Below are positions 1 through 64,000 of a stretch of 64,000 nt of DNA, piece after piece. How positions within the stretch are numbered: position 1 is the first letter of the stretch; each line of letters starts with the position of its first letter. Source of the stretch: Acidobacteriota bacterium (GTDB lineage Bacteria > Acidobacteriota > Terriglobia > Terriglobales > Acidobacteriaceae). The position numbers and the translations under genes were made by a program. The notes below the pieces were generated by a model. It had not been told where the DNA came from and did not search any database. It worked only from the letters and a program-made list of their open reading frames with translations. The stretch covers positions 62,001 to 126,000 of the forward strand of contig JABCZI010000006.1 of the NCBI GenBank assembly GCA_013289765.1, given 5' to 3'.

Positions 1-5
1 TAACA

Positions 6-884
6 TTGATGGCTGGCACTGGAACCCCGGGTGGGCAGCCGGAAGCGCCTAACTGCACTAATCCCAGCGGCTGCCCCGACAACCGCGTGCTGTTAGTCGA
101 CCGCGACGGAAACATTGTGTGGCAATATGGGCAGTTTGGCGTCGCTGGCAGTGGTCCCGATCAGCTCAACGTTCCCGTACAAAACACCTGGCTTCCCAAT
201 CGCCACGTGCTTATTACAGATCAGGCGAACGAGCGCGTGATTGAGGTCGATGTTGCAACCAAGGCAATCGTCTGGCAATACGGCACCACCGGCGTCTCCG
301 GCAATGGGCCCGAACAGCTCAATAACCCGAACTCGGCGGAGCTTTTGGCGAACGGTCACATTCTCATTAGCGACGAAAATAATAACCGCGCCCTCGAGGT
401 CACGCGCGCCGGCAACATTGTGTGGCAATACGGCAGCGGTGACCCGAATATCAACGATCCCGTCAGTGGCGTCGCTTTTGCAAGCCGGCTCGAGAATGGC
501 CACACGCTTATCACGGATTCGAATCACGCCCGTATCGTCGAGATTGATCGGGATAAGAACGTTGTGTGGGAATACTTCACCTGTACGGGTTCGGGTTGCA
601 ACCTGGCAAGAGGTACCGGTCCACTGCCCACACGCGCGCTACGGCTGAGGAACAGTCACACCCTGATCAGTGATCAATATAACCATCGCGTCATTGAGGT
701 GAACCACGGCAAGCAGATCGAGCGCACCTTCGGCAAACTCGGTGACCTCGGTTACAACACGGAGAGCGTAGCCGACGGAGGACTCAATTCGCCCTACGAT
801 GCCAAACGAATCGGCGATTACACCGGGCTCACGCCGCCTTTCGGAGGCGATGGCGAAGGTGATAATGGGCAGGGTGACGATTAG
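6..884 (+). CDS. NHL/PQQ-like beta-propeller protein, probably 5'-truncated by window edge
   Basis: The protein is a run of propeller-type repeats. A blade signature of the kind NIVWQYG recurs four times (IVWQYG three times, then VVWEYF), each preceded by HVLITD/HILISD/HTLITD-type strands, as in NHL or arylsulfotransferase-like propellers of acidobacteria. No catalytic motif is recognisable, so it is probably a binding or scaffold protein. The frame is open to the left edge, there is no visible ribosome binding site, and the first residues are not a signal peptide. TTG at 6 or ATG at 9 is therefore probably internal and the real start lies outside the window. The C-terminus is acidic and glycine-rich. 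A strong terminator follows at 921-960. Function is not assigned. Confidence 0.7.
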   Translation: MMAGTGTPGGQPEAPNCTNPSGCPDNRVLLVDRDGNIVWQYGQFGVAGSGPDQLNVPVQNTWLPNRHVLITDQANERVIEVDVATKAIVWQYGTTGVSGNGPEQLNNPNSAELLANGHILISDENNNRALEVTRAGNIVWQYGSGDPNINDPVSGVAFASRLENGHTLITDSNHARIVEIDRDKNVVWEYFTCTGSGCNLARGTGPLPTRALRLRNSHTLISDQYNHRVIEVNHGKQIERTFGKLGDLGYNTESVADGGLNSPYDAKRIGDYTGLTPPFGGDGEGDNGQGDD

Positions 885-920
885 ATTTCAGCCTTCCCCA
901 TCCTGTTTCAGCTCTCTCAC

Positions 921-960
921 CCATCCTCTGCGGCCCTTGCGGAGGATGGTTTTCTGTTTC
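921..960 (+). terminator. Rho-independent terminator after the propeller gene
   Basis: CCATCCTC (921-928) pairs with GAGGATGG (942-949). The stem extends inward by a T-G wobble and two G-C pairs to a GGCCCTT loop. A T-rich tail follows at 950-960. Confidence 0.8.
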
Positions 961-1052
961 TGAGGGAATCAAGAAAAGCGATTCAGGAGATTAGTTTTTG
1001 AGAACCGCCGGGCGTTGTTCTGGACGTAGACATGCGGTAATATCGCTGCCTC

Positions 1053-1805
1053 ATGTTTCGAATCCTGCTGCTGTTTGCACGCCGGCTATGGCTGCCGTTG
1101 GTGACGTTTGCCGGCTTCAGCCTGATGTGCGTTCTGGTGTACCGGCGGCTGGAGGGGATCAGCTGGCAGGATGCGCTGTTCTGGATGATCCAGCCGCACG
1201 CGATCGATCCAAACCGGGTGCGCAACGCGACCAAGCTGTTCTCAATCTTTGTGTATGCGGGCGTGTTTGCATTTCAGATCTGGGTCGCGGAACGAGTGGC
1301 GGTTACGATCTTCAAGAGGCAGGGAGTGGAGGCCTGGAGAACCATGGTGAATGACGTCAGCATCGAAAAAATTCGCGATCACTTCATTATTTGCGGCTAC
1401 GGGCAGGTCGGGCGGACGGTGGTGGACCAGTTAAACCGCCTTAAAATTCCTTTCGTGCTGATCGAGACCAACGAAGGATTGAGCCGTGAGCTGTTGAAGG
1501 AAAAAGTGCTCATTATCCAGGGCGATGCTAAGCGGCACGACGTACTGCAGTCGGCGGGAATTGAGCGGGCGCGCGGGGTCTGCATTGTGATCGACAATGA
1601 TGCGGACAATCTTTACATCACCGTGACCGCGAAAGCGCTGAACCCGAAGGCGCGCATCATCACGCGGGCCGGGCAGTCGCGCTACGCGCAAGCGATGCGG
1701 AATTCAGGTGCGGACGAGGTGATCATTCCCGAATATGAAGGCGGACTGATGACCGGGCGAATGATCGCAAAATTTTATCCAGATGCGCAATCGCATCTGG
1801 TATGA
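1053..1805 (+). CDS. Membrane protein with TrkA-N (RCK) NAD-binding domain; pore filter absent
   Basis: The N-terminal 85 residues contain two membrane segments (about 3-28 and 64-83) joined by a short pore-like loop, the layout of two-TM potassium channels. The C-terminal part is a Rossmann RCK/TrkA-N domain with the GYGQVG nucleotide motif near residue 114 and the following acidic residue (LIETN). The usual TVGYGD selectivity filter is missing: the loop reads DALFWMIQP. It is thus unlikely to be a canonical potassium channel, and may be a degenerate channel, a subunit or a nucleotide sensor. The 250-residue length lacks a TrkA-C domain. It stands alone, convergent with the esterase-like gene downstream. 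Confidence 0.8.
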   Translation: MFRILLLFARRLWLPLVTFAGFSLMCVLVYRRLEGISWQDALFWMIQPHAIDPNRVRNATKLFSIFVYAGVFAFQIWVAERVAVTIFKRQGVEAWRTMVNDVSIEKIRDHFIICGYGQVGRTVVDQLNRLKIPFVLIETNEGLSRELLKEKVLIIQGDAKRHDVLQSAGIERARGVCIVIDNDADNLYITVTAKALNPKARIITRAGQSRYAQAMRNSGADEVIIPEYEGGLMTGRMIAKFYPDAQSHLV

Positions 1806-1809
1806 GTCG

Positions 1810-3000
1810 CTATCTTTCTGTGCCGCTCTCGCCGGCGATTTTTTTCGTGACCAGGAAACTCCAAATGGTTTCGTTGGCGTTAAGAGCATGGCTGGTTTTA
1901 CCGACTTCTTTTTCGGACATATACTGCTCACCGCCCGGCCAGGTGTGGCCGCCGTTCTTGACGCTGTACAAAGTAACCTGCGCATTCTCCTGACATCCGT
2001 CGAAAAGATAAACCTTGGTGTCTTTGCCTCCCCCGGGCAGCGCGGGCAGCTTGCTTTCGGATGGCTTCTCGGAGCAGTGATTCAGGCGCGCCCACTCATT
2101 GGCGGTATCTTCGGCTGAGAGCAAGCGAATCATCCCGCCTTTGTAATGGCCGCCGTCGTAGGGAACCATGGGATCGTCAGTGCCGTTCATAAATAGTGCG
2201 GGGACAGGACGCGAAGGAATGCAGTTCTGCGTTCGAGGCATGGCGGCGCCGACCACAGCGATGGCGGCAATGCGGTCTGCCATATTGCAGCCCATGCGAA
2301 TGGCCATGAATCCGCCGTCGCCGAGGCCAGCGACGTAAATGCGGCGGGTATCGACCGAGTAGTGAGTAGAGAGCCGGTCAAGCATGCGATGCAGGAACTG
2401 CATGTCCTGATTGCGCGGAGCCGCTGCGCGGCGATCCCCCGGTTCCGAGGGCGGTGGTGGCGGAGGATATCCTGGTCCCCAAATGCCAGGACGACGATAC
2501 GGGCCTCTGCGGTAAGGACTTGGCTCGCGGACGGCGGCGAAGGTCCAGCGGCCGCCAATCGCATTTGGATAGACCGCGATAATGCTGTCCCGGTCGGCGA
2601 ATTCGTTGAAGTGCGTGAGCCGGGCCATTTCGGGGGCATCCTGGTCGAGGCCATGCAGCAAAATTACGATGGGATAGTGTTGCTGCGAATCGTAGCCTCG
2701 CGGGAGATGCACGATGAAAGTGCGTTGGCGGTCGTTGATTTGGATCTTTTCCTGGACGTCGCCATGCTGTGCGGTCTGCGGCGGGGAATCGTCTGCCTGC
2801 GGTTCGGGGCGCGCGTCCTGCTGCTGCGGAGTCTCGGGGGGAGGAGGAGCCTCTTGAGGTGGAGTCGCGTCCTGAGCGGGCGGAGTGGCTGGGGGCTGCT
2901 GAGTGTCTTGAGCTTGGGAGGCAAAAGTGAAAGATGCGATGGTCAGAGAGGCAGCCAGGATCCAAAGCGCGGGCGTGCAGGACAGACGTTCCAGTCTCAT
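1810..3000 (-). CDS. Secreted LpqC/PHB-depolymerase-type alpha/beta-hydrolase lacking the nucleophile Ser
   Basis: A signal peptide (about 28 residues, ending SQAQ) is followed by a Pro/Gln-rich linker (about 30-80) and a carbohydrate-esterase family 1 / LpqC-like domain (about 85-395). Visible family features are ILLHGLDQ (oxyanion region), the nucleophile-elbow strand YVAGLGDGG, the acid loop NGTDDPMVP and the histidine loop NGGHTWPGG. In relatives the elbow reads GLSxGG; here the Ser is Gly (codon GGC). Asp and His are kept. Either catalysis is lost or the adjacent Asp has changed the chemistry. An insert rich in Arg and Pro (about 165-200) is unusual. Function as an active esterase is therefore doubtful. 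Confidence 0.8.
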   Translation of the reverse strand: MRLERLSCTPALWILAASLTIASFTFASQAQDTQQPPATPPAQDATPPQEAPPPPETPQQQDARPEPQADDSPPQTAQHGDVQEKIQINDRQRTFIVHLPRGYDSQQHYPIVILLHGLDQDAPEMARLTHFNEFADRDSIIAVYPNAIGGRWTFAAVREPSPYRRGPYRRPGIWGPGYPPPPPPSEPGDRRAAAPRNQDMQFLHRMLDRLSTHYSVDTRRIYVAGLGDGGFMAIRMGCNMADRIAAIAVVGAAMPRTQNCIPSRPVPALFMNGTDDPMVPYDGGHYKGGMIRLLSAEDTANEWARLNHCSEKPSESKLPALPGGGKDTKVYLFDGCQENAQVTLYSVKNGGHTWPGGEQYMSEKEVGKTSHALNANETIWSFLVTKKIAGESGTER

Positions 3001-3133
3001 TCAAAGCTCCTTTAGTCCACTACCGAAATGATGTTAAGACAAACAGCGAATGCAGGGAACTTTTTTCCGCGTCTTCCGTAAATCAAGGCAGGGCGCGATG
3101 GCTGTTAACCGGCGCTCGCATCAGGAGGCATTT

Positions 3134-3487
3134 ATGGACGGAAACATTGTGGGGCTGGCGGCGGTGGTGATGGTCTTTGGAATTCCGATGGCGGCCATGT
3201 ACACATTTTTTCGCGTGCGCCAGTTGCGCAGCGAGGAGCGGTTAGCGGCGATTGCCCGTGGCGTGGAGGTGCCGATGCAACCGGAGCTTTCAGAGGCGGC
3301 GCGCTCGCGGCGGTCTGGCATACTGCTGGTGGCTGGGGCAATAGGCTACATCGTGACGTTTTCTTTGATTGCACGCATGGAGCCGGACGCAATGATTGCG
3401 GCCACGTTCGGCGTGATTCCGCTGGCGATAGGACTCGGCTTCTTTGTGGATCACGCGCTGATTCGCCGGGATGTAAAGTCGCAGTAA
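3134..3487 (+). CDS. Small two-helix membrane protein, DUF6249-like
   Basis: The start is ATG 3134, with AGGAGG at 3123-3128, rather than the in-frame upstream codon at 3050. The 117-residue protein has an N-terminal membrane segment (about 4-24), a charged cytoplasmic stretch (RQLRSEERLAAIARGVEVP) and two more hydrophobic segments ending in a short basic tail. This pattern matches the small DUF6249-type proteins I recall from acidobacteria and Bacteroidetes, often near sigma-factor or anti-sigma genes, though none is adjacent here. The function is unknown; family assignment is from memory of the pattern. Confidence 0.65.
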   Translation: MDGNIVGLAAVVMVFGIPMAAMYTFFRVRQLRSEERLAAIARGVEVPMQPELSEAARSRRSGILLVAGAIGYIVTFSLIARMEPDAMIAATFGVIPLAIGLGFFVDHALIRRDVKSQ

Positions 3488-3803
3488 AGGGAAAGGTCGT
3501 CGCGAATCGAGCGGGCAGTGACCCCTTTTCGAAATAGTTTCCCGCTCTTCGCCTTCTTTCCGCGCGGAGCGGGAGTGAACCTCGCTGCGTAGCTGACTCA
3601 GGTTTTATCCGTATAGAGATTTTCCCGTTTAGTGTCGAAATTGCATCCCTTCCATGGGTTCAGGTTTTTCCCCACGCCTGTTCCAAGGCTCTGATCCCCA
3701 AGGAGATAGTGCAATTTTCGGGGACTTGGCCCCAGCGTTGCACCTCTTCCCCTGTGACCAGATTGAAAGCAACACTCATGATTCGGGAGGTACATAATCC
3801 TTT
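3488..3803. other. Intergenic region upstream of the repeat protein
   Basis: This 316-bp stretch has no convincing gene. It carries the leader of the downstream repeat gene, with a GGGAGG ribosome binding site at 3785-3790. I see no recognisable riboswitch or terminator. Confidence 0.4.
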
Positions 3804-5426
3804 ATGAAACGCAGAAATCATTTAGTCCATTATGGCTTCATCCTACTGACATGTGGGGCTCTCGTCAGCGGAGTTGCGCCAACGGGCGCGCAGTCGCAGA
3901 CGCAGGCCTTAGCGCCGCAAGCGCAAGACCGAGACGAAAACATAACTCGGCGACAACTAGCCGGCTTCGACAACTTTCTGGACAGTCACCCAGAGGTTGC
4001 GGAACAGCTGCGCAAAGATCCATCTCTGGTGAACAACCAGAAGTTTGTTGAAAGCCACGGTGACCTGCAGCAATATCTGCAGCAGCATCCGGAAGTGCGC
4101 GAGGAACTCAGCCAGAACCCCAACGGATTCATGCGACAGGAGCAGCGCTTTGACCGGCGAGAAGATCAGGCTCGCGATCGCGATTTGACGCGTGGAGAAC
4201 TGGCGAACATGGACCGCTTCATGGACACTCATCCCGAGATCGCTGAACAGCTGCGTAAGAATCCGTCGCTGGTGGATGACAAACAGTTTGAAAAGAACCA
4301 CCCGGCGTTGCAGCAATTCCTGGCGGAGCATCCGGGAGTGCGCGAGGAATATAAAGAAAATCCGAACGCCTTCATGAACCAGGAGCAGCGCTTTGACCAG
4401 CGCCAGGATCAGGCTCGCGGCGATCGCGACGTAACCCGTGGAGAACTGGCGAACATGGACCGCTTCATGGACTCTCACCCCGAGATCGCGGAACAGCTGC
4501 GCAAGAATCCGTCACTGGTGGATGACAAGCAGTTTGAGAAGAACCATCCTGCGTTGCAGCAATTCCTGGCGGAGCATCCGGGAGTGCGCGAGGAATACAA
4601 AGAAAATCCGAACGCCTTCATGAACCAGGAGCAGCGCTTCGACCAGCGCCAGGATTCGGCTCGCGGCGATCGCGACGTAACCCGTGGTGAGCTGGCGAAC
4701 ATGGACCGCTTCATGGACAGCCACCCCGAGATCGCGGAACAGCTGCGCAAGAATCCGTCGCTGGTGGATGACAAGCAGTTTGAGAAGAACCATCCTGCGT
4801 TGCAGCAATTCCTGGCGGAGCATCCGGGAGTGCGCGAGGAATATAAGGAAAATCCGAACGCCTTCATGCGGCAGGAGCAGCGCTTTGACCAGCGCCAGGA
4901 TCAGGCTCGCGGCGATCGCGACGTAACCCGTGGTGAGCTGGCGAACATGGACCGCTTCATGGATACTCACCCCGAGATCGCTGAACAGCTGCGTAAGAAT
5001 CCATCGCTGGTGGATGACAAGCAGTTTGAGAAGAACCATCCTGCGTTGCAGCAATTCCTGGCGGAGCATCCGGGAGTGCGCGAGGAATACAAAGAAAATC
5101 CGAACGCCTTCATGAACCAGGAGCAGCGCTTTGACCAGCGCCAGGATTCGACTATGCACCGGGATCGCGACCTCAATCGTGGCGAACTCTCCAACTTCAG
5201 CGAGTTTCTGGAAGGCCACAACAATATTGCCGGCGAGCTTTCCAAGAACCCTTCGCTGGCGAATAACAAGGAATACCTCGAGAACCATCCTGCGCTGCGG
5301 GACTATCTGGTAGCGCATCCTCAGGTGCATCAGGAACTGAGCGAGAACCCGCAGACGTTTCTACAGGCGACGCAACAATTCAATACCCATAGCACGGCTA
5401 AGGTAGGTGAATCCAAGCTTAAGTAG
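3804..5426 (+). CDS. Secreted protein with six about 82-residue tandem repeats
   Basis: A signal peptide (about 30 residues, ending TGAQS) precedes six copies of a hydrophilic helical repeat of about 82 residues. Each contains a core FMDSHPEIAEQLRKNPSLV, then NHPALQQFLAEHPGVREE and NPNAFM, followed by an Arg/Gln/Asp-rich linker. The four central copies are nearly identical; the first and last are diverged. Within one repeat the motif hHPxhxxxLxxNPxhh itself occurs about three times, so the real unit may be a shorter helical hairpin of about 27 residues. The composition suggests an extended alpha-helical periplasmic or surface protein. No enzyme motif is seen. A GGGAGG site lies 14 bases upstream of the start. 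Confidence 0.85.
   Translation: MKRRNHLVHYGFILLTCGALVSGVAPTGAQSQTQALAPQAQDRDENITRRQLAGFDNFLDSHPEVAEQLRKDPSLVNNQKFVESHGDLQQYLQQHPEVREELSQNPNGFMRQEQRFDRREDQARDRDLTRGELANMDRFMDTHPEIAEQLRKNPSLVDDKQFEKNHPALQQFLAEHPGVREEYKENPNAFMNQEQRFDQRQDQARGDRDVTRGELANMDRFMDSHPEIAEQLRKNPSLVDDKQFEKNHPALQQFLAEHPGVREEYKENPNAFMNQEQRFDQRQDSARGDRDVTRGELANMDRFMDSHPEIAEQLRKNPSLVDDKQFEKNHPALQQFLAEHPGVREEYKENPNAFMRQEQRFDQRQDQARGDRDVTRGELANMDRFMDTHPEIAEQLRKNPSLVDDKQFEKNHPALQQFLAEHPGVREEYKENPNAFMNQEQRFDQRQDSTMHRDRDLNRGELSNFSEFLEGHNNIAGELSKNPSLANNKEYLENHPALRDYLVAHPQVHQELSENPQTFLQATQQFNTHSTAKVGESKLK
4177..5160 (+). repeat. Four 246-bp in-frame tandem repeats
   Basis: Units begin at 4177, 4423, 4669 and 4915, exactly 246 bp apart, with only scattered substitutions between them. 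Equivalent Met-Glu/Val-Asn codon landmarks fall at 4192, 4438, 4684 and 4930. Diverged half-copies flank the array on both sides inside the same gene. Confidence 0.95.
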
Positions 5427-5539
5427 GCTTAGCCGATTTCTGAGAGAAAGACCGGTCACCGTCTTTCTCTCAGTTCTTTCTGCGGTTAGGTTCGTGCCGC
5501 AAGGCAAAAGGTCGGGAACATTTTTATCGGGAGGCTTGT

Positions 5540-6067
5540 ATGAATCGCAATGTGCCACTCATCGCTACGCTCACTTTTCTTCTCGGACTTCCTGGATTTG
5601 CAGGTGACAACAATAAGAAGCATGCCAATCGTGCCATGATCGAGAGAATGGAAGCTGTGCCCTGCGGCGCTAAGGAGCGCGGCCTGACTGGCCTGGGCAG
5701 CCTCTGGGGCTCAGTAGGCGTCACACATGTGAATTCCGACGAAAAACTCTGCCCGCAGTACATGCTTCGCACCGACGACATGGAGTACCATGTACGGCCG
5801 CTCGACCATAAGCACCCCGTCCTGCTTCCGGTAGGCCAGGAAGGTGAATTCAAAGTCAAAAAGGACAAGATTGACATGCGCGTTGTGGACGGCGACCACA
5901 AGATGCGGCACTATCAGGTGATCGGAATGAAGCCGATTGACCATTCCGATGCGCCTATACCGGCAAGGTACGATGTGCCGCGCAAGGACTATACCGATAA
6001 GCCCCTCGCCGATAAGAACTATGCCGATAGGAATGTTCCCAAGCCTCCGGAGAACCATCCCCAGTAG
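5540..6067 (+). CDS. Small secreted protein of unknown function
   Basis: The 175-residue product starts with a signal peptide (LIATLTFLLGLPGFAG) after a GGGAGG ribosome site at 5529-5534. The mature part carries two cysteines (PCGAKE and KLCPQY) that could form a disulfide, a central beta-rich region (EYHVRPLDHKHPVLLPVGQEG) and a Pro/Asp/Tyr-rich tail with a repeated pattern (KDYTDKPLADKNYADRN). I recognise similar exported proteins in acidobacteria but no function. A hairpin terminator follows at 6158-6186. It may be co-expressed with the repeat protein 113 bp upstream. Confidence 0.7.
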   Translation: MNRNVPLIATLTFLLGLPGFAGDNNKKHANRAMIERMEAVPCGAKERGLTGLGSLWGSVGVTHVNSDEKLCPQYMLRTDDMEYHVRPLDHKHPVLLPVGQEGEFKVKKDKIDMRVVDGDHKMRHYQVIGMKPIDHSDAPIPARYDVPRKDYTDKPLADKNYADRNVPKPPENHPQ

Positions 6068-6157
6068 CCAGTAGGATGAGTCTACCGATCCTGATAGGGC
6101 TGCACACACATGCTAGATAGGCGCCTTGCGGGGATGGGACAGGGAGCAAGCCAACAG

Positions 6158-6186
6158 AAACCCGCCAGTCTCGAGCTGGCGGGTTT
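6158..6186 (+). terminator. Hairpin terminator after the small secreted protein
   Basis: AAACCCGCCAG (6158-6168) and CTGGCGGGTTT (6176-6186) form a perfect 11-bp stem around a TCTCGAG loop. The T-tail is short, so strength is uncertain. The rest of 6068-6444 shows no gene. Confidence 0.7.
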
Positions 6187-6444
6187 AGTTTGCCGGGGTT
6201 TAGGTTGCTGAACCTTGCGACGTCACTTATCCGTTAGTAGCCTGTACTGGCTAATAGCGTGTACTGTGGGTCTGTCAGGGGGACGACACTCAACCGTCCT
6301 TGCCGCACAAGAAGGAATCGGCATCACTTTATTCGCACGAGCAGTGCGGGCAGCCACTGGGGGATTAGAACAAATTGCGGACGGTCTTTTCGCGCGGGGA
6401 AACGGTGGATGTTTTCTGGCCACTCTCTAAGATCATCAAAAGAA

Positions 6445-6521
6445 TGGCGGGGACGACGGGACTCGAACCCGCGGCCTCTGCCGTGACAGGGCAGCGTTCT
6501 AACCAACTGAACTACGTCCCC
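6445..6521 (-). tRNA. tRNA-Asp (GTC)
   Basis: On the minus strand the sequence folds as a standard tRNA: acceptor GGGGACG (6521-6515) pairs with CGTCCCC (6455-6449). The D-arm contains AGTTGGTTAGA. The anticodon loop CTGTCAC carries the anticodon GTC (Asp). The T-loop is TTCGAGT, the discriminator is G and an encoded CCA ends at 6445. This gene forms the left boundary of an island: its 5' half from the anticodon loop onward is repeated perfectly at 18836-18873. Confidence 0.96.
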
Positions 6522-6524
6522 ACT
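6487..6524. repeat. Left attachment-like repeat (attL) in tRNA-Asp
   Basis: A 38-bp stretch from the anticodon loop through the tRNA 5' end plus three flanking bases is identical to 18836-18873. The start inside the anticodon loop fits the crossover site of a tyrosine integrase. Confidence 0.85.
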
Positions 6525-6734
6525 CGCCAAATCAACAAGATGCGAAATAACCAGTGTTTATGCGGCATTGAGCCATTTGCATAAAATGCATAGGAGTGCA
6601 TCCATTGCCCAAAAGAGCGCGGCTCCTGTCCGAACCGCCCCCAAACCGCCACCAAATTTCTAAGCGGACTGCCGTGTTGTCCAAGACGATCCGCGTCGAG
6701 GGCCAAAAAGAAAGACAAAGGAAAACCCTCGCAA

Positions 6735-7243
6735 AAACATCTTAACAGCTTCCCTCTCAGTGCGAAAGGGCACGCCGCGTTTTCGCACGAAGTCCTTAAG
6801 GGATGGACGCCCGATGCGCACGGCATCTTCACGGATGATCTCAACCGTGCTCGGCGCGAGCTAGGTTCCAACTTTGAGACTAAGTCTTCCGGAATGGGTC
6901 CAATCGCGACGGCCACCGACATTTTTGGTGGCCTATGGCGTGCGAAGACAATGTTCGAGTCAACTCCAAACAGTGACACGGCTCATGCTACCTCAAAGAC
7001 TATCTGGATCTTCTCGGACATGATGAATGAGACGATAACTTCCCGATGCCAGCGTTGATCGAAATGGGACCAGAGAGAATGCTGGACCATGCGAAAGCGA
7101 CCGGGCTCATCATTTCGCTACGCGGATATAAAGTCTACGTACTGGGGGTTTCGTCCGGCGGTCTCACGCCGCAGGCGTGGTTCAGAGTAAGGGACTTCTG
7201 GACCAAGTATTTTTTAGCCGCCGGAGCCGAATTGGTTTCGTAG
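6735..7243 (+). pseudogene. Frameshifted von Willebrand A-like protein fragment
   Basis: One reading frame (codons at multiples of 3 from about 6735) gives a protein stretch that contains ATDIFGGLWRAK and IWIFSDMMNET, then terminates at about 7056. A second frame from about 7046 continues with MPALIEMGPERMLD, SLRGYKVYVLGVSSGG and FRVRDFWTKYFLAAGAEL. Together they match the end of a VWA-type domain, where FSDM is the metal-site strand and the late block is typical of VWA proteins in mobile elements. A one-base-type frameshift near 7040 separates them. No good start is seen upstream, so the N-terminus may also be lost. Family assignment is from motif memory. Confidence 0.5.
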
Positions 7244-7619
7244 TCGACAGAATGTAACTTTCAGCGGTGAGGTTTAAATCCTGCTGTTGTATCTGCGTGC
7301 TTTATCCGTCTACCGCAAGCGTGTATCGAAATAACGATGACCTATAGCGCAAACGGAGCCTTCTTTCGGTGGTACTCAAGAGTCCTTGTGAAAAAATCCA
7401 TGTTTTAATTCTTGACATTGATTTAGAAGTCTTGTATTCGTTGCGATGTCTTAACGGTGAGATTGCCCGGGAAGAGGGGCCCGAGCTTCCGTATCTTGCT
7501 GAGACTTCCTCTTGCATTTGGTGTGTGTGGTACGAAACACAGGGCGGGTTATCGTCTTGAGGTTAGAGGAGAGGTGTGTTGTGTTACGCGTGCTATAGAC
7601 GCACGCAAGGAGGAAGTTC
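7244..7619. other. Non-coding or decayed island DNA
   Basis: About 375 bp of AT-richer sequence with no supported gene. A strong AAGGAGG site near its right end serves the pseudogene starting at 7620. Confidence 0.4.
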
Positions 7620-7920
7620 GTGGTCCGAACTGCTGCCGTTACTCTCGTCGCGATACCCATCTTGTCCCACTCACCTTCTGCGAAGAATCAACCTTTCAGC
7701 GATTCGCAAGCAGTCGCATATGCTACCCAGTCTGTAACAGCTCTTATCTGGAGGTGCGGCGATCCCCGCAACGATCCGCGATATCAAGTTGATGAGCAGC
7801 GCAACATGGGGAGGCAGGTGCTTGCTCGTGGCGGCTACAAATCTTGTCATCGAAGTCGACTTCTCGAATTCTCAGACGACCAGCCGGCAGGGTTGTGCGC
7901 CTTCACGTCTTAAGTACTAG
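7620..7920 (+). pseudogene. Frameshifted secreted protein, paralog of the 267-residue protein at 10633
   Basis: GTG 7620 follows an AAGGAGG site. The first frame gives a signal-like N-terminus and DSQAVAYATQSVTAL. At about 7741 the reading shifts by one base and continues as SGGAAIPATIRDIKL and SSATWGG, running to TAG 7918-7920. The combined reading matches an acidobacterial exported family that begins with DSQA and a block about choosing or counting repeats (ATQSV.ALTGG in relatives as I recall). The intact relative in this island has SVGILTRVLQNSGGSQALAA at the equivalent place. The remaining C-terminal two thirds are missing. Confidence 0.6.
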
Positions 7921-7980
7921 GAAGGGAGTCTGACCTTTCGGAGGCACTAATAGACCAGAAGCAATGCAAAGGAATGAACC

Positions 7981-9294
7981 ATGTATACACTGACGAGCAA
8001 GCTTGCTGTTTGTTTTGTGCTAATGGCGGTAAGCGCAGCGGCGCAACAACAAGCGGTGATGACCAACGGTGGCACCACGAACACCGTGCCACTATTCACG
8101 GGCAGTTCAGCAATTGGCAACTCTGTAATTACGCAGTCGAATGGCAATGTCGGTATAGGCATGTCAACTCCAAATGTGACGTTACATGTAAATGGGTTTA
8201 TACAAACGTCCGCAATGAATACTGGCTTTGTGGCTATGACACTTGGAAATAAACTTGCGACTTCAGGAAATAAGGGATGGGATATACGTGCCAATGCAGA
8301 CGTTAGTCCGTGGAATGGAACCCCTGATTCGTTGGGATTTGAGTTTTGGAATGGTACTACCGATGTCTTTCCCCTCACGCTCACTTCCTCTAATTATGTC
8401 GGCATCAATAACACGAATCCTACTCAGAGATTGTCGATAACTAACGGTTCTCTCAATTTCGATAACTTCGGATTTGCCTCCTCGTATCGTGGGCCAACCA
8501 ATAACTTTACGAACCTGTTTCTCGGTGGATCGCTCTTTGATAACGGGAACGGTTCTTATGCCGTTCAGACCGATGGCGGATCGAACTACTTCGCGGCGAT
8601 TCGCATGGACAATTATGGTGCAAATGCAGGCGCCATCAACTTCTATACAGGAGCAACTACGGGTGGAACGAGCTACGCACTGACCAATGCACAACTGGCG
8701 AACTATCTGAGGATGTCAATTATCGGAAACAGCGTTGGAATTGGAACGACAACGCCCGGCGCGATGTTGGAAGTCAATGGCAACATAAAGCTGACGAGCG
8801 GAAGCGGAGCTTCGATCACATTCGCTGATGGCACTGTGCAGAGCACGGCATCCTCAGGCGTGGGGGGAACGTGTGGCGGCGACTATGCGGAGTCGGTGGA
8901 TGTATCCGGGAATCGCATCAGCTATGAACCGGGTGATGTCCTTGTGATCAGTGGGGACGCTGCGTCCGATGTGACCAAGTCGACTGAAGCTTATTCCACA
9001 TTGGTCGCCGGAATCTATTCCACTAAGCCCGCCGTTGTTGGCAGACGGCAAATTAGCGACCCTAGGCCCAATAAGACTGAAATTCCAATGGCGATGGTGG
9101 GAATTGTGCCGACGAAGGTCAGTGCTGAGAACGGTCCCATCGACCGTGGCGATCTGCTGGTCACGTCCTCAACCCGCGGATATGCCATGAAAGGGACAGA
9201 CCGCGACCGCATGCTGGGAGCTGTCATTGGCAAGGCGCTGGGGAATCTCGACTTTGGAAAAGCAGTCATCGAGGTGTTGGTAACGCTGCAGTAA
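7981..9294 (+). CDS. Secreted tail-fibre-like protein with repeated VGIGTTTP motifs (copy 1)
   Basis: A short signal peptide (ending VSAAAQ) precedes a fibre-like protein. The motifs VGIGMSTP and VGIGTTTPGAMLEVNG are the phage tail-fibre/adhesin head-repeat signature, and GSGASITFADGTVQ is the neck before the C-terminal domain. That domain (about 300-437) starts GGDYAESVDVSG and contains EPGDVLVI and PMAMVGIVPTKV. It is nearly shared with the next gene, while the middle (about 60-240) is different. This is the pattern expected for modular surface or secreted fibres with exchangeable receptor-binding parts. AAGGAA lies six bases before the ATG. It sits in tandem with copy 2 and upstream of the RHS gene. 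Confidence 0.75.
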   Translation: MYTLTSKLAVCFVLMAVSAAAQQQAVMTNGGTTNTVPLFTGSSAIGNSVITQSNGNVGIGMSTPNVTLHVNGFIQTSAMNTGFVAMTLGNKLATSGNKGWDIRANADVSPWNGTPDSLGFEFWNGTTDVFPLTLTSSNYVGINNTNPTQRLSITNGSLNFDNFGFASSYRGPTNNFTNLFLGGSLFDNGNGSYAVQTDGGSNYFAAIRMDNYGANAGAINFYTGATTGGTSYALTNAQLANYLRMSIIGNSVGIGTTTPGAMLEVNGNIKLTSGSGASITFADGTVQSTASSGVGGTCGGDYAESVDVSGNRISYEPGDVLVISGDAASDVTKSTEAYSTLVAGIYSTKPAVVGRRQISDPRPNKTEIPMAMVGIVPTKVSAENGPIDRGDLLVTSSTRGYAMKGTDRDRMLGAVIGKALGNLDFGKAVIEVLVTLQ

Positions 9295-9336
9295 ATCGTG
9301 AAAGCTGAGAAGACAGAAGGAACCAAGGGATAAACC

Positions 9337-10584
9337 ATGTACACGCAGACCAAGAAGCTGGCCTTTTTTCTGGTGGCAATCGTCGTCAGTGCAGCTGCGC
9401 AGCAGCAGACACCTGTAACTACCACTGGTGGCACTACAAACAAGGTACCGCTATTCACGGGAACTTATACTGTTGGGAACTCGACGATTACGCAATCGGG
9501 TAGCTATGTGGGCATTGGAACAGCGAATCCCCAGAACAACCTTCACATAAGCGGAACCAGTACTAACGGCGTCGGCACTTACGTTGAAAACGATTCCGGT
9601 TCGGCCGCAACTGGAGCACCCTTTGCAGGAATTGCACTTGAACAAATTGGTACCAGCGGGTGGGGTATATCCGGTTGGCCGAACGCGGGTGTGCTTGAGT
9701 CTTTTGGGGTCGGGGGAATAGTCGTTGACGCATACGGAAGTAATGGAGGTCCCATCGCCCTTCAGACAAATCGGGTGACGCGAATGACCATTACCAATCC
9801 TGGTAACGTCGGCATCGGTACGACGACTCCTGGTTTTCCCTTAACGGTTGTTGGCGATATTGTGGACGGTTCCTTGACAGCCGGTCAGTCTGGCGTTGTC
9901 GGCCTTCTGCCTGGCGGCACCGGCTCTTGGTTTTGGATTGATAATCCAAACGCAAACTACCTGCGGTTTTCAAACGGGGGTAATCCCGGCAGTAACCCTG
10001 TTGTAATCACCAATGGAGGTTCTCTTGGTGTCGGAACGACTTCGCCGGGGGCGATGCTGGAGGTCAACGGCAACGTAAAACTGACGGGTGGGAGCGGGGC
10101 GTCAATTACTTTTGCGGACGGGACTGTTCAGAACACAGCGTACTCAGGGGTCGGAGGAACATGTGGCGGAGACTACGCTGAATCGGTTGATGTTTCCGGC
10201 AACCGGACTAGCTATGAACCCGGTGATGTTCTTGTAATTGATCCCACAGCTCCTGGCAAGTTCCTCAAGTCCGACCATGCGTATTCGAATTTCGTCGCGG
10301 GCGTCTATTCGACCAAGCCTGGCGTCGTTGGAAGGCGCCAGACAACTAATCCCAAAACCAGTACGACGGAGGTACCGATGGCCATGGTAGGCATTGTTCC
10401 AACTAAGGTCAGCACAGAGAATGGCGCGATTAAAACTGGGGATCTTCTGGTCGCTTCGTCCACGCCCGGTCGGGCGATGAAGGGCACCGATCGCAGCCTG
10501 CTAACTGGTGCAGTGGTTGGCAAAGCTTTGGGATCACTAGAGTCTGGAACAGGAGTTATCGAAGTGTTAGTGACATTGCAGTAG
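9337..10584 (+). CDS. Secreted tail-fibre-like protein with repeated VGIGTTTP motifs (copy 2)
   Basis: Paralog of the preceding gene, 42 bp downstream. Signal peptide, TTTGGTTNKVPLFTG start block, VGIGTANP, VGIGTTTPGFPL and VGTTSPGAMLEVNG repeats, then the shared C-terminal domain beginning CGGDYAESVDVSG and ending IEVLVTLQ. N- and C-terminal blocks are strongly similar to copy 1 while residues about 65-220 are unrelated, indicating duplication followed by replacement of the central part. The role is unknown. A structural or chaperoning link with the RHS protein is possible because the two gene types sit side by side, but the sequence does not prove it. Confidence 0.75.
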   Translation: MYTQTKKLAFFLVAIVVSAAAQQQTPVTTTGGTTNKVPLFTGTYTVGNSTITQSGSYVGIGTANPQNNLHISGTSTNGVGTYVENDSGSAATGAPFAGIALEQIGTSGWGISGWPNAGVLESFGVGGIVVDAYGSNGGPIALQTNRVTRMTITNPGNVGIGTTTPGFPLTVVGDIVDGSLTAGQSGVVGLLPGGTGSWFWIDNPNANYLRFSNGGNPGSNPVVITNGGSLGVGTTSPGAMLEVNGNVKLTGGSGASITFADGTVQNTAYSGVGGTCGGDYAESVDVSGNRTSYEPGDVLVIDPTAPGKFLKSDHAYSNFVAGVYSTKPGVVGRRQTTNPKTSTTEVPMAMVGIVPTKVSTENGAIKTGDLLVASSTPGRAMKGTDRSLLTGAVVGKALGSLESGTGVIEVLVTLQ

Positions 10585-10632
10585 GTCGAGAAGGTAAGTG
10601 CCGATTTCTTGCGCTCGGAGGAGACATCATTT

Positions 10633-11436
10633 ATGCGTTGGCGGACGGGTTTTATGTTTGGCCTGATTCTTGTCTCTCGTTGGACCCTCCTTGGTCAAGA
10701 GGAGAAGTCGAGCCCGCCAAAGCGAGACCAACAGTCAGTGGGAATCCTAACGCGAGTCTTGCAAAATAGCGGTGGTTCGCAAGCTCTCGCCGCTGTTCAT
10801 GACATTACGGAGTCTGGGGAGATCACATTTTACTCGGGCAAAGGGATAAAGGGACCGGTTAAGATCCAAATGCTCGATGGAAAGCACCTCCGCCTTGAAG
10901 CCGCTCTCCCCGGGGGGAAAAGCGTTTGGGTCATAAGGGAAGGCGTTGGATCGCAAATACAAGGTGACACAATTGAGCCCATATCACGGCAAAGAGCGAT
11001 CGCTCTCGCCAATTTTACCTTTCCGGTGCGGCATGTAATAGCGGCACTGGCGGACGGGCGTACCGAGATATCTTTTGTACAAATTGAAAAACGTCACAAT
11101 CGCTCGCTCTATCGTTTGCGTGTGAAAGGGCAGCTGAGTCTTCTCAGTGAGATTAATTCGGCCTTACTTCCGCTCACGAAAGATCTCCTTATTGATGCCC
11201 TCACCTTTGACATTGTTAGCGTAGAAGACTTTCCGTTACCTCTGTCCAAAAGATACAATCGCAACCCGTTCGTTCCAGCTCCTCACAAAATCGACTTCGA
11301 AGACTTCCGGGTCATTAATGGAGTGCGAGTTCCATTTTTAATTGTCAATAGAACCTTCGGGCAAGTAACGCTCAGTCTTCGCCTGACTGACGTTACTCTC
11401 AACAACAATCTCGGTGATCGGGACTTTGAGTGGTGA
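10633..11436 (+). CDS. Exported acidobacterial protein of unknown function, between fibre and RHS genes
   Basis: Start chosen at ATG 10633, preceded by GGAGGAG about nine bases upstream; an in-frame codon at 10609 lies before that site. The 267-residue product has a signal peptide (about 1-22) and then SVGILTRVLQNSGGSQALAA, ESGEITFYSG, GPVKIQMLDGKHLRLEA and WVIREGVGS. These form a beta-rich lipocalin/LolA-like-looking ladder, with FRVINGVRVPF near the end. It is the intact version of the frameshifted gene at 7620. Its fixed position between the fibre genes and the RHS gene suggests a conserved module. I do not recognise a characterised homologue. Confidence 0.7.
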   Translation: MRWRTGFMFGLILVSRWTLLGQEEKSSPPKRDQQSVGILTRVLQNSGGSQALAAVHDITESGEITFYSGKGIKGPVKIQMLDGKHLRLEAALPGGKSVWVIREGVGSQIQGDTIEPISRQRAIALANFTFPVRHVIAALADGRTEISFVQIEKRHNRSLYRLRVKGQLSLLSEINSALLPLTKDLLIDALTFDIVSVEDFPLPLSKRYNRNPFVPAPHKIDFEDFRVINGVRVPFLIVNRTFGQVTLSLRLTDVTLNNNLGDRDFEW

Positions 11437-11493
11437 TGATTCGATGATTCAACTCAACACGACCGACTTGTTCACAGACGAGAAAGCACATTC

Positions 11494-14400
11494 ATGAATA
11501 TTTCAACAAGGGTTGCCCTAGTGACAGCACAACCGCGCAACGAGCAAAGTGCGCTGCGGTTGACCTCGCGTACTCTCTGTTTAACTCTCACGAGTCTGCT
11601 CAGTATAATTGTCTCCTTCTGCAGCCTCCTTCAAGCTCAGACAACCGTAGTTAATTCTGGTATTCAAGACTACTTAACGGGCAATGGTCGCAGCTTCGCG
11701 GCGCCCTATCCCGCTGAAATGGGAACAGTCGACGCTGCCTCCGGCAACCTTCATTTAGAGATACCCATTGGCACGCTTCCACAAAGAGCCAAAAGTGCGC
11801 CACTGATATCGAAGCTGGTTTACGACAGTCGTATCTGGGTCCCGCAGTATGATTCCACGAGTAATAGCGAGGTGTGGACAGTTCTCGGCTTAGGAGAAGG
11901 AGTGAGTGCCCCTCTCGCGTACGGTACTTGGGGGTTTGAAGCCGGAACCAGTACTGTTTTGCAAGCCACGGGCGACCGTTACACCATAAGTAATGGCCAA
12001 GTAACCTCTTGTGAAACCGACTATATTTTATGGGATACGTCAGGAAGCGAACGTTACTTTCCCATTGTGAACACTGATCCAGTCAACTGTCCATTCGGCA
12101 ATGGCAGTGGGTACGCGGCTGACTCCTCAGGTTATTATTTGGTTCGAAACAATGCGAGTAATATTCTTAACGTCTATGCACCGGACGGCACTCTCGTATT
12201 TAATTATTGGGTGGGCTATTGCGAAGGATTTTATCCTCAAATTTGCGCTACCCCTTACACGGTAGTCGAGGACAGCAATGGGAATTATTTGTATTCCAAC
12301 AACGGAATAGAGACGGACACGCTAGGTCGCGTATTGGGCACTGCTGTTTTCAATTCTCAAGACACAACCACAGGCACGTCGAACTATACCGTTAATACGA
12401 CGACGATACCAGTTTCAACGAACTTTCAACAAACTGGAATAACAGAATGCAACTCTAACTGCACGGTAGAGGTTATCCAAAGCATTATCCTTCCAGATAA
12501 CACCTCCAAGTATACCTTTTTCTACGACTGCAATTCTGCGAGCGGAAATTCGGCGTGCAATTCGCCAAGCGGCCAAAGTGGTTATTACGGCACATTGACC
12601 AGCATGACCCTTCCCACCGGCCAAACCATAACGTATGGTTATTCCAATTTTAAGGATGCAGCGGGAAATACTAACCGGTGGCTTACGTCGAAGACTACCG
12701 GAAGTGCGAACTGGTCGTACTCTCCAACGGTCACAGCCAACGGGGGGTGGAAAACATCCTACTCTTGTGCCACCGGTGCCTCGGTGGACGGCTGTCAGAC
12801 AACCACCGTGACGAGGCCCGATGGATCAAAGGAGGTGACGACGTTTGCATTCGATAACGGCGCGTGGCCGTCAACCATTCAGAGTTATGACACCAATGGT
12901 GTCACACTGCTTTCGCAAACAAATACTTCCTGGGATTTCTCTAATCCATGTACTTTGGCGATTTGCTATACGAGCAGTGGGCAGGAAAATGGTGCCCAGT
13001 ATATTCGCAAAATGAGCACATTGACGACCGTTCCCGTCCCCGGCGGCAGTATCACCAAGAAGACTTCGTACGGTTACGACTCGCCGCAGACTGGCAACAT
13101 CGCTTCCATTCAAGAGTGGGCCTTCCGTACAGGCACGCAGTCAACGGCCGTTTTTCCCACACTTCCGGACAGAGCAACGTATACAAAGTACGCCTCGATT
13201 GGAACGAACAATAATATCAACCGACCGACAGCGATAACAATCTGCAATAACAACGGTGGCTCGGACTCTAACTGCCCCGGCGGGGGGATTGCGGTCGCTC
13301 GAACAACGGTTATGTATGACGCCTATGGGAGCAATAATTCGTTGGCGCTAACCAACGTGCCGACAGCCGTCAACCACGATGACACCAACTTTGGAACGTC
13401 CTGGACAACCCGTGGCAACCCTACCCAGATTAGCCGTTTAGTTAGCGGATCTACATATCTTACAACCTATCTGTCGTACGACACAACAGGCCAAGTTGTC
13501 CAAGTCTTGGACCCTTCCCTTAACAAAACGACGTATTCGTATGCGGATAAATTCTATTACGATAATGGAGCTAATCCTCCTTCCACATACACTCCGTCGA
13601 CGACAAACGCGTACGTGACACAGGTTACAGATACCATCGGAACCACTTCGATGGGTTACTACTACGGAAGCGGCAAGTTAGCTTTGGCAACTGACTACAA
13701 TACGGTTACAACGTATTCGCATTACATCGACCCGTTTGATCGCCCGACAGAGACGATTTATCCGATCGGATGGACACTGAATACATATACATCGCCCACA
13801 CAAAGCGACTCCTATTCGGCGGTTGGCGATACGGCAGCAACGACCGCGTGCGTGAGTTGCACGCATCTGCAAGCATTGCTGGATCAGCTTGGACGCCCCG
13901 TGACCGGAAATCTGGTCAACAATCCCGTGGGTCAGGTCAGTGTCACATCCGGATATGATTCGCTCAACCGTGTTGTTTCTAGCGGTCACCCACACATTGG
14001 GTCTAACGATCCAAGCAATGTATCGGAAGCAGAATATTATGATGGCCTCGGCCGCCTTCTCGAAACTCGACACCCTGATGGCGAGGGCGTGCGCTCGGCA
14101 TATGGGGCGTACGTTGGCAACCTCGGCGGGCTTGCCAGCCAGCAGAGTTCCACTACCACTTACGGGGTAGGCTATCCAGTCATTTCCGTGGACGAGGCTG
14201 GCAAACAAAGACAGCAGTGGATTGATGGATTTGGCCGCGTCATCGAAGTGGACGAACCAGGTTCCACCACCGCTACCGTCGCGACAGCGACCATTACGAT
14301 TTCAGGGAGTTCGGGAGGGACATCCGGCTCAATCACTGTCACCGTCAACGGATTTGCTGCTACGGCCTCCTGGATCTCGTGCTCAACGGCCGCATCGGTG

Positions 14401-17025
14401 GCGGCAAGCCTTGGCAAGGCCCTCAGCGCTCCTCAGTCGCCGGTCACAGCGGCGGTCACGGGGACGACCGTCACGATGGCTGCTGTAGGATTCGCACCGT
14501 CATTTGTGGTCAGTTACAACAACACGAATTTCCAAGCGTCTCCTGCCTCGGGGACACTCAATGGCGGGACGGGGGGGATTTTATCCTCGACCGTTTTCAC
14601 AGCCTACTCTTATGACATACTCGGCAATCTGACCGGTGTTACGCAAGGATCTCAGACTCGGAGTTATCATTACGACGGCCTGAGTCGTTTAACACAGGAA
14701 ACCACGCCTGAAGCAGGCACAGTAACTCTATCGTATACAATGACGTCTGGAGCCGCATGCAGCGGCAATCCTTCGAACCCGTGTACCAAAACGGCTCCGT
14801 TACCAAATCAGTCAACTGGAACTGTTAGCACCACTTATACTTACAATGCGGCCAACCAGTTAACCCAAAAGACGCATTCCGATACCACGGGGACTGAGAC
14901 ATATACGTACGGCACCAGCGCGTCGGCGTTCAACATCGGACGTCTCGCATCAATGACGGATCCATCCGGGTCAGAAAGCTATACCTATGACTCAATGGGA
15001 GACGTTCTCAAGCTGTCGAAGACAATTGGGAGCAAGACCTACGCCACCTCGTACGCATATAACTCCGGTGGCCAACTCACGCAGATCACCTATCCTTCCG
15101 GACGAAACGTGCAATACAGCTATGACAACGTAGGACACCTCTGCTTGGTGGCGGCGGCCACTACAAACTGCTCCAGTTCAACGACTCCGTATCTCACTCT
15201 GCCCAGCGGGAATTACGATGCCGCTGGTCGGCCTCTTAGCGCTATCTATGGCAATGGAATAGTGGCAACGGCTTCTTACTCGCCGCTAAGGTCGCAGCTT
15301 ACAAGTATCCGGTACGCTAACGGCAGTACGCCCCTCTTTGGTCTGATTTACTACTATTTGAACAACGCGACAACTTGTCCCAGTGGCAGTTCCGTGGGCA
15401 ATAATGGGGAAATACAGTGCATCTCCGATTTCGTACAGCCTGGACGCAGCTCTTCCTATACCTATGACCCTCTCGGGCGCTTGAGCACCGCAAAGACCAC
15501 AGGCAGTACGCCCTACCCAGCCTGGGGACTTTCATTTGTCTACGACCGTTACGGGAATCGGACTGCGCAGAATGTAACCGCCGGGAGCGGATACACTTCG
15601 TTGCTGACTATCAACCCGGTCAACAACCAGATTACCAGTCCCGCCTATACGTATGACGGTGCCGGCAATGTGATCGCCGAGCCACCGACGCCAGCCTCAA
15701 GTTACACATACGACGGCGAAGAGTGCAATACGGGATACAGCGGCGTTGGAGGCACGGCAACCTACACATGCGACGGCAACCACTTGCGGGTGCAGAAGGT
15801 GATCACCAACGGCGCTACCACCGTGTATGTGCGCTCAGGCGGCCAGGTTGTCGCCGAATACGACAACGGAGCGCCAGTGACCTCGCCGACCCGCGAGTAT
15901 ATTTATGGAAACCATCTGCTCGCGATTGTAACCGGCAGCAGCGGCGGTTCGGGTGGAACGATCCTTTACCAGCATCGCGATCATCTTGCACCACGCCTCT
16001 TTACCGATGTCAACGGTAACGACGTTGCCGAGCAGGGAACCTACCCCTACGGTGAGTCCTGGTACAGCAACAGCGCAACCTCCAACTGGGTCTTCACAAC
16101 ATACGAGCGGGATGCGGAAAGCGGAGATGACGATGCCTTGGCTCGTTCCTACGCCGGCGGTAATGGCCGATTCCTGTCCCCTGATCCCCTGCAGGGAGAG
16201 GTGGGCGATCCGCAATCTTGGAACCGTTACGCCTACGTGGAGAACGACCCCATCGATCTGACCGACCCCAGTGGGCAGGGTTTCTGGGGCGACTTGGCCG
16301 CGTTCTTCGAGGATATCGGTTCGCTGCTATCGGGCGGCTGGAGTTCCTCTGACCTTACCAATGCCCTGGGCTGCCCAGACTGTGGGGGAACCGACATCGA
16401 CCTGATTTACGGCGGTGCTCAGGTGTCCCCTCAGTTCTCAGGAGGACTCGGCGCAGAGGCCGCCAGTATGGGAAATGGCTGGGGTGCCATGCAAGGATGG
16501 GGAGGCTCGATAGGCCATTTTGCAGGACAACAGCTCCAGACTTTTAATACTGTTTTGTATCTTGGCGTGACTGGCATTTATGACACAGTGTTCGCGGGGC
16601 CGCTGAATATGCTGAAATCGGCCAGTGATAACATTTGTGGATCGGACGGGGGCGCCTGCGCCATAGTGCCGGGGGTGGGTTTTGAGGTTGCGGCAACGGA
16701 AGAAGTAGAGGAAGGATATACAACCTTCCAGGCCTTCAAGAATGCCTATGGTCCTGCAGGAGAAGGGATGGAGTGGCACCATATTGTGGGGCAGACGCCC
16801 GGCAACATTGCGCAATTCGGGCCGAGAGCGATTCACACGATTGGTAACATGATACCGGTGGCTGAGAAAATTCACAGAGGGAAGGACAGCATAAGTGCTT
16901 TATACTCCAGTAAGCAGGCGTTTGCAGACGGGATGATTGTTCGCGAGTGGCTCGCATCGCAGTCCTTCGAGGCACAGCGTCAGTTCGGGTTGCAGGTTCT
17001 ACAGGATTTTGGAGTAATACCGTGA
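11494..17025 (+). CDS. RHS-repeat polymorphic toxin with C-terminal WHH-type nuclease tip
   Basis: The 1843-residue protein has a long n-region signal sequence (about 1-50). Tens of YD/RHS repeats follow (for example YDALGR-like blocks, YTYDPLGRLS, YTYDGAGNV), with an Ig-like insert near residues 925-1030. The RHS core ends with the diagnostic block SWNRYAYVENDPIDLTDPSG at about 1575-1594. The variable tip (about 1595-1843) ends in a domain with GMEWHHIVGQTP (EWHH at 1760-1763), IHTIGNMIPV, KIHRGKDSISALYSSKQAF and SFEAQRQFG. The closely spaced WHH, His and Lys/Ser residues fit an HNH/Endo VII-fold nuclease toxin (WHH-like; family name by motif only). Its stop overlaps the next gene, as toxin and immunity genes often do. 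Confidence 0.88.
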   Translation: MNISTRVALVTAQPRNEQSALRLTSRTLCLTLTSLLSIIVSFCSLLQAQTTVVNSGIQDYLTGNGRSFAAPYPAEMGTVDAASGNLHLEIPIGTLPQRAKSAPLISKLVYDSRIWVPQYDSTSNSEVWTVLGLGEGVSAPLAYGTWGFEAGTSTVLQATGDRYTISNGQVTSCETDYILWDTSGSERYFPIVNTDPVNCPFGNGSGYAADSSGYYLVRNNASNILNVYAPDGTLVFNYWVGYCEGFYPQICATPYTVVEDSNGNYLYSNNGIETDTLGRVLGTAVFNSQDTTTGTSNYTVNTTTIPVSTNFQQTGITECNSNCTVEVIQSIILPDNTSKYTFFYDCNSASGNSACNSPSGQSGYYGTLTSMTLPTGQTITYGYSNFKDAAGNTNRWLTSKTTGSANWSYSPTVTANGGWKTSYSCATGASVDGCQTTTVTRPDGSKEVTTFAFDNGAWPSTIQSYDTNGVTLLSQTNTSWDFSNPCTLAICYTSSGQENGAQYIRKMSTLTTVPVPGGSITKKTSYGYDSPQTGNIASIQEWAFRTGTQSTAVFPTLPDRATYTKYASIGTNNNINRPTAITICNNNGGSDSNCPGGGIAVARTTVMYDAYGSNNSLALTNVPTAVNHDDTNFGTSWTTRGNPTQISRLVSGSTYLTTYLSYDTTGQVVQVLDPSLNKTTYSYADKFYYDNGANPPSTYTPSTTNAYVTQVTDTIGTTSMGYYYGSGKLALATDYNTVTTYSHYIDPFDRPTETIYPIGWTLNTYTSPTQSDSYSAVGDTAATTACVSCTHLQALLDQLGRPVTGNLVNNPVGQVSVTSGYDSLNRVVSSGHPHIGSNDPSNVSEAEYYDGLGRLLETRHPDGEGVRSAYGAYVGNLGGLASQQSSTTTYGVGYPVISVDEAGKQRQQWIDGFGRVIEVDEPGSTTATVATATITISGSSGGTSGSITVTVNGFAATASWISCSTAASVAASLGKALSAPQSPVTAAVTGTTVTMAAVGFAPSFVVSYNNTNFQASPASGTLNGGTGGILSSTVFTAYSYDILGNLTGVTQGSQTRSYHYDGLSRLTQETTPEAGTVTLSYTMTSGAACSGNPSNPCTKTAPLPNQSTGTVSTTYTYNAANQLTQKTHSDTTGTETYTYGTSASAFNIGRLASMTDPSGSESYTYDSMGDVLKLSKTIGSKTYATSYAYNSGGQLTQITYPSGRNVQYSYDNVGHLCLVAAATTNCSSSTTPYLTLPSGNYDAAGRPLSAIYGNGIVATASYSPLRSQLTSIRYANGSTPLFGLIYYYLNNATTCPSGSSVGNNGEIQCISDFVQPGRSSSYTYDPLGRLSTAKTTGSTPYPAWGLSFVYDRYGNRTAQNVTAGSGYTSLLTINPVNNQITSPAYTYDGAGNVIAEPPTPASSYTYDGEECNTGYSGVGGTATYTCDGNHLRVQKVITNGATTVYVRSGGQVVAEYDNGAPVTSPTREYIYGNHLLAIVTGSSGGSGGTILYQHRDHLAPRLFTDVNGNDVAEQGTYPYGESWYSNSATSNWVFTTYERDAESGDDDALARSYAGGNGRFLSPDPLQGEVGDPQSWNRYAYVENDPIDLTDPSGQGFWGDLAAFFEDIGSLLSGGWSSSDLTNALGCPDCGGTDIDLIYGGAQVSPQFSGGLGAEAASMGNGWGAMQGWGGSIGHFAGQQLQTFNTVLYLGVTGIYDTVFAGPLNMLKSASDNICGSDGGACAIVPGVGFEVAATEEVEEGYTTFQAFKNAYGPAGEGMEWHHIVGQTPGNIAQFGPRAIHTIGNMIPVAEKIHRGKDSISALYSSKQAFADGMIVREWLASQSFEAQRQFGLQVLQDFGVIP

Positions 17026-17393
17026 CGAAGGATGAAATGAAGAATGCATCAAATAGCGAACTCATTGATCGGTACGAACAGGTTTCGCGTGCGCGAGGGC
17101 GCGCGTTGAATGCTGGCGATTCGCGTTCGGCTAACAATGCGTTCGATGAGGAGACAATCATACGTGAGGAGCTGAGAAGACGTGAGCCATCGGCTATTCG
17201 TGGCTTGCTGGTCCTCCTGAATTCAGACGACCCATGGGTTCGGTGCGACTCGGCTATACCCGCTTTATTTTTCGCGTCGCATCAGGCCGAAACGGTTCTC
17301 GAGAAGCTGGTGCAAAGTGAGCGTCGCGTCCTGAAAGTAGTAGCTAGAATGACACTCGAACAATGGCGAAAGGGTGGGTTGAAGTTTCAGTGA
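17022..17393 (+). CDS. Putative immunity protein for the RHS tip (DUF2019-like, helical)
   Basis: GTG 17022 overlaps the RHS stop codon as GTGA and is preceded by GGAG (17011-17014) at correct spacing; ATG 17037 is the alternative. The 123-residue product is helical: SELIDRYEQVSRARG, a middle block EETIIREELRRREPSAI, a HEAT-like repeat LLVLLNSDDPWVRCDSAI, then a C-terminal TLEQWRKG. This arrangement resembles DUF2019 proteins, small HEAT-like proteins that occur beside toxins. Coupling to the toxin gene strongly suggests it neutralises the WHH tip in the producing cell. There is no signal peptide, so it acts in the cytoplasm. Confidence 0.75.
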   Translation: MTKDEMKNASNSELIDRYEQVSRARGRALNAGDSRSANNAFDEETIIREELRRREPSAIRGLLVLLNSDDPWVRCDSAIPALFFASHQAETVLEKLVQSERRVLKVVARMTLEQWRKGGLKFQ

Positions 17394-17429
17394 AAGGTCG
17401 TAGACCCGACTCTTGAGAAACGAGTGCAT

Positions 17430-17489
17430 GTCACACTAAATAAATTCTCGCAACGGGTGTTTGAGTTGCGGACTCTTCCTCTGTTGGGG
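17430..17489 (+). pseudogene. Possible relic of an older RHS toxin tail
   Basis: Read in frame with the gene at 17490, this stretch gives SQRVFELRTLPLLGMTI. It aligns with the RHS tail AQRQFGLQVLQDFGVIP, sharing Q, R, F, L, L and G at the same spacing and ending at the same position relative to the immunity gene. It suggests that the last codons of a displaced toxin tip survive ahead of its immunity gene. The alignment is short, so this is tentative. Confidence 0.35.
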
Positions 17490-17855
17490 ATGACAATCGC
17501 CGCGAACGAAATGAAAACGCCATCTAATGAATCGCTCGTAGCCAGATATGAACAAGTTGCGATTGCTCGAGGGCGTGCTCTTTGGAACAACGATTCGCAG
17601 TCAGCGAATAACCTATTCGCTGAGGAAATTGCGATACGTCGTGAGTTAGCAAGTCGTGTGCCATCCGCTATCAGCCTTTTGCTATCGCTTCTAAAGTCAA
17701 CCGATCCTTGGGCTCGGCTCGATTCGGCCACTCCAGCTCTATTTTTCGCCCCGGATCAGGCCGAGCCGGTGCTCGAACTCCTCGCTAAAGAACCAAAAGG
17801 GCTCGGCATGACGGCATGGATGAATCTCGATCAGTGGCGACAGGGAAAGCTTTAA
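17490..17855 (+). CDS. Second immunity-like protein, paralog of 17022-17393
   Basis: ATG 17490 (ATG 17511 as alternative) begins a 121-residue helical protein. It parallels the preceding one throughout: ESLVARYEQVAIARGRAL, EEIAIRRELASRVPSAI, LLSLLKSTDPWARLDSATPALFFA and MNLDQWRQG. Both share the SDPWxRxDSA-type HEAT turn. It has no cognate toxin domain of its own apart from a possible relic just upstream. This is the expected layout of an orphan immunity gene left behind when the RHS tip was exchanged, and it would protect against kin carrying the old tip. Confidence 0.7.
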   Translation: MTIAANEMKTPSNESLVARYEQVAIARGRALWNNDSQSANNLFAEEIAIRRELASRVPSAISLLLSLLKSTDPWARLDSATPALFFAPDQAEPVLELLAKEPKGLGMTAWMNLDQWRQGKL

Positions 17856-17988
17856 GCGTCTTTGGTAAACGGGTAATCTTGAAGGACGCGATCAAGATGC
17901 TTCACCGCTTGCCTCCGAGCGCTTCTCGCGAAACGATATGGAGAGGACCATACGGTACGGGTTGAAGTCGGTTCCGTAAGGCTCGAAT

Positions 17989-18564
17989 ATGAAAACAATG
18001 TGTAGCGGCATTCTATTGACGCTTGTCTCGTGGGCCGCAGCCACAGCTCAAGGCCAGTACTATCAGACACCTGCTGATGCTGGTTACTCGAACGCGGCCC
18101 TTGGCTTTCACTACCTGCCGCCAAGCGAGATGCTAGACGTGACTGAAAGCGCAGAGGCGGACATTCGCAAACGCGCAGAGACTACGCACTCCGACAACTC
18201 CCTAGGAATGCTACTTGCTATGTGGTCGGGCTCTGACCAGAAAGCTCCGGGTTGGCGCGCGCTGACCATCGAGACCTACCCGCGCAAGGCATTTTTCGAC
18301 TTGGATGATGCCGCCGCTAAAGCAAAATTGAGCGCCTGGGTAATGGGCTTTTCTGAAGCAGCCGCGCTACCCAAGCCCGTCGTTCTTTCCGGCCAGTCCT
18401 TTACTGTGTCCGTATTCGAAAAACAAGAGCGTGGGATGAAGAAGGCCGCCGTGGTCTGGACCACCATACGCAGGGGTAAGCTCGTGGCGTTTGCCTTTCG
18501 CGCAAACTCTCCCGAACAACTGAAAGCCATTGCCGAGAGCATGAAGAGCCTTTGGTTCTTCTGA
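17989..18564 (+). CDS. Exported protein of unknown function
   Basis: The 191-residue product has a signal peptide (ILLTLVSWAAATAQG) and a globular part with RALTIETYPRKAFF, LSGQSFTVSVFEKQE and VAFAFRANSPEQLKAIAESM. The repeated beta-strand/helix pattern and the terminal KAIAESMKSL helix resemble small secreted proteins seen near RHS islands, but I recognise no family. It is the last intact gene of the island. A 133-bp gap separates it from the immunity genes. No operon partner is evident. Confidence 0.65.
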   Translation: MKTMCSGILLTLVSWAAATAQGQYYQTPADAGYSNAALGFHYLPPSEMLDVTESAEADIRKRAETTHSDNSLGMLLAMWSGSDQKAPGWRALTIETYPRKAFFDLDDAAAKAKLSAWVMGFSEAAALPKPVVLSGQSFTVSVFEKQERGMKKAAVVWTTIRRGKLVAFAFRANSPEQLKAIAESMKSLWFF

Positions 18565-18707
18565 GTTATCCATAAGCTGCCGTAATCTCAACTCTGAGAA
18601 TCCGTTACGAAAAATGCCGCTATCGACCCCTGATCAATGCAATATGCGGAGTGTTCTACATTCTAAGTGGTATCGGCAAACTATATATTCAGACTACATA
18701 TTATAAG

Positions 18708-18771
18708 GATGAGAAAAGAAGTCGATTTGGTGACAATTTATGATGAGGAAAGAAGTCGATTTGGTGACAAT
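18708..18771 (+). repeat. 34-bp tandem direct repeat near the island right end
   Basis: GATGAGAAAAGAAGTCGATT... at 18708 recurs at 18742 with one substitution over 30 bases, giving a period of 34 bp. It lies in non-coding DNA 65 bp before the right attachment-like repeat. Confidence 0.85.
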
Positions 18772-18835
18772 GCGTTCTGGACGGCCCATCTAGCAACTAG
18801 TTGAAACTACTGTAGATATGATTTATTTGGATTGG

Positions 18836-18873
18836 CAGGGCAGCGTTCTAACCAACTGAACTACGTCCCCACT
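18836..18873. repeat. Right attachment-like repeat (attR), tRNA-Asp 5'-half remnant
   Basis: Perfect 38-bp copy of 6487-6524. On the minus strand bases 18871-18836 are the 5' half of tRNA-Asp from acceptor to anticodon loop; the 3' half is absent, so it is not a functional tRNA. Beyond the repeat the two flanks keep patches of similarity (for example AACAGCTTCCC near 6744 and 18928), suggesting that the captured upstream DNA was once homologous. Confidence 0.85.
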
Positions 18874-19060
18874 GATCGAATCAAAAGATGCCGATACTTA
18901 TGCGCTAAACTCAGCAACAAATTCATCGTAACAGCTTCCCATAAAACGCGAAAGTTTTGTCGTCCGATCGTTTGTTTTATGCTTGCGTTCATTTGGGCCT
19001 TGCCGCATTCGCACGCGCCTTGGCGTAAAATCCTTTTACCTTTTCTTCAGGAGAATTTTT

Positions 19061-19615
19061 CTGCCAGCTCGCACGATTTCTTCCGCACTCAAAAAACGCG
19101 TATCTCAAATACAGCTGCTCCTCATGGACGTCGATGGCACGATGACGGATGGCAGCGTCACACTGCTTTCGCAAACTGACGGATCTGCTCTGGAGATTAA
19201 GACTTTTGACGCGCACGACGGCCAAGGGATGACTTTGGCGAATACTGCCGGCTTGCGCACAGGCTGCATCACTGGCCGTGAAAGCGCCGCGCTGCTTCGC
19301 CGCGCGCACGAGATGAAGATGGAGTTTATCTATATGAAACGGGCGGTGAAAATGCCAGCCTACGAGGAAATTATTCGGAAGGCGGGCGTCCCCGACTTTG
19401 CGGTCGCCTATATCGGCGATGACCTTCCCGATCTTCCTCTGATGCGGCGCGTGGGCCTCGCGGTGGCCGTGGGCGACGCCGTTCCGGAAGTGAAGAAGGC
19501 GGCGCACTACACTACGAAGGCGGTTGCCGGCCACGGCGCGATCCGAGAGACCGTGGAACTTATTCTTAGAGGCAAAGGCATTTGGGAAGAGATGATCGAT
19601 AAAGCGCGCGCCTAG
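19061..19615 (+). CDS. kdsC: 3-deoxy-D-manno-octulosonate 8-phosphate phosphatase (KdsC-type HAD)
   Basis: Hydrolyses KDO-8-phosphate in the cytoplasm on the way to LPS inner-core KDO. HAD motif I is LLLMDVDGTMTDG, with the KdsC-typical TDG. Further motifs are KTFDAHDGQGM, CITGRES (motif II) and YIGDDLPDLPLM (motif IV), with AVGDAVPEV as the late C2-cap-less signature. The best-placed ribosome site AGGAG (19049-19053) is seven bases before an in-frame CTG at 19061. No ATG, GTG or TTG lies at that distance, so I infer a CTG start giving 184 residues, the usual family length. An upstream ATG at 18983 would add 26 atypical residues across the leader. It is the first gene right of the island. Confidence 0.85.
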   Translation: MPARTISSALKKRVSQIQLLLMDVDGTMTDGSVTLLSQTDGSALEIKTFDAHDGQGMTLANTAGLRTGCITGRESAALLRRAHEMKMEFIYMKRAVKMPAYEEIIRKAGVPDFAVAYIGDDLPDLPLMRRVGLAVAVGDAVPEVKKAAHYTTKAVAGHGAIRETVELILRGKGIWEEMIDKARA

Positions 19616-19709
19616 TGGGCAATAGCGACTGAGTTGTACCGGGGGCGAGCCTTGAAAAAAAATTATTTGATGTCATTTGAGACGACGTCTTTAATTACTT
19701 GCCCGCTAA

Positions 19710-20972
19710 CTACTTGCCCGCACTCACCTGCCGTGCCCATTGCATCGCGTCCCAATAGGCATGGGCAACCTCGCTTTCACTCAAATGAAGGTGCATAGCT
19801 AAAGCGCTCACCGCTTTCCAATCACCGGATTCCTGCGCCAGCATAAGTTGATAGAAGGGCTGGAGAGAGCTGGCTCCGCCCAGCAGCACCGCCTTGCTTT
19901 CCTGATCAATTGGAACTTTATCCAGCAACTGGCGCATGGGAATTTCAAGAATGGTGTCCATAAGAGAAAGCATTCCGGTTAGAAACAGATCGGTATCTCC
20001 GAGCTGGATTTTAGGCGAGAGCAGCTCGCAAAAACGGGCGCGGACCAGCGCCGCGAGCACCAAGTCGGTTGCCTTACCCTGGCCGGCGCCCAAGGTGGCG
20101 ACCAGGCGAATCCAGCGGCGGACTTCGCGTTCGCCCAGAATAGCGAGCGCGTGACGCACGGTGTGAATTTCGGCGGCGAAGCCGAAGACAGCGGAGTTCA
20201 AGTAGCACAGAAGGCGATAACATAGCGACGCTTCGCTCTTGACCAGATTCTCAATCTCGCGCACGTCCAACTCGGGCTGCGAAACCGCTGTGAGCATGCG
20301 CAAGTAGTTGAGTTGGTTGGCGGGGATTTCGTGCGCGGTGAGAATTTCCGGGCGGCGGAAGAAATATCCCTGAAAATACAGGAACCCATCATTTTTAGTC
20401 GCGCTGAATTCCTCGCGCGTCTCCACCTTTTCCGCGAGCATGCGGCAGCGCCAGGGCCCGTAGCGTTTCACCATGGCAGCGGCGTCGGCGGGCGAAGTTG
20501 CCCGGAGGTCGATTTTGATGATATCGGCAAGATCGGTGAGAGATTCCCGCGGATCGTTGACGGCAAAATCATCCAGCGCAATGGTGTAGCCACATGCCTT
20601 CAGGCGGCGGCAGGCTCCGATGACCTGGTCGTCGGCGGGAACGGTTTCCAGAACTTCGACCACGGTCTGGCTCGAGGGAAACAAGGTTACGTAATCATTG
20701 AGCAGGACCTCGCGGGTGCAGTTCACGAAGGCCCGCCTTCCGTCACAAAGTATATCCAGGCCAATCAGCATTGACGTGCTCAAGGCGCTGCGAGAGGCGG
20801 CATCCGGATCTGTACCGCTAAAGAAATTTTCGAGGCCATCGCGAAACAGCAGTTCATAGCCGAAAACCTTCTCGTCCACGGTGAGAATTGGCTGACGGGC
20901 CACGAAGCGAGTTCCGGGTTTGGCAGCGGGCTTGCCCTCACTGGGGCCGAATGCGGAAGAAGGAGAAGTCAC
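19710..20972 (-). CDS. EAL-like plus HDOD domain signalling protein (YuxH/CdgJ type)
   Basis: Residues about 20-215 form an EAL-derived domain: ARQPILTVDEKVFGYELLFRDG, FVNCTREVLL, EVLETVPADD, ALDDFAV and IIKIDLR. The catalytic EAL is degenerated to ELL and the metal-binding set is incomplete, so c-di-GMP hydrolysis is unlikely. Residues about 215-410 form an HDOD domain (LTAVSQPELDVREIENLVKSEASLCYRLLCYLNS, then the HDOD core through LLDKVPIDQE). Such two-domain proteins act by protein interaction in motility or surface attachment. It stands alone, convergent with kdsC. Confidence 0.88.
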   Translation of the reverse strand: MTSPSSAFGPSEGKPAAKPGTRFVARQPILTVDEKVFGYELLFRDGLENFFSGTDPDAASRSALSTSMLIGLDILCDGRRAFVNCTREVLLNDYVTLFPSSQTVVEVLETVPADDQVIGACRRLKACGYTIALDDFAVNDPRESLTDLADIIKIDLRATSPADAAAMVKRYGPWRCRMLAEKVETREEFSATKNDGFLYFQGYFFRRPEILTAHEIPANQLNYLRMLTAVSQPELDVREIENLVKSEASLCYRLLCYLNSAVFGFAAEIHTVRHALAILGEREVRRWIRLVATLGAGQGKATDLVLAALVRARFCELLSPKIQLGDTDLFLTGMLSLMDTILEIPMRQLLDKVPIDQESKAVLLGGASSLQPFYQLMLAQESGDWKAVSALAMHLHLSESEVAHAYWDAMQWARQVSAGK

Positions 20973-21626
20973 CTTTATCCATCGGTAAGAGTCCTTCCGC
21001 AGATTAGCTTTGCTCGAGACTTCTGCTCATCGCTGATTGGAGACCTGATTCCAAAGTTTGCGGTTCGGCTGGCGATAAAAAGCCGAGCACGATGGGCGTT
21101 TCGCAGTCGTACCCTTTTGAGCACGGATGGCCATCAGGCTGGACTCATTCTCCACACGGAAGAGGCACCCCATTGTCTCCGCTTCTTACGTTCACCTTTC
21201 TGGTACACCGGCAGTTGTTAATAGTGACTTTATGGGAGGGAGGCATCCCAGCTCGATCCCTGTCGCCCGACCTTGGGCGGAAGCCTCTGATTAGGGCCGA
21301 TCACGTTAGGGCCGACCGCGCACTTGTTTTCAGCGCGATAGCAGGGATGGCTACTGCTTAGCTGCCGGATCAAGCGGTTAGGTTGTTACCTTTGATTACT
21401 TCCATTCGGTTTTCTTCGCAATCAATTCATTGCATACCGTGCTATAATACTTTCAACGCTACTGCCACGGTTTGCTCGTGACGCGGTGATCCTGTTGGAT
21501 CAGATTCATCTCCGCTTTTCCTGCCCGCCGTTTATTCAGCGTAAATCAAAACACATAAGAGCGGCATGGGAACTCACGACACGTGTCTGAGCTCTGCTTC
21601 AGGCCCCTCCAGAAAGAACTATAAGA
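20973..21626. other. Long intergenic region and leader of the helicase gene
   Basis: No gene is supported in these 654 bp. At 21238-21288 a GAGGC/GCCTC outer pairing encloses a perfect CGCCC-GACCTT-GGGCG hairpin (about 21267-21282), followed by two direct copies of TTAGGGCCGA (about 21293 and 21309). An extended -10 promoter at 21440-21448 would leave about 170 nt of untranslated leader before the helicase ATG. Confidence 0.4.
21440..21448 (+). promoter_or_regulatory. Extended -10 promoter for the DEAD-box helicase
   Basis: TGCTATAAT is a perfect extended -10 element (TGn plus TATAAT). No good -35 is seen at the normal distance, which is tolerated for extended -10 promoters. The predicted leader of about 170 nt resembles those of cold-regulated helicase genes. 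Confidence 0.55.
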
Positions 21627-22823
21627 ATGACAAGTTTCACAGAACTATCGCTATCTTCTTCATTGCAGAAGAGGCTGGCGACAGCTGAATTTATTATCCC
21701 TACGCCGATTCAGGCGCAGGCTATTCCGTGCGCCCTTGAGGGCAAAGATGTACTGGCGACGGCCCAAACCGGAACCGGCAAGACGCTGGCCTTTTTGATC
21801 CCGGTGATCGAAATGCTGCAGCGCGAACCGTCGCAGAAAGTCCGCGTACTGGTTTTGTTGCCGACGCGCGAGTTGGCCATTCAAGTCAACGAGGAATATG
21901 AAAAACTGCGTGGCAGGGACTTAACGAAAGCAGCGCTGATTATCGGCGGAGTCTCCGAAAAAACGCAGATTCAATCCGTGCGCGGCGGTTCCAACCTGGT
22001 GATCGCGACGCCGGGACGCCTGCAGGATTTCATTTCCCGCAGGCTGATTGACCTGCGCGAAGTGAAGATCCTCGTGCTCGATGAGGCGGACCGAATGTTG
22101 GACATGGGTTTTCTGCCCGCCATCCGCCGTATCCTTGCAGTTCTGCCGCAACGCCGGCAGACGCTGTGTTTCTCCGCCACTTTGGAGCAATCCGTCGCCG
22201 GGCTGGTGAACGATTCCATGCGCGATCCGGTGCGGGTAGCAATCGGTTCGGTTCTTAAGCCGGTCGAAAGCGTCCGCTTGCAGGCCTACGAAGTGCGTCC
22301 GGCCGAGAAGCCTGACGTGTTGCGGCAATTGCTCTACGCCGAGAAGGGACAGACGCTGATCTTTGCCCGCACCAAACGAGGCACCGAACGTTTGGCCAAG
22401 GAGTTGGTGCGCGAAGGGTTCTCCGCGACCATGATTCACGGCGACCGTTCGCAATCGCAGCGCAATGGCGCGCTCAGCGGCTTTCAACAGGGGAAATTTA
22501 CCATTCTGGTTGCCACCGACGTAGCCGCGCGGGGCTTGCACGTGGATGATGTGGCGCATGTGATCAACTACGACTTACCCAAAATGGCCGAAGATTTCAT
22601 TCATCGCGTCGGAAGAACCGGGCGCGCCGGATCGCAAGGGCTGGCGTCCAGTCTCGTGGCTGGGGCCGAGGTGATAGAACTCCGGCACATCGAGCGGGCG
22701 TTAAAGCTGCGAATCGAACGCAAGCAGGTGGACTGGAACAATGCTGAGCGGTCCGAACATGTCGTTCAGAACACGCTGGCCAGCCGAACGTTAACCAGGT
22801 TGCCCGGCGAAATATTCGCATAG
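21627..22823 (+). CDS. DEAD-box ATP-dependent RNA helicase (RhlE-like)
   Basis: All helicase motifs are visible in order: Q-motif FIIPTPIQAQAIP, motif I AQTGTGKT, Ia PTRELA, GG, Ib TPGR, motif II DEAD, motif III SAT, motif IV IFARTK, motif V TDVAARGLH and motif VI HRVGRTGRAG. At 398 residues it has a short C-terminal extension with no extra domain, like minimal RhlE-type helicases. It unwinds RNA duplexes in ribosome assembly or mRNA turnover, often at low temperature. Expression probably runs from the extended -10 promoter upstream; a strong terminator follows at 22852. The exact paralog (RhlE, CsdA, SrmB) cannot be fixed from sequence by eye. Confidence 0.92.
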   Translation: MTSFTELSLSSSLQKRLATAEFIIPTPIQAQAIPCALEGKDVLATAQTGTGKTLAFLIPVIEMLQREPSQKVRVLVLLPTRELAIQVNEEYEKLRGRDLTKAALIIGGVSEKTQIQSVRGGSNLVIATPGRLQDFISRRLIDLREVKILVLDEADRMLDMGFLPAIRRILAVLPQRRQTLCFSATLEQSVAGLVNDSMRDPVRVAIGSVLKPVESVRLQAYEVRPAEKPDVLRQLLYAEKGQTLIFARTKRGTERLAKELVREGFSATMIHGDRSQSQRNGALSGFQQGKFTILVATDVAARGLHVDDVAHVINYDLPKMAEDFIHRVGRTGRAGSQGLASSLVAGAEVIELRHIERALKLRIERKQVDWNNAERSEHVVQNTLASRTLTRLPGEIFA

Positions 22824-22851
22824 AGCGAAAAAGAATCGGGAAACAAGTTAA

Positions 22852-22886
22852 AGGGGCGCGTCGTAAAGACGCGCCCCTGATTTTTC
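22852..22886 (+). terminator. Rho-independent terminator after the helicase
   Basis: AGGGGCGCGTC (22852-22862) and GACGCGCCCCT (22868-22878) make a perfect 11-bp stem with a GTAAA loop, followed by GATTTTT. Confidence 0.9.
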
Positions 22887-22923
22887 CATTTAAACTTGCC
22901 GGGGTCACTGTATTAGGAAGTAA

Positions 22924-23184
22924 TTACGATTCCGTCTCTCCCCGGCTCGGTTCGCGGGGAATACTGGAAATATCGCCGTCGTCCTCTCCCATTTGAAAGA
23001 GCGCAGCTTGTTCGGCAGCGTGCCTTTGTAATTCGTCCAAATCCAGTTCGCTTGAATCGCTCGATGTGCCCACCGGTTCCTCGGTCTTGCGCTGGGTACG
23101 GCGTTCGGCCTTGTCGCGCTGTTTTTGCTGGCGCGTATGTTCTTTCTGGCGTTTGGTAAAACTTGATCGACCTCGTCCTGGCAT
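22924..23184 (-). CDS. Small basic protein of unknown function (MPGRGRSSF family)
   Basis: The start at 23184 (MPGRGRSSFTKRQKE) is preceded by GGAG at six bases, better than the in-frame ATG four codons upstream. The 86-residue product has an extremely basic N-terminal helix (RQQKQRDKAERRTQRK) and an acidic second half (ELDLDELQRHAAEQ, MGEDDGD). I recall the same N-terminus in many acidobacterial genomes without a function. The charge pattern suggests a nucleic-acid- or ribosome-associated role. It lies downstream on the same strand as the RRM operon. Confidence 0.75.
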   Translation of the reverse strand: MPGRGRSSFTKRQKEHTRQQKQRDKAERRTQRKTEEPVGTSSDSSELDLDELQRHAAEQAALFQMGEDDGDISSIPREPSRGETES

Positions 23185-23304
23185 ACCAATCTCCAATCGT
23201 CAAAGTTTGGCAATAGCGGCTGGCGCTTTGCGCTTAGTCACCGTCGGAACTCAAGCAGCGGAGGGAGCGAAATCCCGACTCCTCGGTTCACGTTTTCTAA
23301 TACT

Positions 23305-23664
23305 TTACCAGCGCGGTTCCCGGGGCTGGCGGGCGTGCCCTTGATAGTCGTCGCGACTGCCGCCCCCACCGCCTCCGAAGCGCTTTCCGCCCCCCGCTCC
23401 GCCGCCACGCGGCGCATCTGTCTTGGGCTTTGCTTCGTTGATTTTCAAAGCGCGACCTCCAAGGTCCGTGCCATTCAATGCCGCGACCGCCTTATCGGCT
23501 TCGCTGGGATTGGTCATCTCAACAAAGGCGAAGCCGCGGGCCCGGCCGGTTTCGCGGTCCGTCACAATACTGACGCGCTCGACCGCGCCGTGCGCTTCAA
23601 ACAATCCGCGAAGCTCTGGCTCCGTCGTGCTGTGGGGTAAGTTGCCGACATACAAATTCTTCAT
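23305..23664 (-). CDS. Single-RRM RNA-binding protein with glycine-rich tail
   Basis: Residues 1-80 are a complete RRM: RNP2 is LYVGNLP and RNP1 is RGFAFVEM, followed by DLGGRALKINEA. The C-terminal 35 residues are Gly/Arg-rich (RGGGAGGGKRFGGGGGGS). This matches the cyanobacterial-type Rbp proteins that bind mRNA, are often cold-induced and act in the cytoplasm. Its ATG overlaps the upstream gene stop as ATGA (23661-23664), so the two are translationally coupled and presumably made in fixed ratio. Confidence 0.93.
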   Translation of the reverse strand: MKNLYVGNLPHSTTEPELRGLFEAHGAVERVSIVTDRETGRARGFAFVEMTNPSEADKAVAALNGTDLGGRALKINEAKPKTDAPRGGGAGGGKRFGGGGGGSRDDYQGHARQPREPRW

Positions 23665-24269
23665 GACAGTTCTCTTTCTATGGTTAACAAGGGTTGAGAG
23701 TGAGTGGGTTCTACGGGGGAGTGTTGCTCAATGGCTTCCGCCCACCGCGAGGGACGGGGTATTTCCCGTATGGCGCGCGAACGAGCTTCGCTAACCGAGC
23801 GGACGCTCGAAATTCGTTTACAAGCTTCGAGGATTCCCCAGCGCTGTTGCGTTGCTGTCGCCGACGCATTTGCGAGCAGCGCGGCAACCAGTTCCCGGTG
23901 CAGGGCGTCCGCATCCGCCTCGGCTGGTGATTGGTCAGAATGAGGTGTAGCGGCGAGGTATTCGGGACCGCCCACGAAAAAGGCAATCCGTTGCGGAGGG
24001 ATGGCGCCCCGAATCTCGGCGCAGAACTTATCCCGCGTATCATTTTCCCCGGCCACGTTGATGAGCACCAGATTGTACAAGTCAGCTCGCCACCAGCATC
24101 GCGCCTCGAGGATGTCAGCGGCGCAATCAACCTCAATGCCAAGCTTGCGCATTACATCGGCGCGCAAGTCGCGCTTCGTCTGCGAGGTGTCCAGAAGCAG
24201 AACGCGCTTTTTCTTTGTTGCACCGCCCTCGGGAATCGTAAGAGGCAATGCGACAACGGTGGTGGTCAC
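23661..24269 (-). CDS. Pseudo-receiver (CheY-like) domain protein coupled to the RRM gene
   Basis: Residues about 20-115 look like a REC fold: strand RVLLLDTSQTKRDLR, helix MRKLGIEV, strand LYNLVLINVAGEND, then IAFFVGGPEYL. The phosphoacceptor Asp at the end of strand 3 is Asn here (INVAG) and the paired acidic residues of strand 1 are reduced to one, so phosphorylation is unlikely. The C-terminal region (about 125-200) is helical, rich in Ala/Arg/Glu, and unrecognised. Both ends overlap neighbours by 4 bp (24266-24269 and 23661-23664), placing it in a coupled trio with a small basic protein and an RRM protein. Confidence 0.7.
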   Translation of the reverse strand: MTTTVVALPLTIPEGGATKKKRVLLLDTSQTKRDLRADVMRKLGIEVDCAADILEARCWWRADLYNLVLINVAGENDTRDKFCAEIRGAIPPQRIAFFVGGPEYLAATPHSDQSPAEADADALHRELVAALLANASATATQQRWGILEACKRISSVRSVSEARSRAIREIPRPSRWAEAIEQHSPVEPTHSQPLLTIERELS

Positions 24270-24418
24270 GCTTTCTCCTTATGACCGGTTTGCAGCGCGG
24301 GCGCCACCAGGTTTTTCTCGGCCAATGACTTTAACATTTTTTGAGTGCTCTGACGGCGGCTGATCTTTTGCCTGCGCCGCCGGTTAAATCTGGCTTTATC
24401 ACCGTTAACTCCGGACAT
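24266..24418 (-). CDS. Small basic protein, first gene of the pseudo-receiver/RRM operon
   Basis: The 50-residue product starts MSGVNGDKARFNRRRRQK. AGGAG lies six bases before the ATG at 24418, so the 12 upstream in-frame residues are not used. About one third of residues are Arg or Lys (NRRRRQKISRRQ), typical of a small RNA- or ribosome-binding protein. Its stop overlaps the pseudo-receiver start as ATGA. I have seen this short family in acidobacteria but know no function. The operon position makes post-transcriptional control the simplest guess. Confidence 0.75.
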   Translation of the reverse strand: MSGVNGDKARFNRRRRQKISRRQSTQKMLKSLAEKNLVAPALQTGHKEKA

Positions 24419-24869
24419 TTTTATCTCCTGCCGTTCGCATTGAGTGAAAATCAATCGTTGGTAAATTAATCGTTGATCAAAATCAAAGATGAGAGCGTTT
24501 CGCCGGTCCCCCTTTACCAGGTAATCGGTGAATCAGTCGCATTACCCGAACATTCCCTAAGCCTGATGTCCATGGGTTGAAGGGAAAGCACTTCGGATTC
24601 GTTTTTCGTGCGACACGTTAGACGCCTTTCAGGGGGATTTCTCAATCGCGAAGGCGCTACGGGCTGTTAGGGTGTCTTCGAGGTTAAGAACTCCAGTATA
24701 CGCTGCATTCCAGGATTGCGCTGAGATTTTGCGGACTGAACCGCGGCGCAGGTCCTCGTGAATTGACCATCGAAGCTTATAGTACAGTGCTTATTCATAT
24801 GCTGCCGTGACGCGAAGCAATTACTTGCGCATGAACGACTCTAGCCCACAGACGACTGTTTGAAACGAC
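24419..24869. other. Divergent intergenic region
   Basis: This 451-bp region separates the RRM operon (minus) from the ABC transporter operon (plus). It holds a near-repeat (AATCAATCGTTGGT and AATTAATCGTTGATCAA around 24450-24480) that could be an operator. No gene or confident promoter was seen. Confidence 0.35.
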
Positions 24870-25682
24870 ATGAAGACAAATGCCTCCGACGGCCCGGTGA
24901 TCGAATTTCGCGACGTTGCTTATGTGTTGCCGAATGGCCAGTCGCTGCTTTCAGGGCTGAACCTGGAAGTGCGACGCGGCGAGACTCTGGTGTTATTGGG
25001 CCGCAGTGGCTCGGGAAAAACCACCACGCTGAAACTGATCAATCGTCTGCTAACTCCCGCCAGCGGCGAAGTGTTGGTGAATGGCGCATCCACGGCCCAC
25101 GGTGACGTAATTTCCCTGCGCCGCAGCATCGGCTACGTCATTCAGGAGATAGGACTGTTCCCGCATTTCACCGTAGAACGAAACATTGGCTTGGTGCCTC
25201 AAATCGAGGGTTGGCCCGCTGAACGCGTCCATCAACGGGTGGAAGAATTGTTGCAGATGGTCGAACTCGACTCTCAAATTGCTACGCGCTATCCGCATCA
25301 GCTTTCTGGAGGACAGCGCCAGCGAGTGGGAGTGGCTCGCGCCTTGGCCGCCGACCCCGCGATCCTGCTGATGGATGAACCCTTCGGCGCGCTCGACGCC
25401 ATCACTCGCGATCAATTGCAGCGCGAGTTTCTCTCCCTTCAGCACAGATTGAACAAGACAGTCGTCTTCGTCACACACGACCTGCGGGAAGCTTTGCGTC
25501 TCGGATCGCGAATCGCGTTGATGGAAGCCGGGCGGCTGGTTACCGTACTCTCTCCGGCGGAATTCTTGAGATCAAAAGATTCGTTAGCCGCCGCATATGT
25601 GCATGCGTTCGGCGACGGACTGGAGTCGGTGGCAAATCGAAGTGATTCCAATCGGGATGATTTCAATCGAGGTAGACCATGA
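24870..25682 (+). CDS. Glycine betaine/osmoprotectant-type ABC transporter, ATP-binding protein
   Basis: Walker A is GRSGSGKTT, the signature is LSGGQRQRVG, Walker B is ILLMDEPFGALD, the D-loop follows and the H-switch is VFVTHD. The domain order and closest look are those of OpuCA/ProV/OsmV subunits, but at 270 residues the C-terminal CBS domains that sense ionic strength are missing. It powers uptake of a quaternary amine or related solute across the inner membrane with the two genes that follow. The stop overlaps the permease ATG (25679-25682). Confidence 0.9.
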   Translation: MKTNASDGPVIEFRDVAYVLPNGQSLLSGLNLEVRRGETLVLLGRSGSGKTTTLKLINRLLTPASGEVLVNGASTAHGDVISLRRSIGYVIQEIGLFPHFTVERNIGLVPQIEGWPAERVHQRVEELLQMVELDSQIATRYPHQLSGGQRQRVGVARALAADPAILLMDEPFGALDAITRDQLQREFLSLQHRLNKTVVFVTHDLREALRLGSRIALMEAGRLVTVLSPAEFLRSKDSLAAAYVHAFGDGLESVANRSDSNRDDFNRGRP

Positions 25683-26311
25683 ACCTCTTGCGCTTCTTCT
25701 GGCAGAATCACGAGCAAATTGTTGAACTCACCGCGGAACACCTCTGGCTGGTAGGAATCTCGACGCTGCTCGCAGTGCTCGTCGGTATTCCCTTAGGGAT
25801 CGTGAGTGCGCACTGGCCGGTGTGGAATAAGCCGGTGCTGGGGGCCGCGAACATTATCCAGACGATCCCCAGTCTTGCCCTGTTTGGTTTTTTGCTGCCC
25901 GTACCGTGGCTCGGAAGCCGTGCCGATCGGCTGGCGATTCTGGCGCTTACTCTCTATGCGCTGCTGCCGGTGATTCGCAATACTTACACAGGAATTCGCG
26001 GTGTCGATCCGGCAGTGGTTGAGGCTGGGCGCGGGATGGGCCTTACGGACCGCCAACTCTTGTTTCAGGTTGAACTGCCGCTGGCTTTAAGCGTGATTCT
26101 ATCCGGAGTGCGAGTGGCCGTCGTTGTCTCGGTAGGACTGGCGACAATTGCGGCCGCAATCGGCGCGGGGGGACTAGGAGAATTTATCTTTCGCGGGCTC
26201 GCCATGGTAAACAACCAACTTATATTAGCTGGAGCTATTCCCGCCGCGGTTCTGGCTTTATCGGCTGACTTTGGCTTGGGATGGTTAGAGAGACGCTTGC
26301 GGACTCCATGA
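25679..26311 (+). CDS. Osmoprotectant-type ABC transporter permease
   Basis: The 210-residue product has about five membrane segments: LVGISTLLAVLVGIPLGIV, an IQTIPSLALFGFLLPV segment, LAILALTLYALLPVI, and two C-terminal ones. The coupling loop VVEAGRGMGLTDRQLLFQVELPLA matches the EAA motif, and the tail contains GAGGLGEFI. This is the OpuCB/OsmW/ProW family. Only one permease gene is present, so it probably homodimerises. It overlaps the ATPase gene and the binding-protein gene by 4 bp each. Confidence 0.92.
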   Translation: MNLLRFFWQNHEQIVELTAEHLWLVGISTLLAVLVGIPLGIVSAHWPVWNKPVLGAANIIQTIPSLALFGFLLPVPWLGSRADRLAILALTLYALLPVIRNTYTGIRGVDPAVVEAGRGMGLTDRQLLFQVELPLALSVILSGVRVAVVVSVGLATIAAAIGAGGLGEFIFRGLAMVNNQLILAGAIPAAVLALSADFGLGWLERRLRTP

Positions 26312-27237
26312 AACGGGATCACCAGCGCAGGCATCGGGGCATGTTCAAACCGTATCGATTTACCGCGGTCTGCGTGATTCTATTTCCTCTGCTGTTGTCC
26401 GCGTGCGGGCCCTCGCACGCCAAGCGCATTGTGATTGGCTCGAAGAATTTCACTGAGTCGTTGATGCTGGGCGAACTCTTGGCCCAGCAGATTGAGGCGC
26501 ATTCGCAACTGAAGGTGGAGCGCCGCTTTTATCTGGCGGGAACCTATATATGCCAGCAGGCGCTGTTAGCGGGGCGCATCGATATTTATCCGGAATATAC
26601 CGGAACCGCTTTGACCGCGATTCTAAAACAACAAGTGGGGGGCGACCGCTCGGAAGTGTACCAGCGGGTCAAGCATGAATATGAAACACGTCTCGGTCTT
26701 ACGCTCGGTCCGCCGTTCGGTTTCAATGACACGTTTGCCATGGAAGTTCGCGGGGCCGATGCGCGTCGTCTAAATCTGAAAACTCTCTCGCAGGCTGCGG
26801 TCTTCGCCCCCCAATGGCGTGCCGGCTTTGGCTATGAATTCATGGAACGGCCCGATGGATACGCCGGCCTGGCCGCCGTTTACAGTCTCCACTTCGCCGC
26901 ACCGCCGCGTGTTATGGATTTGGGATTGCTTGCCCCTGCATTGAAAGATCATCAGATCGATATCGCTGCCGGCAACGCCACTGATGGATTGATTCCGGCG
27001 CTTGATTTATTTGTGCTGGAAGATGACGGCCACTATTTCCCGCCGTACGAGGCGGTCGCCGTAATTCGGCAACAAACGATACACGAGCATCCGGAGATTA
27101 CCCGGGCAATCGCTGACCTGGGAGGCAAAATTTCCGATCAGGAGATGCAGCAATTAAATTACGCTCTCGATGGCCAGCGCCGAGACGTGAAAGATGTCGC
27201 CCATGAGTTTCTGCGAAGCAAGGGACTGGTCCCTTAG
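26308..27237 (+). CDS. Osmoprotectant-type solute-binding lipoprotein
   Basis: ATG 26308 overlaps the permease stop as ATGA and gives a lipoprotein signal: basic N-terminus, hydrophobic core, then LLLSAC with Cys at about residue 34. The mature domain has the OpuAC fold start IVIGSKNFTES, then LAGTYICQQALLAGRIDIYPEYTGTAL, where the aromatic residues forming the quaternary-ammonium cage lie. It ends QEMQQLNYALDGQRRDV. In this Gram-negative lineage it should be anchored in a membrane facing the periplasm. The substrate is inferred (betaine, choline or similar). Confidence 0.92.
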   Translation: MKRDHQRRHRGMFKPYRFTAVCVILFPLLLSACGPSHAKRIVIGSKNFTESLMLGELLAQQIEAHSQLKVERRFYLAGTYICQQALLAGRIDIYPEYTGTALTAILKQQVGGDRSEVYQRVKHEYETRLGLTLGPPFGFNDTFAMEVRGADARRLNLKTLSQAAVFAPQWRAGFGYEFMERPDGYAGLAAVYSLHFAAPPRVMDLGLLAPALKDHQIDIAAGNATDGLIPALDLFVLEDDGHYFPPYEAVAVIRQQTIHEHPEITRAIADLGGKISDQEMQQLNYALDGQRRDVKDVAHEFLRSKGLVP

Positions 27238-27283
27238 AGGTTCGGCCTAATCCGTATCTGGATCGGTCGTTCAGGTCGGTCGT

Positions 27284-28072
27284 TCAGATCGATAATTGGC
27301 CGCGCAAAGTAAGCACAGCCTGCCCCTTGATAATCACTCGATCTCCCTTGAGTTCGCACCACAATTCGCCGCCACGCTGCGAAACCTGGCGGGCATGCAA
27401 ACTTGTTTTGCCCAGGCGTTCGCCCCAATAGGGAGCCAGAGAGCAGTGCGTCGATCCGGTCACGGGATCTTCCGGGATGCCGTAGCTGGGGGCGAAATAG
27501 CGGGAGACGAAATCCGAATCCTCGCCGGGCGCCGTAATCGCAACTCCGGCGGGATGAAGTTTCTCGAGTACGTGAAACTCGGGGCGCATACGTTTTACAT
27601 CTTCCGCACTTCCGTAAACTGCGAAGTAATTGTCCTCAATTTGCATTACCGAAATAGGGCGGACTCCCAGCCCTTCGAGCAATGCGGCTGGCGGGTTTGC
27701 ACAAGTCCAGGGGGCCTTTGCTGGAAAATCCATAGCCAGGAGATCGCCTTCACGAAAAACCGTGAGCGTGTCGCTACAGCGAGTGTGAAAGCTCACGGAA
27801 TTGGTGCCGGATGCAAGTATTTGCAGTACGACAAGGGCGGAGGCCAAGGTTGCATGTCCGCACAACTTGACTTCACAACGCGGAGTAAACCAACGTAGAT
27901 CATACCCATCGCCGCGAGGCACTAAATACGCAGTTTCAGAAAGGTTGTTTTCAGATGCGACGGAGCGCAGCAAATCATCATCTAACCATTCCGTTAGGGG
28001 GCAAACGGCAGCTGGATTGCCTCCAAATGGCTTAGCCGTGAAAGCATCTACATGAAATATCGGTAGGTACAT
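27284..28072 (-). CDS. PhzF-family isomerase/epimerase-like protein
   Basis: The product begins YLPIFHVDAFTAKPFGGNPAAVC, the diagnostic PhzF N-terminus. It contains NLSETAYL with the catalytic-type Glu, DLRWFTPRCEVKLCGHATLASA, and the second-half signature PVTGSTHCSLAPYWGERLGK. Two diaminopimelate-epimerase-like halves make up 262 residues, the expected length. Members act as isomerases on small metabolites, and most genomic copies have no known substrate. No phenazine genes are near, so this is not a phenazine cluster. It stands alone between the transporter and the ergothioneine genes. Confidence 0.92.
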   Translation of the reverse strand: MYLPIFHVDAFTAKPFGGNPAAVCPLTEWLDDDLLRSVASENNLSETAYLVPRGDGYDLRWFTPRCEVKLCGHATLASALVVLQILASGTNSVSFHTRCSDTLTVFREGDLLAMDFPAKAPWTCANPPAALLEGLGVRPISVMQIEDNYFAVYGSAEDVKRMRPEFHVLEKLHPAGVAITAPGEDSDFVSRYFAPSYGIPEDPVTGSTHCSLAPYWGERLGKTSLHARQVSQRGGELWCELKGDRVIIKGQAVLTLRGQLSI

Positions 28073-28171
28073 TACCCTATGTTACTCGTGCTACTGGCGT
28101 CCTAGAATCGGAGGATTGTGCGCTTTTCGATGAGCGATGCAGGTCCGGTCACGCCAGTTGGGGAGGTTTAA

Positions 28172-29521
28172 ATGCTTGCCACACAGAGCGATTCCGTTGT
28201 TCGGCACGATCTGATCGAACGGGTGGCCGCCGCCCGCCGCCGCACGGACGATTTGTTTGCTGTGGTCCAGCCCGATTCTCTCTACGAGCGGCCCATTGCC
28301 GAGCGTCACCGCATCATCTTTTATGTCGGTCATCTGGAGGCCTTCGATTGGAATCTTTTCCACGAACGAGTTCTGGGTCTGAAGAGCTTTCAGCCTGAAT
28401 TCGACCGCTTATTTGCTTTCGGCATTGATCCGGTTGGCGGCGGACTTCCCACCGATCAACCGTCAGACTGGCCGTCCATTGCCGAAGTGCGGGATTACGT
28501 GGAAAGAATCCGGCTTGTGCTGGATGAAAAACTGGAAGATGCGCTCTCGGATTCCGTGCCGCCCGGGCCAAACGGATTTCCCCTCAGCACTCTGCTGAAT
28601 GTGGCCATAGAGCACCGCCTGATGCATGCGGAAACGTTGGCATACATGTTGCATCAGTTGCCGCTGGCAAAGAAAATTCCGCAGTCCGTCCCTTCCGTTA
28701 TAAACACGCCGCCGGTGCATCAGCGCAGCATCGAGATTCCTGCCGGCTCGGTTACGCTCGGCCTTTCGCGCGAGAGTGGTGCTTTTGGTTGGGACAATGA
28801 GTTTGAGGCCCACACTGTCGAGACTCCGGCGTTCGCCATTGATCAGTACAAAGTAAGCAATCGTCAGTATCTCGAATTCGTCTCTGCCGGCGGTTACGAA
28901 GCTCGAGCATTTTGGAGCGATGACGACTGGGCCTGGAGGTCGGGCCAAGGCATTTCACATCCGGCATTCTGGAAACCCCAGGGCAACCAGTGGCTGTATC
29001 GCACGATGTTCAACGACATTCCGTTACCGCTCGACTGGCCGGTCTATGTGAGTCAGGCGGAAGCGAAAGCTTATGCCAACTGGGCAGGGAAGTCGTTGCC
29101 GACCGAAGCGGAGTGGCAGCGGGCGGCCTATGGCACTCTGGGCGGCGAAGAGCGCGCGTATCCCTGGGGGCCTGTAGAACGGGGACCGGTAGAAGCGAAT
29201 GCAGCATTCGGTAATTTTGATTTTGAACATTGGGATCCCGTGCCGGTGAATGCGTTTCCTCAAGCGGAAAGCGCCTTCGGCGTCCACGGAATGGTGGGCA
29301 ATGGCTGGGAGTGGACTTCGACGGAGTTCGCACCGTTCCCGGGCTTCGAGGCTTTTCCTTTCTATGCCGGCTATTCCGCCAATTTTTTTGACGGCAGGCA
29401 TTTTGTGATGAAAGGCGGATCGGCGCGGACGGCAGCATGCATGTTGCGCCGCACATTCCGCAACTGGTTTCAGGCGCATTACCAATACATCTACACCGGA
29501 TTTCGCTGTGTAAGCCGCTGA
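28172..29521 (+). CDS. egtB: EgtB-type ergothioneine sulfoxide synthase
   Basis: Non-haem iron enzyme joining a sulfur donor to trimethylhistidine with oxygen. The N-terminal DinB-like domain (about 1-165) carries the three-histidine iron site: His54 (GHLEAFDW) and the HxxxHxE pair His148/His152 (EHRLMHAE). The C-terminal FGE-sulfatase domain (about 185-449) contains YKVSNRQYLEFV, SLPTEAEWQRAAYG, GNGWEWTSTEFAPFPGF and VMKGGSART. GGGGAGG precedes the ATG. egtD follows 44 bp downstream. No egtC or egtA is adjacent; some acidobacterial EgtB enzymes are reported to use cysteine directly, which would fit. Confidence 0.93.
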   Translation: MLATQSDSVVRHDLIERVAAARRRTDDLFAVVQPDSLYERPIAERHRIIFYVGHLEAFDWNLFHERVLGLKSFQPEFDRLFAFGIDPVGGGLPTDQPSDWPSIAEVRDYVERIRLVLDEKLEDALSDSVPPGPNGFPLSTLLNVAIEHRLMHAETLAYMLHQLPLAKKIPQSVPSVINTPPVHQRSIEIPAGSVTLGLSRESGAFGWDNEFEAHTVETPAFAIDQYKVSNRQYLEFVSAGGYEARAFWSDDDWAWRSGQGISHPAFWKPQGNQWLYRTMFNDIPLPLDWPVYVSQAEAKAYANWAGKSLPTEAEWQRAAYGTLGGEERAYPWGPVERGPVEANAAFGNFDFEHWDPVPVNAFPQAESAFGVHGMVGNGWEWTSTEFAPFPGFEAFPFYAGYSANFFDGRHFVMKGGSARTAACMLRRTFRNWFQAHYQYIYTGFRCVSR

Positions 29522-29565
29522 CCGTTTATATAAGACTGTCTATATAAGCAAGAGGAGTTCACGAC

Positions 29566-30534
29566 ATGCTCGTCCACGCCATCACGCCCAACACCAGCTA
29601 TGAGTTTGCAGCGGATGTACGCGCCGGCCTCACCACGCCCGGTCAGAAAGAGCTGCCTTCAAAATATTTGTACGACGACGTGGGCTCCGCGCTGTTCGAA
29701 GTCATCTGCCATTTGCCGGAGTACGGGCTGACGCGAGCGGATGAGCGGCTGTTGCAGCGGCACAGTTATGACATCGTGGGCCGTTTGGCGCGTCCTATCG
29801 CCGTCGCGGAACTCGGAAGCGGCAGCGGGAGAAAAACGCGCCAGATTCTGGAGGCTCTTTCCCGCCGGCAGTTGACTCGTTATTACCCCATCGAAATCTC
29901 CCGAGCCGCTCTTCTCATGTGTGAGCGCGAGCTCAGCGATATCGATTCCGTCAGCATTCTGGGCTTCGAACGAGAGTATCTCGATGGTCTACTCGAAGTT
30001 GCCGCGCAACGAAGCTCCGGCCAGCATCTCCTCGTTTTGTTTCTGGGCAGCACGATTGGAAATTTCGACCGCCCCGCTGGCATTCAATTTCTGGCCGAAG
30101 TTCGGCGCATTCTTATGCCGGGAGATTCGTTGCTGCTCGGCACTGACCTGGTGAAGTCGAGCGCGCAATTGCTGGCCGCCTACGATGACGAACTGGGCGT
30201 AACTGCTGCGTTTAACTTGAACCTGCTGGCACGCATCAACCGCGAACTCGACGCCGACTTCAATGTCGCCGAGTTTGAGCATGAGGCAAAAATCAATCAC
30301 CAGAATCGCAGTGTGGAAATGCATCTTCGATCCATGCGCCGCCAAACGGTGAATATTCATACGGCCGGAATTTCAGTGGACTTTTTTGAGGGCGAAACTA
30401 TCTGGACCGAAAGCAGTCATAAATACTCTCTGCAGGAAGTTTGCGACATGGCAACTGCCACCGGTTACCGCTGTGAAGCACAATGGGTGGATGAGCAGTG
30501 GCCCTTCGCAGAAAATTTGCTCGTCGCCAAATAG
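29566..30534 (+). CDS. egtD: L-histidine N-alpha-methyltransferase
   Basis: Trimethylates histidine to hercynine with S-adenosylmethionine, the first ergothioneine step. The 322-residue length matches the family. Visible features are LPSKYLYDDVGSALFE, LPEYGLTRAD, the SAM loop AELGSGSGRKT, LVLFLGSTIGNFDR and the C-terminal substrate block SHKYSLQEV. GAGGAG lies eight bases upstream of the ATG. With egtB it makes a two-gene operon for ergothioneine, an antioxidant thione, in the cytoplasm. Confidence 0.94.
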   Translation: MLVHAITPNTSYEFAADVRAGLTTPGQKELPSKYLYDDVGSALFEVICHLPEYGLTRADERLLQRHSYDIVGRLARPIAVAELGSGSGRKTRQILEALSRRQLTRYYPIEISRAALLMCERELSDIDSVSILGFEREYLDGLLEVAAQRSSGQHLLVLFLGSTIGNFDRPAGIQFLAEVRRILMPGDSLLLGTDLVKSSAQLLAAYDDELGVTAAFNLNLLARINRELDADFNVAEFEHEAKINHQNRSVEMHLRSMRRQTVNIHTAGISVDFFEGETIWTESSHKYSLQEVCDMATATGYRCEAQWVDEQWPFAENLLVAK

Positions 30535-30689
30535 TTGTCTGCAATCCCCGCCTTTCTTCTCGCACTATTCATGTCGGCATCCACGGCAGAGTTTTGTTAT
30601 CTCGAAGTAAAACTTTGTAAAAGCCCGATTTTGTCCGGCGCAGCCATGTAGATTAATAAGTAGATCAATAATCAGAATAAGAGAAACTT

Positions 30690-31943
30690 ATGAACGGAAC
30701 CAGCAACCAGCGTCGGCTCGCGCTTTGTACGATTGGCGCATTTTTGCTGATTTTAGCGCCGTGCTGCTACGCCGCGCCCTCTTCCGTCCAAGCAACCCAG
30801 CAGACCTCTGGCACGAGCACGAACCGTCGCATCGGCGCGGTGAAAGCAATTAACGGCACAACGATCACTTTAACTCCAGATTCCGGCCCTGACGCTACAG
30901 TTACGGTCCTGCCCGCGACGCGAATCGTTCGCATCGCTCCGGGGGAAAAAGATCTCAAGAACGCTGCGTCCATCCAACTGCAGGATATTCAGATCGGCGA
31001 TCGCATTCTGGTGGGAGGCAAAGCCTCGGACGATAATCAATCGCTCGTGGCCTCGTCGATTGTGGTAATGAAGCGTTCCGATCTTGAAGCCCGGCATGAA
31101 CAAGATTTGCAAGACTGGCAAAAACGGGGAGTCGACGGGCTCGCCAAGGCTGTGGACGCAGCGGCTGGAACAATCACGATCTCCGCTCGAGGCAAAGACC
31201 TGGTTATCCATACGACCGACAGCACCACTTTTCGCCGCTACGCGCCCGATTCCGTGAAATTCGACGATGCCAAATCGAGCACGCTGCAGGAACTCCATCC
31301 GGGAGATCAGATACGTGCGCGCGGCAACCGCAGTGCTGATGGTGGTGAATTGTCGGCCGAAGAAGTTGTCTCCGGATCGTTCCCGCTTTTTGCCGGCACT
31401 GTGAATTCCGTCGATGCAAGTTCTTCGACTTTGAGCATTCATGATTTGTCGTCGAAGAAGAATGTGTTGGTAAAAGTAACGCCAGATTCGCAGCTTCGCC
31501 AGTTGCCCCCGGAGATGGCTCAGAGAATAGCGATGCGTTTGAAAGGATCGGCTGCCGGAGGGGCCGCTGCCCGCCCGCCGGGAGCAGCGCCCAACTCGGG
31601 CTCGGCGGACGGACATGCCAAACAGGCGACCGATACAACTTCCCCCGAAGCGTCGCCAGATGCCGGAACGGCCGCGAGAAAAAATGGAATGGGTGGACGG
31701 CCCGGCGGTGGCCCGGATTTGCAGCAGATTCTTAGCCACGCGCCAACCGTTTCTCTTGCCGATCTGCACAAGGGCGACGCAGTCGTGATCCTTTCGACGG
31801 ACGGCAAGGCGGGATCAGGGATCGCGATCAAATTGTTCAGCGGCGTCGAACCGATCTTGCAATCCGCGCCTAACGCCGCGCAGGCCATGATGCTTGCACC
31901 GTGGAGCTTGGGCGGACCCGGAGGCGATCTCGGAGGCCCGTAG
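30690..31943 (+). CDS. Exported protein with three DUF5666-like beta domains
   Basis: Signal peptide (about 1-28, ending CCYAA), then three OB-like modules of about 75 residues. Each starts with a GxVxSVDxxxxTITI-type strand (IGAVKAINGTTITLTPD; KAVDAAAGTITISARG; AGTVNSVDASSSTLSIHD) and ends with a LKxGDxIxVxG-type strand (DIQIGDRILVGGKA; ELHPGDQIRARGN; DLHKGDAVVIL). A Gly/Pro/Ala-rich linker (about 290-340) interrupts the last one. It is followed 76 bp later by a large TonB receptor, an arrangement I recall as recurrent in acidobacteria. Role unknown; periplasmic or outer-membrane partner of the receptor is a guess. Confidence 0.75.
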   Translation: MNGTSNQRRLALCTIGAFLLILAPCCYAAPSSVQATQQTSGTSTNRRIGAVKAINGTTITLTPDSGPDATVTVLPATRIVRIAPGEKDLKNAASIQLQDIQIGDRILVGGKASDDNQSLVASSIVVMKRSDLEARHEQDLQDWQKRGVDGLAKAVDAAAGTITISARGKDLVIHTTDSTTFRRYAPDSVKFDDAKSSTLQELHPGDQIRARGNRSADGGELSAEEVVSGSFPLFAGTVNSVDASSSTLSIHDLSSKKNVLVKVTPDSQLRQLPPEMAQRIAMRLKGSAAGGAAARPPGAAPNSGSADGHAKQATDTTSPEASPDAGTAARKNGMGGRPGGGPDLQQILSHAPTVSLADLHKGDAVVILSTDGKAGSGIAIKLFSGVEPILQSAPNAAQAMMLAPWSLGGPGGDLGGP

Positions 31944-32019
31944 CGATGGCTTTGCGCTCAGATGCAGGACGAATTGAAAATTTATATTAACCACGCATGT
32001 CGAGGAATGGAACGAAGGA

Positions 32020-34986
32020 ATGATGCTTCGGAAGTACTTTTGTTTTGCACTTTTCTGTTTTTTTGTGCTCTTGTGCGCAACGCTCGCGGTATCCCAGACA
32101 CCCGCAGCCTCTGGCGCTCTGCGCGGACAAGTGACCGATCCTTCCGGCGCTGCGATCGCGAACGCTAACGTGGTGCTGGTTCCGGCTGGCGCTCCTTCGA
32201 AGCCGGTCAAAGGGCAAGCGAACGGACAGGGCCAGTACGAATTCAACGCGCTGCCGGCTGGCCACTACACTTTGAACGTCATTGCTCCAGGATTTACGGC
32301 TTATAAAAATGACAGCGTCGTGATTGCTCCAGGGCAGCCGCTAAGCCTTAATGTGCCCATGACGATCGAAGTCGAAGAAGAGCAGGTTCAAGTTTCCGAC
32401 AGTACGCCGACCCTGGATGTAAACCCGGCCAACAACGCCGGAGCCATTGTGCTTTCGGGTAAAGAGTTGGAAGCCTTACCGGACGATCCGGATGAATTGC
32501 TGACGGATTTGCAGGCATTGGCCGGGCCTTCCGCGGGGCCCAATGGAGGCCAGCTTTACATCGACGGCTTCACCGCCGGTCAGCTGCCTCCCAAGTCATC
32601 GATTCGCGAGATTCGCATCAATCAAAATCCATTTTCAGCGGAATACGACAAGTTAGGTTACGGCCGAATAGAAGTGTTTACCAAGCCTGGCACGGACAAG
32701 TATCACGGCCAGCTCTTTATGAGTGGAAATGATTCGGCCTTCAACTCGCCGAATCCGTTCGGGGGCGCCAACCAGCCCGGCTACGACTCTACCCAGTTCA
32801 GCGGCAACATCGGCGGACCGATTAACAAAAAGGCGTCATTTTTTATGGATGCCCAGCGGCGAAATATCAACGATCTCTCCGACGTCAATGCTTTCACTCT
32901 CGATCCCACAACGCTGGCGGCGATACCGTTCATTCAATCCGTTCCTAGCGCGAGGCACCGTACCAACCTCACGCCACGAATCGATTATCAAGTCAGCAAG
33001 AACAATACCCTGACGGCGCGCTACCAGTACTATCGCAATACTCAAAATCAAAATGGCGTCGGCCAATTCAATCTGCCTTCCCAAGCCTACAATTCGGAAT
33101 CCACCGAGCACACGCTGCAAATTAGTGACACACAAATCATCGGCACAAAGATTGTCAATGAAACCAGATTTCAATATTTGCGTGAGATCAATAACCAATA
33201 CCCGGCAAGTACGCAATCCACTCTGAATGTTTTAGGCGCATTTGGGGGCGGTGGCAACAGTCAGGGAGAGATTCTGGACCATCAGGATCACTACGAATTC
33301 CAGAACTACACTTCCGTCATCCACGGTAATCACACCATCAAGTTCGGAGCTCGGCTGCGCGGCATTCGAGACGCGAACAGTTCTACTTCCGGCTTCAACG
33401 GCACGTTCACTTTTTCTTCCTTGCTTGACACGGCAGCCGAGACAAGTTGCGTTCCCGCTCCCGGAGAAAGGCCATGCCCAGTTTCGTACGCGCATGCGAT
33501 TCAGAACGTCGGAAACACGGCCACGCCCATCGCAACCCAGCTCACGTACACGGTCGGCACTCCTCCCATCGTGGTGTCCAACTTTGACGCCGGCCTATAT
33601 CTTCAGGACGACTGGCGCGTGCGCTCGAACATTACTTTCAGCTACGGGCTGCGCTTCGAGAGTCAAAACGGCATTCCGGATCATGCGGACTTGGCTCCGC
33701 GCCTGGGTCTGGCATGGGGCATCGGTGGAAAGTCCGCTCCGCCGAAGATTGTTCTGCGAGGCGGCTTCGGAATCTTTTACGACCGCTTCATGGAAGCACA
33801 GATTCTGGAAGCGCAGCGGTTGAACGGAATCACGCAGGAGCAGTTCGTCATCAACAACCCCAAGTGCCCGAACCTTACGCAGTTTTCTTCCTGCACTGGC
33901 GCGGTCGTTCCAGCTACTCCCACGATCTACCAGATCAGCCCACGGCTGCACGCGCCCTACACCATGCAGTCGGCCATCAGCGTGGAGCGGCAGCTTACGA
34001 AAGCTGCAACGTTATCGGTCACCTACTTGAATTCTCGCGGCTTCGATCAGTTTCTTACGATCAATGCTAACGCGCCCTTTCCCGGAACTCCCTGCAACCC
34101 GACGTGCGCCACGCCCAGCCAAAATCTTTACCAATATGTATCCGAGGCGGTCTTTCGCCAGAATCAATTAATCACCAACACCAACGTGCGGCTGGGATCC
34201 AAGATTCAGCTCTCGGGCTACTACGTGCTGAACTATGCCAATAGCGACACATCCGGAGTTTCCAGCTTTCCTTCGAACTCGCACAACATCAGCGCCGACT
34301 ACGGGCGCGCATCTTTTGATACCCGCCATCGTCTGTTCTTGATCAGCTCATTCGCGCTTCCTCTTAACTTTCGCCTGAGTCCGTTCATGATCGTGAGCTC
34401 GGGTTTGCCGTTCAACCTGACCACCACCAACGATCTGAATAACGACTCGATATTCAACGATCGCCCGGGTCTGGTCTCGACGGCGACATGCGCATCCGTT
34501 GTGGCGCCGACTCCGCCCTCATCCACCTATTGCACGCCTCTCGGTACCTTCGACTCCGCCCCCACTGCTGGCGAAAAAATCGTTCCCATTAACTACGCGA
34601 CCGGACCATCGCACGTCGTGGTGAATCTGCGACTCACGAAGACGTTCGCCTTCGGCCCTAAAATGACTCGCAACAGCAATCAAGAACACGGCGGTGGTGG
34701 AGGAGGCGGAGGGGGGAGGATGGGCGGCGGAGGGGGTGGTGGTGGCGGGCCGCGTGGTCCCCTGTTTGGCGGGGGATCGGGCGGGATCTCCAGCACTTCC
34801 GATCGTCGCTACAACATCACATTTGGCGTGATGGCACGGAATATTTTCAACAAAGTGAACTACGCAAGTCCCAGCGGAATCTTGGGTTCGCGATTTTTTG
34901 ACACTCCCAACGATCTCCAGGGCGGTCCCTTTTCAAATTCGGCCGCCAACCGCCGCATCGATCTGCAAGCCACCTTCAGTTTTTGA
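32020..34986 (+). CDS. Oar-like TonB-dependent outer membrane receptor with carboxypeptidase-regulatory domain
   Basis: Signal peptide (about 1-28; ATG 32023 is an equally good start), then a CarboxypepD_reg-type domain (about 32-120: LRGQVTDPSGAAIANANVVL). A plug-like region follows with LPDDPDELLTDLQALAGPS and QLYIDGFTAGQLPP, and then a long beta-barrel (about 220-988) ending with an aromatic residue (ATFSF). A Gly-rich insertion sits near residues 895-925. These receptors import or bind large substrates such as peptides or glycans using TonB energy, but the substrate cannot be read here. It is paired with the DUF5666-like gene upstream. Confidence 0.9.
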   Translation: MMLRKYFCFALFCFFVLLCATLAVSQTPAASGALRGQVTDPSGAAIANANVVLVPAGAPSKPVKGQANGQGQYEFNALPAGHYTLNVIAPGFTAYKNDSVVIAPGQPLSLNVPMTIEVEEEQVQVSDSTPTLDVNPANNAGAIVLSGKELEALPDDPDELLTDLQALAGPSAGPNGGQLYIDGFTAGQLPPKSSIREIRINQNPFSAEYDKLGYGRIEVFTKPGTDKYHGQLFMSGNDSAFNSPNPFGGANQPGYDSTQFSGNIGGPINKKASFFMDAQRRNINDLSDVNAFTLDPTTLAAIPFIQSVPSARHRTNLTPRIDYQVSKNNTLTARYQYYRNTQNQNGVGQFNLPSQAYNSESTEHTLQISDTQIIGTKIVNETRFQYLREINNQYPASTQSTLNVLGAFGGGGNSQGEILDHQDHYEFQNYTSVIHGNHTIKFGARLRGIRDANSSTSGFNGTFTFSSLLDTAAETSCVPAPGERPCPVSYAHAIQNVGNTATPIATQLTYTVGTPPIVVSNFDAGLYLQDDWRVRSNITFSYGLRFESQNGIPDHADLAPRLGLAWGIGGKSAPPKIVLRGGFGIFYDRFMEAQILEAQRLNGITQEQFVINNPKCPNLTQFSSCTGAVVPATPTIYQISPRLHAPYTMQSAISVERQLTKAATLSVTYLNSRGFDQFLTINANAPFPGTPCNPTCATPSQNLYQYVSEAVFRQNQLITNTNVRLGSKIQLSGYYVLNYANSDTSGVSSFPSNSHNISADYGRASFDTRHRLFLISSFALPLNFRLSPFMIVSSGLPFNLTTTNDLNNDSIFNDRPGLVSTATCASVVAPTPPSSTYCTPLGTFDSAPTAGEKIVPINYATGPSHVVVNLRLTKTFAFGPKMTRNSNQEHGGGGGGGGGRMGGGGGGGGGPRGPLFGGGSGGISSTSDRRYNITFGVMARNIFNKVNYASPSGILGSRFFDTPNDLQGGPFSNSAANRRIDLQATFSF

Positions 34987-35102
34987 TCCCGAGGCCCGGT
35001 CGCGTTGAAGCGATTTGCAATTTGTTTTTGAAACGTTGTCACCAGATTATTACTGTCCCTCCGTCTGCACTGGATCGCTCCGTTCGGTTATGCTGAAAGA
35101 GC

Positions 35103-35999
35103 GTGCTCACGGCCCGCGGAATAATTTTCAATTTGTCTCTCATCCCCACCACAAGACGCCGGTTTCTCGGTGCGGCCGTTGCTGCGGGCCTGGTTGCAGT
35201 TGCAGGCGATGCAATCCTGCTGGAGCCAAATCGTCCCCACATTGTGCGCCGCGATTTTTTCTTGCCTCGCTGGCCCGAACGGATGAACGGTTTCACCATC
35301 GCGCTGCTCAGCGATTTCCATTACGACCCTTATTTTTCCGCGCATCCCCTGCACGCCGCAATTCCCATGGTCAACGATCTTCGTCCCGACCTGATCGCGC
35401 TCACCGGAGACTTTGTCTCTGCGCCCCTGACCGGAGATGCAAAGAGAGGAGCCCTCGCCGCCGAACCGTGCGCCCAACTGCTTCGCCAGATGAGGGCGAC
35501 TCACGGCCTGTGGGCTGTGATGGGGAACCACGACGCCGACACCGACCGCGAGCATGTAACCCGTGCGCTCGAGGCCGAGAACATCCGAGTTTTAGCAAAC
35601 CAGTCGGCAGCGATTGAGCGCGATGGTGCGCGAATGTGGCTTGCTGGAGTGAAGGATGTGCTCATCGACACTGCGGATTTGAACCAGACTTTGAGTTCAG
35701 TCCCCTCGGGCGAAGCGGTCATCTTGCTCGCACATGAACCTGATTACGCCGATCACGCCAAACGATTTCCGATCGACCTGCAGCTCTCTGGGCACTCTCA
35801 TGGAGGCCAGATCAGAATTCCGCTGTTGCCACCGCTGTACCTGCCTCCTCTGGCGAAAAAATATATCTTGGGCGAGTATCAGGTCGGGCCGCTTCTCCTC
35901 TACACGAACGCCGGCTTGGGAACTGTAGAGGTTCCACTGCGCTTCAATTGTCCTCCCGAAATCACCCTTCTAACCTTGCATCGTTCTGCCCAAAAATGA
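35103..35999 (+). CDS. Tat-exported calcineurin-like metallophosphoesterase (YaeI-like)
   Basis: The N-terminus carries a twin-arginine-type signal TTRRRFLGAAVAAG. Metallophosphoesterase motifs follow in order: ALLSDFHYDP (DxH), LTGDFVS (GD), VMGNHDAD (GNHD), LAHEPD and LSGHSHGGQ (GHxH). These are the five blocks holding the two metals. Such exported enzymes cleave UDP-sugar-type or lipid A-like phosphoesters. The start is uncertain: GTG 35103 gives 16 residues before the Arg pair, and TTG 35133 gives a shorter lead. It may continue the transcript of the TonB receptor region, but there is a 116-bp gap. Confidence 0.9.
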   Translation: MLTARGIIFNLSLIPTTRRRFLGAAVAAGLVAVAGDAILLEPNRPHIVRRDFFLPRWPERMNGFTIALLSDFHYDPYFSAHPLHAAIPMVNDLRPDLIALTGDFVSAPLTGDAKRGALAAEPCAQLLRQMRATHGLWAVMGNHDADTDREHVTRALEAENIRVLANQSAAIERDGARMWLAGVKDVLIDTADLNQTLSSVPSGEAVILLAHEPDYADHAKRFPIDLQLSGHSHGGQIRIPLLPPLYLPPLAKKYILGEYQVGPLLLYTNAGLGTVEVPLRFNCPPEITLLTLHRSAQK

Positions 36000-36195
36000 T
36001 GCAGGAAAGCTGCCGAAGATGGCGAACTGCCAGCATCAAGTATGCAAGTGACTTCACATTAGAAATTCCGGCAACCGGCGCCTTTCTCTCAAGCGCTTCA
36101 TGACAATGTACTTACATCTGCCCTACAGATTGGCCCTTTACTTGCCGATGGTAAGCCCTACGGGAGCGATCCCGGTGAGTGGAGAGTTCCGTCAA

Positions 36196-36636
36196 ATGCT
36201 GCGCCTCTGGTCCGTATTTTTGATCCTCGCAGTTCCCGCCGCCGGCACTGCTTCTGTGCAGGCTTCTCCTAGTCAGACGAGCGAGAGTGTAATTTCCCTC
36301 CGCGAACATCAGATCTGGAAAACTCCCAAGCGTGCCGCCGAATTCAGAGACGTTCCTCACGTAAGCGCCAAAGCGCGATGTGAGGATACGAGGCCTCCGC
36401 AGGCCCTAACAACTCCCGATCCTTTATTGGTTCCGGCGGGAGCCGAATTGATGGTCAAGGTCAGCTTTATTGTTGGCACGGACGGCCGAGTGCATAGTCC
36501 TCTGATTCTGCAAAGCTCTGGCCCGGTCGGCGACCGCAACATTCTGCGGACCGTACGCACCTGGCGGTATCGTCCCGCAACCTGCAACGGCGTGCCCACC
36601 GAAGCGGAAGGCAAGATCGAGTTTTCCCGCCGCTAA
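36196..36636 (+). CDS. Exported protein with TonB C-terminal domain
   Basis: ATG 36196 (GGAGAG about nine bases upstream) gives a clean signal peptide (RLWSVFLILAVPAAGTASVQA). An in-frame upstream ATG at 36100 would add 32 unlikely residues. The mature part (about 25-146) has the TonB C-terminal-like fold: VKVSFIVGTDGRVHSPLILQSSGP, then the paired WRYRPATCNGVP. Unlike a true TonB it has no ExbBD-contacting TM region, so it is probably a secreted TonB-box-like protein rather than an energy transducer. Function unknown. Confidence 0.75.
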   Translation: MLRLWSVFLILAVPAAGTASVQASPSQTSESVISLREHQIWKTPKRAAEFRDVPHVSAKARCEDTRPPQALTTPDPLLVPAGAELMVKVSFIVGTDGRVHSPLILQSSGPVGDRNILRTVRTWRYRPATCNGVPTEAEGKIEFSRR

Positions 36637-36658
36637 GATTCTCTCCCCATGGGATAAA

Positions 36659-37774
36659 ATGGACCCAGTCAGCGGGACGATCTACATCGTGGACAGAGAT
36701 AGAGACAACAAACCCGGCAAGCCATCCGGCTTGAATCCGTCGCAGGAGTCCGAAAGCACTCCGCCACCGATCGGGCCGCACAATCCTGCCTTAGGCGAGA
36801 TTTACCAGCGTCTCTATCCGGAGATGCGGCGGCCCAAGCCGAATCAGGAGGCCATTGCCGCAGCTTTGCAGGCTATGCAGCGCCTCACCATGGAAGCAGA
36901 TTCCGAAACCGTAGCCGAACACGAATCGGTCCAGACCAGTGTCGACGCCCACACAGCTTGCCGCATATGCGGACATCACAATCGCTCAGGCAACAAGTTC
37001 TGCGGTTCCTGCGGACTTCTTCTCGGAACCGAACCGCCCGAGCCGGCGAAGCTGGGGTCGCAACCTGTAGTGTCAGCGAATCTCGACGAGGAACCCTTGC
37101 GCCAAGGCCCGCCCCCCGCGCCGGAAGCAGCGGAAGAGGTTCATCCTTCTCCAGGCTCGCCCGCAGGTGCGCACTATTATCACCATCACTACCATCATCA
37201 TTATTTCCAGGGCGGCGCAGCGGCGGATTTTGCGGCGCCGGCCGCCCGCGCGAATGCTCCAGAGAGTGCGCGCGAAGCGGATCGCTTGCGAGTCGCGGCT
37301 GCCGCCAAGGGTGAACCCATGACCCGCAGCGAGGCTGCGGTCCGGCGTCTGACCCAGGAGTGGGTTTTAGCTTGCAACACCCGGCAGCTCGATGAGTTGA
37401 TCGAACTCTACGCCGCGGACGCGCTCGTGCTGCGTTCGAACCTTCCTCCTATTCGCGGCGCAATGGCGGTGCGGGAATTCTTTTTCGCCTTGCTCGAGGC
37501 CGGCTTGGGAGAAGTCGCGCTGGACCCCATGCGCGTGGAAGTCTCTGGCGACCTGGCGCACGAAGTAGGACGCTACAGCGCTCTGGTCCCAGGAAACGCC
37601 GGTAAGCGCCGCGAAGAGCGTGGAAAATATCTTTGGGTGTTCGCCAAGCAGAGCAGTGGAGACTGGAAGCTGGTCTCCGAATGCTGGTCGAGCGATTTGA
37701 CCCTTTCAGGCGCGGAGTCCGATGTGCCGAAGCCTGTACTTCCGTCGGCGAAGACCCAACCGCGAAGAGGATAG
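36659..37774 (+). CDS. Zinc-ribbon, His-rich and SnoaL/NTF2-like domain protein
   Basis: Three modules are visible. Residues about 35-75 are a short helical region (IYQRLYPEMRRPKPNQEAIAAAL). Residues about 98-120 are a zinc ribbon (CRICGHHNRSGNKFCGSCG). A Pro-rich linker follows with a His/Tyr run (HYYHHHYHHHYF, about 175-186). Residues about 225-350 are an SnoaL/DUF4440-like NTF2 cone (WVLACNTRQLDELIELYAADAL, IRGAMAVREFF, YLWVFAKQSSGDWKLV). DUF4440-type domains often bind or act on small ligands. The ribbon and His run suggest metal binding. I have no functional family for this combination. Confidence 0.75.
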   Translation: MDPVSGTIYIVDRDRDNKPGKPSGLNPSQESESTPPPIGPHNPALGEIYQRLYPEMRRPKPNQEAIAAALQAMQRLTMEADSETVAEHESVQTSVDAHTACRICGHHNRSGNKFCGSCGLLLGTEPPEPAKLGSQPVVSANLDEEPLRQGPPPAPEAAEEVHPSPGSPAGAHYYHHHYHHHYFQGGAAADFAAPAARANAPESAREADRLRVAAAAKGEPMTRSEAAVRRLTQEWVLACNTRQLDELIELYAADALVLRSNLPPIRGAMAVREFFFALLEAGLGEVALDPMRVEVSGDLAHEVGRYSALVPGNAGKRREERGKYLWVFAKQSSGDWKLVSECWSSDLTLSGAESDVPKPVLPSAKTQPRRG

Positions 37775-37808
37775 TTGGGAAAAGTGGTCAGTGGCCAGTG
37801 GCCACTGC

Positions 37809-38420
37809 TCACCCCCTCACTCCGAGCTTTCCTAACTCTTCTCGTAACTGCTCCAACGTCTGCATCTGGATCGTCCGCATGCCAAGCTTAGCGGCGCATT
37901 CCAGATTCAGCGCGCGGTCGTCAATAAAGCAGCACTCCTCCGGATTAATCTGCGTGATCTCAATCGCCAGCCGGTAAATGCCACTCTCCGGCTTGCGCAA
38001 TCCGACGAAGCAGGAGCTGACAAACAGGCGGAAGATTTCCCGCAAGCCGTACTTCTCAATGCGGTGCAGGTTCAATTCGCGCGACTCGTTATTGAGCGTG
38101 CTCATGAAATATTTCCCGGAGTCTGCCAGCGCGCGCGCAAAGGCGAGAACCTCAGGCATCGGCTGCGAGAGCGAGAACATAAAGTCCCGAAACTCGTCGC
38201 GGCTGAAGGGACGGTTCTGGTAAAAGACAGTGCGCTCCAAATATTCGTCGAGCGAGATCTTGCCGCGCTCAAATGACGAGACCACCATCTCGTGCCGCGC
38301 GTGAAACTCTTTCTCGTCGAGTCGAAAGTGCTCCAGCGCAGCCATGCGCTGCGTATGGTCCCAGGCATTCGTGAGGAGAACTCCTCCAACGTCCCAGAAG
38401 ATGGCGCGAATAGTAGACAA
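37809..38420 (-). CDS. HAD-superfamily hydrolase (YihX-like)
   Basis: Motif I is FWDVGGVL with the nucleophile Asp, motif II STLNNES, motif III KPESGIYRLA and motif IV FIDDRALNLECA. These order as a subfamily IA HAD with a helical cap (about 15-90). The 203-residue length is usual. It dephosphorylates small phosphates such as sugar or nucleotide phosphates. It lies 42 bp downstream of the DUF3179 gene on the same strand and could be cotranscribed, although the functional link is unclear. Confidence 0.88.
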   Translation of the reverse strand: MSTIRAIFWDVGGVLLTNAWDHTQRMAALEHFRLDEKEFHARHEMVVSSFERGKISLDEYLERTVFYQNRPFSRDEFRDFMFSLSQPMPEVLAFARALADSGKYFMSTLNNESRELNLHRIEKYGLREIFRLFVSSCFVGLRKPESGIYRLAIEITQINPEECCFIDDRALNLECAAKLGMRTIQMQTLEQLREELGKLGVRG

Positions 38421-38462
38421 GCGGGAAGCCTCCTCTTGCAGTTCCGATTTTAAGCAATTGTT

Positions 38463-39719
38463 CTAGTGTTTGTAGAGTGTCGTCTCGGGATGGTAGTTGC
38501 GCCAGTCGAACCAATAGTCTTTGAGCGCGGGAGTTTGATCGAGGCATTTTCCCAGCGCGGAGCCGGACGTGGCGCAGCCCTGAAAGTTCCATTGGCTGGC
38601 GGTGGAGGCATCTACGAGATTCCATTGGTTGCTATCGGTGGCTGACTCGGGTGCGCGGAGAAAAAACTCGGCATCGCGGCCATCGATCCGGCTGACGAAG
38701 ACGCGAAATGATTTGCCGTCCGCACCGAGTACAAGAAGCACCGGCGTGCCGTTGACGCGATCGAGAATAGGAGATTGTTTTGCGAACGTGTCCCAGGGAT
38801 AAGCGCGAGCCGCGCCGCCAATCGTGAGCCCGATAACGACGTCGCGCGACTTGAGCTCAGTACCGGGGAAGCTGATGACGACCGGAAGCTTAGCGACGTC
38901 CGGTTCCCAGTTGCTGTCATATTCTTTCGTGTATTTGACGACAGGCGCGAGAACCTGGCCGGAAGGTGATTCAGTTCTCCATTCGCCGAAGGTGAGCTCG
39001 TCGCTAAGAACGAGTTCGAGCGCCACGCCCTGCAGCGGGCCGTAGATGGCCTTGCCGGTGATCTGCTGCCACCAGGTTCCGGTCTCGCGGTCGCGCATCA
39101 GAAAATTCTGGTTGTTGATGCCAGCCAGATAAAAATGCAGCATCCTTCCGTTCACCGTTCGTTTCCACACCAGACCGGTGTGACAGAGCGTTCAATAAGT
39201 GACGGCGATGGGGACTCCCGCGACGACATCGTTGAGAACGTGATGATAGGCCATCTGGCTGATGGGGTAGGCGCGCGCCTCAGTGCCAATCCTTACGGCC
39301 ATGATCATTTGCTTGGCGTCGAGCTTGCTATCCGCCTGCGCGACAAATTGCGCCCCGTCGATGGGGTGGAACATCCACTCGAAATAATTAAGGCGCGCCA
39401 TCACTGCGGAGAATGTGACCAGCAGCAAGGTGAGAACCAGCAGCGACTTGCGCCAGCGGCTTGCCGTTTTCCACAATACCAGGGCGAGAATAAAGCAGGC
39501 GAGAGCGGCGATCAGAGTGCCGAGCGGAGCCCGCTGGCGCAGCGTCATCGCCAAGAGAAGAGCGCGCGGCGACTGATGACGAAAGGGGCGAATGATGAAG
39601 GCAGGAATAAAGAACAGGCCGATGCCGGCAAGAGCGAAAAGCGAGTACGCGAACCACCGCCGGGATGAAACCGGAGGCTCTCTGCGGAGTGTCGGCGGGT
39701 ATAGCGAGGATGCTGACAT
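38463..39719 (-). CDS. DUF3179 membrane protein with in-frame UGA at the conserved Cys: candidate selenoprotein
   Basis: Three membrane segments (about 23-45, 66-86 and 90-108) anchor a DUF3179 domain (about 115-405). The domain has FHPIDGAQFV, the conserved VNDVVAGVPIAVTY strand, then a UGA (39194-39192, codon 176), then TLCHTGLVWKR, NFLMRDRETGTWWQQ and PLQGVALE. In relatives the UGA position is Cys in TYCPLC, so here a UxxC pair (Sec176, Cys179) is predicted. A hairpin with GGUCU loop follows (39183-39165). Reading through gives 418 residues with the domain intact on both sides. The fold is probably periplasmic and redox-active. Without Sec decoding it would look like two genes, one ending at 39192. 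The start ATG 39719 has a weak ribosome site. Confidence 0.8.
39165..39183 (-). promoter_or_regulatory. SECIS-like hairpin directly after the UGA
   Basis: On the minus strand CACACC (39182-39177) pairs with GGUGUG (39171-39166), six Watson-Crick pairs plus an outer U-G wobble. The five-base apical loop is GGUCU (39176-39172). The first loop G lies 15 bases after the UGA, close to the 16-37 nt range given for bacterial SECIS and slightly short of it. The loop is the same as in the E. coli fdhF element (from memory). Confidence 0.8.
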
Positions 39720-39786
39720 GAATTATCGCTGACTGGTTCGATTCTAACCCGTCGTGCAACCCGGAGCAGACCCGCCCTGAATCAGC

Positions 39787-39820
39787 TAGAAAAAGAAGAC
39801 CCCGATCGGCGAGATCGGGG
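39787..39820 (-). terminator. Terminator of the pseudopilin operon
   Basis: CCCCGATC (39800-39807) and GATCGGGG (39813-39820) form a perfect 8-bp stem with a five-base loop. On the minus strand it is followed by a T-rich run (complement of GAAAAAGAAGA, 39788-39798). Confidence 0.85.
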
Positions 39821-39846
39821 CCCAAGGCTTAACTGTTTCGAACTGG

Positions 39847-41484
39847 TTAGTACATCTCTTCGCGGGAAGCGACGACGGCATATTGTACGAAACTGCCAAA
39901 GTCGGCCCAGCAACTGTTGTATTGGATGAAGTTGCTGCCGCCGCCGGTCCAATTGAGTGTGGGCGATCCCAACGCGGCAAGTTGCGGGTATGGAGAGCTA
40001 TGGCTGTTGGTATTGGCGATGAGAACCTCCCCATTGACCTGGCCGCCACCGCCACCGTGTACGTTCATGATTCCTTGTCCGATGACCATGATGATCCCAT
40101 CAAAATTCGTGTTCCCGTTGAAGGTGAGTGTACCGGTCACGACTAGTACCCCAGCGCCGCCACCCACAGTTGCATCGCCGTTAATATAAGTGATCTGCGG
40201 AGCGGCGTCGCTGCCGAACGTTGTTCCTGAGCAAGCAGCATTACCCGGACAGGTGAGGTTGGCTGCGTTCGCCATGGCTTGCGCCAATCCGTTTAGTTGG
40301 GCAGGGGTAGACCAGTTCGAACCGGGCCCCAGGACGTTGTTACTGGGATACTGGGCGCTTCCTACTCCCTCGTTCTGCACCGAAGGGGTGCTGGGTGCTG
40401 GAGGAGTGCCGGGAAGTGGAGTTGATCCCGTGTAATTGCCAGTGCGGTTGCTGGGAATCTGGCTAGTCATGTTGGACGCACCAGTAGCGTCACCGACCCC
40501 GATTGCCGGTAGCACCGCGGGGATTGGGTTGGTACACGCGTTCTGCGAGCCGGGTCCATCCCATGGAACATATGCATTAGTGCAAGGCGCGGGGGCGAGA
40601 GGTCCGTTGGCGGGGTCAGTGCTGTTACAGCCGCTGATTCCGAAGTTGTTTGAGTTTGGCGCGCTATTGAATTGGGCGTTCGGACCCGCAAAGTCCAGGC
40701 CTGCAGCTGGCGGCGTAATCATGAAAGCCCCAGCTTCGTATTGCCCGACTCGGCGGCTTCCTGACGGGGTTACGGCCAGCGAGGTAATCAGGTATACCGG
40801 CATAACGTTGAGGCCGCCAACATTCTTAGCCAGCTGGCAGGTGGCATAGCCCATGGCCAGCGCTACCCGCTCTTTGAGCAGGGTTCCGTCCCAACATACT
40901 GGAGAAGCAAGGCCAGGAACGGTATTTTGGCTGGGATCTACGAGAGCACTGGGAAAGGTCCCATTCGTTTTTATCGTGATGCGAACCCACTTATATTTCA
41001 AGGCAGCTGCGGTACCGGTGTTGGGTGACGCGCTGAGCATGGTTGTAAAGCTGCCCACAGGCGGTACATCAGCTGCGGGACACGACCCCGTGCCTGGGGC
41101 TACGTACGGCAAAGCGCCGAACGATTCGTGGCAAAACTCATCATCAATGTAGGGGTTCCCAGCAGTGGTCGGAGCAACGACGTCCCCGCCACCAGCGGAA
41201 TTTAGGATGTAGACAACAGAACCCGCCGCGGGCGGCGCTAGGATCGGCAAAGGAATCGTGGGCAGTGGGAGGCTGTTTGACCGCAGCCGGTCACGCCCCT
41301 CTTCCAGCCCGGCGCGCATGGCAAAGAAAGCTGCTTGCGTGTCTTTGTAATTGGCGTTGATCGAGGTTTCGGTGTTGGACATGTAAACCAGACCCAAACC
41401 GACCGCTGAAATCAGAAGCAGGGCCAAGAGGCTGAGAATCAGTGCCATGCCTCGTTCGTTCTTACTTAAATTGGTTTGGCGCAT
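39847..41484 (-). CDS. PilX-like type IV pilus assembly protein
   Basis: The N-terminus ERGMALILSLLALLLISAVGLGLVYMSN is the long hydrophobic helix of PilX/PilV-like pseudopilin-associated proteins, followed by an ATG-preceding AGGAGG (41494-41499). The remaining 500 residues are Gly/Pro/Asn-rich beta structure with 40 or so short turns. It is the last gene of a four-gene pseudopilin operon (FimT, PilV, PilW, PilX order). PilX tunes pilus retraction and aggregation in Neisseria; here the size (545 residues) is far larger than that protein, so the role is inferred by position. No PilY1 gene is adjacent. Confidence 0.8.
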   Translation of the reverse strand: MRQTNLSKNERGMALILSLLALLLISAVGLGLVYMSNTETSINANYKDTQAAFFAMRAGLEEGRDRLRSNSLPLPTIPLPILAPPAAGSVVYILNSAGGGDVVAPTTAGNPYIDDEFCHESFGALPYVAPGTGSCPAADVPPVGSFTTMLSASPNTGTAAALKYKWVRITIKTNGTFPSALVDPSQNTVPGLASPVCWDGTLLKERVALAMGYATCQLAKNVGGLNVMPVYLITSLAVTPSGSRRVGQYEAGAFMITPPAAGLDFAGPNAQFNSAPNSNNFGISGCNSTDPANGPLAPAPCTNAYVPWDGPGSQNACTNPIPAVLPAIGVGDATGASNMTSQIPSNRTGNYTGSTPLPGTPPAPSTPSVQNEGVGSAQYPSNNVLGPGSNWSTPAQLNGLAQAMANAANLTCPGNAACSGTTFGSDAAPQITYINGDATVGGGAGVLVVTGTLTFNGNTNFDGIIMVIGQGIMNVHGGGGGQVNGEVLIANTNSHSSPYPQLAALGSPTLNWTGGGSNFIQYNSCWADFGSFVQYAVVASREEMY

Positions 41485-41497
41485 TGAAGAAAACCTC

Positions 41498-42409
41498 CTA
41501 GTTGTTATTCACGAGGCGCGCCGTGCCCACCAATGTGGTCACAGGCCGCACGCCGGTCTTCAAATCAGTGCCAGTGGTTGCGTTGGCCAGAAGATTGACG
41601 GTGAGCCGAATCGACTTGATGCAACCTGTGTTAGCGAGCCCGCAGGTGAGTATTTGCGTGTTGCCTGCTAGTAGATCTGCGGGCATCGCAATGACGTTGC
41701 CCGACTGGTCATAGGCTTGAAAGACTGGGTAATCCTTAAATGTGCTGACGGCAGCGTAGTAAGCGGTATTGGTTGCTCCCCAGGAAGTGCTGCCTGAGAT
41801 GGGCGCGCCGCCGCCGTATGCATTGGTGCCGGCAGGTTGTCCGCTGTTGACCACATTTTGCAGCTCTTGATAGAACGTGCGCGGACCCTGCCCCCAGGGA
41901 TTGGTGCCACCGACTTTCGGTATTTGGTTACGCTGGAGCGTGCAGGGGCAGTTTAAGGGAGGGTTGTTGCCGTTCGAGTCCACTAACTTATACTCGACGG
42001 AATCTACCGTGCCGTTGCCGTCAACGTCTCCCTCGAAAACGACCAAGGTATTGTCGACATGAACTAAGCCGACCGCCACGGCTGAATTCGTAGCCACTAA
42101 TGGCTGGGTGCCGTCTGCGGGGCAGTTGGCTGCCGCGCCTGTAGTGGCCACCATTTTACAGCTGGGATAGCCGGCCTGATGCAAGTCGCGCTCAAACTCA
42201 TCGATGAATTCACGGCCAGACTGAGTCAGATCCACCTTGACCTGTTCCGACTGGCTGCGCTGGATCACGGTATTGATGCCCTCGAATACGGCGCCCAGCA
42301 CGACCGCAAGAATCGCACACACGATCATAAGTTCAAGCAGGGTAAAGCCCGCTTGCGATGTAGTCGGTTTCTGTCGAGAAAGTTTCATGTTCATATCGGG
42401 TCTGCTCAC
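41498..42409 (-). CDS. PilW-like pseudopilin
   Basis: A class III signal (SQAGFTLLELMIVCAILAVVLGAVFE) gives the Gly-Phe cleavage site and Glu at +5. The rest is a beta-rich pseudopilin domain (VDLTQSGREFIDEFERDLHQAGYPSC, VVFEGDVDGNGTVDSVEY). GTG 42409 shares one base with the PilV stop codon; ATG 42394 is an alternative. Predicted minor pseudopilin of a type IV pilus, processed by PilD at the inner membrane. Confidence 0.85.
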   Translation of the reverse strand: MSRPDMNMKLSRQKPTTSQAGFTLLELMIVCAILAVVLGAVFEGINTVIQRSQSEQVKVDLTQSGREFIDEFERDLHQAGYPSCKMVATTGAAANCPADGTQPLVATNSAVAVGLVHVDNTLVVFEGDVDGNGTVDSVEYKLVDSNGNNPPLNCPCTLQRNQIPKVGGTNPWGQGPRTFYQELQNVVNSGQPAGTNAYGGGAPISGSTSWGATNTAYYAAVSTFKDYPVFQAYDQSGNVIAMPADLLAGNTQILTCGLANTGCIKSIRLTVNLLANATTGTDLKTGVRPVTTLVGTARLVNNN

Positions 42410-43023
42410 TAATCAACGACCGTGTGCAAAGTGGTTGGAATGGAAAAGAGCATTGCAACCTTGCTGCCATTGGACTCAATCTGGCGGGAGGAGACGGTTA
42501 ATTCCGCGAGGCGGGTTACACCGTTTAACTGCAAAATATTCCAGCGAACCTCGTAGACGTCTCCGTTGCAGGTTTGATAGTTCATGGCGTAACCGGGAGT
42601 GGCTGAGGTTGCCAAAGTGGGCGTGGGCTGAGTCCAGTCGATGTCCCCCACATTGCCGGGAAATGGGGCCGTGGCTGCGGTATACGTCGTGGCGCCGGCC
42701 CCTGGAGCGCCAGCACTGGCCAGCGAGGCAATGTGTGTACTCGCAGCGCCATTGCTGCAGTCATTGATGGTGAGGGTGCCGGTTGCCGGATAATTCTGAT
42801 AGGTGGCAAACTGCTCCAGGATCTCCTGGTCGAGAACCACGGCAGCAGTGTCGTTCTTGTTGCGCGCGTCGGATTGGATGGCGGCCAGAATCATGCCCAT
42901 AGCTCCGGTCATTCCAACTGCGAGAATCGCCATGGCGAATAGAAGTTCGAGCATGGTCATGCCGCGCTCACGGATTTTCCGGGAGTTGGCGCTTTCCGAA
43001 AGATGGTTAGGCGAGTTATGCAT
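42409..43023 (-). CDS. PilV-like pseudopilin
   Basis: ATG 43023 has GAGG at seven bases; the in-frame extension upstream is rejected because it overlaps the FimT gene end. The signal ERGMTMLELLFAMAILAVGMTGAM gives Gly/Met cleavage with Glu at +5. A disulfide-type pair (CSNGA..., CNGDVYE) lies in the 204-residue body. It is 8 bp from FimT upstream and shares one base with PilW downstream, so the operon is tightly coupled. Confidence 0.85.
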   Translation of the reverse strand: MHNSPNHLSESANSRKIRERGMTMLELLFAMAILAVGMTGAMGMILAAIQSDARNKNDTAAVVLDQEILEQFATYQNYPATGTLTINDCSNGAASTHIASLASAGAPGAGATTYTAATAPFPGNVGDIDWTQPTPTLATSATPGYAMNYQTCNGDVYEVRWNILQLNGVTRLAELTVSSRQIESNGSKVAMLFSIPTTLHTVVD

Positions 43024-43031
43024 TTTGTTCC

Positions 43032-43640
43032 TCAATCCCGCTGTATCCAGAAGCCGCTCTTGTCGCAGGTCCAAATCTGAATGTGTGCGCTTGGGTTGAC
43101 GACGATCGCAGCCCAGGGAATGTTTCCAACGATTCCGGGTTTCGACACAAACATTACGAAGCCCTGTCCTAGAATCGGGTTGCAGATGCCGGCACCCTGG
43201 ATGCAGGGAAGCCCGCGCGCGCTGAAGCTTGGTGGATCTGCGGCCGGGTCTACTGCGAAATTCAGGCCGGCCAGGAAAGCGGTTTCGTTCGGCGCACCAC
43301 TACCTGCTCCCAGCCATACGTTCACGTTCGGATTGACCGGTAATATCGGGTCCCCAGCCGCGTATGCTGTCCCGGGTTTATCGATGTAATACATTGGCGT
43401 GCCGCCGGTCATCGTTCCGGCCATCACCGATTGGGCGACGTTGGTTCGGACTGCTTGCATGCGAGCTGACTGCAAAAGACCGCTGAGATCGCTCGCCACG
43501 TATCTAAGGCTGATGTCATTGACCGCAGTCATCATTCGGGGCACCGCCAACGCGCCCAAAACAAACATCACTGCGATCACGATGAGGAGCTCGAGCAGCG
43601 TAAAGCCTTGACGCTTTTTCTGTGATGTGGAATTCAGCAT
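43032..43640 (-). CDS. FimT/GspH-like pseudopilin
   Basis: QGFTLLELLIVIAVMFVLGALAVPRMM is the class III signal with cleavage after Gly and Glu at +5. The following block LRYVASDLSGLLQSARMQAVRTN is the diagnostic GspH/FimT helix. It is the first gene of the pseudopilin operon, and such proteins prime pilus assembly. The ATG at 43640 lacks a strong ribosome site (an AGGAG sits about 17 bases upstream), so the start is slightly uncertain. Confidence 0.85.
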   Translation of the reverse strand: MLNSTSQKKRQGFTLLELLIVIAVMFVLGALAVPRMMTAVNDISLRYVASDLSGLLQSARMQAVRTNVAQSVMAGTMTGGTPMYYIDKPGTAYAAGDPILPVNPNVNVWLGAGSGAPNETAFLAGLNFAVDPAADPPSFSARGLPCIQGAGICNPILGQGFVMFVSKPGIVGNIPWAAIVVNPSAHIQIWTCDKSGFWIQRD

Positions 43641-43870
43641 AGCTAAGACTCGAATGCTCCTGATCGGTTCACGGGGATATCCCCACTAGCTGCCATCGTA
43701 GGGGTGGGCTGGTGGCGGGTCAAAGCACGACAGTTCCATGACCGGACATTGGGCTTTTGTAATCATGCAGGTTACGGATGTCACTCCTTGAGAACATTTC
43801 ACTTACAGCTCTTCGAGAGCCAATCGGCGGCATTCCAACATGACTACGGTAACTTGTAGCTGGAACCGTA

Positions 43871-45037
43871 GTGAATCTAGGATCGAAGCCGGGTATGACT
43901 CTCACAACGTTATTGGTGTGCGCGGATGCGGCTGCAGTGGATGTGTTGCGCCGCGTCGTGGAAGAACTCGGCATGAAGTTGGAGTTGTGCTCCGACGTGT
44001 CGCGAGCTGCCGTGAGGCTGGCGCAAGAGCGTTTTGACTTGATCGTGCTGAACTGCAAGACACAAAGAGATGCGATTGGTCTGTTGCTCGGAAGCCGTGC
44101 TTCGCGGCTGAACGACTCTACCTTGGCTGTGGTCGTGGTAGAAGGGCAGGAGAACATCCGGGAACTGTTTTCCCTCGGGGTCAACTTCGTGGTGTACAAG
44201 CCCGTCGCCTACGAAAGCGCCCTGATCAGTCTGCGTGCCGCACAAACCTTGCTTTACCGGGATAAGCGGCGCAAGGCCCGGGCGATGGTGCATACACAGG
44301 CCACGGTCGACTACGCCGGCGGAGAACAGATGAAGGCGACGCTGGTGGATTTGGGAGAAGACGGAATGGCTGTAACCTTCGGCAAGAAGTTGCCGCCAAC
44401 CAGCAAAGTCTATTTTCAGTTTCAGTTGCCGGGCCTGAAATCGACGGTGCGACTTTCCGGCCAGGTGGTGTGGCAGGATTGGAACGGGCGCGCCGGAGTT
44501 CAGTTTGTGGATGTGCCGCAAACTTCGCGGCGCATTATGAGCGAGTGGTTACAGAGTAACATCGAAGACGGCTCCAGCGGCGATACAGTTTCAGAAGTTG
44601 CGGAGAAGGTGGGGTCGATCCTGCACGCGTCCGTGCCGGCCGGGGCGAGCGCCAAGCCGGATGGCAAGGCTCGCGAAAGGGACGCAGTCGCTCGATTGCG
44701 ATCTGAGCCCGACAATCGCCGCGGGCAAGTCCGATACGCGTGCCGTCTGGGCGCGGAGGTATTCCAGGCGGGAAAATCGGTGCGAAACTACTGTCATTTA
44801 AGCGATCTGAGCCCCGGGGGATGCTATTTGGAAATGCCCTTAGCGTTCTCGCAGGGCTCGGCAATTGAGATCACAGTGCGGACGCACGAGATGAAGTTGC
44901 GGGTAAGCGGTGAAGTGAAGACATCGCATCCCGGCTATGGGATGGGGATTTCGTTCAAACTGAACACCAAGGAAGAACGCCAAGGCGTACAACAGTTGAT
45001 CGACTTCGTGGCCGCCGCCGCGCCCAGTAACGAATAA
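43871..45037 (+). CDS. Pseudo-receiver plus two PilZ domains, c-di-GMP effector candidate
   Basis: Residues about 8-125 are REC-like: TTLLVCADAAAVDVLR, FDLIVLNCKTQ and a retained Lys in VVYKPVA. The phosphoacceptor position is Asn (VLNC), so it is a pseudo-receiver. Residues about 138-225 are a first PilZ domain with RRKAR and a weak DLGEDG. Residues about 285-385 are a second PilZ with the full RRGQVRYACR and DLSPGGCY motif, so this one should bind c-di-GMP. GTG 43871 or ATG 43895 may be the start. The gene is divergent from the pseudopilin operon, so pilus or surface regulation is plausible but inferred. Confidence 0.85.
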   Translation: MNLGSKPGMTLTTLLVCADAAAVDVLRRVVEELGMKLELCSDVSRAAVRLAQERFDLIVLNCKTQRDAIGLLLGSRASRLNDSTLAVVVVEGQENIRELFSLGVNFVVYKPVAYESALISLRAAQTLLYRDKRRKARAMVHTQATVDYAGGEQMKATLVDLGEDGMAVTFGKKLPPTSKVYFQFQLPGLKSTVRLSGQVVWQDWNGRAGVQFVDVPQTSRRIMSEWLQSNIEDGSSGDTVSEVAEKVGSILHASVPAGASAKPDGKARERDAVARLRSEPDNRRGQVRYACRLGAEVFQAGKSVRNYCHLSDLSPGGCYLEMPLAFSQGSAIEITVRTHEMKLRVSGEVKTSHPGYGMGISFKLNTKEERQGVQQLIDFVAAAAPSNE

Positions 45038-45059
45038 CTCCCCACATTGGCGGCCGGTA

Positions 45060-46016
45060 CTACTTCGCTGCGGCTTCCTGCGCCACGGCCTTCCGGAAAT
45101 AATCCAACGACATTTGCAGGCCCTCTTCGAGTTGAATCTTCGGCTCCCAACCCAGTAGTTGTCTGGCTTTCGTGATATCCGGACGGCGCTGCTTGGGATC
45201 ATCCTGCGGCAGCGGTTCGTAGCTGATCTTGCTTTTCGATCCCGTCACTTTTATTACATGCTGGGCGCATTCGAGAATGGTGAATTCATTCGGATTCCCG
45301 ATGTTTACCGGTAAATGTTCCGATGACTTCGCTAAACGAATGAAGCCGTCGATTTCGTCGCTGACGTAGCAGAAGCTTCGAGTCTGGCTGCCATCGCCAT
45401 AGACCGTCAGATCCTGGTTGCGCAGGGCCTGCTTCATGAAGTTAGGGACAACGCGTCCATCGTTGAGTTGCATGCGTGGCCCATAGGTGTTGAAGATGCG
45501 AACGATGCGGGTGTCCACTTTGTGGTAGCGGTGATAAGCCATGGTCACGGCTTCAGTGAACCTCTTGGCTTCGTCGTAGACTGAGCGCGGTCCGATGGAA
45601 TTTACATTGCCCCAGTAGGTTTCTTTCTGGGGATGCTCGAGCGGATCGCCGTAGCACTCCGAGGTGGATGAGACCAGATACTTTGCGCCGTATTTGTGGG
45701 CGACATCGAGAGCGTGAAAAGTTCCCAGCGACCCAACCTTGAGGGTGGGGATGCCGTGGATGGTGTAATCGACAGGACTGGCGGGGCTGGCGAAGTGAAA
45801 TACAAAGTCCACCTTGCCCACGTCGAAGGGCTCACAGATATCTTTCTCAACGAAGTCGAAGCGAGAATCGTTTTTCAGGTGTTCGAGATTATGGCGGCGG
45901 CCGGTGAGCAAGTTGTCGACGACGACTACGTTCCAGCCCTCGCCGAGCAGGGCATCACAGAGATGAGAGCCGAGAAAACCGGCGCCGCCGGTCACCAGCG
46001 CGCGTTGTGAGCTCAT
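45060..46016 (-). CDS. UDP-glucuronate decarboxylase (UDP-xylose synthase)
   Basis: An SDR of the extended type: the N-terminal [19 protein letters not shown] binds NAD, and [11 protein letters not shown] carries the catalytic Ser/Thr. [15 protein letters not shown] holds YxxxK and is the hallmark of UXS over Gal[11 protein letters not shown] and [14 protein letters not shown] complete the signature. It converts UDP-glucuronate to UDP-xylose in the cytoplasm. The upstream gene makes UDP-glucuronate, and ATG overlaps its stop as ATGA (46013-46016). Together they supply xylose for surface glycans. Confidence 0.93.
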
Positions 46017-47419
46017 GCTTTCTTAGCGCCGTTTCGCAATGCCGCGGGAACGCCATCGGGATGCGAGGCAGCGCGTCCCACGCTGTAGTAGGTGAAGCCG
46101 TGCGCCGCCATCACGTCGGGATCGTAGAGGTTGCGCCCATCGATCACGATGGGATACTTGAGTTCCCGGTTGAGGCGGTCGAGGTCGAGGTTCGCGAATT
46201 CCTCCCATTCGGTGAGGATGAGCAGTGCGTCGGCGCCGCTGGCCGCTTCGTAGGCTGAGTTGGCAAACTTAAGATTGGAGCTGATGGCTTCCTGCGTGCG
46301 TTCCATGGCAGCGGGATCGAAGGCTGTGATCTTGCAGCCTTCCTGCAAAAGGGCTTGCACCAGGAAAAGCGCGGGCGATTCACGAATGTCATCGGTGCCG
46401 CCTTTAAAAGCGAGGCCGAGGACTCCAAGGTGTTTGCCGCGAAGCGTCCACAGTGCACTGCGCACTTTGCGCAGAAAGCGGTCGCGCTGATCTTCGTTGA
46501 TGCGCATGACTTCATCGAGCAGACGGAAATCATAGCCACACTCGCGCGCGACTGCGCGAAACGCAAGTACGTCCTTGGGAAAGCAGGAGCCACCATAGCC
46601 GATTCCAGGATTCAAGAATCGCGGGCCAATGCGAGTGTCGGTGCCGATGCCGTGGCAGACTTGGTTGACGTTAGCTCCGACGGATTCGCAAACGGAAGCG
46701 ACCGCGTTGATGAAAGAAATCTTCATGGCGAGAAATGCGTTGGAAGCGTGCTTGATCAATTCCGCGCTCTTGGTGCTGGTCACGATGATAGGAGCTGGGA
46801 TCGAGGCGCGATCCGGCTGGGGAATCGCATCGGTGCGTTCGTAGTAGCTGCCGCTGGTGAGGGGCGCGTAGACTTCGCGGAGAACGTCGGCGGCGCGCTG
46901 CGTATCGCACCCAACAACGATGCGGTCCGGAAAAAGAAAATCGGTGACGGCGGTGCCTTCGCGCAGGAATTCGGGATTCGAAGCCACGTCGAAGGCGTTT
47001 GGGTCGGCTCCATTGCGCAAGATAATCTTGCGAACCCATTCGCTGGTATAAACCGGAACCGTGCTCTTCTCGACGATTACCTTATATTCGTCGATGGCGC
47101 CGGTAATTTCCCGGGCGACAGATTCAACATAGGAGAGGTCAGCATCGCCGCGGTCCGTAGGGGGCGTGCCTACGGCCACAAAAATTACCGAACTGGCGCG
47201 CACCGCCTCCTGAAGATCATTCGAGAACTGCAAACGGTGCCCGCGGTGGCGGCCTAATAATTCCGGCAGGAATTTTTCGTGGATAGGAACGTCGCCGTTC
47301 TTCAGTGCGGCGAGCTTGCGTTCGTCATTGTCGACAAGAATTACGTCGTGACCAAGGTCGGCGAAGCAGGCGCCTGCCACCAATCCGACATATCCGGAAC
47401 CAACTACAGCGATCCGCAT
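46013..47419 (-). CDS. ugd: UDP-glucose 6-dehydrogenase
   Basis: GGGAG lies seven bases before ATG 47419; in-frame sequence farther upstream is rejected as it has no ribosome site. [20 protein letters not shown] is the NAD-binding start, EKSTVPV and EFLREGTAV follow, and [12 protein letters not shown] holds the catalytic Cys. The late blocks [16 protein letters not shown] and [11 protein letters not shown] are also typical. The 468-residue length fits. It oxidises UDP-glucose to UDP-glucuronate, which the overlapping downstream gene decarboxylates. Confidence 0.95.
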
Positions 47420-47813
47420 GTTAAGACTCCCTGGATTAAGTGATCTCGAAACGGTTCTATTGTTAGCTGTTTCCAAAAAGCCAAGGGAGGAGTCAACAGA
47501 AACCAACTTGGAGAACGGAATAACCCGGTCCAAGATTGAACTAATTCTAACATTGTTCTCCGCGGAGAATAAGGAAACAAAAGACTCTAAAATTCCTTTC
47601 TCCTCCATCGTTGCTGTTTCGGGAGTTTCGAAAGATCTGAGCAGGCTTGAGGTGCCGGGACCCCGCGACCCCTTATCCAGAGCCTTCGCACGCCTGTTTA
47701 TTTTTATCATTCGTGCGGTTCAGCTCAGGATGAGATTCAAGCGGGACAGGGAAGCGGGGAATCGTTATTGACAACCCTCGGTTTTGAGGAGAAACTCCGC
47801 TACATAAGCAGTT
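47420..47813. other. Divergent intergenic region with a perfect palindrome
   Basis: No gene is supported in 394 bp between ugd (minus) and the GAF-TonB gene (plus). TTCTCCGCGGAGAA at 47556-47569 is a perfect 14-bp palindrome, a candidate operator for a dimeric regulator. Confidence 0.4.
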
Positions 47814-49328
47814 ATGGCGCACCGCTCCATGTTCGATCCCGATCCCGTGAATCCCCATGTGCCTAAAGGCCAGGGGCGCGTCGAGAATGGCGCACTTCCT
47901 CCTGAAATGAGTATGCGGTCCGGTTTCGACGTCACGGAACTGGCGGCGAGGTTTAGCGCGCATGGAGGTGGCCGAGTCACTCCGGAAGTCTCCACGGACC
48001 TGGCCCTGGAGATTGTGCTGAATGGGATCGTGGAACAAGCCTGTCTCGCTACTCCTGCGACGGGCGCCGCGATTGTGCTGCGGCGGGCTGGCGAGTGGGT
48101 TTGCCGGGCCAGCGCCGGCGGCAGCGCTCCGAGCCTGGGCGCGCGGCTGAATACTGAAGCAGGACTGTCAGGTGCGTGCATAAGGACTTGGCAAATGCAG
48201 CGCTGCGACGATGCCCAGTCTGATCCGCGAGCCGATATTGAAGCGAGTCGCGACCTCGGTGTGCGTTCGGTAATGATTTTGCCGCTGCTGCAAAACAATG
48301 AATTGGTAGGCCTGTTCGAAGTCTTTTCTCCGAGCGCTTCAGTCTTCGGTGAGCGCGACGAACGGACATTGGACGCGTTATCGCGACTAGCGCTCGCGAA
48401 TCTTCAAAGGGCGTCTGAACCTCCAGCACTCGCGGGCAAAGAGAATGCCCTCGCGACGGACCGAGCCGCGGGGAACTATACCGGCCGCAACGAGCAGCCC
48501 AGTTCCAGCTCCGAATATTCAAGCGGCGCAATAGTCCCGCCCACGGTGAACGAAAACTTTTCTGCCCGAAGTATTAACGTCCTAACGTGGTTTATGGGAT
48601 CGTTAGTTTTTGCGGCCGCCGGGTTGTTGGTTGTGATGGTCAGCGGGCGACTGGGCGCGGGAACATTCGCCGCCCGGGCGCATGAGAGCTCGACTGTTTC
48701 TGCTCCCTTATCCCGAGCAAGGAATCAGGCCATAGGGGCTGGGAACAGCCCTGAAGAAGCGGCAGGCACTACTGCAAAGCGAGCGAAGGCCGACGAGACC
48801 TCAAGGGCGCGGCCTTCGGAATTCACCGGAGCGGCTCCCGCTTCCGGTGACGCTCGCGCGCGGGGACAATCGCCGCCGGCAGGCAGCCTGCTGGTTTATC
48901 AGGATGGAAAAGAAATTTTTCGTTTGCCGCCTGCCGCAGAAAACAATGTCGCGGGGAATCAGGCGCAGCCAAATCAGAGCCCGGCCACGGGTGAGATCGG
49001 TGCAGGGAGGCAATCGGGACCGGGGATCGAGGCAGCAGCAATCTATGAAATATCTCCCGAGGTGGCCGAAGGTAGCCTTCTTCGCCGGGTTGAACCGGAT
49101 TATCCTGAGCAAGCCCGGCAGCAGCAGATTCAAGGGCCAGTGGTACTGGATGTGCGTGCTGGCCGCGATGGCTCGATCCAGGAAATTAAATTGCTCAGCG
49201 GTCAGCCTCTGTTGGCCGATGCCGCCATGGCCGCAGTGAAACAATGGCGATTCAGGCCGCTCAAGATCAAGGGACAGCCGGTCGAGATGGAAACGAAAGT
49301 CACCTTGAATTTCAAACTGCCACAGTGA
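47814..49328 (+). CDS. GAF domain - membrane helix - TonB C-terminal domain fusion
   Basis: Residues about 55-210 are a GAF domain (LEIVLNGIVEQACLATPATGAAIVLRR; AGLSGACIRTWQMQRCDDA; SVMILPLLQNNELVGLFEVFS). A single membrane helix follows (about 253-276: VLTWFMGSLVFAAAGLLVVMVSG), then a long Pro/Ala/Glu linker and a TonB C-terminal domain (about 420-504: LLRRVEPDYPEQARQQQIQG, VVLDVRAGRDGSIQEI, AAVKQWRFRPLKIKGQPVE). This puts a cytoplasmic sensor fold next to a periplasmic TonB-like domain, an unusual arrangement. It could couple a small-molecule signal to outer membrane transport. No ExbB/ExbD are adjacent. Confidence 0.85.
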   Translation: MAHRSMFDPDPVNPHVPKGQGRVENGALPPEMSMRSGFDVTELAARFSAHGGGRVTPEVSTDLALEIVLNGIVEQACLATPATGAAIVLRRAGEWVCRASAGGSAPSLGARLNTEAGLSGACIRTWQMQRCDDAQSDPRADIEASRDLGVRSVMILPLLQNNELVGLFEVFSPSASVFGERDERTLDALSRLALANLQRASEPPALAGKENALATDRAAGNYTGRNEQPSSSSEYSSGAIVPPTVNENFSARSINVLTWFMGSLVFAAAGLLVVMVSGRLGAGTFAARAHESSTVSAPLSRARNQAIGAGNSPEEAAGTTAKRAKADETSRARPSEFTGAAPASGDARARGQSPPAGSLLVYQDGKEIFRLPPAAENNVAGNQAQPNQSPATGEIGAGRQSGPGIEAAAIYEISPEVAEGSLLRRVEPDYPEQARQQQIQGPVVLDVRAGRDGSIQEIKLLSGQPLLADAAMAAVKQWRFRPLKIKGQPVEMETKVTLNFKLPQ

Positions 49329-49369
49329 CGTTGTTGTTCAATAAAAATCTTGTTGCGCTGAGGATGACG

Positions 49370-50173
49370 TTAGGTGGCAGTTTTGCGAATCAACATCGAA
49401 TCTTTGGTGACCAGTTGCGGGGAATTGTGCACTGAACGCGCAAGCCGGCGTGAGGAAGGAATCGGCGATGCCTGTGACGCGCTTCCGTTGCGGAACGCGT
49501 AAAGCACCACTTCGACCCGGCTGGAAACGCCAAGCTTGTCGAAAATCCGGAACAGATAGTTCTTGACGGTGTGCTCGGTCAAGGTCAGGCGTTGAGCGAT
49601 CTCACGATTCGAAAGCCCTTCTGCAACGCAGCGCACGACGTCGGTTTCACGTGCTGAAAGCAGACCGCCATTTAAATTCAAGCCACTCGGAAACGAAGGC
49701 TGAGCTAAAGCTTCGAGAAGGAAGTGCAATTCGGAACTACTCGCCCAAACCTGTCCGTTGGCGACACACTGGATACATTTTGCCAGCAGCCGGAAGGGCT
49801 CGGTGCGACAAAAAACACCGGCTGCGCCCGCCCGAAAAGCTTCGGTCACCTTATTGCGCTCCGATGAATCGAGCAGGACGATGACGCGCGTCGCGGGCGA
49901 CTGCAGGCGAACTTCGCGAACCAGATCGAAATTTCCGGACTGATCGAGTTGAGCACTGATTACGGCTATTTCCGGTTTCTTCGCCTTCACCAACGCAAGA
50001 ATGGCGGAAGTGGTGGAGGGTGACTCCATCATCTCAAATTGAGCATCCCGGCCCAAAGCCTCGACCAGCAACTGCGTGGTCATGGAAGTGCTATCGGCCG
50101 CCAGAACGCGCATGCGCGTTTGATTGGAAAGAGGTGTAAGTTGACCCATAGATGACACTCGTGAGCTTTTCAA
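49370..50173 (-). CDS. LuxR-family regulator with a degenerate receiver domain
   Basis: Residues about 20-145 are REC-like (RMRVLAADSTSMTTQLL, EIAVISAQLDQSG, VIVLLDSSERNKVTEAFRAGAAG) and residues about 185-245 are a LuxR helix-turn-helix (LSARETDVVRCVAEGLSNREIAQRLTLTEHTVKNYLFRIFDKLGV). The Asp normally phosphorylated at the end of strand 3 is Ser (VIS) and the conserved Lys is Arg (FCRTEP). It therefore probably works without phosphorylation. It is convergent with the GAF-TonB gene and lies upstream, divergently, of the EPS locus, so EPS control is a reasonable guess. Confidence 0.88.
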   Translation of the reverse strand: MKSSRVSSMGQLTPLSNQTRMRVLAADSTSMTTQLLVEALGRDAQFEMMESPSTTSAILALVKAKKPEIAVISAQLDQSGNFDLVREVRLQSPATRVIVLLDSSERNKVTEAFRAGAAGVFCRTEPFRLLAKCIQCVANGQVWASSSELHFLLEALAQPSFPSGLNLNGGLLSARETDVVRCVAEGLSNREIAQRLTLTEHTVKNYLFRIFDKLGVSSRVEVVLYAFRNGSASQASPIPSSRRLARSVHNSPQLVTKDSMLIRKTAT

Positions 50174-50834
50174 TTTCCTTCAGCCTTTCAGTGAAAGAAC
50201 GTTGAGGGTTAATCGTGATCGAAGAGATGCTGCCCTTGAGACGCGACTGACAGCAATTTGGGCATTTGGATTTCGTTGCCTGTACCGGTACTGATTGGAG
50301 AACGATAGGGGACATTCGACTCCGAGTAAATAGCACCAATGGGGGATACGAACTTGGTGGGCCACCGGAGCAGAAAGCGCGCGGGACGGCCCGCTCCGAG
50401 GTTTAGCTTGGCGATGCGGTGTGGTGGTATGCTCCTGCAACTCCCAGACTGGCGATGATAGAAGATAAAGTTCCTATTTCTTGTTCCGTGAGCTGTATTT
50501 CATGGGACGGGGATAGCGAAAAAGGCCCTCTGTAGGGGGTATGCTCCGGTAACTGATTGTGTTTTCATGAGTTGTCCAAAGTACTTTAGCGCACAGATGA
50601 AAAATCACAGAGTCTTCTTTCTCTCTACTTTTCACCTCTTGCACGATTTTGCACCTGTGGCTAGAATCGGGACAAGATTTGAGGGATTTTGGATCCCGAT
50701 TTGTAGTCTTCAGATACGTAAGTCCCCCCCCCAACTAACGTTGCCAAATCGCGCGACCGGCGTGCTGCCAGACGCCGGGGTCCGAAGTCGTTTCTTCAGG
50801 GAGTCGCTGAATACGTGACTCAAAGGGCGAAGCT
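50174..50834. other. Regulatory region of the EPS locus
   Basis: No gene is supported here. It contains a 20-bp near-perfect direct repeat (50423-50442 and 50535-50554, 17 of 20 identical, sharing GGTATGCTCC) and a run of nine C at 50724-50732, about 100 bp before the NusG-like start. A homopolymer of this length can slip, so it may be a phase-variation switch. Confidence 0.45.
50423..50554 (+). repeat. Pair of 20-bp direct repeats upstream of the EPS genes
   Basis: Copies at 50423-50442 and 50535-50554, start to start 112 bp, share GGTATGCTCC followed by a G, one variable base and AACT. They could be operators for a regulator such as the LuxR-type protein encoded divergently. Confidence 0.5.
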
Positions 50835-51389
50835 ATGAGCAGCAGTCCAGCATTGCAGATGGAATTCGGCGCGGTGGGAACCGGCCCGCTGCTTGACTCC
50901 CCGCAGTGGTTTGCCATTCGGACTCGATCCCGTCACGAAAAAATGGTGGCCGAAGAACTGGATCGACAACGGATCGAAAGCTTTCTTCCCTTGGTGAAAA
51001 AAACTCACCAGTGGAGTGATCGAAAAAAGGAAGTGGAGTTGCCGCTGTTCTCCGGTTACAGCTTTGCGCGCCTGGTGCTTTGTTCTTCAGATCGTCTGCG
51101 GGTCTTGCAAACTCACGGGGTCGCAGGTTTCGTGGGGGTGCGGGGGATGGGGATTCCAGTCCCCGAACAACAAATTGAGAGCTTGAAAACTTTACTGGCA
51201 AATGATGTCCCAGTAAAGGAGCACGCTTTTCTTCCGATCGGGCAGCGGGTGCGTATCAGGGGAGGGGCCTTGGACGGTATCGAGGGGGTTATCTCCGCCC
51301 AAGATGGTCGCAATCTGGTCATCTCGGTCGAGCCTATCCACCGTTCGTTGTCGGTCTGCATCGATGGATACCGCTTCGAACCTCTTTAA
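50835..51389 (+). CDS. NusG-like antiterminator, UpxY/LoaP type
   Basis: The NGN domain begins WFAIRTRSRHEKMVAEELDRQRIESFLPL and contains LPLFSGYSFARL. The KOW domain at about 130-180 reads LPIGQRVRIRGGALDGIEGVI. Specialised NusG paralogs of this type let polymerase read through long polysaccharide operons, and they are usually the first gene, as here, ahead of Fis-HTH, ATPase and export genes. It acts on RNA polymerase in the cytoplasm. The ATG at 50835 has a weak ribosome site. Confidence 0.88.
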   Translation: MSSSPALQMEFGAVGTGPLLDSPQWFAIRTRSRHEKMVAEELDRQRIESFLPLVKKTHQWSDRKKEVELPLFSGYSFARLVLCSSDRLRVLQTHGVAGFVGVRGMGIPVPEQQIESLKTLLANDVPVKEHAFLPIGQRVRIRGGALDGIEGVISAQDGRNLVISVEPIHRSLSVCIDGYRFEPL

Positions 51390-51496
51390 ATCCGCGTGAT
51401 TGTATTTTCCAATTCAAAGGGGCGTGTTGCGGCGCGAGGCGCGACCGTGTCCGCCGATTGAACTTCTGTCGAAATTTTCTTCCTGTGGGGCTAAAT

Positions 51497-51775
51497 ATGA
51501 ATAACGCTGAAACGAAGAACGAGAACGATAACGGTGGAACTACCGCGCGGCCCGATGCATGGGAAGCAAGCAGCACCTTTCAAGTGGCGGGACCGGTGGC
51601 GGACCTGTCGCTTCGCAGCTTTCGCAATGAAGCCGAGGTTCGCGCCATCAACTGTGCTCTCCGGCACACTGGCGGGAATCGCAAGCGAGCTGCGAAATTG
51701 TTGAGCATCAGCTACCGCTCGCTGCTCTACAAGATCCGCCAACACGATATTATTCCGGCCGCACAGCAGAGCTAG
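51497..51775 (+). CDS. Stand-alone Fis-type helix-turn-helix protein
   Basis: The 92-residue protein starts at ATG 51497; the upstream in-frame 13 residues are not needed. Its C-terminal half VRAINCALRHTGGNRKRAAKLLSISYRSLLYKIRQHDI is the Fis/HTH_8 domain found at the end of NtrC-type activators, with the NRKRAAKLL recognition turn. The AAA+ sigma-54 part is missing. The N-terminal half is hydrophilic and disordered-looking. It lies between the UpxY-like and ATPase genes, so local transcription control of the EPS locus is likely. Confidence 0.85.
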   Translation: MNNAETKNENDNGGTTARPDAWEASSTFQVAGPVADLSLRSFRNEAEVRAINCALRHTGGNRKRAAKLLSISYRSLLYKIRQHDIIPAAQQS

Positions 51776-51848
51776 CGGCAAGGCCCAAGCCTCTGGCGGA
51801 ATGTTTTTCTCTCCAGGTAGTATCCTGCTTAGTAAAGGACGTGAAGAA

Positions 51849-52850
51849 ATGTTTTTAGGCTTCTATGGATTGCGGGAGCAGCCATTCGGAGTTACTCCCG
51901 ATCCGCGCTTCTTGTATCTAAGCCCAACGCATCGCGAGGCGTTGGCGTCTCTTTATTACGGGATCGAGTCGGGCTGCGGTTTTCTGGCGCTGATTGCGAA
52001 GCCGGGCATGGGAAAGACCACCCTTCTTTTTCACCTGCTGGAGAAGTTCCGTGGCCAGGCGCGCACAGCGTTTCTTTTTCAAACACAATGTAGCTCGCGG
52101 GATTTCATGCGCTTCCTTCTCGCCGAACTTGGCTCCGAAAGCCACGAGCAGGATGCGGTGCTCATGAACGATGAGTTCAATAAGCTGCTTTTGCAGGAAG
52201 CGCGGGCGGGGAGGCGTTTCATTATTGTGGTGGATGAGGCGCAAAATCTGCATCCGTCGGTGCTGGAGACGATCCGATTGCTTTCGGATTTTGAAACTCC
52301 CAGGGCGAAGTTGTTGCAGATTATTTTGGCGGGACAACCAGAACTTGCAGATAAACTTGCCAGTCGCAAACTTTCGCAGCTCCGGCAGCGGATCTCCCTG
52401 CTGAGCGGCTTGTCGCCGTTGTCCTTGACGGAGAGCAATAACTACGTAGAGCACCGGTTGCGCGTTGCCGGTTATGCGGGCGCTCGACTATTTGAGGCGG
52501 CGGCGATCCGCGCCATCGGGCAATTTGCGGAAGGAATTCCGCGTAATATCAACAACCTGTGTTTTAACGCGCTTTCCCTGGGTTGCGCTCTTCGGGAGCG
52601 AGTGGTGAGTGTCCCGGTCGTAGAAGAAGTAATTGCGGATCTTGACATCAACAAACATGTCACGGATGTGACGCCTCGCACAGCTTTGAGTCAAGAAGTT
52701 GTACGGGTGGACGCCAAGGCAATCTCCTCTCCGGCGGGTTTTGTTGCCGCGGAAGGCGAAGCTGCAGAGTCCCTCACCTCGTCCGAGGCAAGGGCTTACA
52801 TGCAGCAAGTGACGGTGCAGTTAAGAAATTGGAATCGGAAACCGGACTAG
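51849..52850 (+). CDS. ExeA/PEP-CTERM-system-like AAA ATPase
   Basis: ATG 51849 gives the family start FLGFYGLREQPFGVTPDPRFLYLSPTHREALASL, the usual N-terminus of the ExeA and exosortase-system (TIGR03015-type) ATPases. Walker A is AKPGMGKTT, Walker B IIVVDEAQN, then sensor LILAGQPEL. The 333 residues lack the peptidoglycan-binding and TM parts of ExeA, as in the PEP-CTERM-linked subset. It may help assemble the EPS or sorting apparatus at the inner membrane. The gene sits 74 bp after the Fis HTH gene. Confidence 0.88.
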   Translation: MFLGFYGLREQPFGVTPDPRFLYLSPTHREALASLYYGIESGCGFLALIAKPGMGKTTLLFHLLEKFRGQARTAFLFQTQCSSRDFMRFLLAELGSESHEQDAVLMNDEFNKLLLQEARAGRRFIIVVDEAQNLHPSVLETIRLLSDFETPRAKLLQIILAGQPELADKLASRKLSQLRQRISLLSGLSPLSLTESNNYVEHRLRVAGYAGARLFEAAAIRAIGQFAEGIPRNINNLCFNALSLGCALRERVVSVPVVEEVIADLDINKHVTDVTPRTALSQEVVRVDAKAISSPAGFVAAEGEAAESLTSSEARAYMQQVTVQLRNWNRKPD

Positions 52851-52855
52851 ACGAA

Positions 52856-53680
52856 CTAAGAGAAGGCCAATTCCTTCGCTCTTTGTGTTGCCCTCACGAC
52901 GGCCTTTATGAGGGTCACGCGCAACTTGCCTTCCTCCAGTTCCAAGATGCCGTCAATGGTGCAGCCTGCGGGAGTAGTAACGGCATCCTTAAGCAGGGCG
53001 GGGTGATCTCCAGTCTCGAGCACGACTCGGGCGGCGCCAAGCGTGGTTTGCGCGGCCAGCAGAGTAGCGACATCGCGGGGAAGACCTACTTTTACTCCAG
53101 CTTCAGCCAATGATTCCAGAATGATGTAAATGTAAGCCGGACCGCTGGCGGAAAGACCAGTGACCGCGTCCATGTGCTTCTCGTCGACTACGACGGTGCG
53201 GCCGACTACGTCGAACATTCTGCAGGTCATGGCAACGTGGGCAGCGTCAGCGTACTGGCCTTTGCATACTGCGGTCATTCCGCTGCCTACGAAACAGGGT
53301 GTGTTGGGCATGGCGCGAATCACCGGCACGTTTGGCGGTAAATTCTTTTCGATCAAGGACGTGGGCACTGAAGCTGCCACCGAGATGATCAACTGCCGCG
53401 GAGTGATCTCGCCGCGGATTTCAGTCATGACCTCCTGTACCACTTGCGGCTTCACACCCACCAGAATGATGTCCGCTCCCTTAACAGCTGCGACGTTGTC
53501 GGTGCCAACGCGAACATTCAGTTTTGCGCTGAGCGCTTTGGCTCGTTCTGGATGCTGCACCGTCGCGCAGGTTAGGTCGGGCGAGAGCAACCCGTTTTTG
53601 AGCAGGGCTTGAAGCAGGATGCCCCCCATTTTCCCGGCTCCCAGTACGGCCACACGTTTTTCGAGAAGATCATGCCCCAT
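52856..53680 (-). CDS. proC: Pyrroline-5-carboxylate reductase
   Basis: NADPH-binding start VAVLGAGKMGGILLQALL, then GVKPQVVQEVM, IISVAASVPTSLI, AMPNTPCFVGSGMTAV, the ProC signature LSASGPAYIYIILESLAEAGVKVGLP, and AGCTIDGILELEE. The 274 residues match the family. Last step of proline synthesis in the cytoplasm. GAGG is seven bases before the ATG. The gene interrupts the EPS locus on the opposite strand and is probably a housekeeping neighbour. Confidence 0.95.
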   Translation of the reverse strand: MGHDLLEKRVAVLGAGKMGGILLQALLKNGLLSPDLTCATVQHPERAKALSAKLNVRVGTDNVAAVKGADIILVGVKPQVVQEVMTEIRGEITPRQLIISVAASVPTSLIEKNLPPNVPVIRAMPNTPCFVGSGMTAVCKGQYADAAHVAMTCRMFDVVGRTVVVDEKHMDAVTGLSASGPAYIYIILESLAEAGVKVGLPRDVATLLAAQTTLGAARVVLETGDHPALLKDAVTTPAGCTIDGILELEEGKLRVTLIKAVVRATQRAKELAFS

Positions 53681-53744
53681 CGCTTTACCTCGGATTCATC
53701 AGAACGATTCGTTTCGCAATCATGTTACAAGACCGAGAGGGTTC

Positions 53745-54707
53745 TTAGGGTTTGCGTTTCATCCAATTCCAAGCTGTGGACACAGTTTCCCGCAGCGTTC
53801 GCTGAGCTTTCCAGTGCAGGAGAGTTTCGGCTCGGCTAGGGTCCGCGATTAACGCTGGCGGATCGCCGGGGCGCCGCGGGCCGAGACGCCGAGGAACTGC
53901 ATTGCTGGTTACTTCCTCCACCGCGGAAATGACTTCCTGTACGGAGTGACCCTGCCCGGTGCCCAGGTTCGCTGCGAAAGAATCGTTGCCAGCCTGGAGG
54001 TGCTCAAGAGCTTTTACGTGTGCCGCAGCGAGATCGTTCACGTGAACATAGTCGCGAACGCAGGTTCCGTCGGGGGTGGGATAGTCGGATCCGAATATTT
54101 GTATTTCAGGACCCGTGCCCGCCGCCGCCTGCAGTGCAAGAGGGATGAGGTGCGTTTCGGGATTATGCAGTTCGCCGATTTCTCCGCTGTCATCCGCTCC
54201 GGCAGCATTGAAGTATCGCAAACTCGCGTAACGAAGGCCATAAGCGCGGTCATAAGCCTCCAACGCTTGTTCGAAGAACAACTTGGATACGCCATAAGGA
54301 TTCACCGGCTGCCGGTCGGTTTTTTCGGTGATGGGAATCTTGGAAGGTTCTCCGTAAACAGCGCAGGTGGAGGAGAAAATGATTTTCTTAACTCCAGCCT
54401 CAACCGCAGCGTTCAACAGTGACAACCCTCCCTCCACATTGTTTCGGAAATATTTTCGCGGGTTGACAACGGATTCGCCGACGTAGGCGTGAGCCGCGAA
54501 ATGCATGACGGCGTCCACGCCCTGCAAGGCCAGCGCCAGCTTTGAATGATCGAGAACATCGCCTCGTATCAGTTCAAAGCCATTGGCCAAGATCTCGTAG
54601 CCGCTGGAAAGATTGTCATAGATAATCGCCGAATGGCCCGCGCGTTTCAAAGCGCGAGCGGCGTGACTGCCAATATACCCCGCACCTCCGACTACCAGGA
54701 CGACCAC
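53745..54707 (-). CDS. galE: UDP-glucose 4-epimerase
   Basis: GTG 54707, with AAGGA six bases upstream, gives VVLVVGGAGYIGSHAARALKR (NAD site). Next come VMHFAAHAYVGESV, IIFSSTCAVYG with catalytic Ser, NPYGVSKLFFEQAL (YxxxK), LRYFNAAGAD, GTCVRDYVHVNDLA and LGTGQGHSVQEV, the full GalE series. The in-frame extension to 54968 is rejected. It makes UDP-galactose for surface glycans and fits the flanking EPS locus, although it is transcribed the other way. 320 residues. Confidence 0.95.
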   Translation of the reverse strand: MVVLVVGGAGYIGSHAARALKRAGHSAIIYDNLSSGYEILANGFELIRGDVLDHSKLALALQGVDAVMHFAAHAYVGESVVNPRKYFRNNVEGGLSLLNAAVEAGVKKIIFSSTCAVYGEPSKIPITEKTDRQPVNPYGVSKLFFEQALEAYDRAYGLRYASLRYFNAAGADDSGEIGELHNPETHLIPLALQAAAGTGPEIQIFGSDYPTPDGTCVRDYVHVNDLAAAHVKALEHLQAGNDSFAANLGTGQGHSVQEVISAVEEVTSNAVPRRLGPRRPGDPPALIADPSRAETLLHWKAQRTLRETVSTAWNWMKRKP

Positions 54708-55371
54708 GGTGCTTCCTTTCTGTCGGTGGGGTTCGCGGGAAGTTGGCGGTATCTGCGATTCGCAATAGCGATCCGGAACCTGAAACCTGTAGGGCTGGTA
54801 AACGCGCGTAAGGCAATGGCGTGCGGCGCTTCGGTCAAAGTCATGATTTGCAGGATGCGTCCTGTCGGCGGTAGGAAAAACGCCAGGGACCGCAATTATA
54901 CCTGAGACCCGTGGCGGGGCGAGGCGAGGCAACAGCCGCAGAGCATTTTCGGGCTGACTGTGACCCATGCCAAACCTTGTCCCGCGGAGGGTCCTGGGGA
55001 AGTTGGGCTGGTAGAGGCTTTAGTCTCTAAGAAGTTGGGCTACTTGTAGGAATTTGCAGAGCTGCTTACTATCGGTTAATTCAGTTTTACGTTGTGGGTT
55101 GCGTGCTACGCTCGTGAACGAATCCCCCGCACTAATGACCCCGCACTTAATGACTTTCTGAGTTTCAAGTCCTGCGCAATATGCACAGCGACCACGAACA
55201 GGCAGCCGTGAAGCTTCAAAAATTCAGTAGCTGTTAATTCTTCCGAAGTCGGCGTCAGTTAACACAGGCGCTAACACAGGCGTAATGATCAGTACTTATA
55301 TTTAATGGCTAGGGCAACAGGCACGAAATGGTCAGTTCTTGAGAGATCGAGTTGAGCCGGGAGTGTTTATT
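54708..55371. other. Divergent promoter region of galE and the Wza operon
   Basis: No gene is supported in 664 bp. Short direct repeats occur: AAGTTGGGCT near 54999 and 55032, and TAACACAGGCG twice near 55260-55282. A GGGAG ribosome site for the Wza-like gene lies near 55357. Confidence 0.35.
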
Positions 55372-56088
55372 ATGACCAAATTGAAATGGATTGTTACGGT
55401 AATGTCGGTGGTGGTTTTGTCGGCATGTCTCAGCGCGGGGCAAGAAGTCCGCGGAATCGAGCCACAAGCCGCGCCAGCGGTGATTGCCAAGGCAGGCGAG
55501 ACAACCGGTCCGCGCCTGCAGGCGCGAGATCAGCGTTACCGGATTTGGGCGGGAGACTCCTTTGACATCAGTTTCGATTTGAGTCCGGAATTCAACCAGA
55601 CTGCAATCACGGTACAGCCGGACGGATTCGTCACGCTGCGCGGAGTCGGCGATCTCAAAGTCTCGGGGCAGACGGTGCCGGAACTTACCAATACGTTGCG
55701 CCACGCCTACGAAAAAATTCTGCATGACCCGCTTATCTCCGTCGTTTTGAAAGACTTTGAGAAGCCTTACTTTATTGCGAATGGCGAAATTGGACATCCT
55801 GGCAAGTACGATTTGCGAGGTCAGGTTACGTTGACTGAGGCAATTGCGGTGGCGGGAGGGTTTACAGACAAAGCCAAGCATTCGCAGGTCCTGCTGTTCC
55901 GTCGCGTCGACGATCAGTGGATGGAAGCCAAGCTGCTGAACGTGAAAAAGATGCAGAAATCGGGGAATCTCTCGGAAGATCCGTTCCTTCACCCCGGAGA
56001 TATGCTCTTCGTCCCCAAGAACACATTTTCGAAAATTGAACACTTTATTCCGACTGCCAACGTAGGGTCCTATGTCCCCATCCCCTAA
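55372..56088 (+). CDS. Polysaccharide export protein (Wza/PEP-CTERM-export-like)
   Basis: ATG 55372 has GGGAG about nine bases upstream. A lipoprotein-type signal ends LSAC. The poly-export domain follows: YRIWAGDSFDISFDLSPEF, TVQPDGFVTLRGVGDLKVSGQTVPEL, then an SLBB domain KPYFIANGEIGHPGKYDL with LTEAIAVAGGF and the end block LHPGDMLFVPKN. It would form the outer membrane conduit of an EPS exporter. 238 residues is short, like the exosortase-cluster members, and the C-terminal barrel helix of Wza is missing. Confidence 0.9.
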   Translation: MTKLKWIVTVMSVVVLSACLSAGQEVRGIEPQAAPAVIAKAGETTGPRLQARDQRYRIWAGDSFDISFDLSPEFNQTAITVQPDGFVTLRGVGDLKVSGQTVPELTNTLRHAYEKILHDPLISVVLKDFEKPYFIANGEIGHPGKYDLRGQVTLTEAIAVAGGFTDKAKHSQVLLFRRVDDQWMEAKLLNVKKMQKSGNLSEDPFLHPGDMLFVPKNTFSKIEHFIPTANVGSYVPIP

Positions 56089-56115
56089 GTTAGAAGCGAT
56101 TTTCGCGGAGGCGAT

Positions 56116-57765
56116 ATGAGCGACGAATCTACACGAAACGGAAACATGGCGTTTGCGATCAGCGCCAAAGACATTGTCGGAATTGGCTTTCGCCACAAAC
56201 GGATGATCGTCGTGTGTTTCTCCGCGATTCTTCTGGGTGCGGTGCTGGTGGCTGTCCTTACACCAGCTACCTACAAAGCACATACGAAACTACTGGTGAA
56301 ACGCGAGCGCGTCGACTCTGTGATCACCGCGGGACAAGCCGCGCCCGCGTCGGTGGTGCAGAACGAAGTGAGTGAGGAAGAACTGAATTCCGAAGTCGAA
56401 CTGCTGGAAAGCGACGATGTTCTCCGCCAAGTGGTGGTCACATGCGGACTGCAGAACCGGCGTTCGTTCCGGCTATTGAGAAAGTCGAGCCCGGAAGAAA
56501 ATATCGCCAAGGCCGCCGCCCGTCTCCGCGCAGATTTGCAGGTGGATGCGCTGGCAAAAACCAATCTCATCAGCATCAGCTATACCACCGACGACCCGCA
56601 GAAGGGCGCCAACGTTCTGCGAACGCTCAATGACGTTTATATCCAGCGCAACGCCGAACTCCACCGCCCTCACGGGGAATATAAATTCTTCGAACAGGAA
56701 GCGGAGCGTTACAAGTCACAACTTACTGAATCCGAACAGCAACTGAAACAATTCGCTTCCGAACGCGGCGGAGTGGCACCGCAGATCGAACGCGATAACA
56801 CACTGCAGAGGCTTGCGGAATTCACCGCCACCCTGCAGCAGACGCGCTCTGAAATGGCCGCCAGCGAAGAAAAAATTCACACCCTGGAAAAACAGGCGGA
56901 GAAATTGCCCGCCCGAATCACCACCTCGTTGCGTGAGAGCGACGATGCCCAACTGCAGCAGACCCTCAAGAGCACGCTGATGAATTTGGAGCTGAAGCGC
57001 ACCGAGCTGCTGACGAAGTATCAGCCAACCTATCCGCTGGTCCAGGAAATCGACAAGGAAATAACGGATACGCGTGCGGCAATCACGTCGGAGGCGACCA
57101 AACCGCTGCGGGAGCAGACTACCGACCAGAATCCGGCTTACCAGTACGTCAGCACGGAGCTGTTAAAGGCCAAGGCGGAATACAGCGCGCAGCAGGCCCG
57201 GGCAGCCGCAACCCAAACCGCAGTAGCTATGTACCGCGCCGAAGCGGAACAGCTTGAGCAGAAAGGCCTGGTCCATCAGGATTTGTTGCGGGTGCAGAAG
57301 GCGGATGAAGAAAACTATCTCCTTTATCAAAGAAAGCGGGAAGAAGCCCGCTTGTCTGACGCGATGGATCAGAGGCGAATTCTGAACGTGGCCGTGCTTG
57401 AGCAACCTTTCGTTCCAGTTTTTCCGTCAGGGTCGCCTTGGTCGGTAGTCGGGTTTGGACTGGTTCTGGCCGTGATTGCCAGTGCCGGAGTGGCCATGAC
57501 CGCCGACTATTTGGATCCGTCTTTCCGTACACCATCGGAGGTGGTGCAGGAACTTAATATTCCTTTGCTGGCGGCAGTACCGTATCGCGTGAGTGCGAAC
57601 GGGAAAAACGGCAATGGCAATGGACACAAGCACAACGGCAATGGGAACGGCAACGGCAACGGCAACGGCAATAGCGTCAACCACCAGGGCAATGGCACTC
57701 ACGGCGTGGTCGGCGACAGGCCGCTCGCCATCGTCCACAGTGACATCGACGAACCGAGAATGTAA
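56116..57765 (+). CDS. GumC/Wzz-type chain-length determinant
   Basis: Two membrane helices flank the periplasmic coiled coil: residues about 33-55 (MIVVCFSAILLGAVLVAVL) and about 435-455 (WSVVGFGLVLAVIASAGVAM). The Wzz signature lies at the N-terminal end (KAHTKLLVKRERVDSV). Long helices (about 200-340) follow. The C-terminal tail is an Asn/Gly repeat (NGNGNG...), low complexity. It is a GumC/EpsF-like length regulator acting with the Wza-like and kinase-like genes. The 28-bp gap shows co-transcription. Confidence 0.9.
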   Translation: MSDESTRNGNMAFAISAKDIVGIGFRHKRMIVVCFSAILLGAVLVAVLTPATYKAHTKLLVKRERVDSVITAGQAAPASVVQNEVSEEELNSEVELLESDDVLRQVVVTCGLQNRRSFRLLRKSSPEENIAKAAARLRADLQVDALAKTNLISISYTTDDPQKGANVLRTLNDVYIQRNAELHRPHGEYKFFEQEAERYKSQLTESEQQLKQFASERGGVAPQIERDNTLQRLAEFTATLQQTRSEMAASEEKIHTLEKQAEKLPARITTSLRESDDAQLQQTLKSTLMNLELKRTELLTKYQPTYPLVQEIDKEITDTRAAITSEATKPLREQTTDQNPAYQYVSTELLKAKAEYSAQQARAAATQTAVAMYRAEAEQLEQKGLVHQDLLRVQKADEENYLLYQRKREEARLSDAMDQRRILNVAVLEQPFVPVFPSGSPWSVVGFGLVLAVIASAGVAMTADYLDPSFRTPSEVVQELNIPLLAAVPYRVSANGKNGNGNGHKHNGNGNGNGNGNGNSVNHQGNGTHGVVGDRPLAIVHSDIDEPRM

Positions 57766-57793
57766 TAGGGCCAAACCAAAGGGGAAATCAGGG

Positions 57794-58561
57794 ATGAGCA
57801 AGAACTTCGAACTACTGGAGCAGATCGGCAAGCACCAAGAGATTTTCAACTCGCCGGGGCCGAGCCAAGCTGCGTTCGCGGAGCCGATTCCGGCGCCCGC
57901 GCCAAGGCCCTCAGCCTCGCTTGCGCCCTCTGTGGATAAGCCGGGAATCGAGGAAGTGATTGCACTGGTTCAGCGTGTTTTCCTTGTCTCGGGCGACGGA
58001 GCCGCTCGCAGAGTTGTTTTTGCTGGCAGCGAGCCGGACAGTGGTTGTAGCTGGATGTGCGCCCGTGCCGCCGAGGCATTGGCTAGCCGGGTATCTGGAA
58101 CCGTTTGTATGGTGGACGCTAACCTCCGCACTCCAACTCTCCACGTACAGACTGGCATAGCGAATCATCATGGACTTTCCGATGCGCTATTGGATCCCAG
58201 TCCGGTGGGTGGCTTCATAACCCAATTATCTTCCAATCTTGCAATTGTCAGTTGCGGTTCCGCCCCGAAAAAGGCGCAGGGATTTTTGACATCGAATCGC
58301 ATGCTCGCACGCTTGAGCGAATTGCATTCCATGTTCAACTACGTGCTGGTCGATGCTCCTGCTATGAATGGTTCCAGAGAAGCCGTTATTCTTGGCGGGG
58401 CGTCCGATGGTGTGGTTCTGATACTGAAAGCCAACTCATCGCGCCGGGAGACGGCTCGCGGCGCCGTACGTGAGTTTCAGACGGCGAAGGTTCGTGTCCT
58501 TGGAGCGGTACTGAACCAACGTAAGTTTCCGATTCCCGAATCTATTTACAACAAGCTGTAG
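57794..58561 (+). CDS. BY-kinase-like protein with a lost P-loop lysine
   Basis: ATG 57794 with an AGGGG-like site. The fold is that of CpsD/Wzc C-terminal tyrosine kinases: VVFAGSEPDSGCSWMCARAAEAL at the Walker A place, MVDANLRTPTLH (Walker A'), and YVLVDAPAM (Walker B). The normal GEGKS/T Walker A is SEPDSGCSW here, so the Lys and the Thr/Ser contacts are lost. The Tyr-rich tail is also missing. Activity as a kinase is doubtful; a docking or regulatory role with the chain-length protein is more likely. It is 28 bp downstream of the Wzz-type gene. Confidence 0.8.
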   Translation: MSKNFELLEQIGKHQEIFNSPGPSQAAFAEPIPAPAPRPSASLAPSVDKPGIEEVIALVQRVFLVSGDGAARRVVFAGSEPDSGCSWMCARAAEALASRVSGTVCMVDANLRTPTLHVQTGIANHHGLSDALLDPSPVGGFITQLSSNLAIVSCGSAPKKAQGFLTSNRMLARLSELHSMFNYVLVDAPAMNGSREAVILGGASDGVVLILKANSSRRETARGAVREFQTAKVRVLGAVLNQRKFPIPESIYNKL

Positions 58562-58624
58562 CAGAATTGTTTTTTTATTCAGAACGGCAATACATTTCTC
58601 CCCCCTGTCGGTAATCACACAAAC

Positions 58625-60223
58625 ATGGCTTATATTCTTCAACAACTGTTGAGCACCAGCGCCTCCCGGTATCCGGAAAAGATCGCCGTTTCTGCCCGCG
58701 GACGAAGCTTAAGCTACCGCGAATTGGAAGAGCGCTCCAACCAATTGGCCCACCTTCTGCGAGAACGTGGGGTGGCGAAAGGGGACCGCGTCGGGCTGTT
58801 CTTTCCCAAGTGTGTCGAGTCACTGGTGTGCATGTTAGGCGCGCTGAAGGCAGGAGCGGCTTATGTGCCACTCGATCCGCAGGCTCCGGCAGACCGCATT
58901 GCTTATATCCTGGGAGATTGTGGCGTTCGCGTCCTTTTGACCAATGCGGAAAAGCGCAAGGCTCTGGATGCCAGGACTCTGCACTCCCTTGACACCTGCA
59001 TTTTGATCGATCGGTCTTCCGGCGAAGTAAACGGCTCCGGCGCGCTTCCGTGGTCGATGCTCGAGGAACACCCGGCTGAGCACGCTCCGAAGGTTACCCT
59101 TACCACGACGGACCTGGCCTACATTTTGTACACGTCCGGTTCCACGGGTCGGCCCAAGGGTGTAATGATTTCGCATCAGAATGCCCTCACCTTCGTGGAG
59201 TGGTGTAGTGCGAAGTTCCAGATGCGCCCCGAAGATCAACTTTCCAACCACGCCCCTCTCCATTTCGATCTATCAGTATTCGATGTTTACAACTCGCTTG
59301 AGGCGGGCGCCACGGTTCACCTGATCACCGAGGACATTGCTCTGTTCCCGACTACGCTCGCGAATTTCATTGAGACTCGCGGGATTACAGTCTGGTATTC
59401 CGTGCCATCAGCGCTGACCTTACTCTTGCTACACGGGAATCTGAGACCGGAAAAAGTACGGCAACTTCGAATCGTTCTTTTCGCTGGCGAAGTTTTTCCC
59501 ATGAAGTACCTGCGAGACCTGGCGGAGTTGTTGCCAGAGGTCGATTTGTACAACCTGTATGGTCCGACCGAAACCAATGTCTGCACCTATTACCAGGTAG
59601 ATCGCAGGTTGCTGCCCAGTCAGGAAAAACTACCCATTGGCGTGGCGTGCGAGAACACGGAAGTCTTCGCGGTAAATGACCAGGGCGAGATCGTAACTCA
59701 GGTTGGCGAGAGTGGCGAACTGTACGTGCGCGGGCCAGGGGTCACTTATGGCTATTGGGGGGATGTGGAGAAAACCAGGAAGATGGTTATCCCCAACCAT
59801 TTTCAGGCGCACTTTGAAGAGAAAATGTATCGCACCGGAGATTTGGTGCAGCTCGGCGAAGACGGCAACTATTTATTTCTCGGCCGGCGCGACAGCATGA
59901 TCAAGAGCCGTGGGTACCGCATTGAATTGGGCGAGATCGAGAACGCTCTGCTCAGTCATCCGGAAGTGCGGGAGGCGGCAGCGTTGGCAATTCCCGACGA
60001 TATCGTCAGCAACCGCCTCAAAGCAGTGGTGGCGTTACAGGCGGGAAGCTCTCTGCAGGCCGTCGAATTGCAGCAGCACTGTTCTACCCGTATTCCGAAG
60101 TACATGATCCCGGATTTGATCGAATTCTGCGTCAGCTTGCCCAAGACTTCCACCGGCAAGATTGACCGGGTGGGGCTGGTTCAGAGCAGTTCCAATGCAG
60201 GTGTAGTAACGGCACAGATTTGA
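58625..60223 (+). CDS. Stand-alone AMP-forming ligase / adenylation domain (exosortase-EPS-type)
   Basis: All adenylation core motifs are visible: LAYILYTSGSTGRPKGVM (A3), NLYGPTETNVCTYY (A5), YRTGDLVQLGEDG (A7), SRGYRIELGEIE (A8) and TSTGKIDRVGL (A10, catalytic Lys). It ends at residue 532 without carrier domain. Ligases like this occur in exosortase-associated EPS clusters. It would activate an amino or carboxylic acid as acyl-AMP and pass it to a carrier, possibly the one fused in the second ligase gene. The substrate cannot be read by eye. Confidence 0.9.
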   Translation: MAYILQQLLSTSASRYPEKIAVSARGRSLSYRELEERSNQLAHLLRERGVAKGDRVGLFFPKCVESLVCMLGALKAGAAYVPLDPQAPADRIAYILGDCGVRVLLTNAEKRKALDARTLHSLDTCILIDRSSGEVNGSGALPWSMLEEHPAEHAPKVTLTTTDLAYILYTSGSTGRPKGVMISHQNALTFVEWCSAKFQMRPEDQLSNHAPLHFDLSVFDVYNSLEAGATVHLITEDIALFPTTLANFIETRGITVWYSVPSALTLLLLHGNLRPEKVRQLRIVLFAGEVFPMKYLRDLAELLPEVDLYNLYGPTETNVCTYYQVDRRLLPSQEKLPIGVACENTEVFAVNDQGEIVTQVGESGELYVRGPGVTYGYWGDVEKTRKMVIPNHFQAHFEEKMYRTGDLVQLGEDGNYLFLGRRDSMIKSRGYRIELGEIENALLSHPEVREAAALAIPDDIVSNRLKAVVALQAGSSLQAVELQQHCSTRIPKYMIPDLIEFCVSLPKTSTGKIDRVGLVQSSSNAGVVTAQI

Positions 60224-60272
60224 TCTGATAATTGGCGTTTTTTTTGCAGGCTTCAGACGGAGACTAATCTCG

Positions 60273-61709
60273 GTGAGTACGATTCGACGTCAACTTCTAC
60301 TGAATGCGCTCAAGCTGCTCGACCTGTGCCTGATGATTTTTGGTTTCGGGCTGGCGACGGTAGCGGTATCGACCAGCTCAAATACGGGGTCCCTGGCTGA
60401 GTTTCTGGCCATGCGAGTAAAGATCGGGAACTTCCTGATCTTTGCGGCGTGCCTGTTGTCGTGGCATGTTGTGCTTTTGTCATTTCAATTGTACGCATCG
60501 CATCGTCTGTCGCGCCGTAGGGATGAAGCGCTGGACATTCTTAAGGCGGCTTCCGTAGGGACATTTTTGCTTCTGGTGGTTGCGGTTGTTTTCCGGATTC
60601 ACATGGTCACGGGGACGTTCATATTAGTTTTTTGGACAAGCAGTACCCTGGCAACCATGGCCAGCCGGATTGTGCTCCGCTCCCTGCTGGAGCGAGTGCG
60701 TCTTCGCGGACGCAATCTGCGGAACGTGCTGATTGTAGGAACCAATCGCCGGGCGGTCGAGTTTGCCAGGAAAATAGATGCCACACCTGGCTTGGGATAT
60801 AGGATTGTTGGCTTCGCCGATCAGGAGTGGACGGGCTTGCAGGATTTTCAGCAGACCGGCTATTCGCTGGCGTGCAATCTCTCCGCGCTTCCGATATTTA
60901 TGCGAAGCACTGTCATCGATGAAGTCGTGCTGGCGCTCCCGGTGCGCTCGCTCCACGCGCACGCCTCTGAGATCGCCGTTTTATGCCAGGAGCAGGGCAT
61001 CGTCATGCGCTTGTTCGATGTCTTCGATCTCAAATCGGCGCAGGCTCGTGCCGAGGTGCTTGACGGTCATCCATTTATCACTCATTACACGCCAGGCCTG
61101 GACGGGTGGCCGGGAGCCGTCAAGCGTGGGCTCGACATTTTGGTTTCGCTCGCGGTGTTGGTATTGCTTGCCCCAGTGCTGCTGATAACCGCAGCCCTGA
61201 TTAAAATAACTTCCGCAGGACCGGTGTTCTTCGTCCAGAAGCGGCTGGGTTTTAACAAACGGCGTTTCAATGTCTACAAATTCCGAACCATGGTTGTGGA
61301 TGCGGAAAAACGCATTGGGGAAGTTGAACATCTTAACGAAGTCAGTGGGCCCGTATTCAAGATTAAGAACGATCCTCGCATCACTGCCGTGGGCAGATTT
61401 CTCCGTAAGACCAGCATCGATGAACTGCCGCAACTATTGAACGTGGTGAAGGGGGAAATGAGCCTGGTGGGGCCGCGACCACTTCCGGTGCGTGATTACG
61501 AGGGCTTCAGCAAGGACTGGCAACGCCGGCGGTTTAGCGTCCGTCCTGGAATCACTTGCCTGTGGCAGATTAATGGCCGCAGCTCTATCCCCTTTGAACA
61601 GTGGATGGAACTGGATCTCCAGTACATAGACAAATGGTCTCTCTGGCTGGATCTCGAAATCCTGGTACGCACGATCCCGGCGGTCTTGAAGGGTTCGGGA
61701 GCCGCATAA
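60273..61709 (+). CDS. Undecaprenyl-phosphate glycosylphosphotransferase (WcaJ/EpsB_2-type)
   Basis: Starts at GTG 60273. Four or five N-terminal TMs (about 10-135), a CoA/NAD-binding-like middle ([18 protein letters not shown], about 145-220), and a C-terminal bacterial sugar-transferase domain ([82 protein letters not shown]). It puts the first sugar phosphate on undecaprenyl phosphate at the inner membrane, starting EPS repeat synthesis. The stop TAA overlaps the ATG of the next gene by one base. Confidence 0.94.
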
Positions 61710-63628
61710 TGGAGTTATCGCAAACTCGATTCCTGCAACCTGCTCCGGTGCAGGGCAGCAAGGAAACGTTCGCTGCCGGGCTTGCCTGGCAACCGTGTGT
61801 TGCCGACTTGGTGAGCCATCAAGCGGCAATCACGCCGCGTGCACTCGCGGTGGGGGCGGGGCCGGCGGTGCTGACTTATGCAGATTTGAACGGTGAAGCG
61901 AACCAGTTAGCGCACCATCTGAAATCGCTGGGTGCGGGTCGCGAACGTTTGGTCGGAATATACCTCAAGCGGTCTCCATCATTTATTGTAGCCGCGCTGG
62001 CTGCGCTGAAAGCGGGCGCTGCCTACCTTCCACTCGATCCGGAAGCTCCGGTGGAAAGGAATGCATTTATGCTGCGGGATGCTGGAGTCTCGGTGGTCGT
62101 CAGTTGCGGTAAATCTTCCAATCAGTGGTTCGAAGATTCCTGGCAAACCGTCGACATGGATCGCGACGCATTGCAGATCCGATCCCAGAGCACTGCATCG
62201 CCGGACACAGATATACGTCCCGAAGACCTGGCCTACGTCATTTTCACGTCTGGTTCGAGCGGCCGCCCTAAAGCGGTTGAGGTTACGAACTCGAATCTGC
62301 TGAACCTTATCGGCTGGCACAACCGCGCATTCCGGGTTAGTTCGACGGATCGTGCGACTTTTCTGGCCGCGTTAGGGTTTGATGCTGCGGTTTGGGAATT
62401 GTGGCCGTATCTTACCGTCGGCGCCAGCGTTCACCTTCCGGAAGATGGCGTGCGCAACGACGCCGAAGCGCTGCGAAATTGGCTTACCGAGCGAAAGATC
62501 ACGATCAGTTTTGCAGCCACCGCCATGGCGGAGCGCCTGCTGACGATGGAGTGGGCATCCGATAGTGCGCTGCGGATTTTGCTGACCGGCGCCGACACTC
62601 TTCGACGCCGCCCTTCCCCAACCTTACCCTTTGAGTTGATCAATAACTACGGCCCTACGGAATGCACGGTCGTTGCGACGTCAGGCGTTGTAATTGCAGG
62701 AGACAGCGCGACCCGGCCGTCCATCGGGCGTGCGATCGACAATGCGGCGGTATGTATCCTCGACGAAGAGATGCATCCGCTAGCCCAGGGTGAGACTGGA
62801 GAACTGTACATTGGTGGGGCCGGCGTGGCTCGCGGTTACCGCAATCAGCCGGAGCTCACGGCTCAGAAATTTGTGCGGCTCGGATCTGAATCACACCAGG
62901 CTGAATCGCACCAGGGTGGCGTCTTTTATCGCACTGGGGATTTGGGGCGGATGCTTCCAGGTGGTGAGTTTGAATTCCTGGGACGGATCGATGAACAGGT
63001 CAAGATCCGCGGTTTTCGGGTGGAACCCAACGAGATCGTCACGGCGATCAACGCTTGTGCCGGAGTGGAAGCCAGCGCAGTTATCGCCCGCGAACATGAA
63101 GGCGGAGAGAAGCGTTTGGTGGCCTATGTAGCGCTGAGGCCGGAATCGGCAGTGACGGCTGCAATGCTTCGCGAAGGGCTGTCCAAGGCTCTACCCGACT
63201 ACATGATTCCAGCAACCTTCGTGCGGCTGGATTCGATTCCCACCACACACAACGGGAAGATTGATCGGGCATCTCTGCCCGAACCGAGCGGCGCCAATCT
63301 GCTGTGCGACGAGCGTCACGTCGCACCCCAAAGCATGGTTGAGCAACGGCTCGCTGCATTGATTGCTCCCTTGCTTCAAGTGGACTCCGTTGGAGTGAAC
63401 GACAATTTTTTTATGATGGGCGGTCATTCTTTGCTGGGCACACAGCTCATCACTCGCATTCGCGATGGGTTTGGCGTCGACCTGTCGCTGCTCAGTCTGT
63501 TCGACCACCCGACCCTGGCAGGAATGTCAGCTGAAATTGAGCGGCTCATTTTCGCCAAGATAGAAGCTACTAACTGGGAGGAGTCGCAGGCAGTTTCCTC
63601 CACCGCGCCAGGGGCACAGCAAAAATGA
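61709..63628 (+). CDS. NRPS-like adenylation plus carrier protein (A-T)
   Basis: ATG 61709 is inside TAATG with the previous stop, so the pair is coupled; the GGGAG upstream supports it. Adenylation motifs: LAYVIFTSGSSGRPKAV (A3), NNYGPTECTVVAT (A5), GELYIGGAGVARGYR, YRTGDLGRM (A7), RIDEQVKIRGFRVE (A8), NGKIDRASL (A10). The carrier domain follows at about 545-620 with DNFFMMGGHSLLGTQL; the Ser takes phosphopantetheine. No condensation or thioesterase domain is present. It should load one amino acid on a carrier for transfer to a sugar or for P450 oxidation. Confidence 0.92.
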   Translation: MELSQTRFLQPAPVQGSKETFAAGLAWQPCVADLVSHQAAITPRALAVGAGPAVLTYADLNGEANQLAHHLKSLGAGRERLVGIYLKRSPSFIVAALAALKAGAAYLPLDPEAPVERNAFMLRDAGVSVVVSCGKSSNQWFEDSWQTVDMDRDALQIRSQSTASPDTDIRPEDLAYVIFTSGSSGRPKAVEVTNSNLLNLIGWHNRAFRVSSTDRATFLAALGFDAAVWELWPYLTVGASVHLPEDGVRNDAEALRNWLTERKITISFAATAMAERLLTMEWASDSALRILLTGADTLRRRPSPTLPFELINNYGPTECTVVATSGVVIAGDSATRPSIGRAIDNAAVCILDEEMHPLAQGETGELYIGGAGVARGYRNQPELTAQKFVRLGSESHQAESHQGGVFYRTGDLGRMLPGGEFEFLGRIDEQVKIRGFRVEPNEIVTAINACAGVEASAVIAREHEGGEKRLVAYVALRPESAVTAAMLREGLSKALPDYMIPATFVRLDSIPTTHNGKIDRASLPEPSGANLLCDERHVAPQSMVEQRLAALIAPLLQVDSVGVNDNFFMMGGHSLLGTQLITRIRDGFGVDLSLLSLFDHPTLAGMSAEIERLIFAKIEATNWEESQAVSSTAPGAQQK

Positions 63629-64000
63629 CGTTGGATTCCGCAGCGCCATCCCGGGTCGAGCGCGCCCATGCGGCCTTGAGCCTTTACCACCTGCTTGATC
63701 CCGAAGTGCTGGCTAATCCATATCCGCTGTTTCACCGGATGCGCAGCGAAGATCCCGTACATTGGGATTCCTATCTTCATGCGTGGGTGGTGACGCGCTA
63801 CGCAGATGTGCTCGAAGTCCTCCATAGTTTTTCCGCCGATCGTACGCCTGCTCCCGAGCAACTGACGGAGATGGGACTAGCCCAACTGAAGCCCATCGCG
63901 CAGGTGATGGTCAGGCAGATGCTGTTTCTGGATGCGCCAAGCCACACTCGGCTGCGCGGATTGGCGTCCAAAGCGTTCACGCCTGCGCGGGTCGAAGCCC
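63625..64000 (+). CDS. Cytochrome P450, N-terminal part cut by window edge
   Basis: ATG 63625 overlaps the stop of the A-T gene as ATGA. The 125 visible residues give NPYPLFHRMRSEDPVHWDSYLHAWVVTRYADVLEVL and MLFLDAPSHTRLRGLASKAFTPARVE. These are the classic P450 first-helices and B/C-helix blocks (DxPxHTRLRxLxxKAFTP). The haem-binding Cys is beyond the edge. P450 enzymes next to A-T proteins usually hydroxylate an amino acid bound to the carrier, so a beta-hydroxylated amino acid in the EPS is a reasonable prediction. Confidence 0.9.
   Translation, partial: MTLDSAAPSRVERAHAALSLYHLLDPEVLANPYPLFHRMRSEDPVHWDSYLHAWVVTRYADVLEVLHSFSADRTPAPEQLTEMGLAQLKPIAQVMVRQMLFLDAPSHTRLRGLASKAFTPARVEA

Follow-up and report, generated by a model that had tools for sequence, protein, structure and literature searches.

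Selenoproteins with a DUF3179 domain (PF11376) have been described before: passages in two reviews list the family with the motif UxxC/T and credit its selenoprotein to Zhang and Gladyshev (2007), in a symbiont of Olavius algarvensis (PMC9312934, PMC13188914). The original prediction for the locus described here, that no DUF3179 selenoprotein had been reported, is therefore mistaken. The review passages on this protein give no Acidobacteriota, SECIS element, fold or function (PMC9312934, PMC13188914). For the phylum itself, three selenoprotein families were counted in 2006 (in a passage of PMC1794560), and Occallatibacter riparius is credited with three known selenoprotein genes (in a passage of PMC12013277); the word DUF3179 is absent from both papers. 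In our literature search, DUF3179 was not found in connection with Rieske, and the matches listed for selenoprotein with Rieske concern other topics by title. Nor did the search turn up published accounts of the DUF3179 fold, of its hairpins or of its spread in Acidobacteriota; subscription papers and preprints lie mostly outside its coverage. The family is not new; what is added here is its breadth in Acidobacteriota, the hairpin of a second subfamily, apparent exchanges between selenocysteine (Sec) and cysteine, and a fold model. A further point of comparison is the bacterial SECIS model, in which the loop has 3–9 nt, the stem 4–16 bp and one of the first two loop positions a G, with a minimum free energy of −7.5 or below and 16–37 nt from the UGA to the apical loop (in a passage of PMC13188914).

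The gene lies in a 64,000-nucleotide stretch of an acidobacterial contig, referred to as the window, and shares with the listed selenoprotein the Pfam domain and the UxxC motif type (Table 1). An open reading frame on the minus strand (39719–39192) stops at a TGA, and the frame continues to a TAG at 38463. Read-through yields 418 amino acids in a single DUF3179 frame, which matches PF11376 with 210.1 bits (E 6.3e-62, residues 120–413; the Pfam gathering cut-off is 27). Both the in-frame UGA, codon 176, and the completion of the DUF3179 part beyond it were thus found as originally described, the motif at the site being UTLC. When residues 115–175 and 177–418 are compared with relatives, differences fall mainly at third codon positions in nine of nine comparisons, and the stretches on either side of the UGA therefore look translated and under selection. 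NCBIfam at E 0.001 returned no family for the window protein, nor for a Cys-containing form (L087). That the gene encodes a selenoprotein, with the UGA at codon 176 specifying Sec, is strongly supported by the conserved UGA/Cys site, the freezing of the hairpin codons and the presence of selA, selB and selD, each discussed below.

Table 1. Features of the DUF3179 locus, in window coordinates.
Feature	Position	Strand	Basis or remark
Putative DUF3179 selenoprotein gene, 418 codons via UGA	38463..39719	-	PF11376 match; common layout across the genus
UGA, codon 176, probably read as selenocysteine	39192..39194	-	TGA at 123/130 loci
Cys179 codon, putative partner of Sec176 (UxxC)	39183..39185	-	Stem starts with its third base
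SECIS-type hairpin, 7 pairs (6 Watson-Crick and one G.U), loop GGUCU at 39172-39176	39165..39183	-	
Three probable transmembrane helices, residues 17-107	39399..39671	-	Structure model and hydropathy
Predicted Rieske-like repeat 1, residues 145-251, holding Sec176 and Cys179, without iron-sulphur ligand motif	38967..39287	-	Predicted models
Predicted Rieske-like repeat 2, residues 301-406, homologous to repeat 1	38502..38819	-	Structure match; hhalign

Within the genus, 28 of 45 genomes contain a match and 25 a match that spans the site; all 25 homologues have TGA there, in the same gene layout. A further genome (G063) matches DUF3179 in pieces only, away from the site. Two others (G034 and G062; L076, L077) hold DUF3179 genes that lack about 37–40 residues, including the UGA and the hairpin, and match in two separate pieces. 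Of 399 genomes searched across the class, 132 match, with both UGA and Cys forms among them. Scanning genome contigs with the peptide patterns LCHTGLVW and LAGINN[QG]N, which favour conserved residues and not particular codons, confirmed 188 stretches; the best 80 were kept, all titled Acidobacteriota and all with TGA (80/80). Titles with UGA loci comprise Terriglobia, Bryobacterales, Pyrinomonadaceae and Thermoanaerobaculum, a DUF3179 selenoprotein family spread through several acidobacterial groups. The contig-scan loci overlap with the other genome sets, and the 169 loci reduce to 141 distinct ones (25 from the genus, 25 from the class, 52 named, 39 retrieved by position), among which close relatives remain; L208, where the site is absent, and L076–L080 were left out.

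The site codon is TGA in 123 of 130 loci and TGC in seven, duplicates included, and TGA in 116 of the 141 distinct loci, a set that contains Cys forms fetched on purpose; because of this recurrence, a sequencing error at the UGA appears very unlikely. Position 176 is Sec or Cys in 139 of the 141 distinct homologues and Ser in two. The site is hence aligned with the Cys of relatives, as had been predicted, and the objection that the position might lack conservation does not apply. A comparison of 96 UGA forms with 16 Cys forms that have the HTG motif likewise puts the in-frame UGA at the position of the homologues' Cys. Position 179 is Ser in two homologues and Ala in one, the latter counting against a Sec–Cys pair. 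Two paralogues (L198, L199), in genomes that also have the UGA form (G351, G402), carry Ser at both redox positions.

The hairpin was located where it had been predicted, 15 nt after the UGA, with a GGUCU loop closed by CACACC and GGUGUG, and is extended by a seventh, G.U pair. It fits the bacterial SECIS model in its loop (5 nt), stem (7 bp), GG at the loop start and RNAfold energy (−9.5 kcal/mol over the initial 35 nt, UGA included), whereas the spacing of 15 nt, with the loop beginning at nt 16, is one too few. This shortfall speaks against a SECIS element, as does RNAfold's preference for a different pairing on some longer stretches (50, 60 and 85 nt). The hairpin in this one gene alone is only moderately unusual: among 5000 synonymous recodings of its nine codons, 198 were at least as stable. 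The Rfam SECIS family RF00031 gave no match in the gene, and the controls gave none either, which makes this negative uninformative; seven snoRNA-family matches from an Rfam scan of 38950–39300 all lie below gathering scores and were taken as chance.

Judged from the alignments, it is conservation across relatives that takes the hairpin beyond chance. The bases CACACCGGTCTGGTGTGG are identical in 23 of 25 genus loci; in the remaining two, both members of one pair have changed (L073) or the pairing is damaged (L071). Codon variation was compared across the subfamily's 96 distinct UGA forms, in 69 columns with at least 95% amino-acid conservation and a synonymous choice. The six least variable columns are residues 180, 183, 184, 182, 177 and 181, all within the hairpin except 177, the codon directly after the UGA. 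The predicted coincidence of protein and RNA constraint is visible in these columns, and on this measure the hairpin codons are frozen beyond the needs of the protein. GGT is the Gly182 codon in 94 of the 96 UGA forms versus one of the 16 HTG-motif Cys forms; complete seven-pair stems, in the same register, occur in 91 of the 96 versus three of the 16. Fisher values take no account of common descent. To judge by these counts, the hairpin decays in Cys homologues. L161 and L165, UGA forms in which a residue differs, have arms GCCACAC/GUGUGGC and a loop starting with GGG (by eye); L165 was scored as broken in the seven-pair count.

A second, distant UGA subfamily of DUF3179 (L209–L227) has a different hairpin, CGGCCCU/AGGGCCG, whose loop is separated from the UGA by 20 nt. 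In 16 distinct rows, 99.1% of the cells pair. Two-sided changes occur at two of the seven pairs, in one sequence each, a level that 5 of 500 shuffles reach. L228, whose own best stem lies in another register, was left out of this count (with it, three pairs and 1 of 500 shuffles); it has its own hairpin at a similar place and UxxA rather than UxxC.

The presence of the UGA form goes together with that of SelB, which scores above cut-off in 44 of 47 UGA genomes versus one of 16 Cys genomes tested. Among the three remaining UGA genomes, two have partial matches at contig starts (G399, G433) and one a weaker match only (G134). None of the 15 Cys genomes in the window's family has SelB; G326, which has both Cys and SelB, counts against the association. 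The Cys genomes that lack SelB fall into a single clade, and the association therefore counts few independent events. In a tree of 106 rows (quick method, unrooted, 32 of 103 inner branches open, long branches flagged), the states Sec, Cys and Ser need five changes. The UGA clade encloses all 15 Cys rows from the window's family together with L195 and the two Ser rows, and the second UGA subfamily encloses L200 and L201. The simplest reading would be an exchange of Sec for Cys within clades, and several Sec/Cys exchanges are apparent in DUF3179. The two forms would offer a natural experiment on keeping or losing a coding-region SECIS element.

Concerning protein architecture, the three transmembrane helices of the original prediction are seen in the structure model (17–42, 51–83 and 88–107, each long enough to span the membrane), with hydropathy windows starting at 22, 62 and 90. 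Structural matches of the membrane part to acetylcholine receptors were taken as helix packing. The DUF3179 part is confidently modelled as two tandem Rieske-like folds without iron-sulphur ligands; hhalign aligns the two repeats at 99.8% (E 5e-29, 122 columns). The predicted models share their fold with Rieske ferredoxins and Rieske iron-sulphur proteins (e.g., 2qpz, 2de5, 8hn2), at a best Foldseek E of 0.028. Unlike these, DUF3179 is duplicated, membrane-anchored and without the CxH and CxxH ligands; on inspection of the translation, no CxH...CxxH cluster ligands were found in the window protein. NirD, the small subunit of nitrite reductase (3c0d, 4aiv, 2jo6), is also among the closest known systems. 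It is the cytoplasmic partner of NirB and is not known to contain Sec.

The Rieske resemblance is one of modelled fold only. By sequence, hhalign against 95 Rieske ferredoxins found nothing (below 1%), and a profile search of the PDB gave no match at E 0.1. Pfam searches with 43 members at E 5 returned QcrA_N as the sole Rieske-linked entry among the 25 of 73 families listed (two members, best E 0.22, a chance-level value). For the placement of Sec176 relative to the Rieske cluster loop, the nearly colinear aligned ranges suggest a different turn; no position is claimed. If the Rieske-like fold holds true, an iron-sulphur fold would have been re-used for selenium chemistry.

The explanation that we consider highly probable as a whole is as follows. 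During translation, SelB would bind the hairpin that closely follows the UGA and deliver Sec-tRNA-Sec, so that residue 176 becomes selenocysteine. The three helices would hold the product in the membrane, with the DUF3179 part, two predicted Rieske-like folds lacking the CxH...CxxH ligands, probably outside the cytoplasm. There, the UxxC pair of Sec176 and Cys179 would most likely cycle between selenol/thiol and selenenylsulphide. In lineages without SelB, the protein would carry Cys in place of Sec, and the hairpin would have decayed. The most likely role is that of a periplasmic thiol/selenol oxidoreductase or a peroxide-reducing reaction. Only tentatively do we put forward the fuller picture of a cluster-free Rieske-type periplasmic protein with a Sec–Cys pair, widespread in Acidobacteriota, with two subfamilies whose SECIS elements are differently placed and with several exchanges of Sec for Cys.

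A different use of the same residues, compatible with Sec insertion, would be a metal-binding or cofactor-handling site formed by His159, Asp164, Sec/Cys176 and Cys179 and not a selenenylsulphide pair. His159 is present in 140 of the 141 distinct homologues, Asp164 in 141 and Cys179 in 138, and Rieske folds are often metal folds. However, passages in both reviews (PMC9312934, PMC13188914) show UxxC to be frequent among the redox motifs of selenoproteins, and we regard a metal site as unlikely, though worth keeping in mind.

The machinery expected for Sec insertion was recovered in part in the source genome: selA (545.7 bits, two matched stretches summed), selB (355.5 bits) and selD (373 bits) each score above cut-off, so that the objection of absent Sec machinery does not hold for these genes, but tRNA-Sec was not found in the assembly. 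The selD gene has one in-frame TGA of its own near the N-terminus, in the context MAETKPFRLTESVKAAG-U-ASKLSP (L018 1531–1533, G000:C2), followed by a strong hairpin. Another gene, the third candidate for a selenoprotein in this genome, has a UGA in DW-U-PFCK and a hairpin downstream (L108 1615–1617, G000:C7); it is called peroxiredoxin-like from NCBIfam matches below cut-off.

In the source assembly, tRNA-Sec was not recognised by the Rfam model, a lineage model or a pattern, in searches that scored 150 of 673 and 150 of 2007 candidates, nor by ARAGORN on fetched stretches. The lineage model (R1) reaches 36.6 bits at best in the source genome (G000) versus 103.6 in G019. On 35 contig-end stretches, neither tRNA-Sec nor an S1, PhzF or response-regulator flank gene was found. 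This weighs against the selenoprotein reading, as 47 of the 60 other genomes examined show a tRNA-Sec of at least 60 bits (47 of 61 with the source genome counted). Of 20 such loci fetched, 14 were passed to ARAGORN, which reports tRNA-Sec with anticodon TCA in every one. Among the 23 UGA genomes of the genus in this comparison, 19 have one of at least 64 bits, the exceptions being G000, G029, G017 and G020.

The strain might thus have lost selC recently, in which case a selenoprotein functional in the lineage would now terminate at the UGA here. Besides the failed searches, this would agree with the peroxiredoxin-like gene (by eye) that adjoins tRNA-Sec in G019 and G014 (L046, L047), whose best match in G000 is 31% identical. 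We nevertheless consider the loss improbable: selA, selB and the UGA-containing selD are retained, the hairpin is intact, and a UGA acting solely as a stop would leave no way to produce complete SelD. With 18 contigs and 97.6% completeness, a missing piece is simpler, and the three other exceptions, less complete, are also without a strong match. An assembly gap is, in our judgement, the likeliest reason for the missing tRNA-Sec.

The missing tRNA-Sec is also all that would favour a suppressor tRNA or an altered genetic code that turns the UGA into Cys or Trp, a reading that is very improbable: UGA ends 13 of 38 mechanical long open reading frames in the window, several orthologues terminate with TGA, and the UGA form goes with SelB. 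Finally, a true stop, with the halves as separate proteins and the second starting from a GTG at 39170, can practically be dismissed: gene finders predict such halves, and the best 120 of 3306 database homologues have 229–246 amino acids (55–56% of the query, about the part after the UGA), but these nearest entries are annotations truncated to that part, N-terminal halves, being too short, did not qualify for that search, Cys relatives encode full-length proteins in the same frame, the UGA forms, unlike the Cys forms, keep the hairpin codons fixed, and both pieces lie within one confidently modelled two-repeat fold.

The genomic neighbourhood suggests no pathway, since even the commonest neighbour cluster accompanies at most 25 of the 80 named loci. 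With genes named by eye, 25 of the 80 have pilin-like genes upstream, 18 have an opposite-strand gene for a zinc-ribbon-type protein downstream, and 17 a HAD-type gene, likewise downstream. The first two kinds recur in the window itself, also by eye: three type IV pilin-related-looking genes occupy 39847–43074 on the minus strand, and a protein with a zinc-ribbon-like CxxC...CxxC and a histidine-rich stretch is encoded at 36659–37774 on the plus strand.
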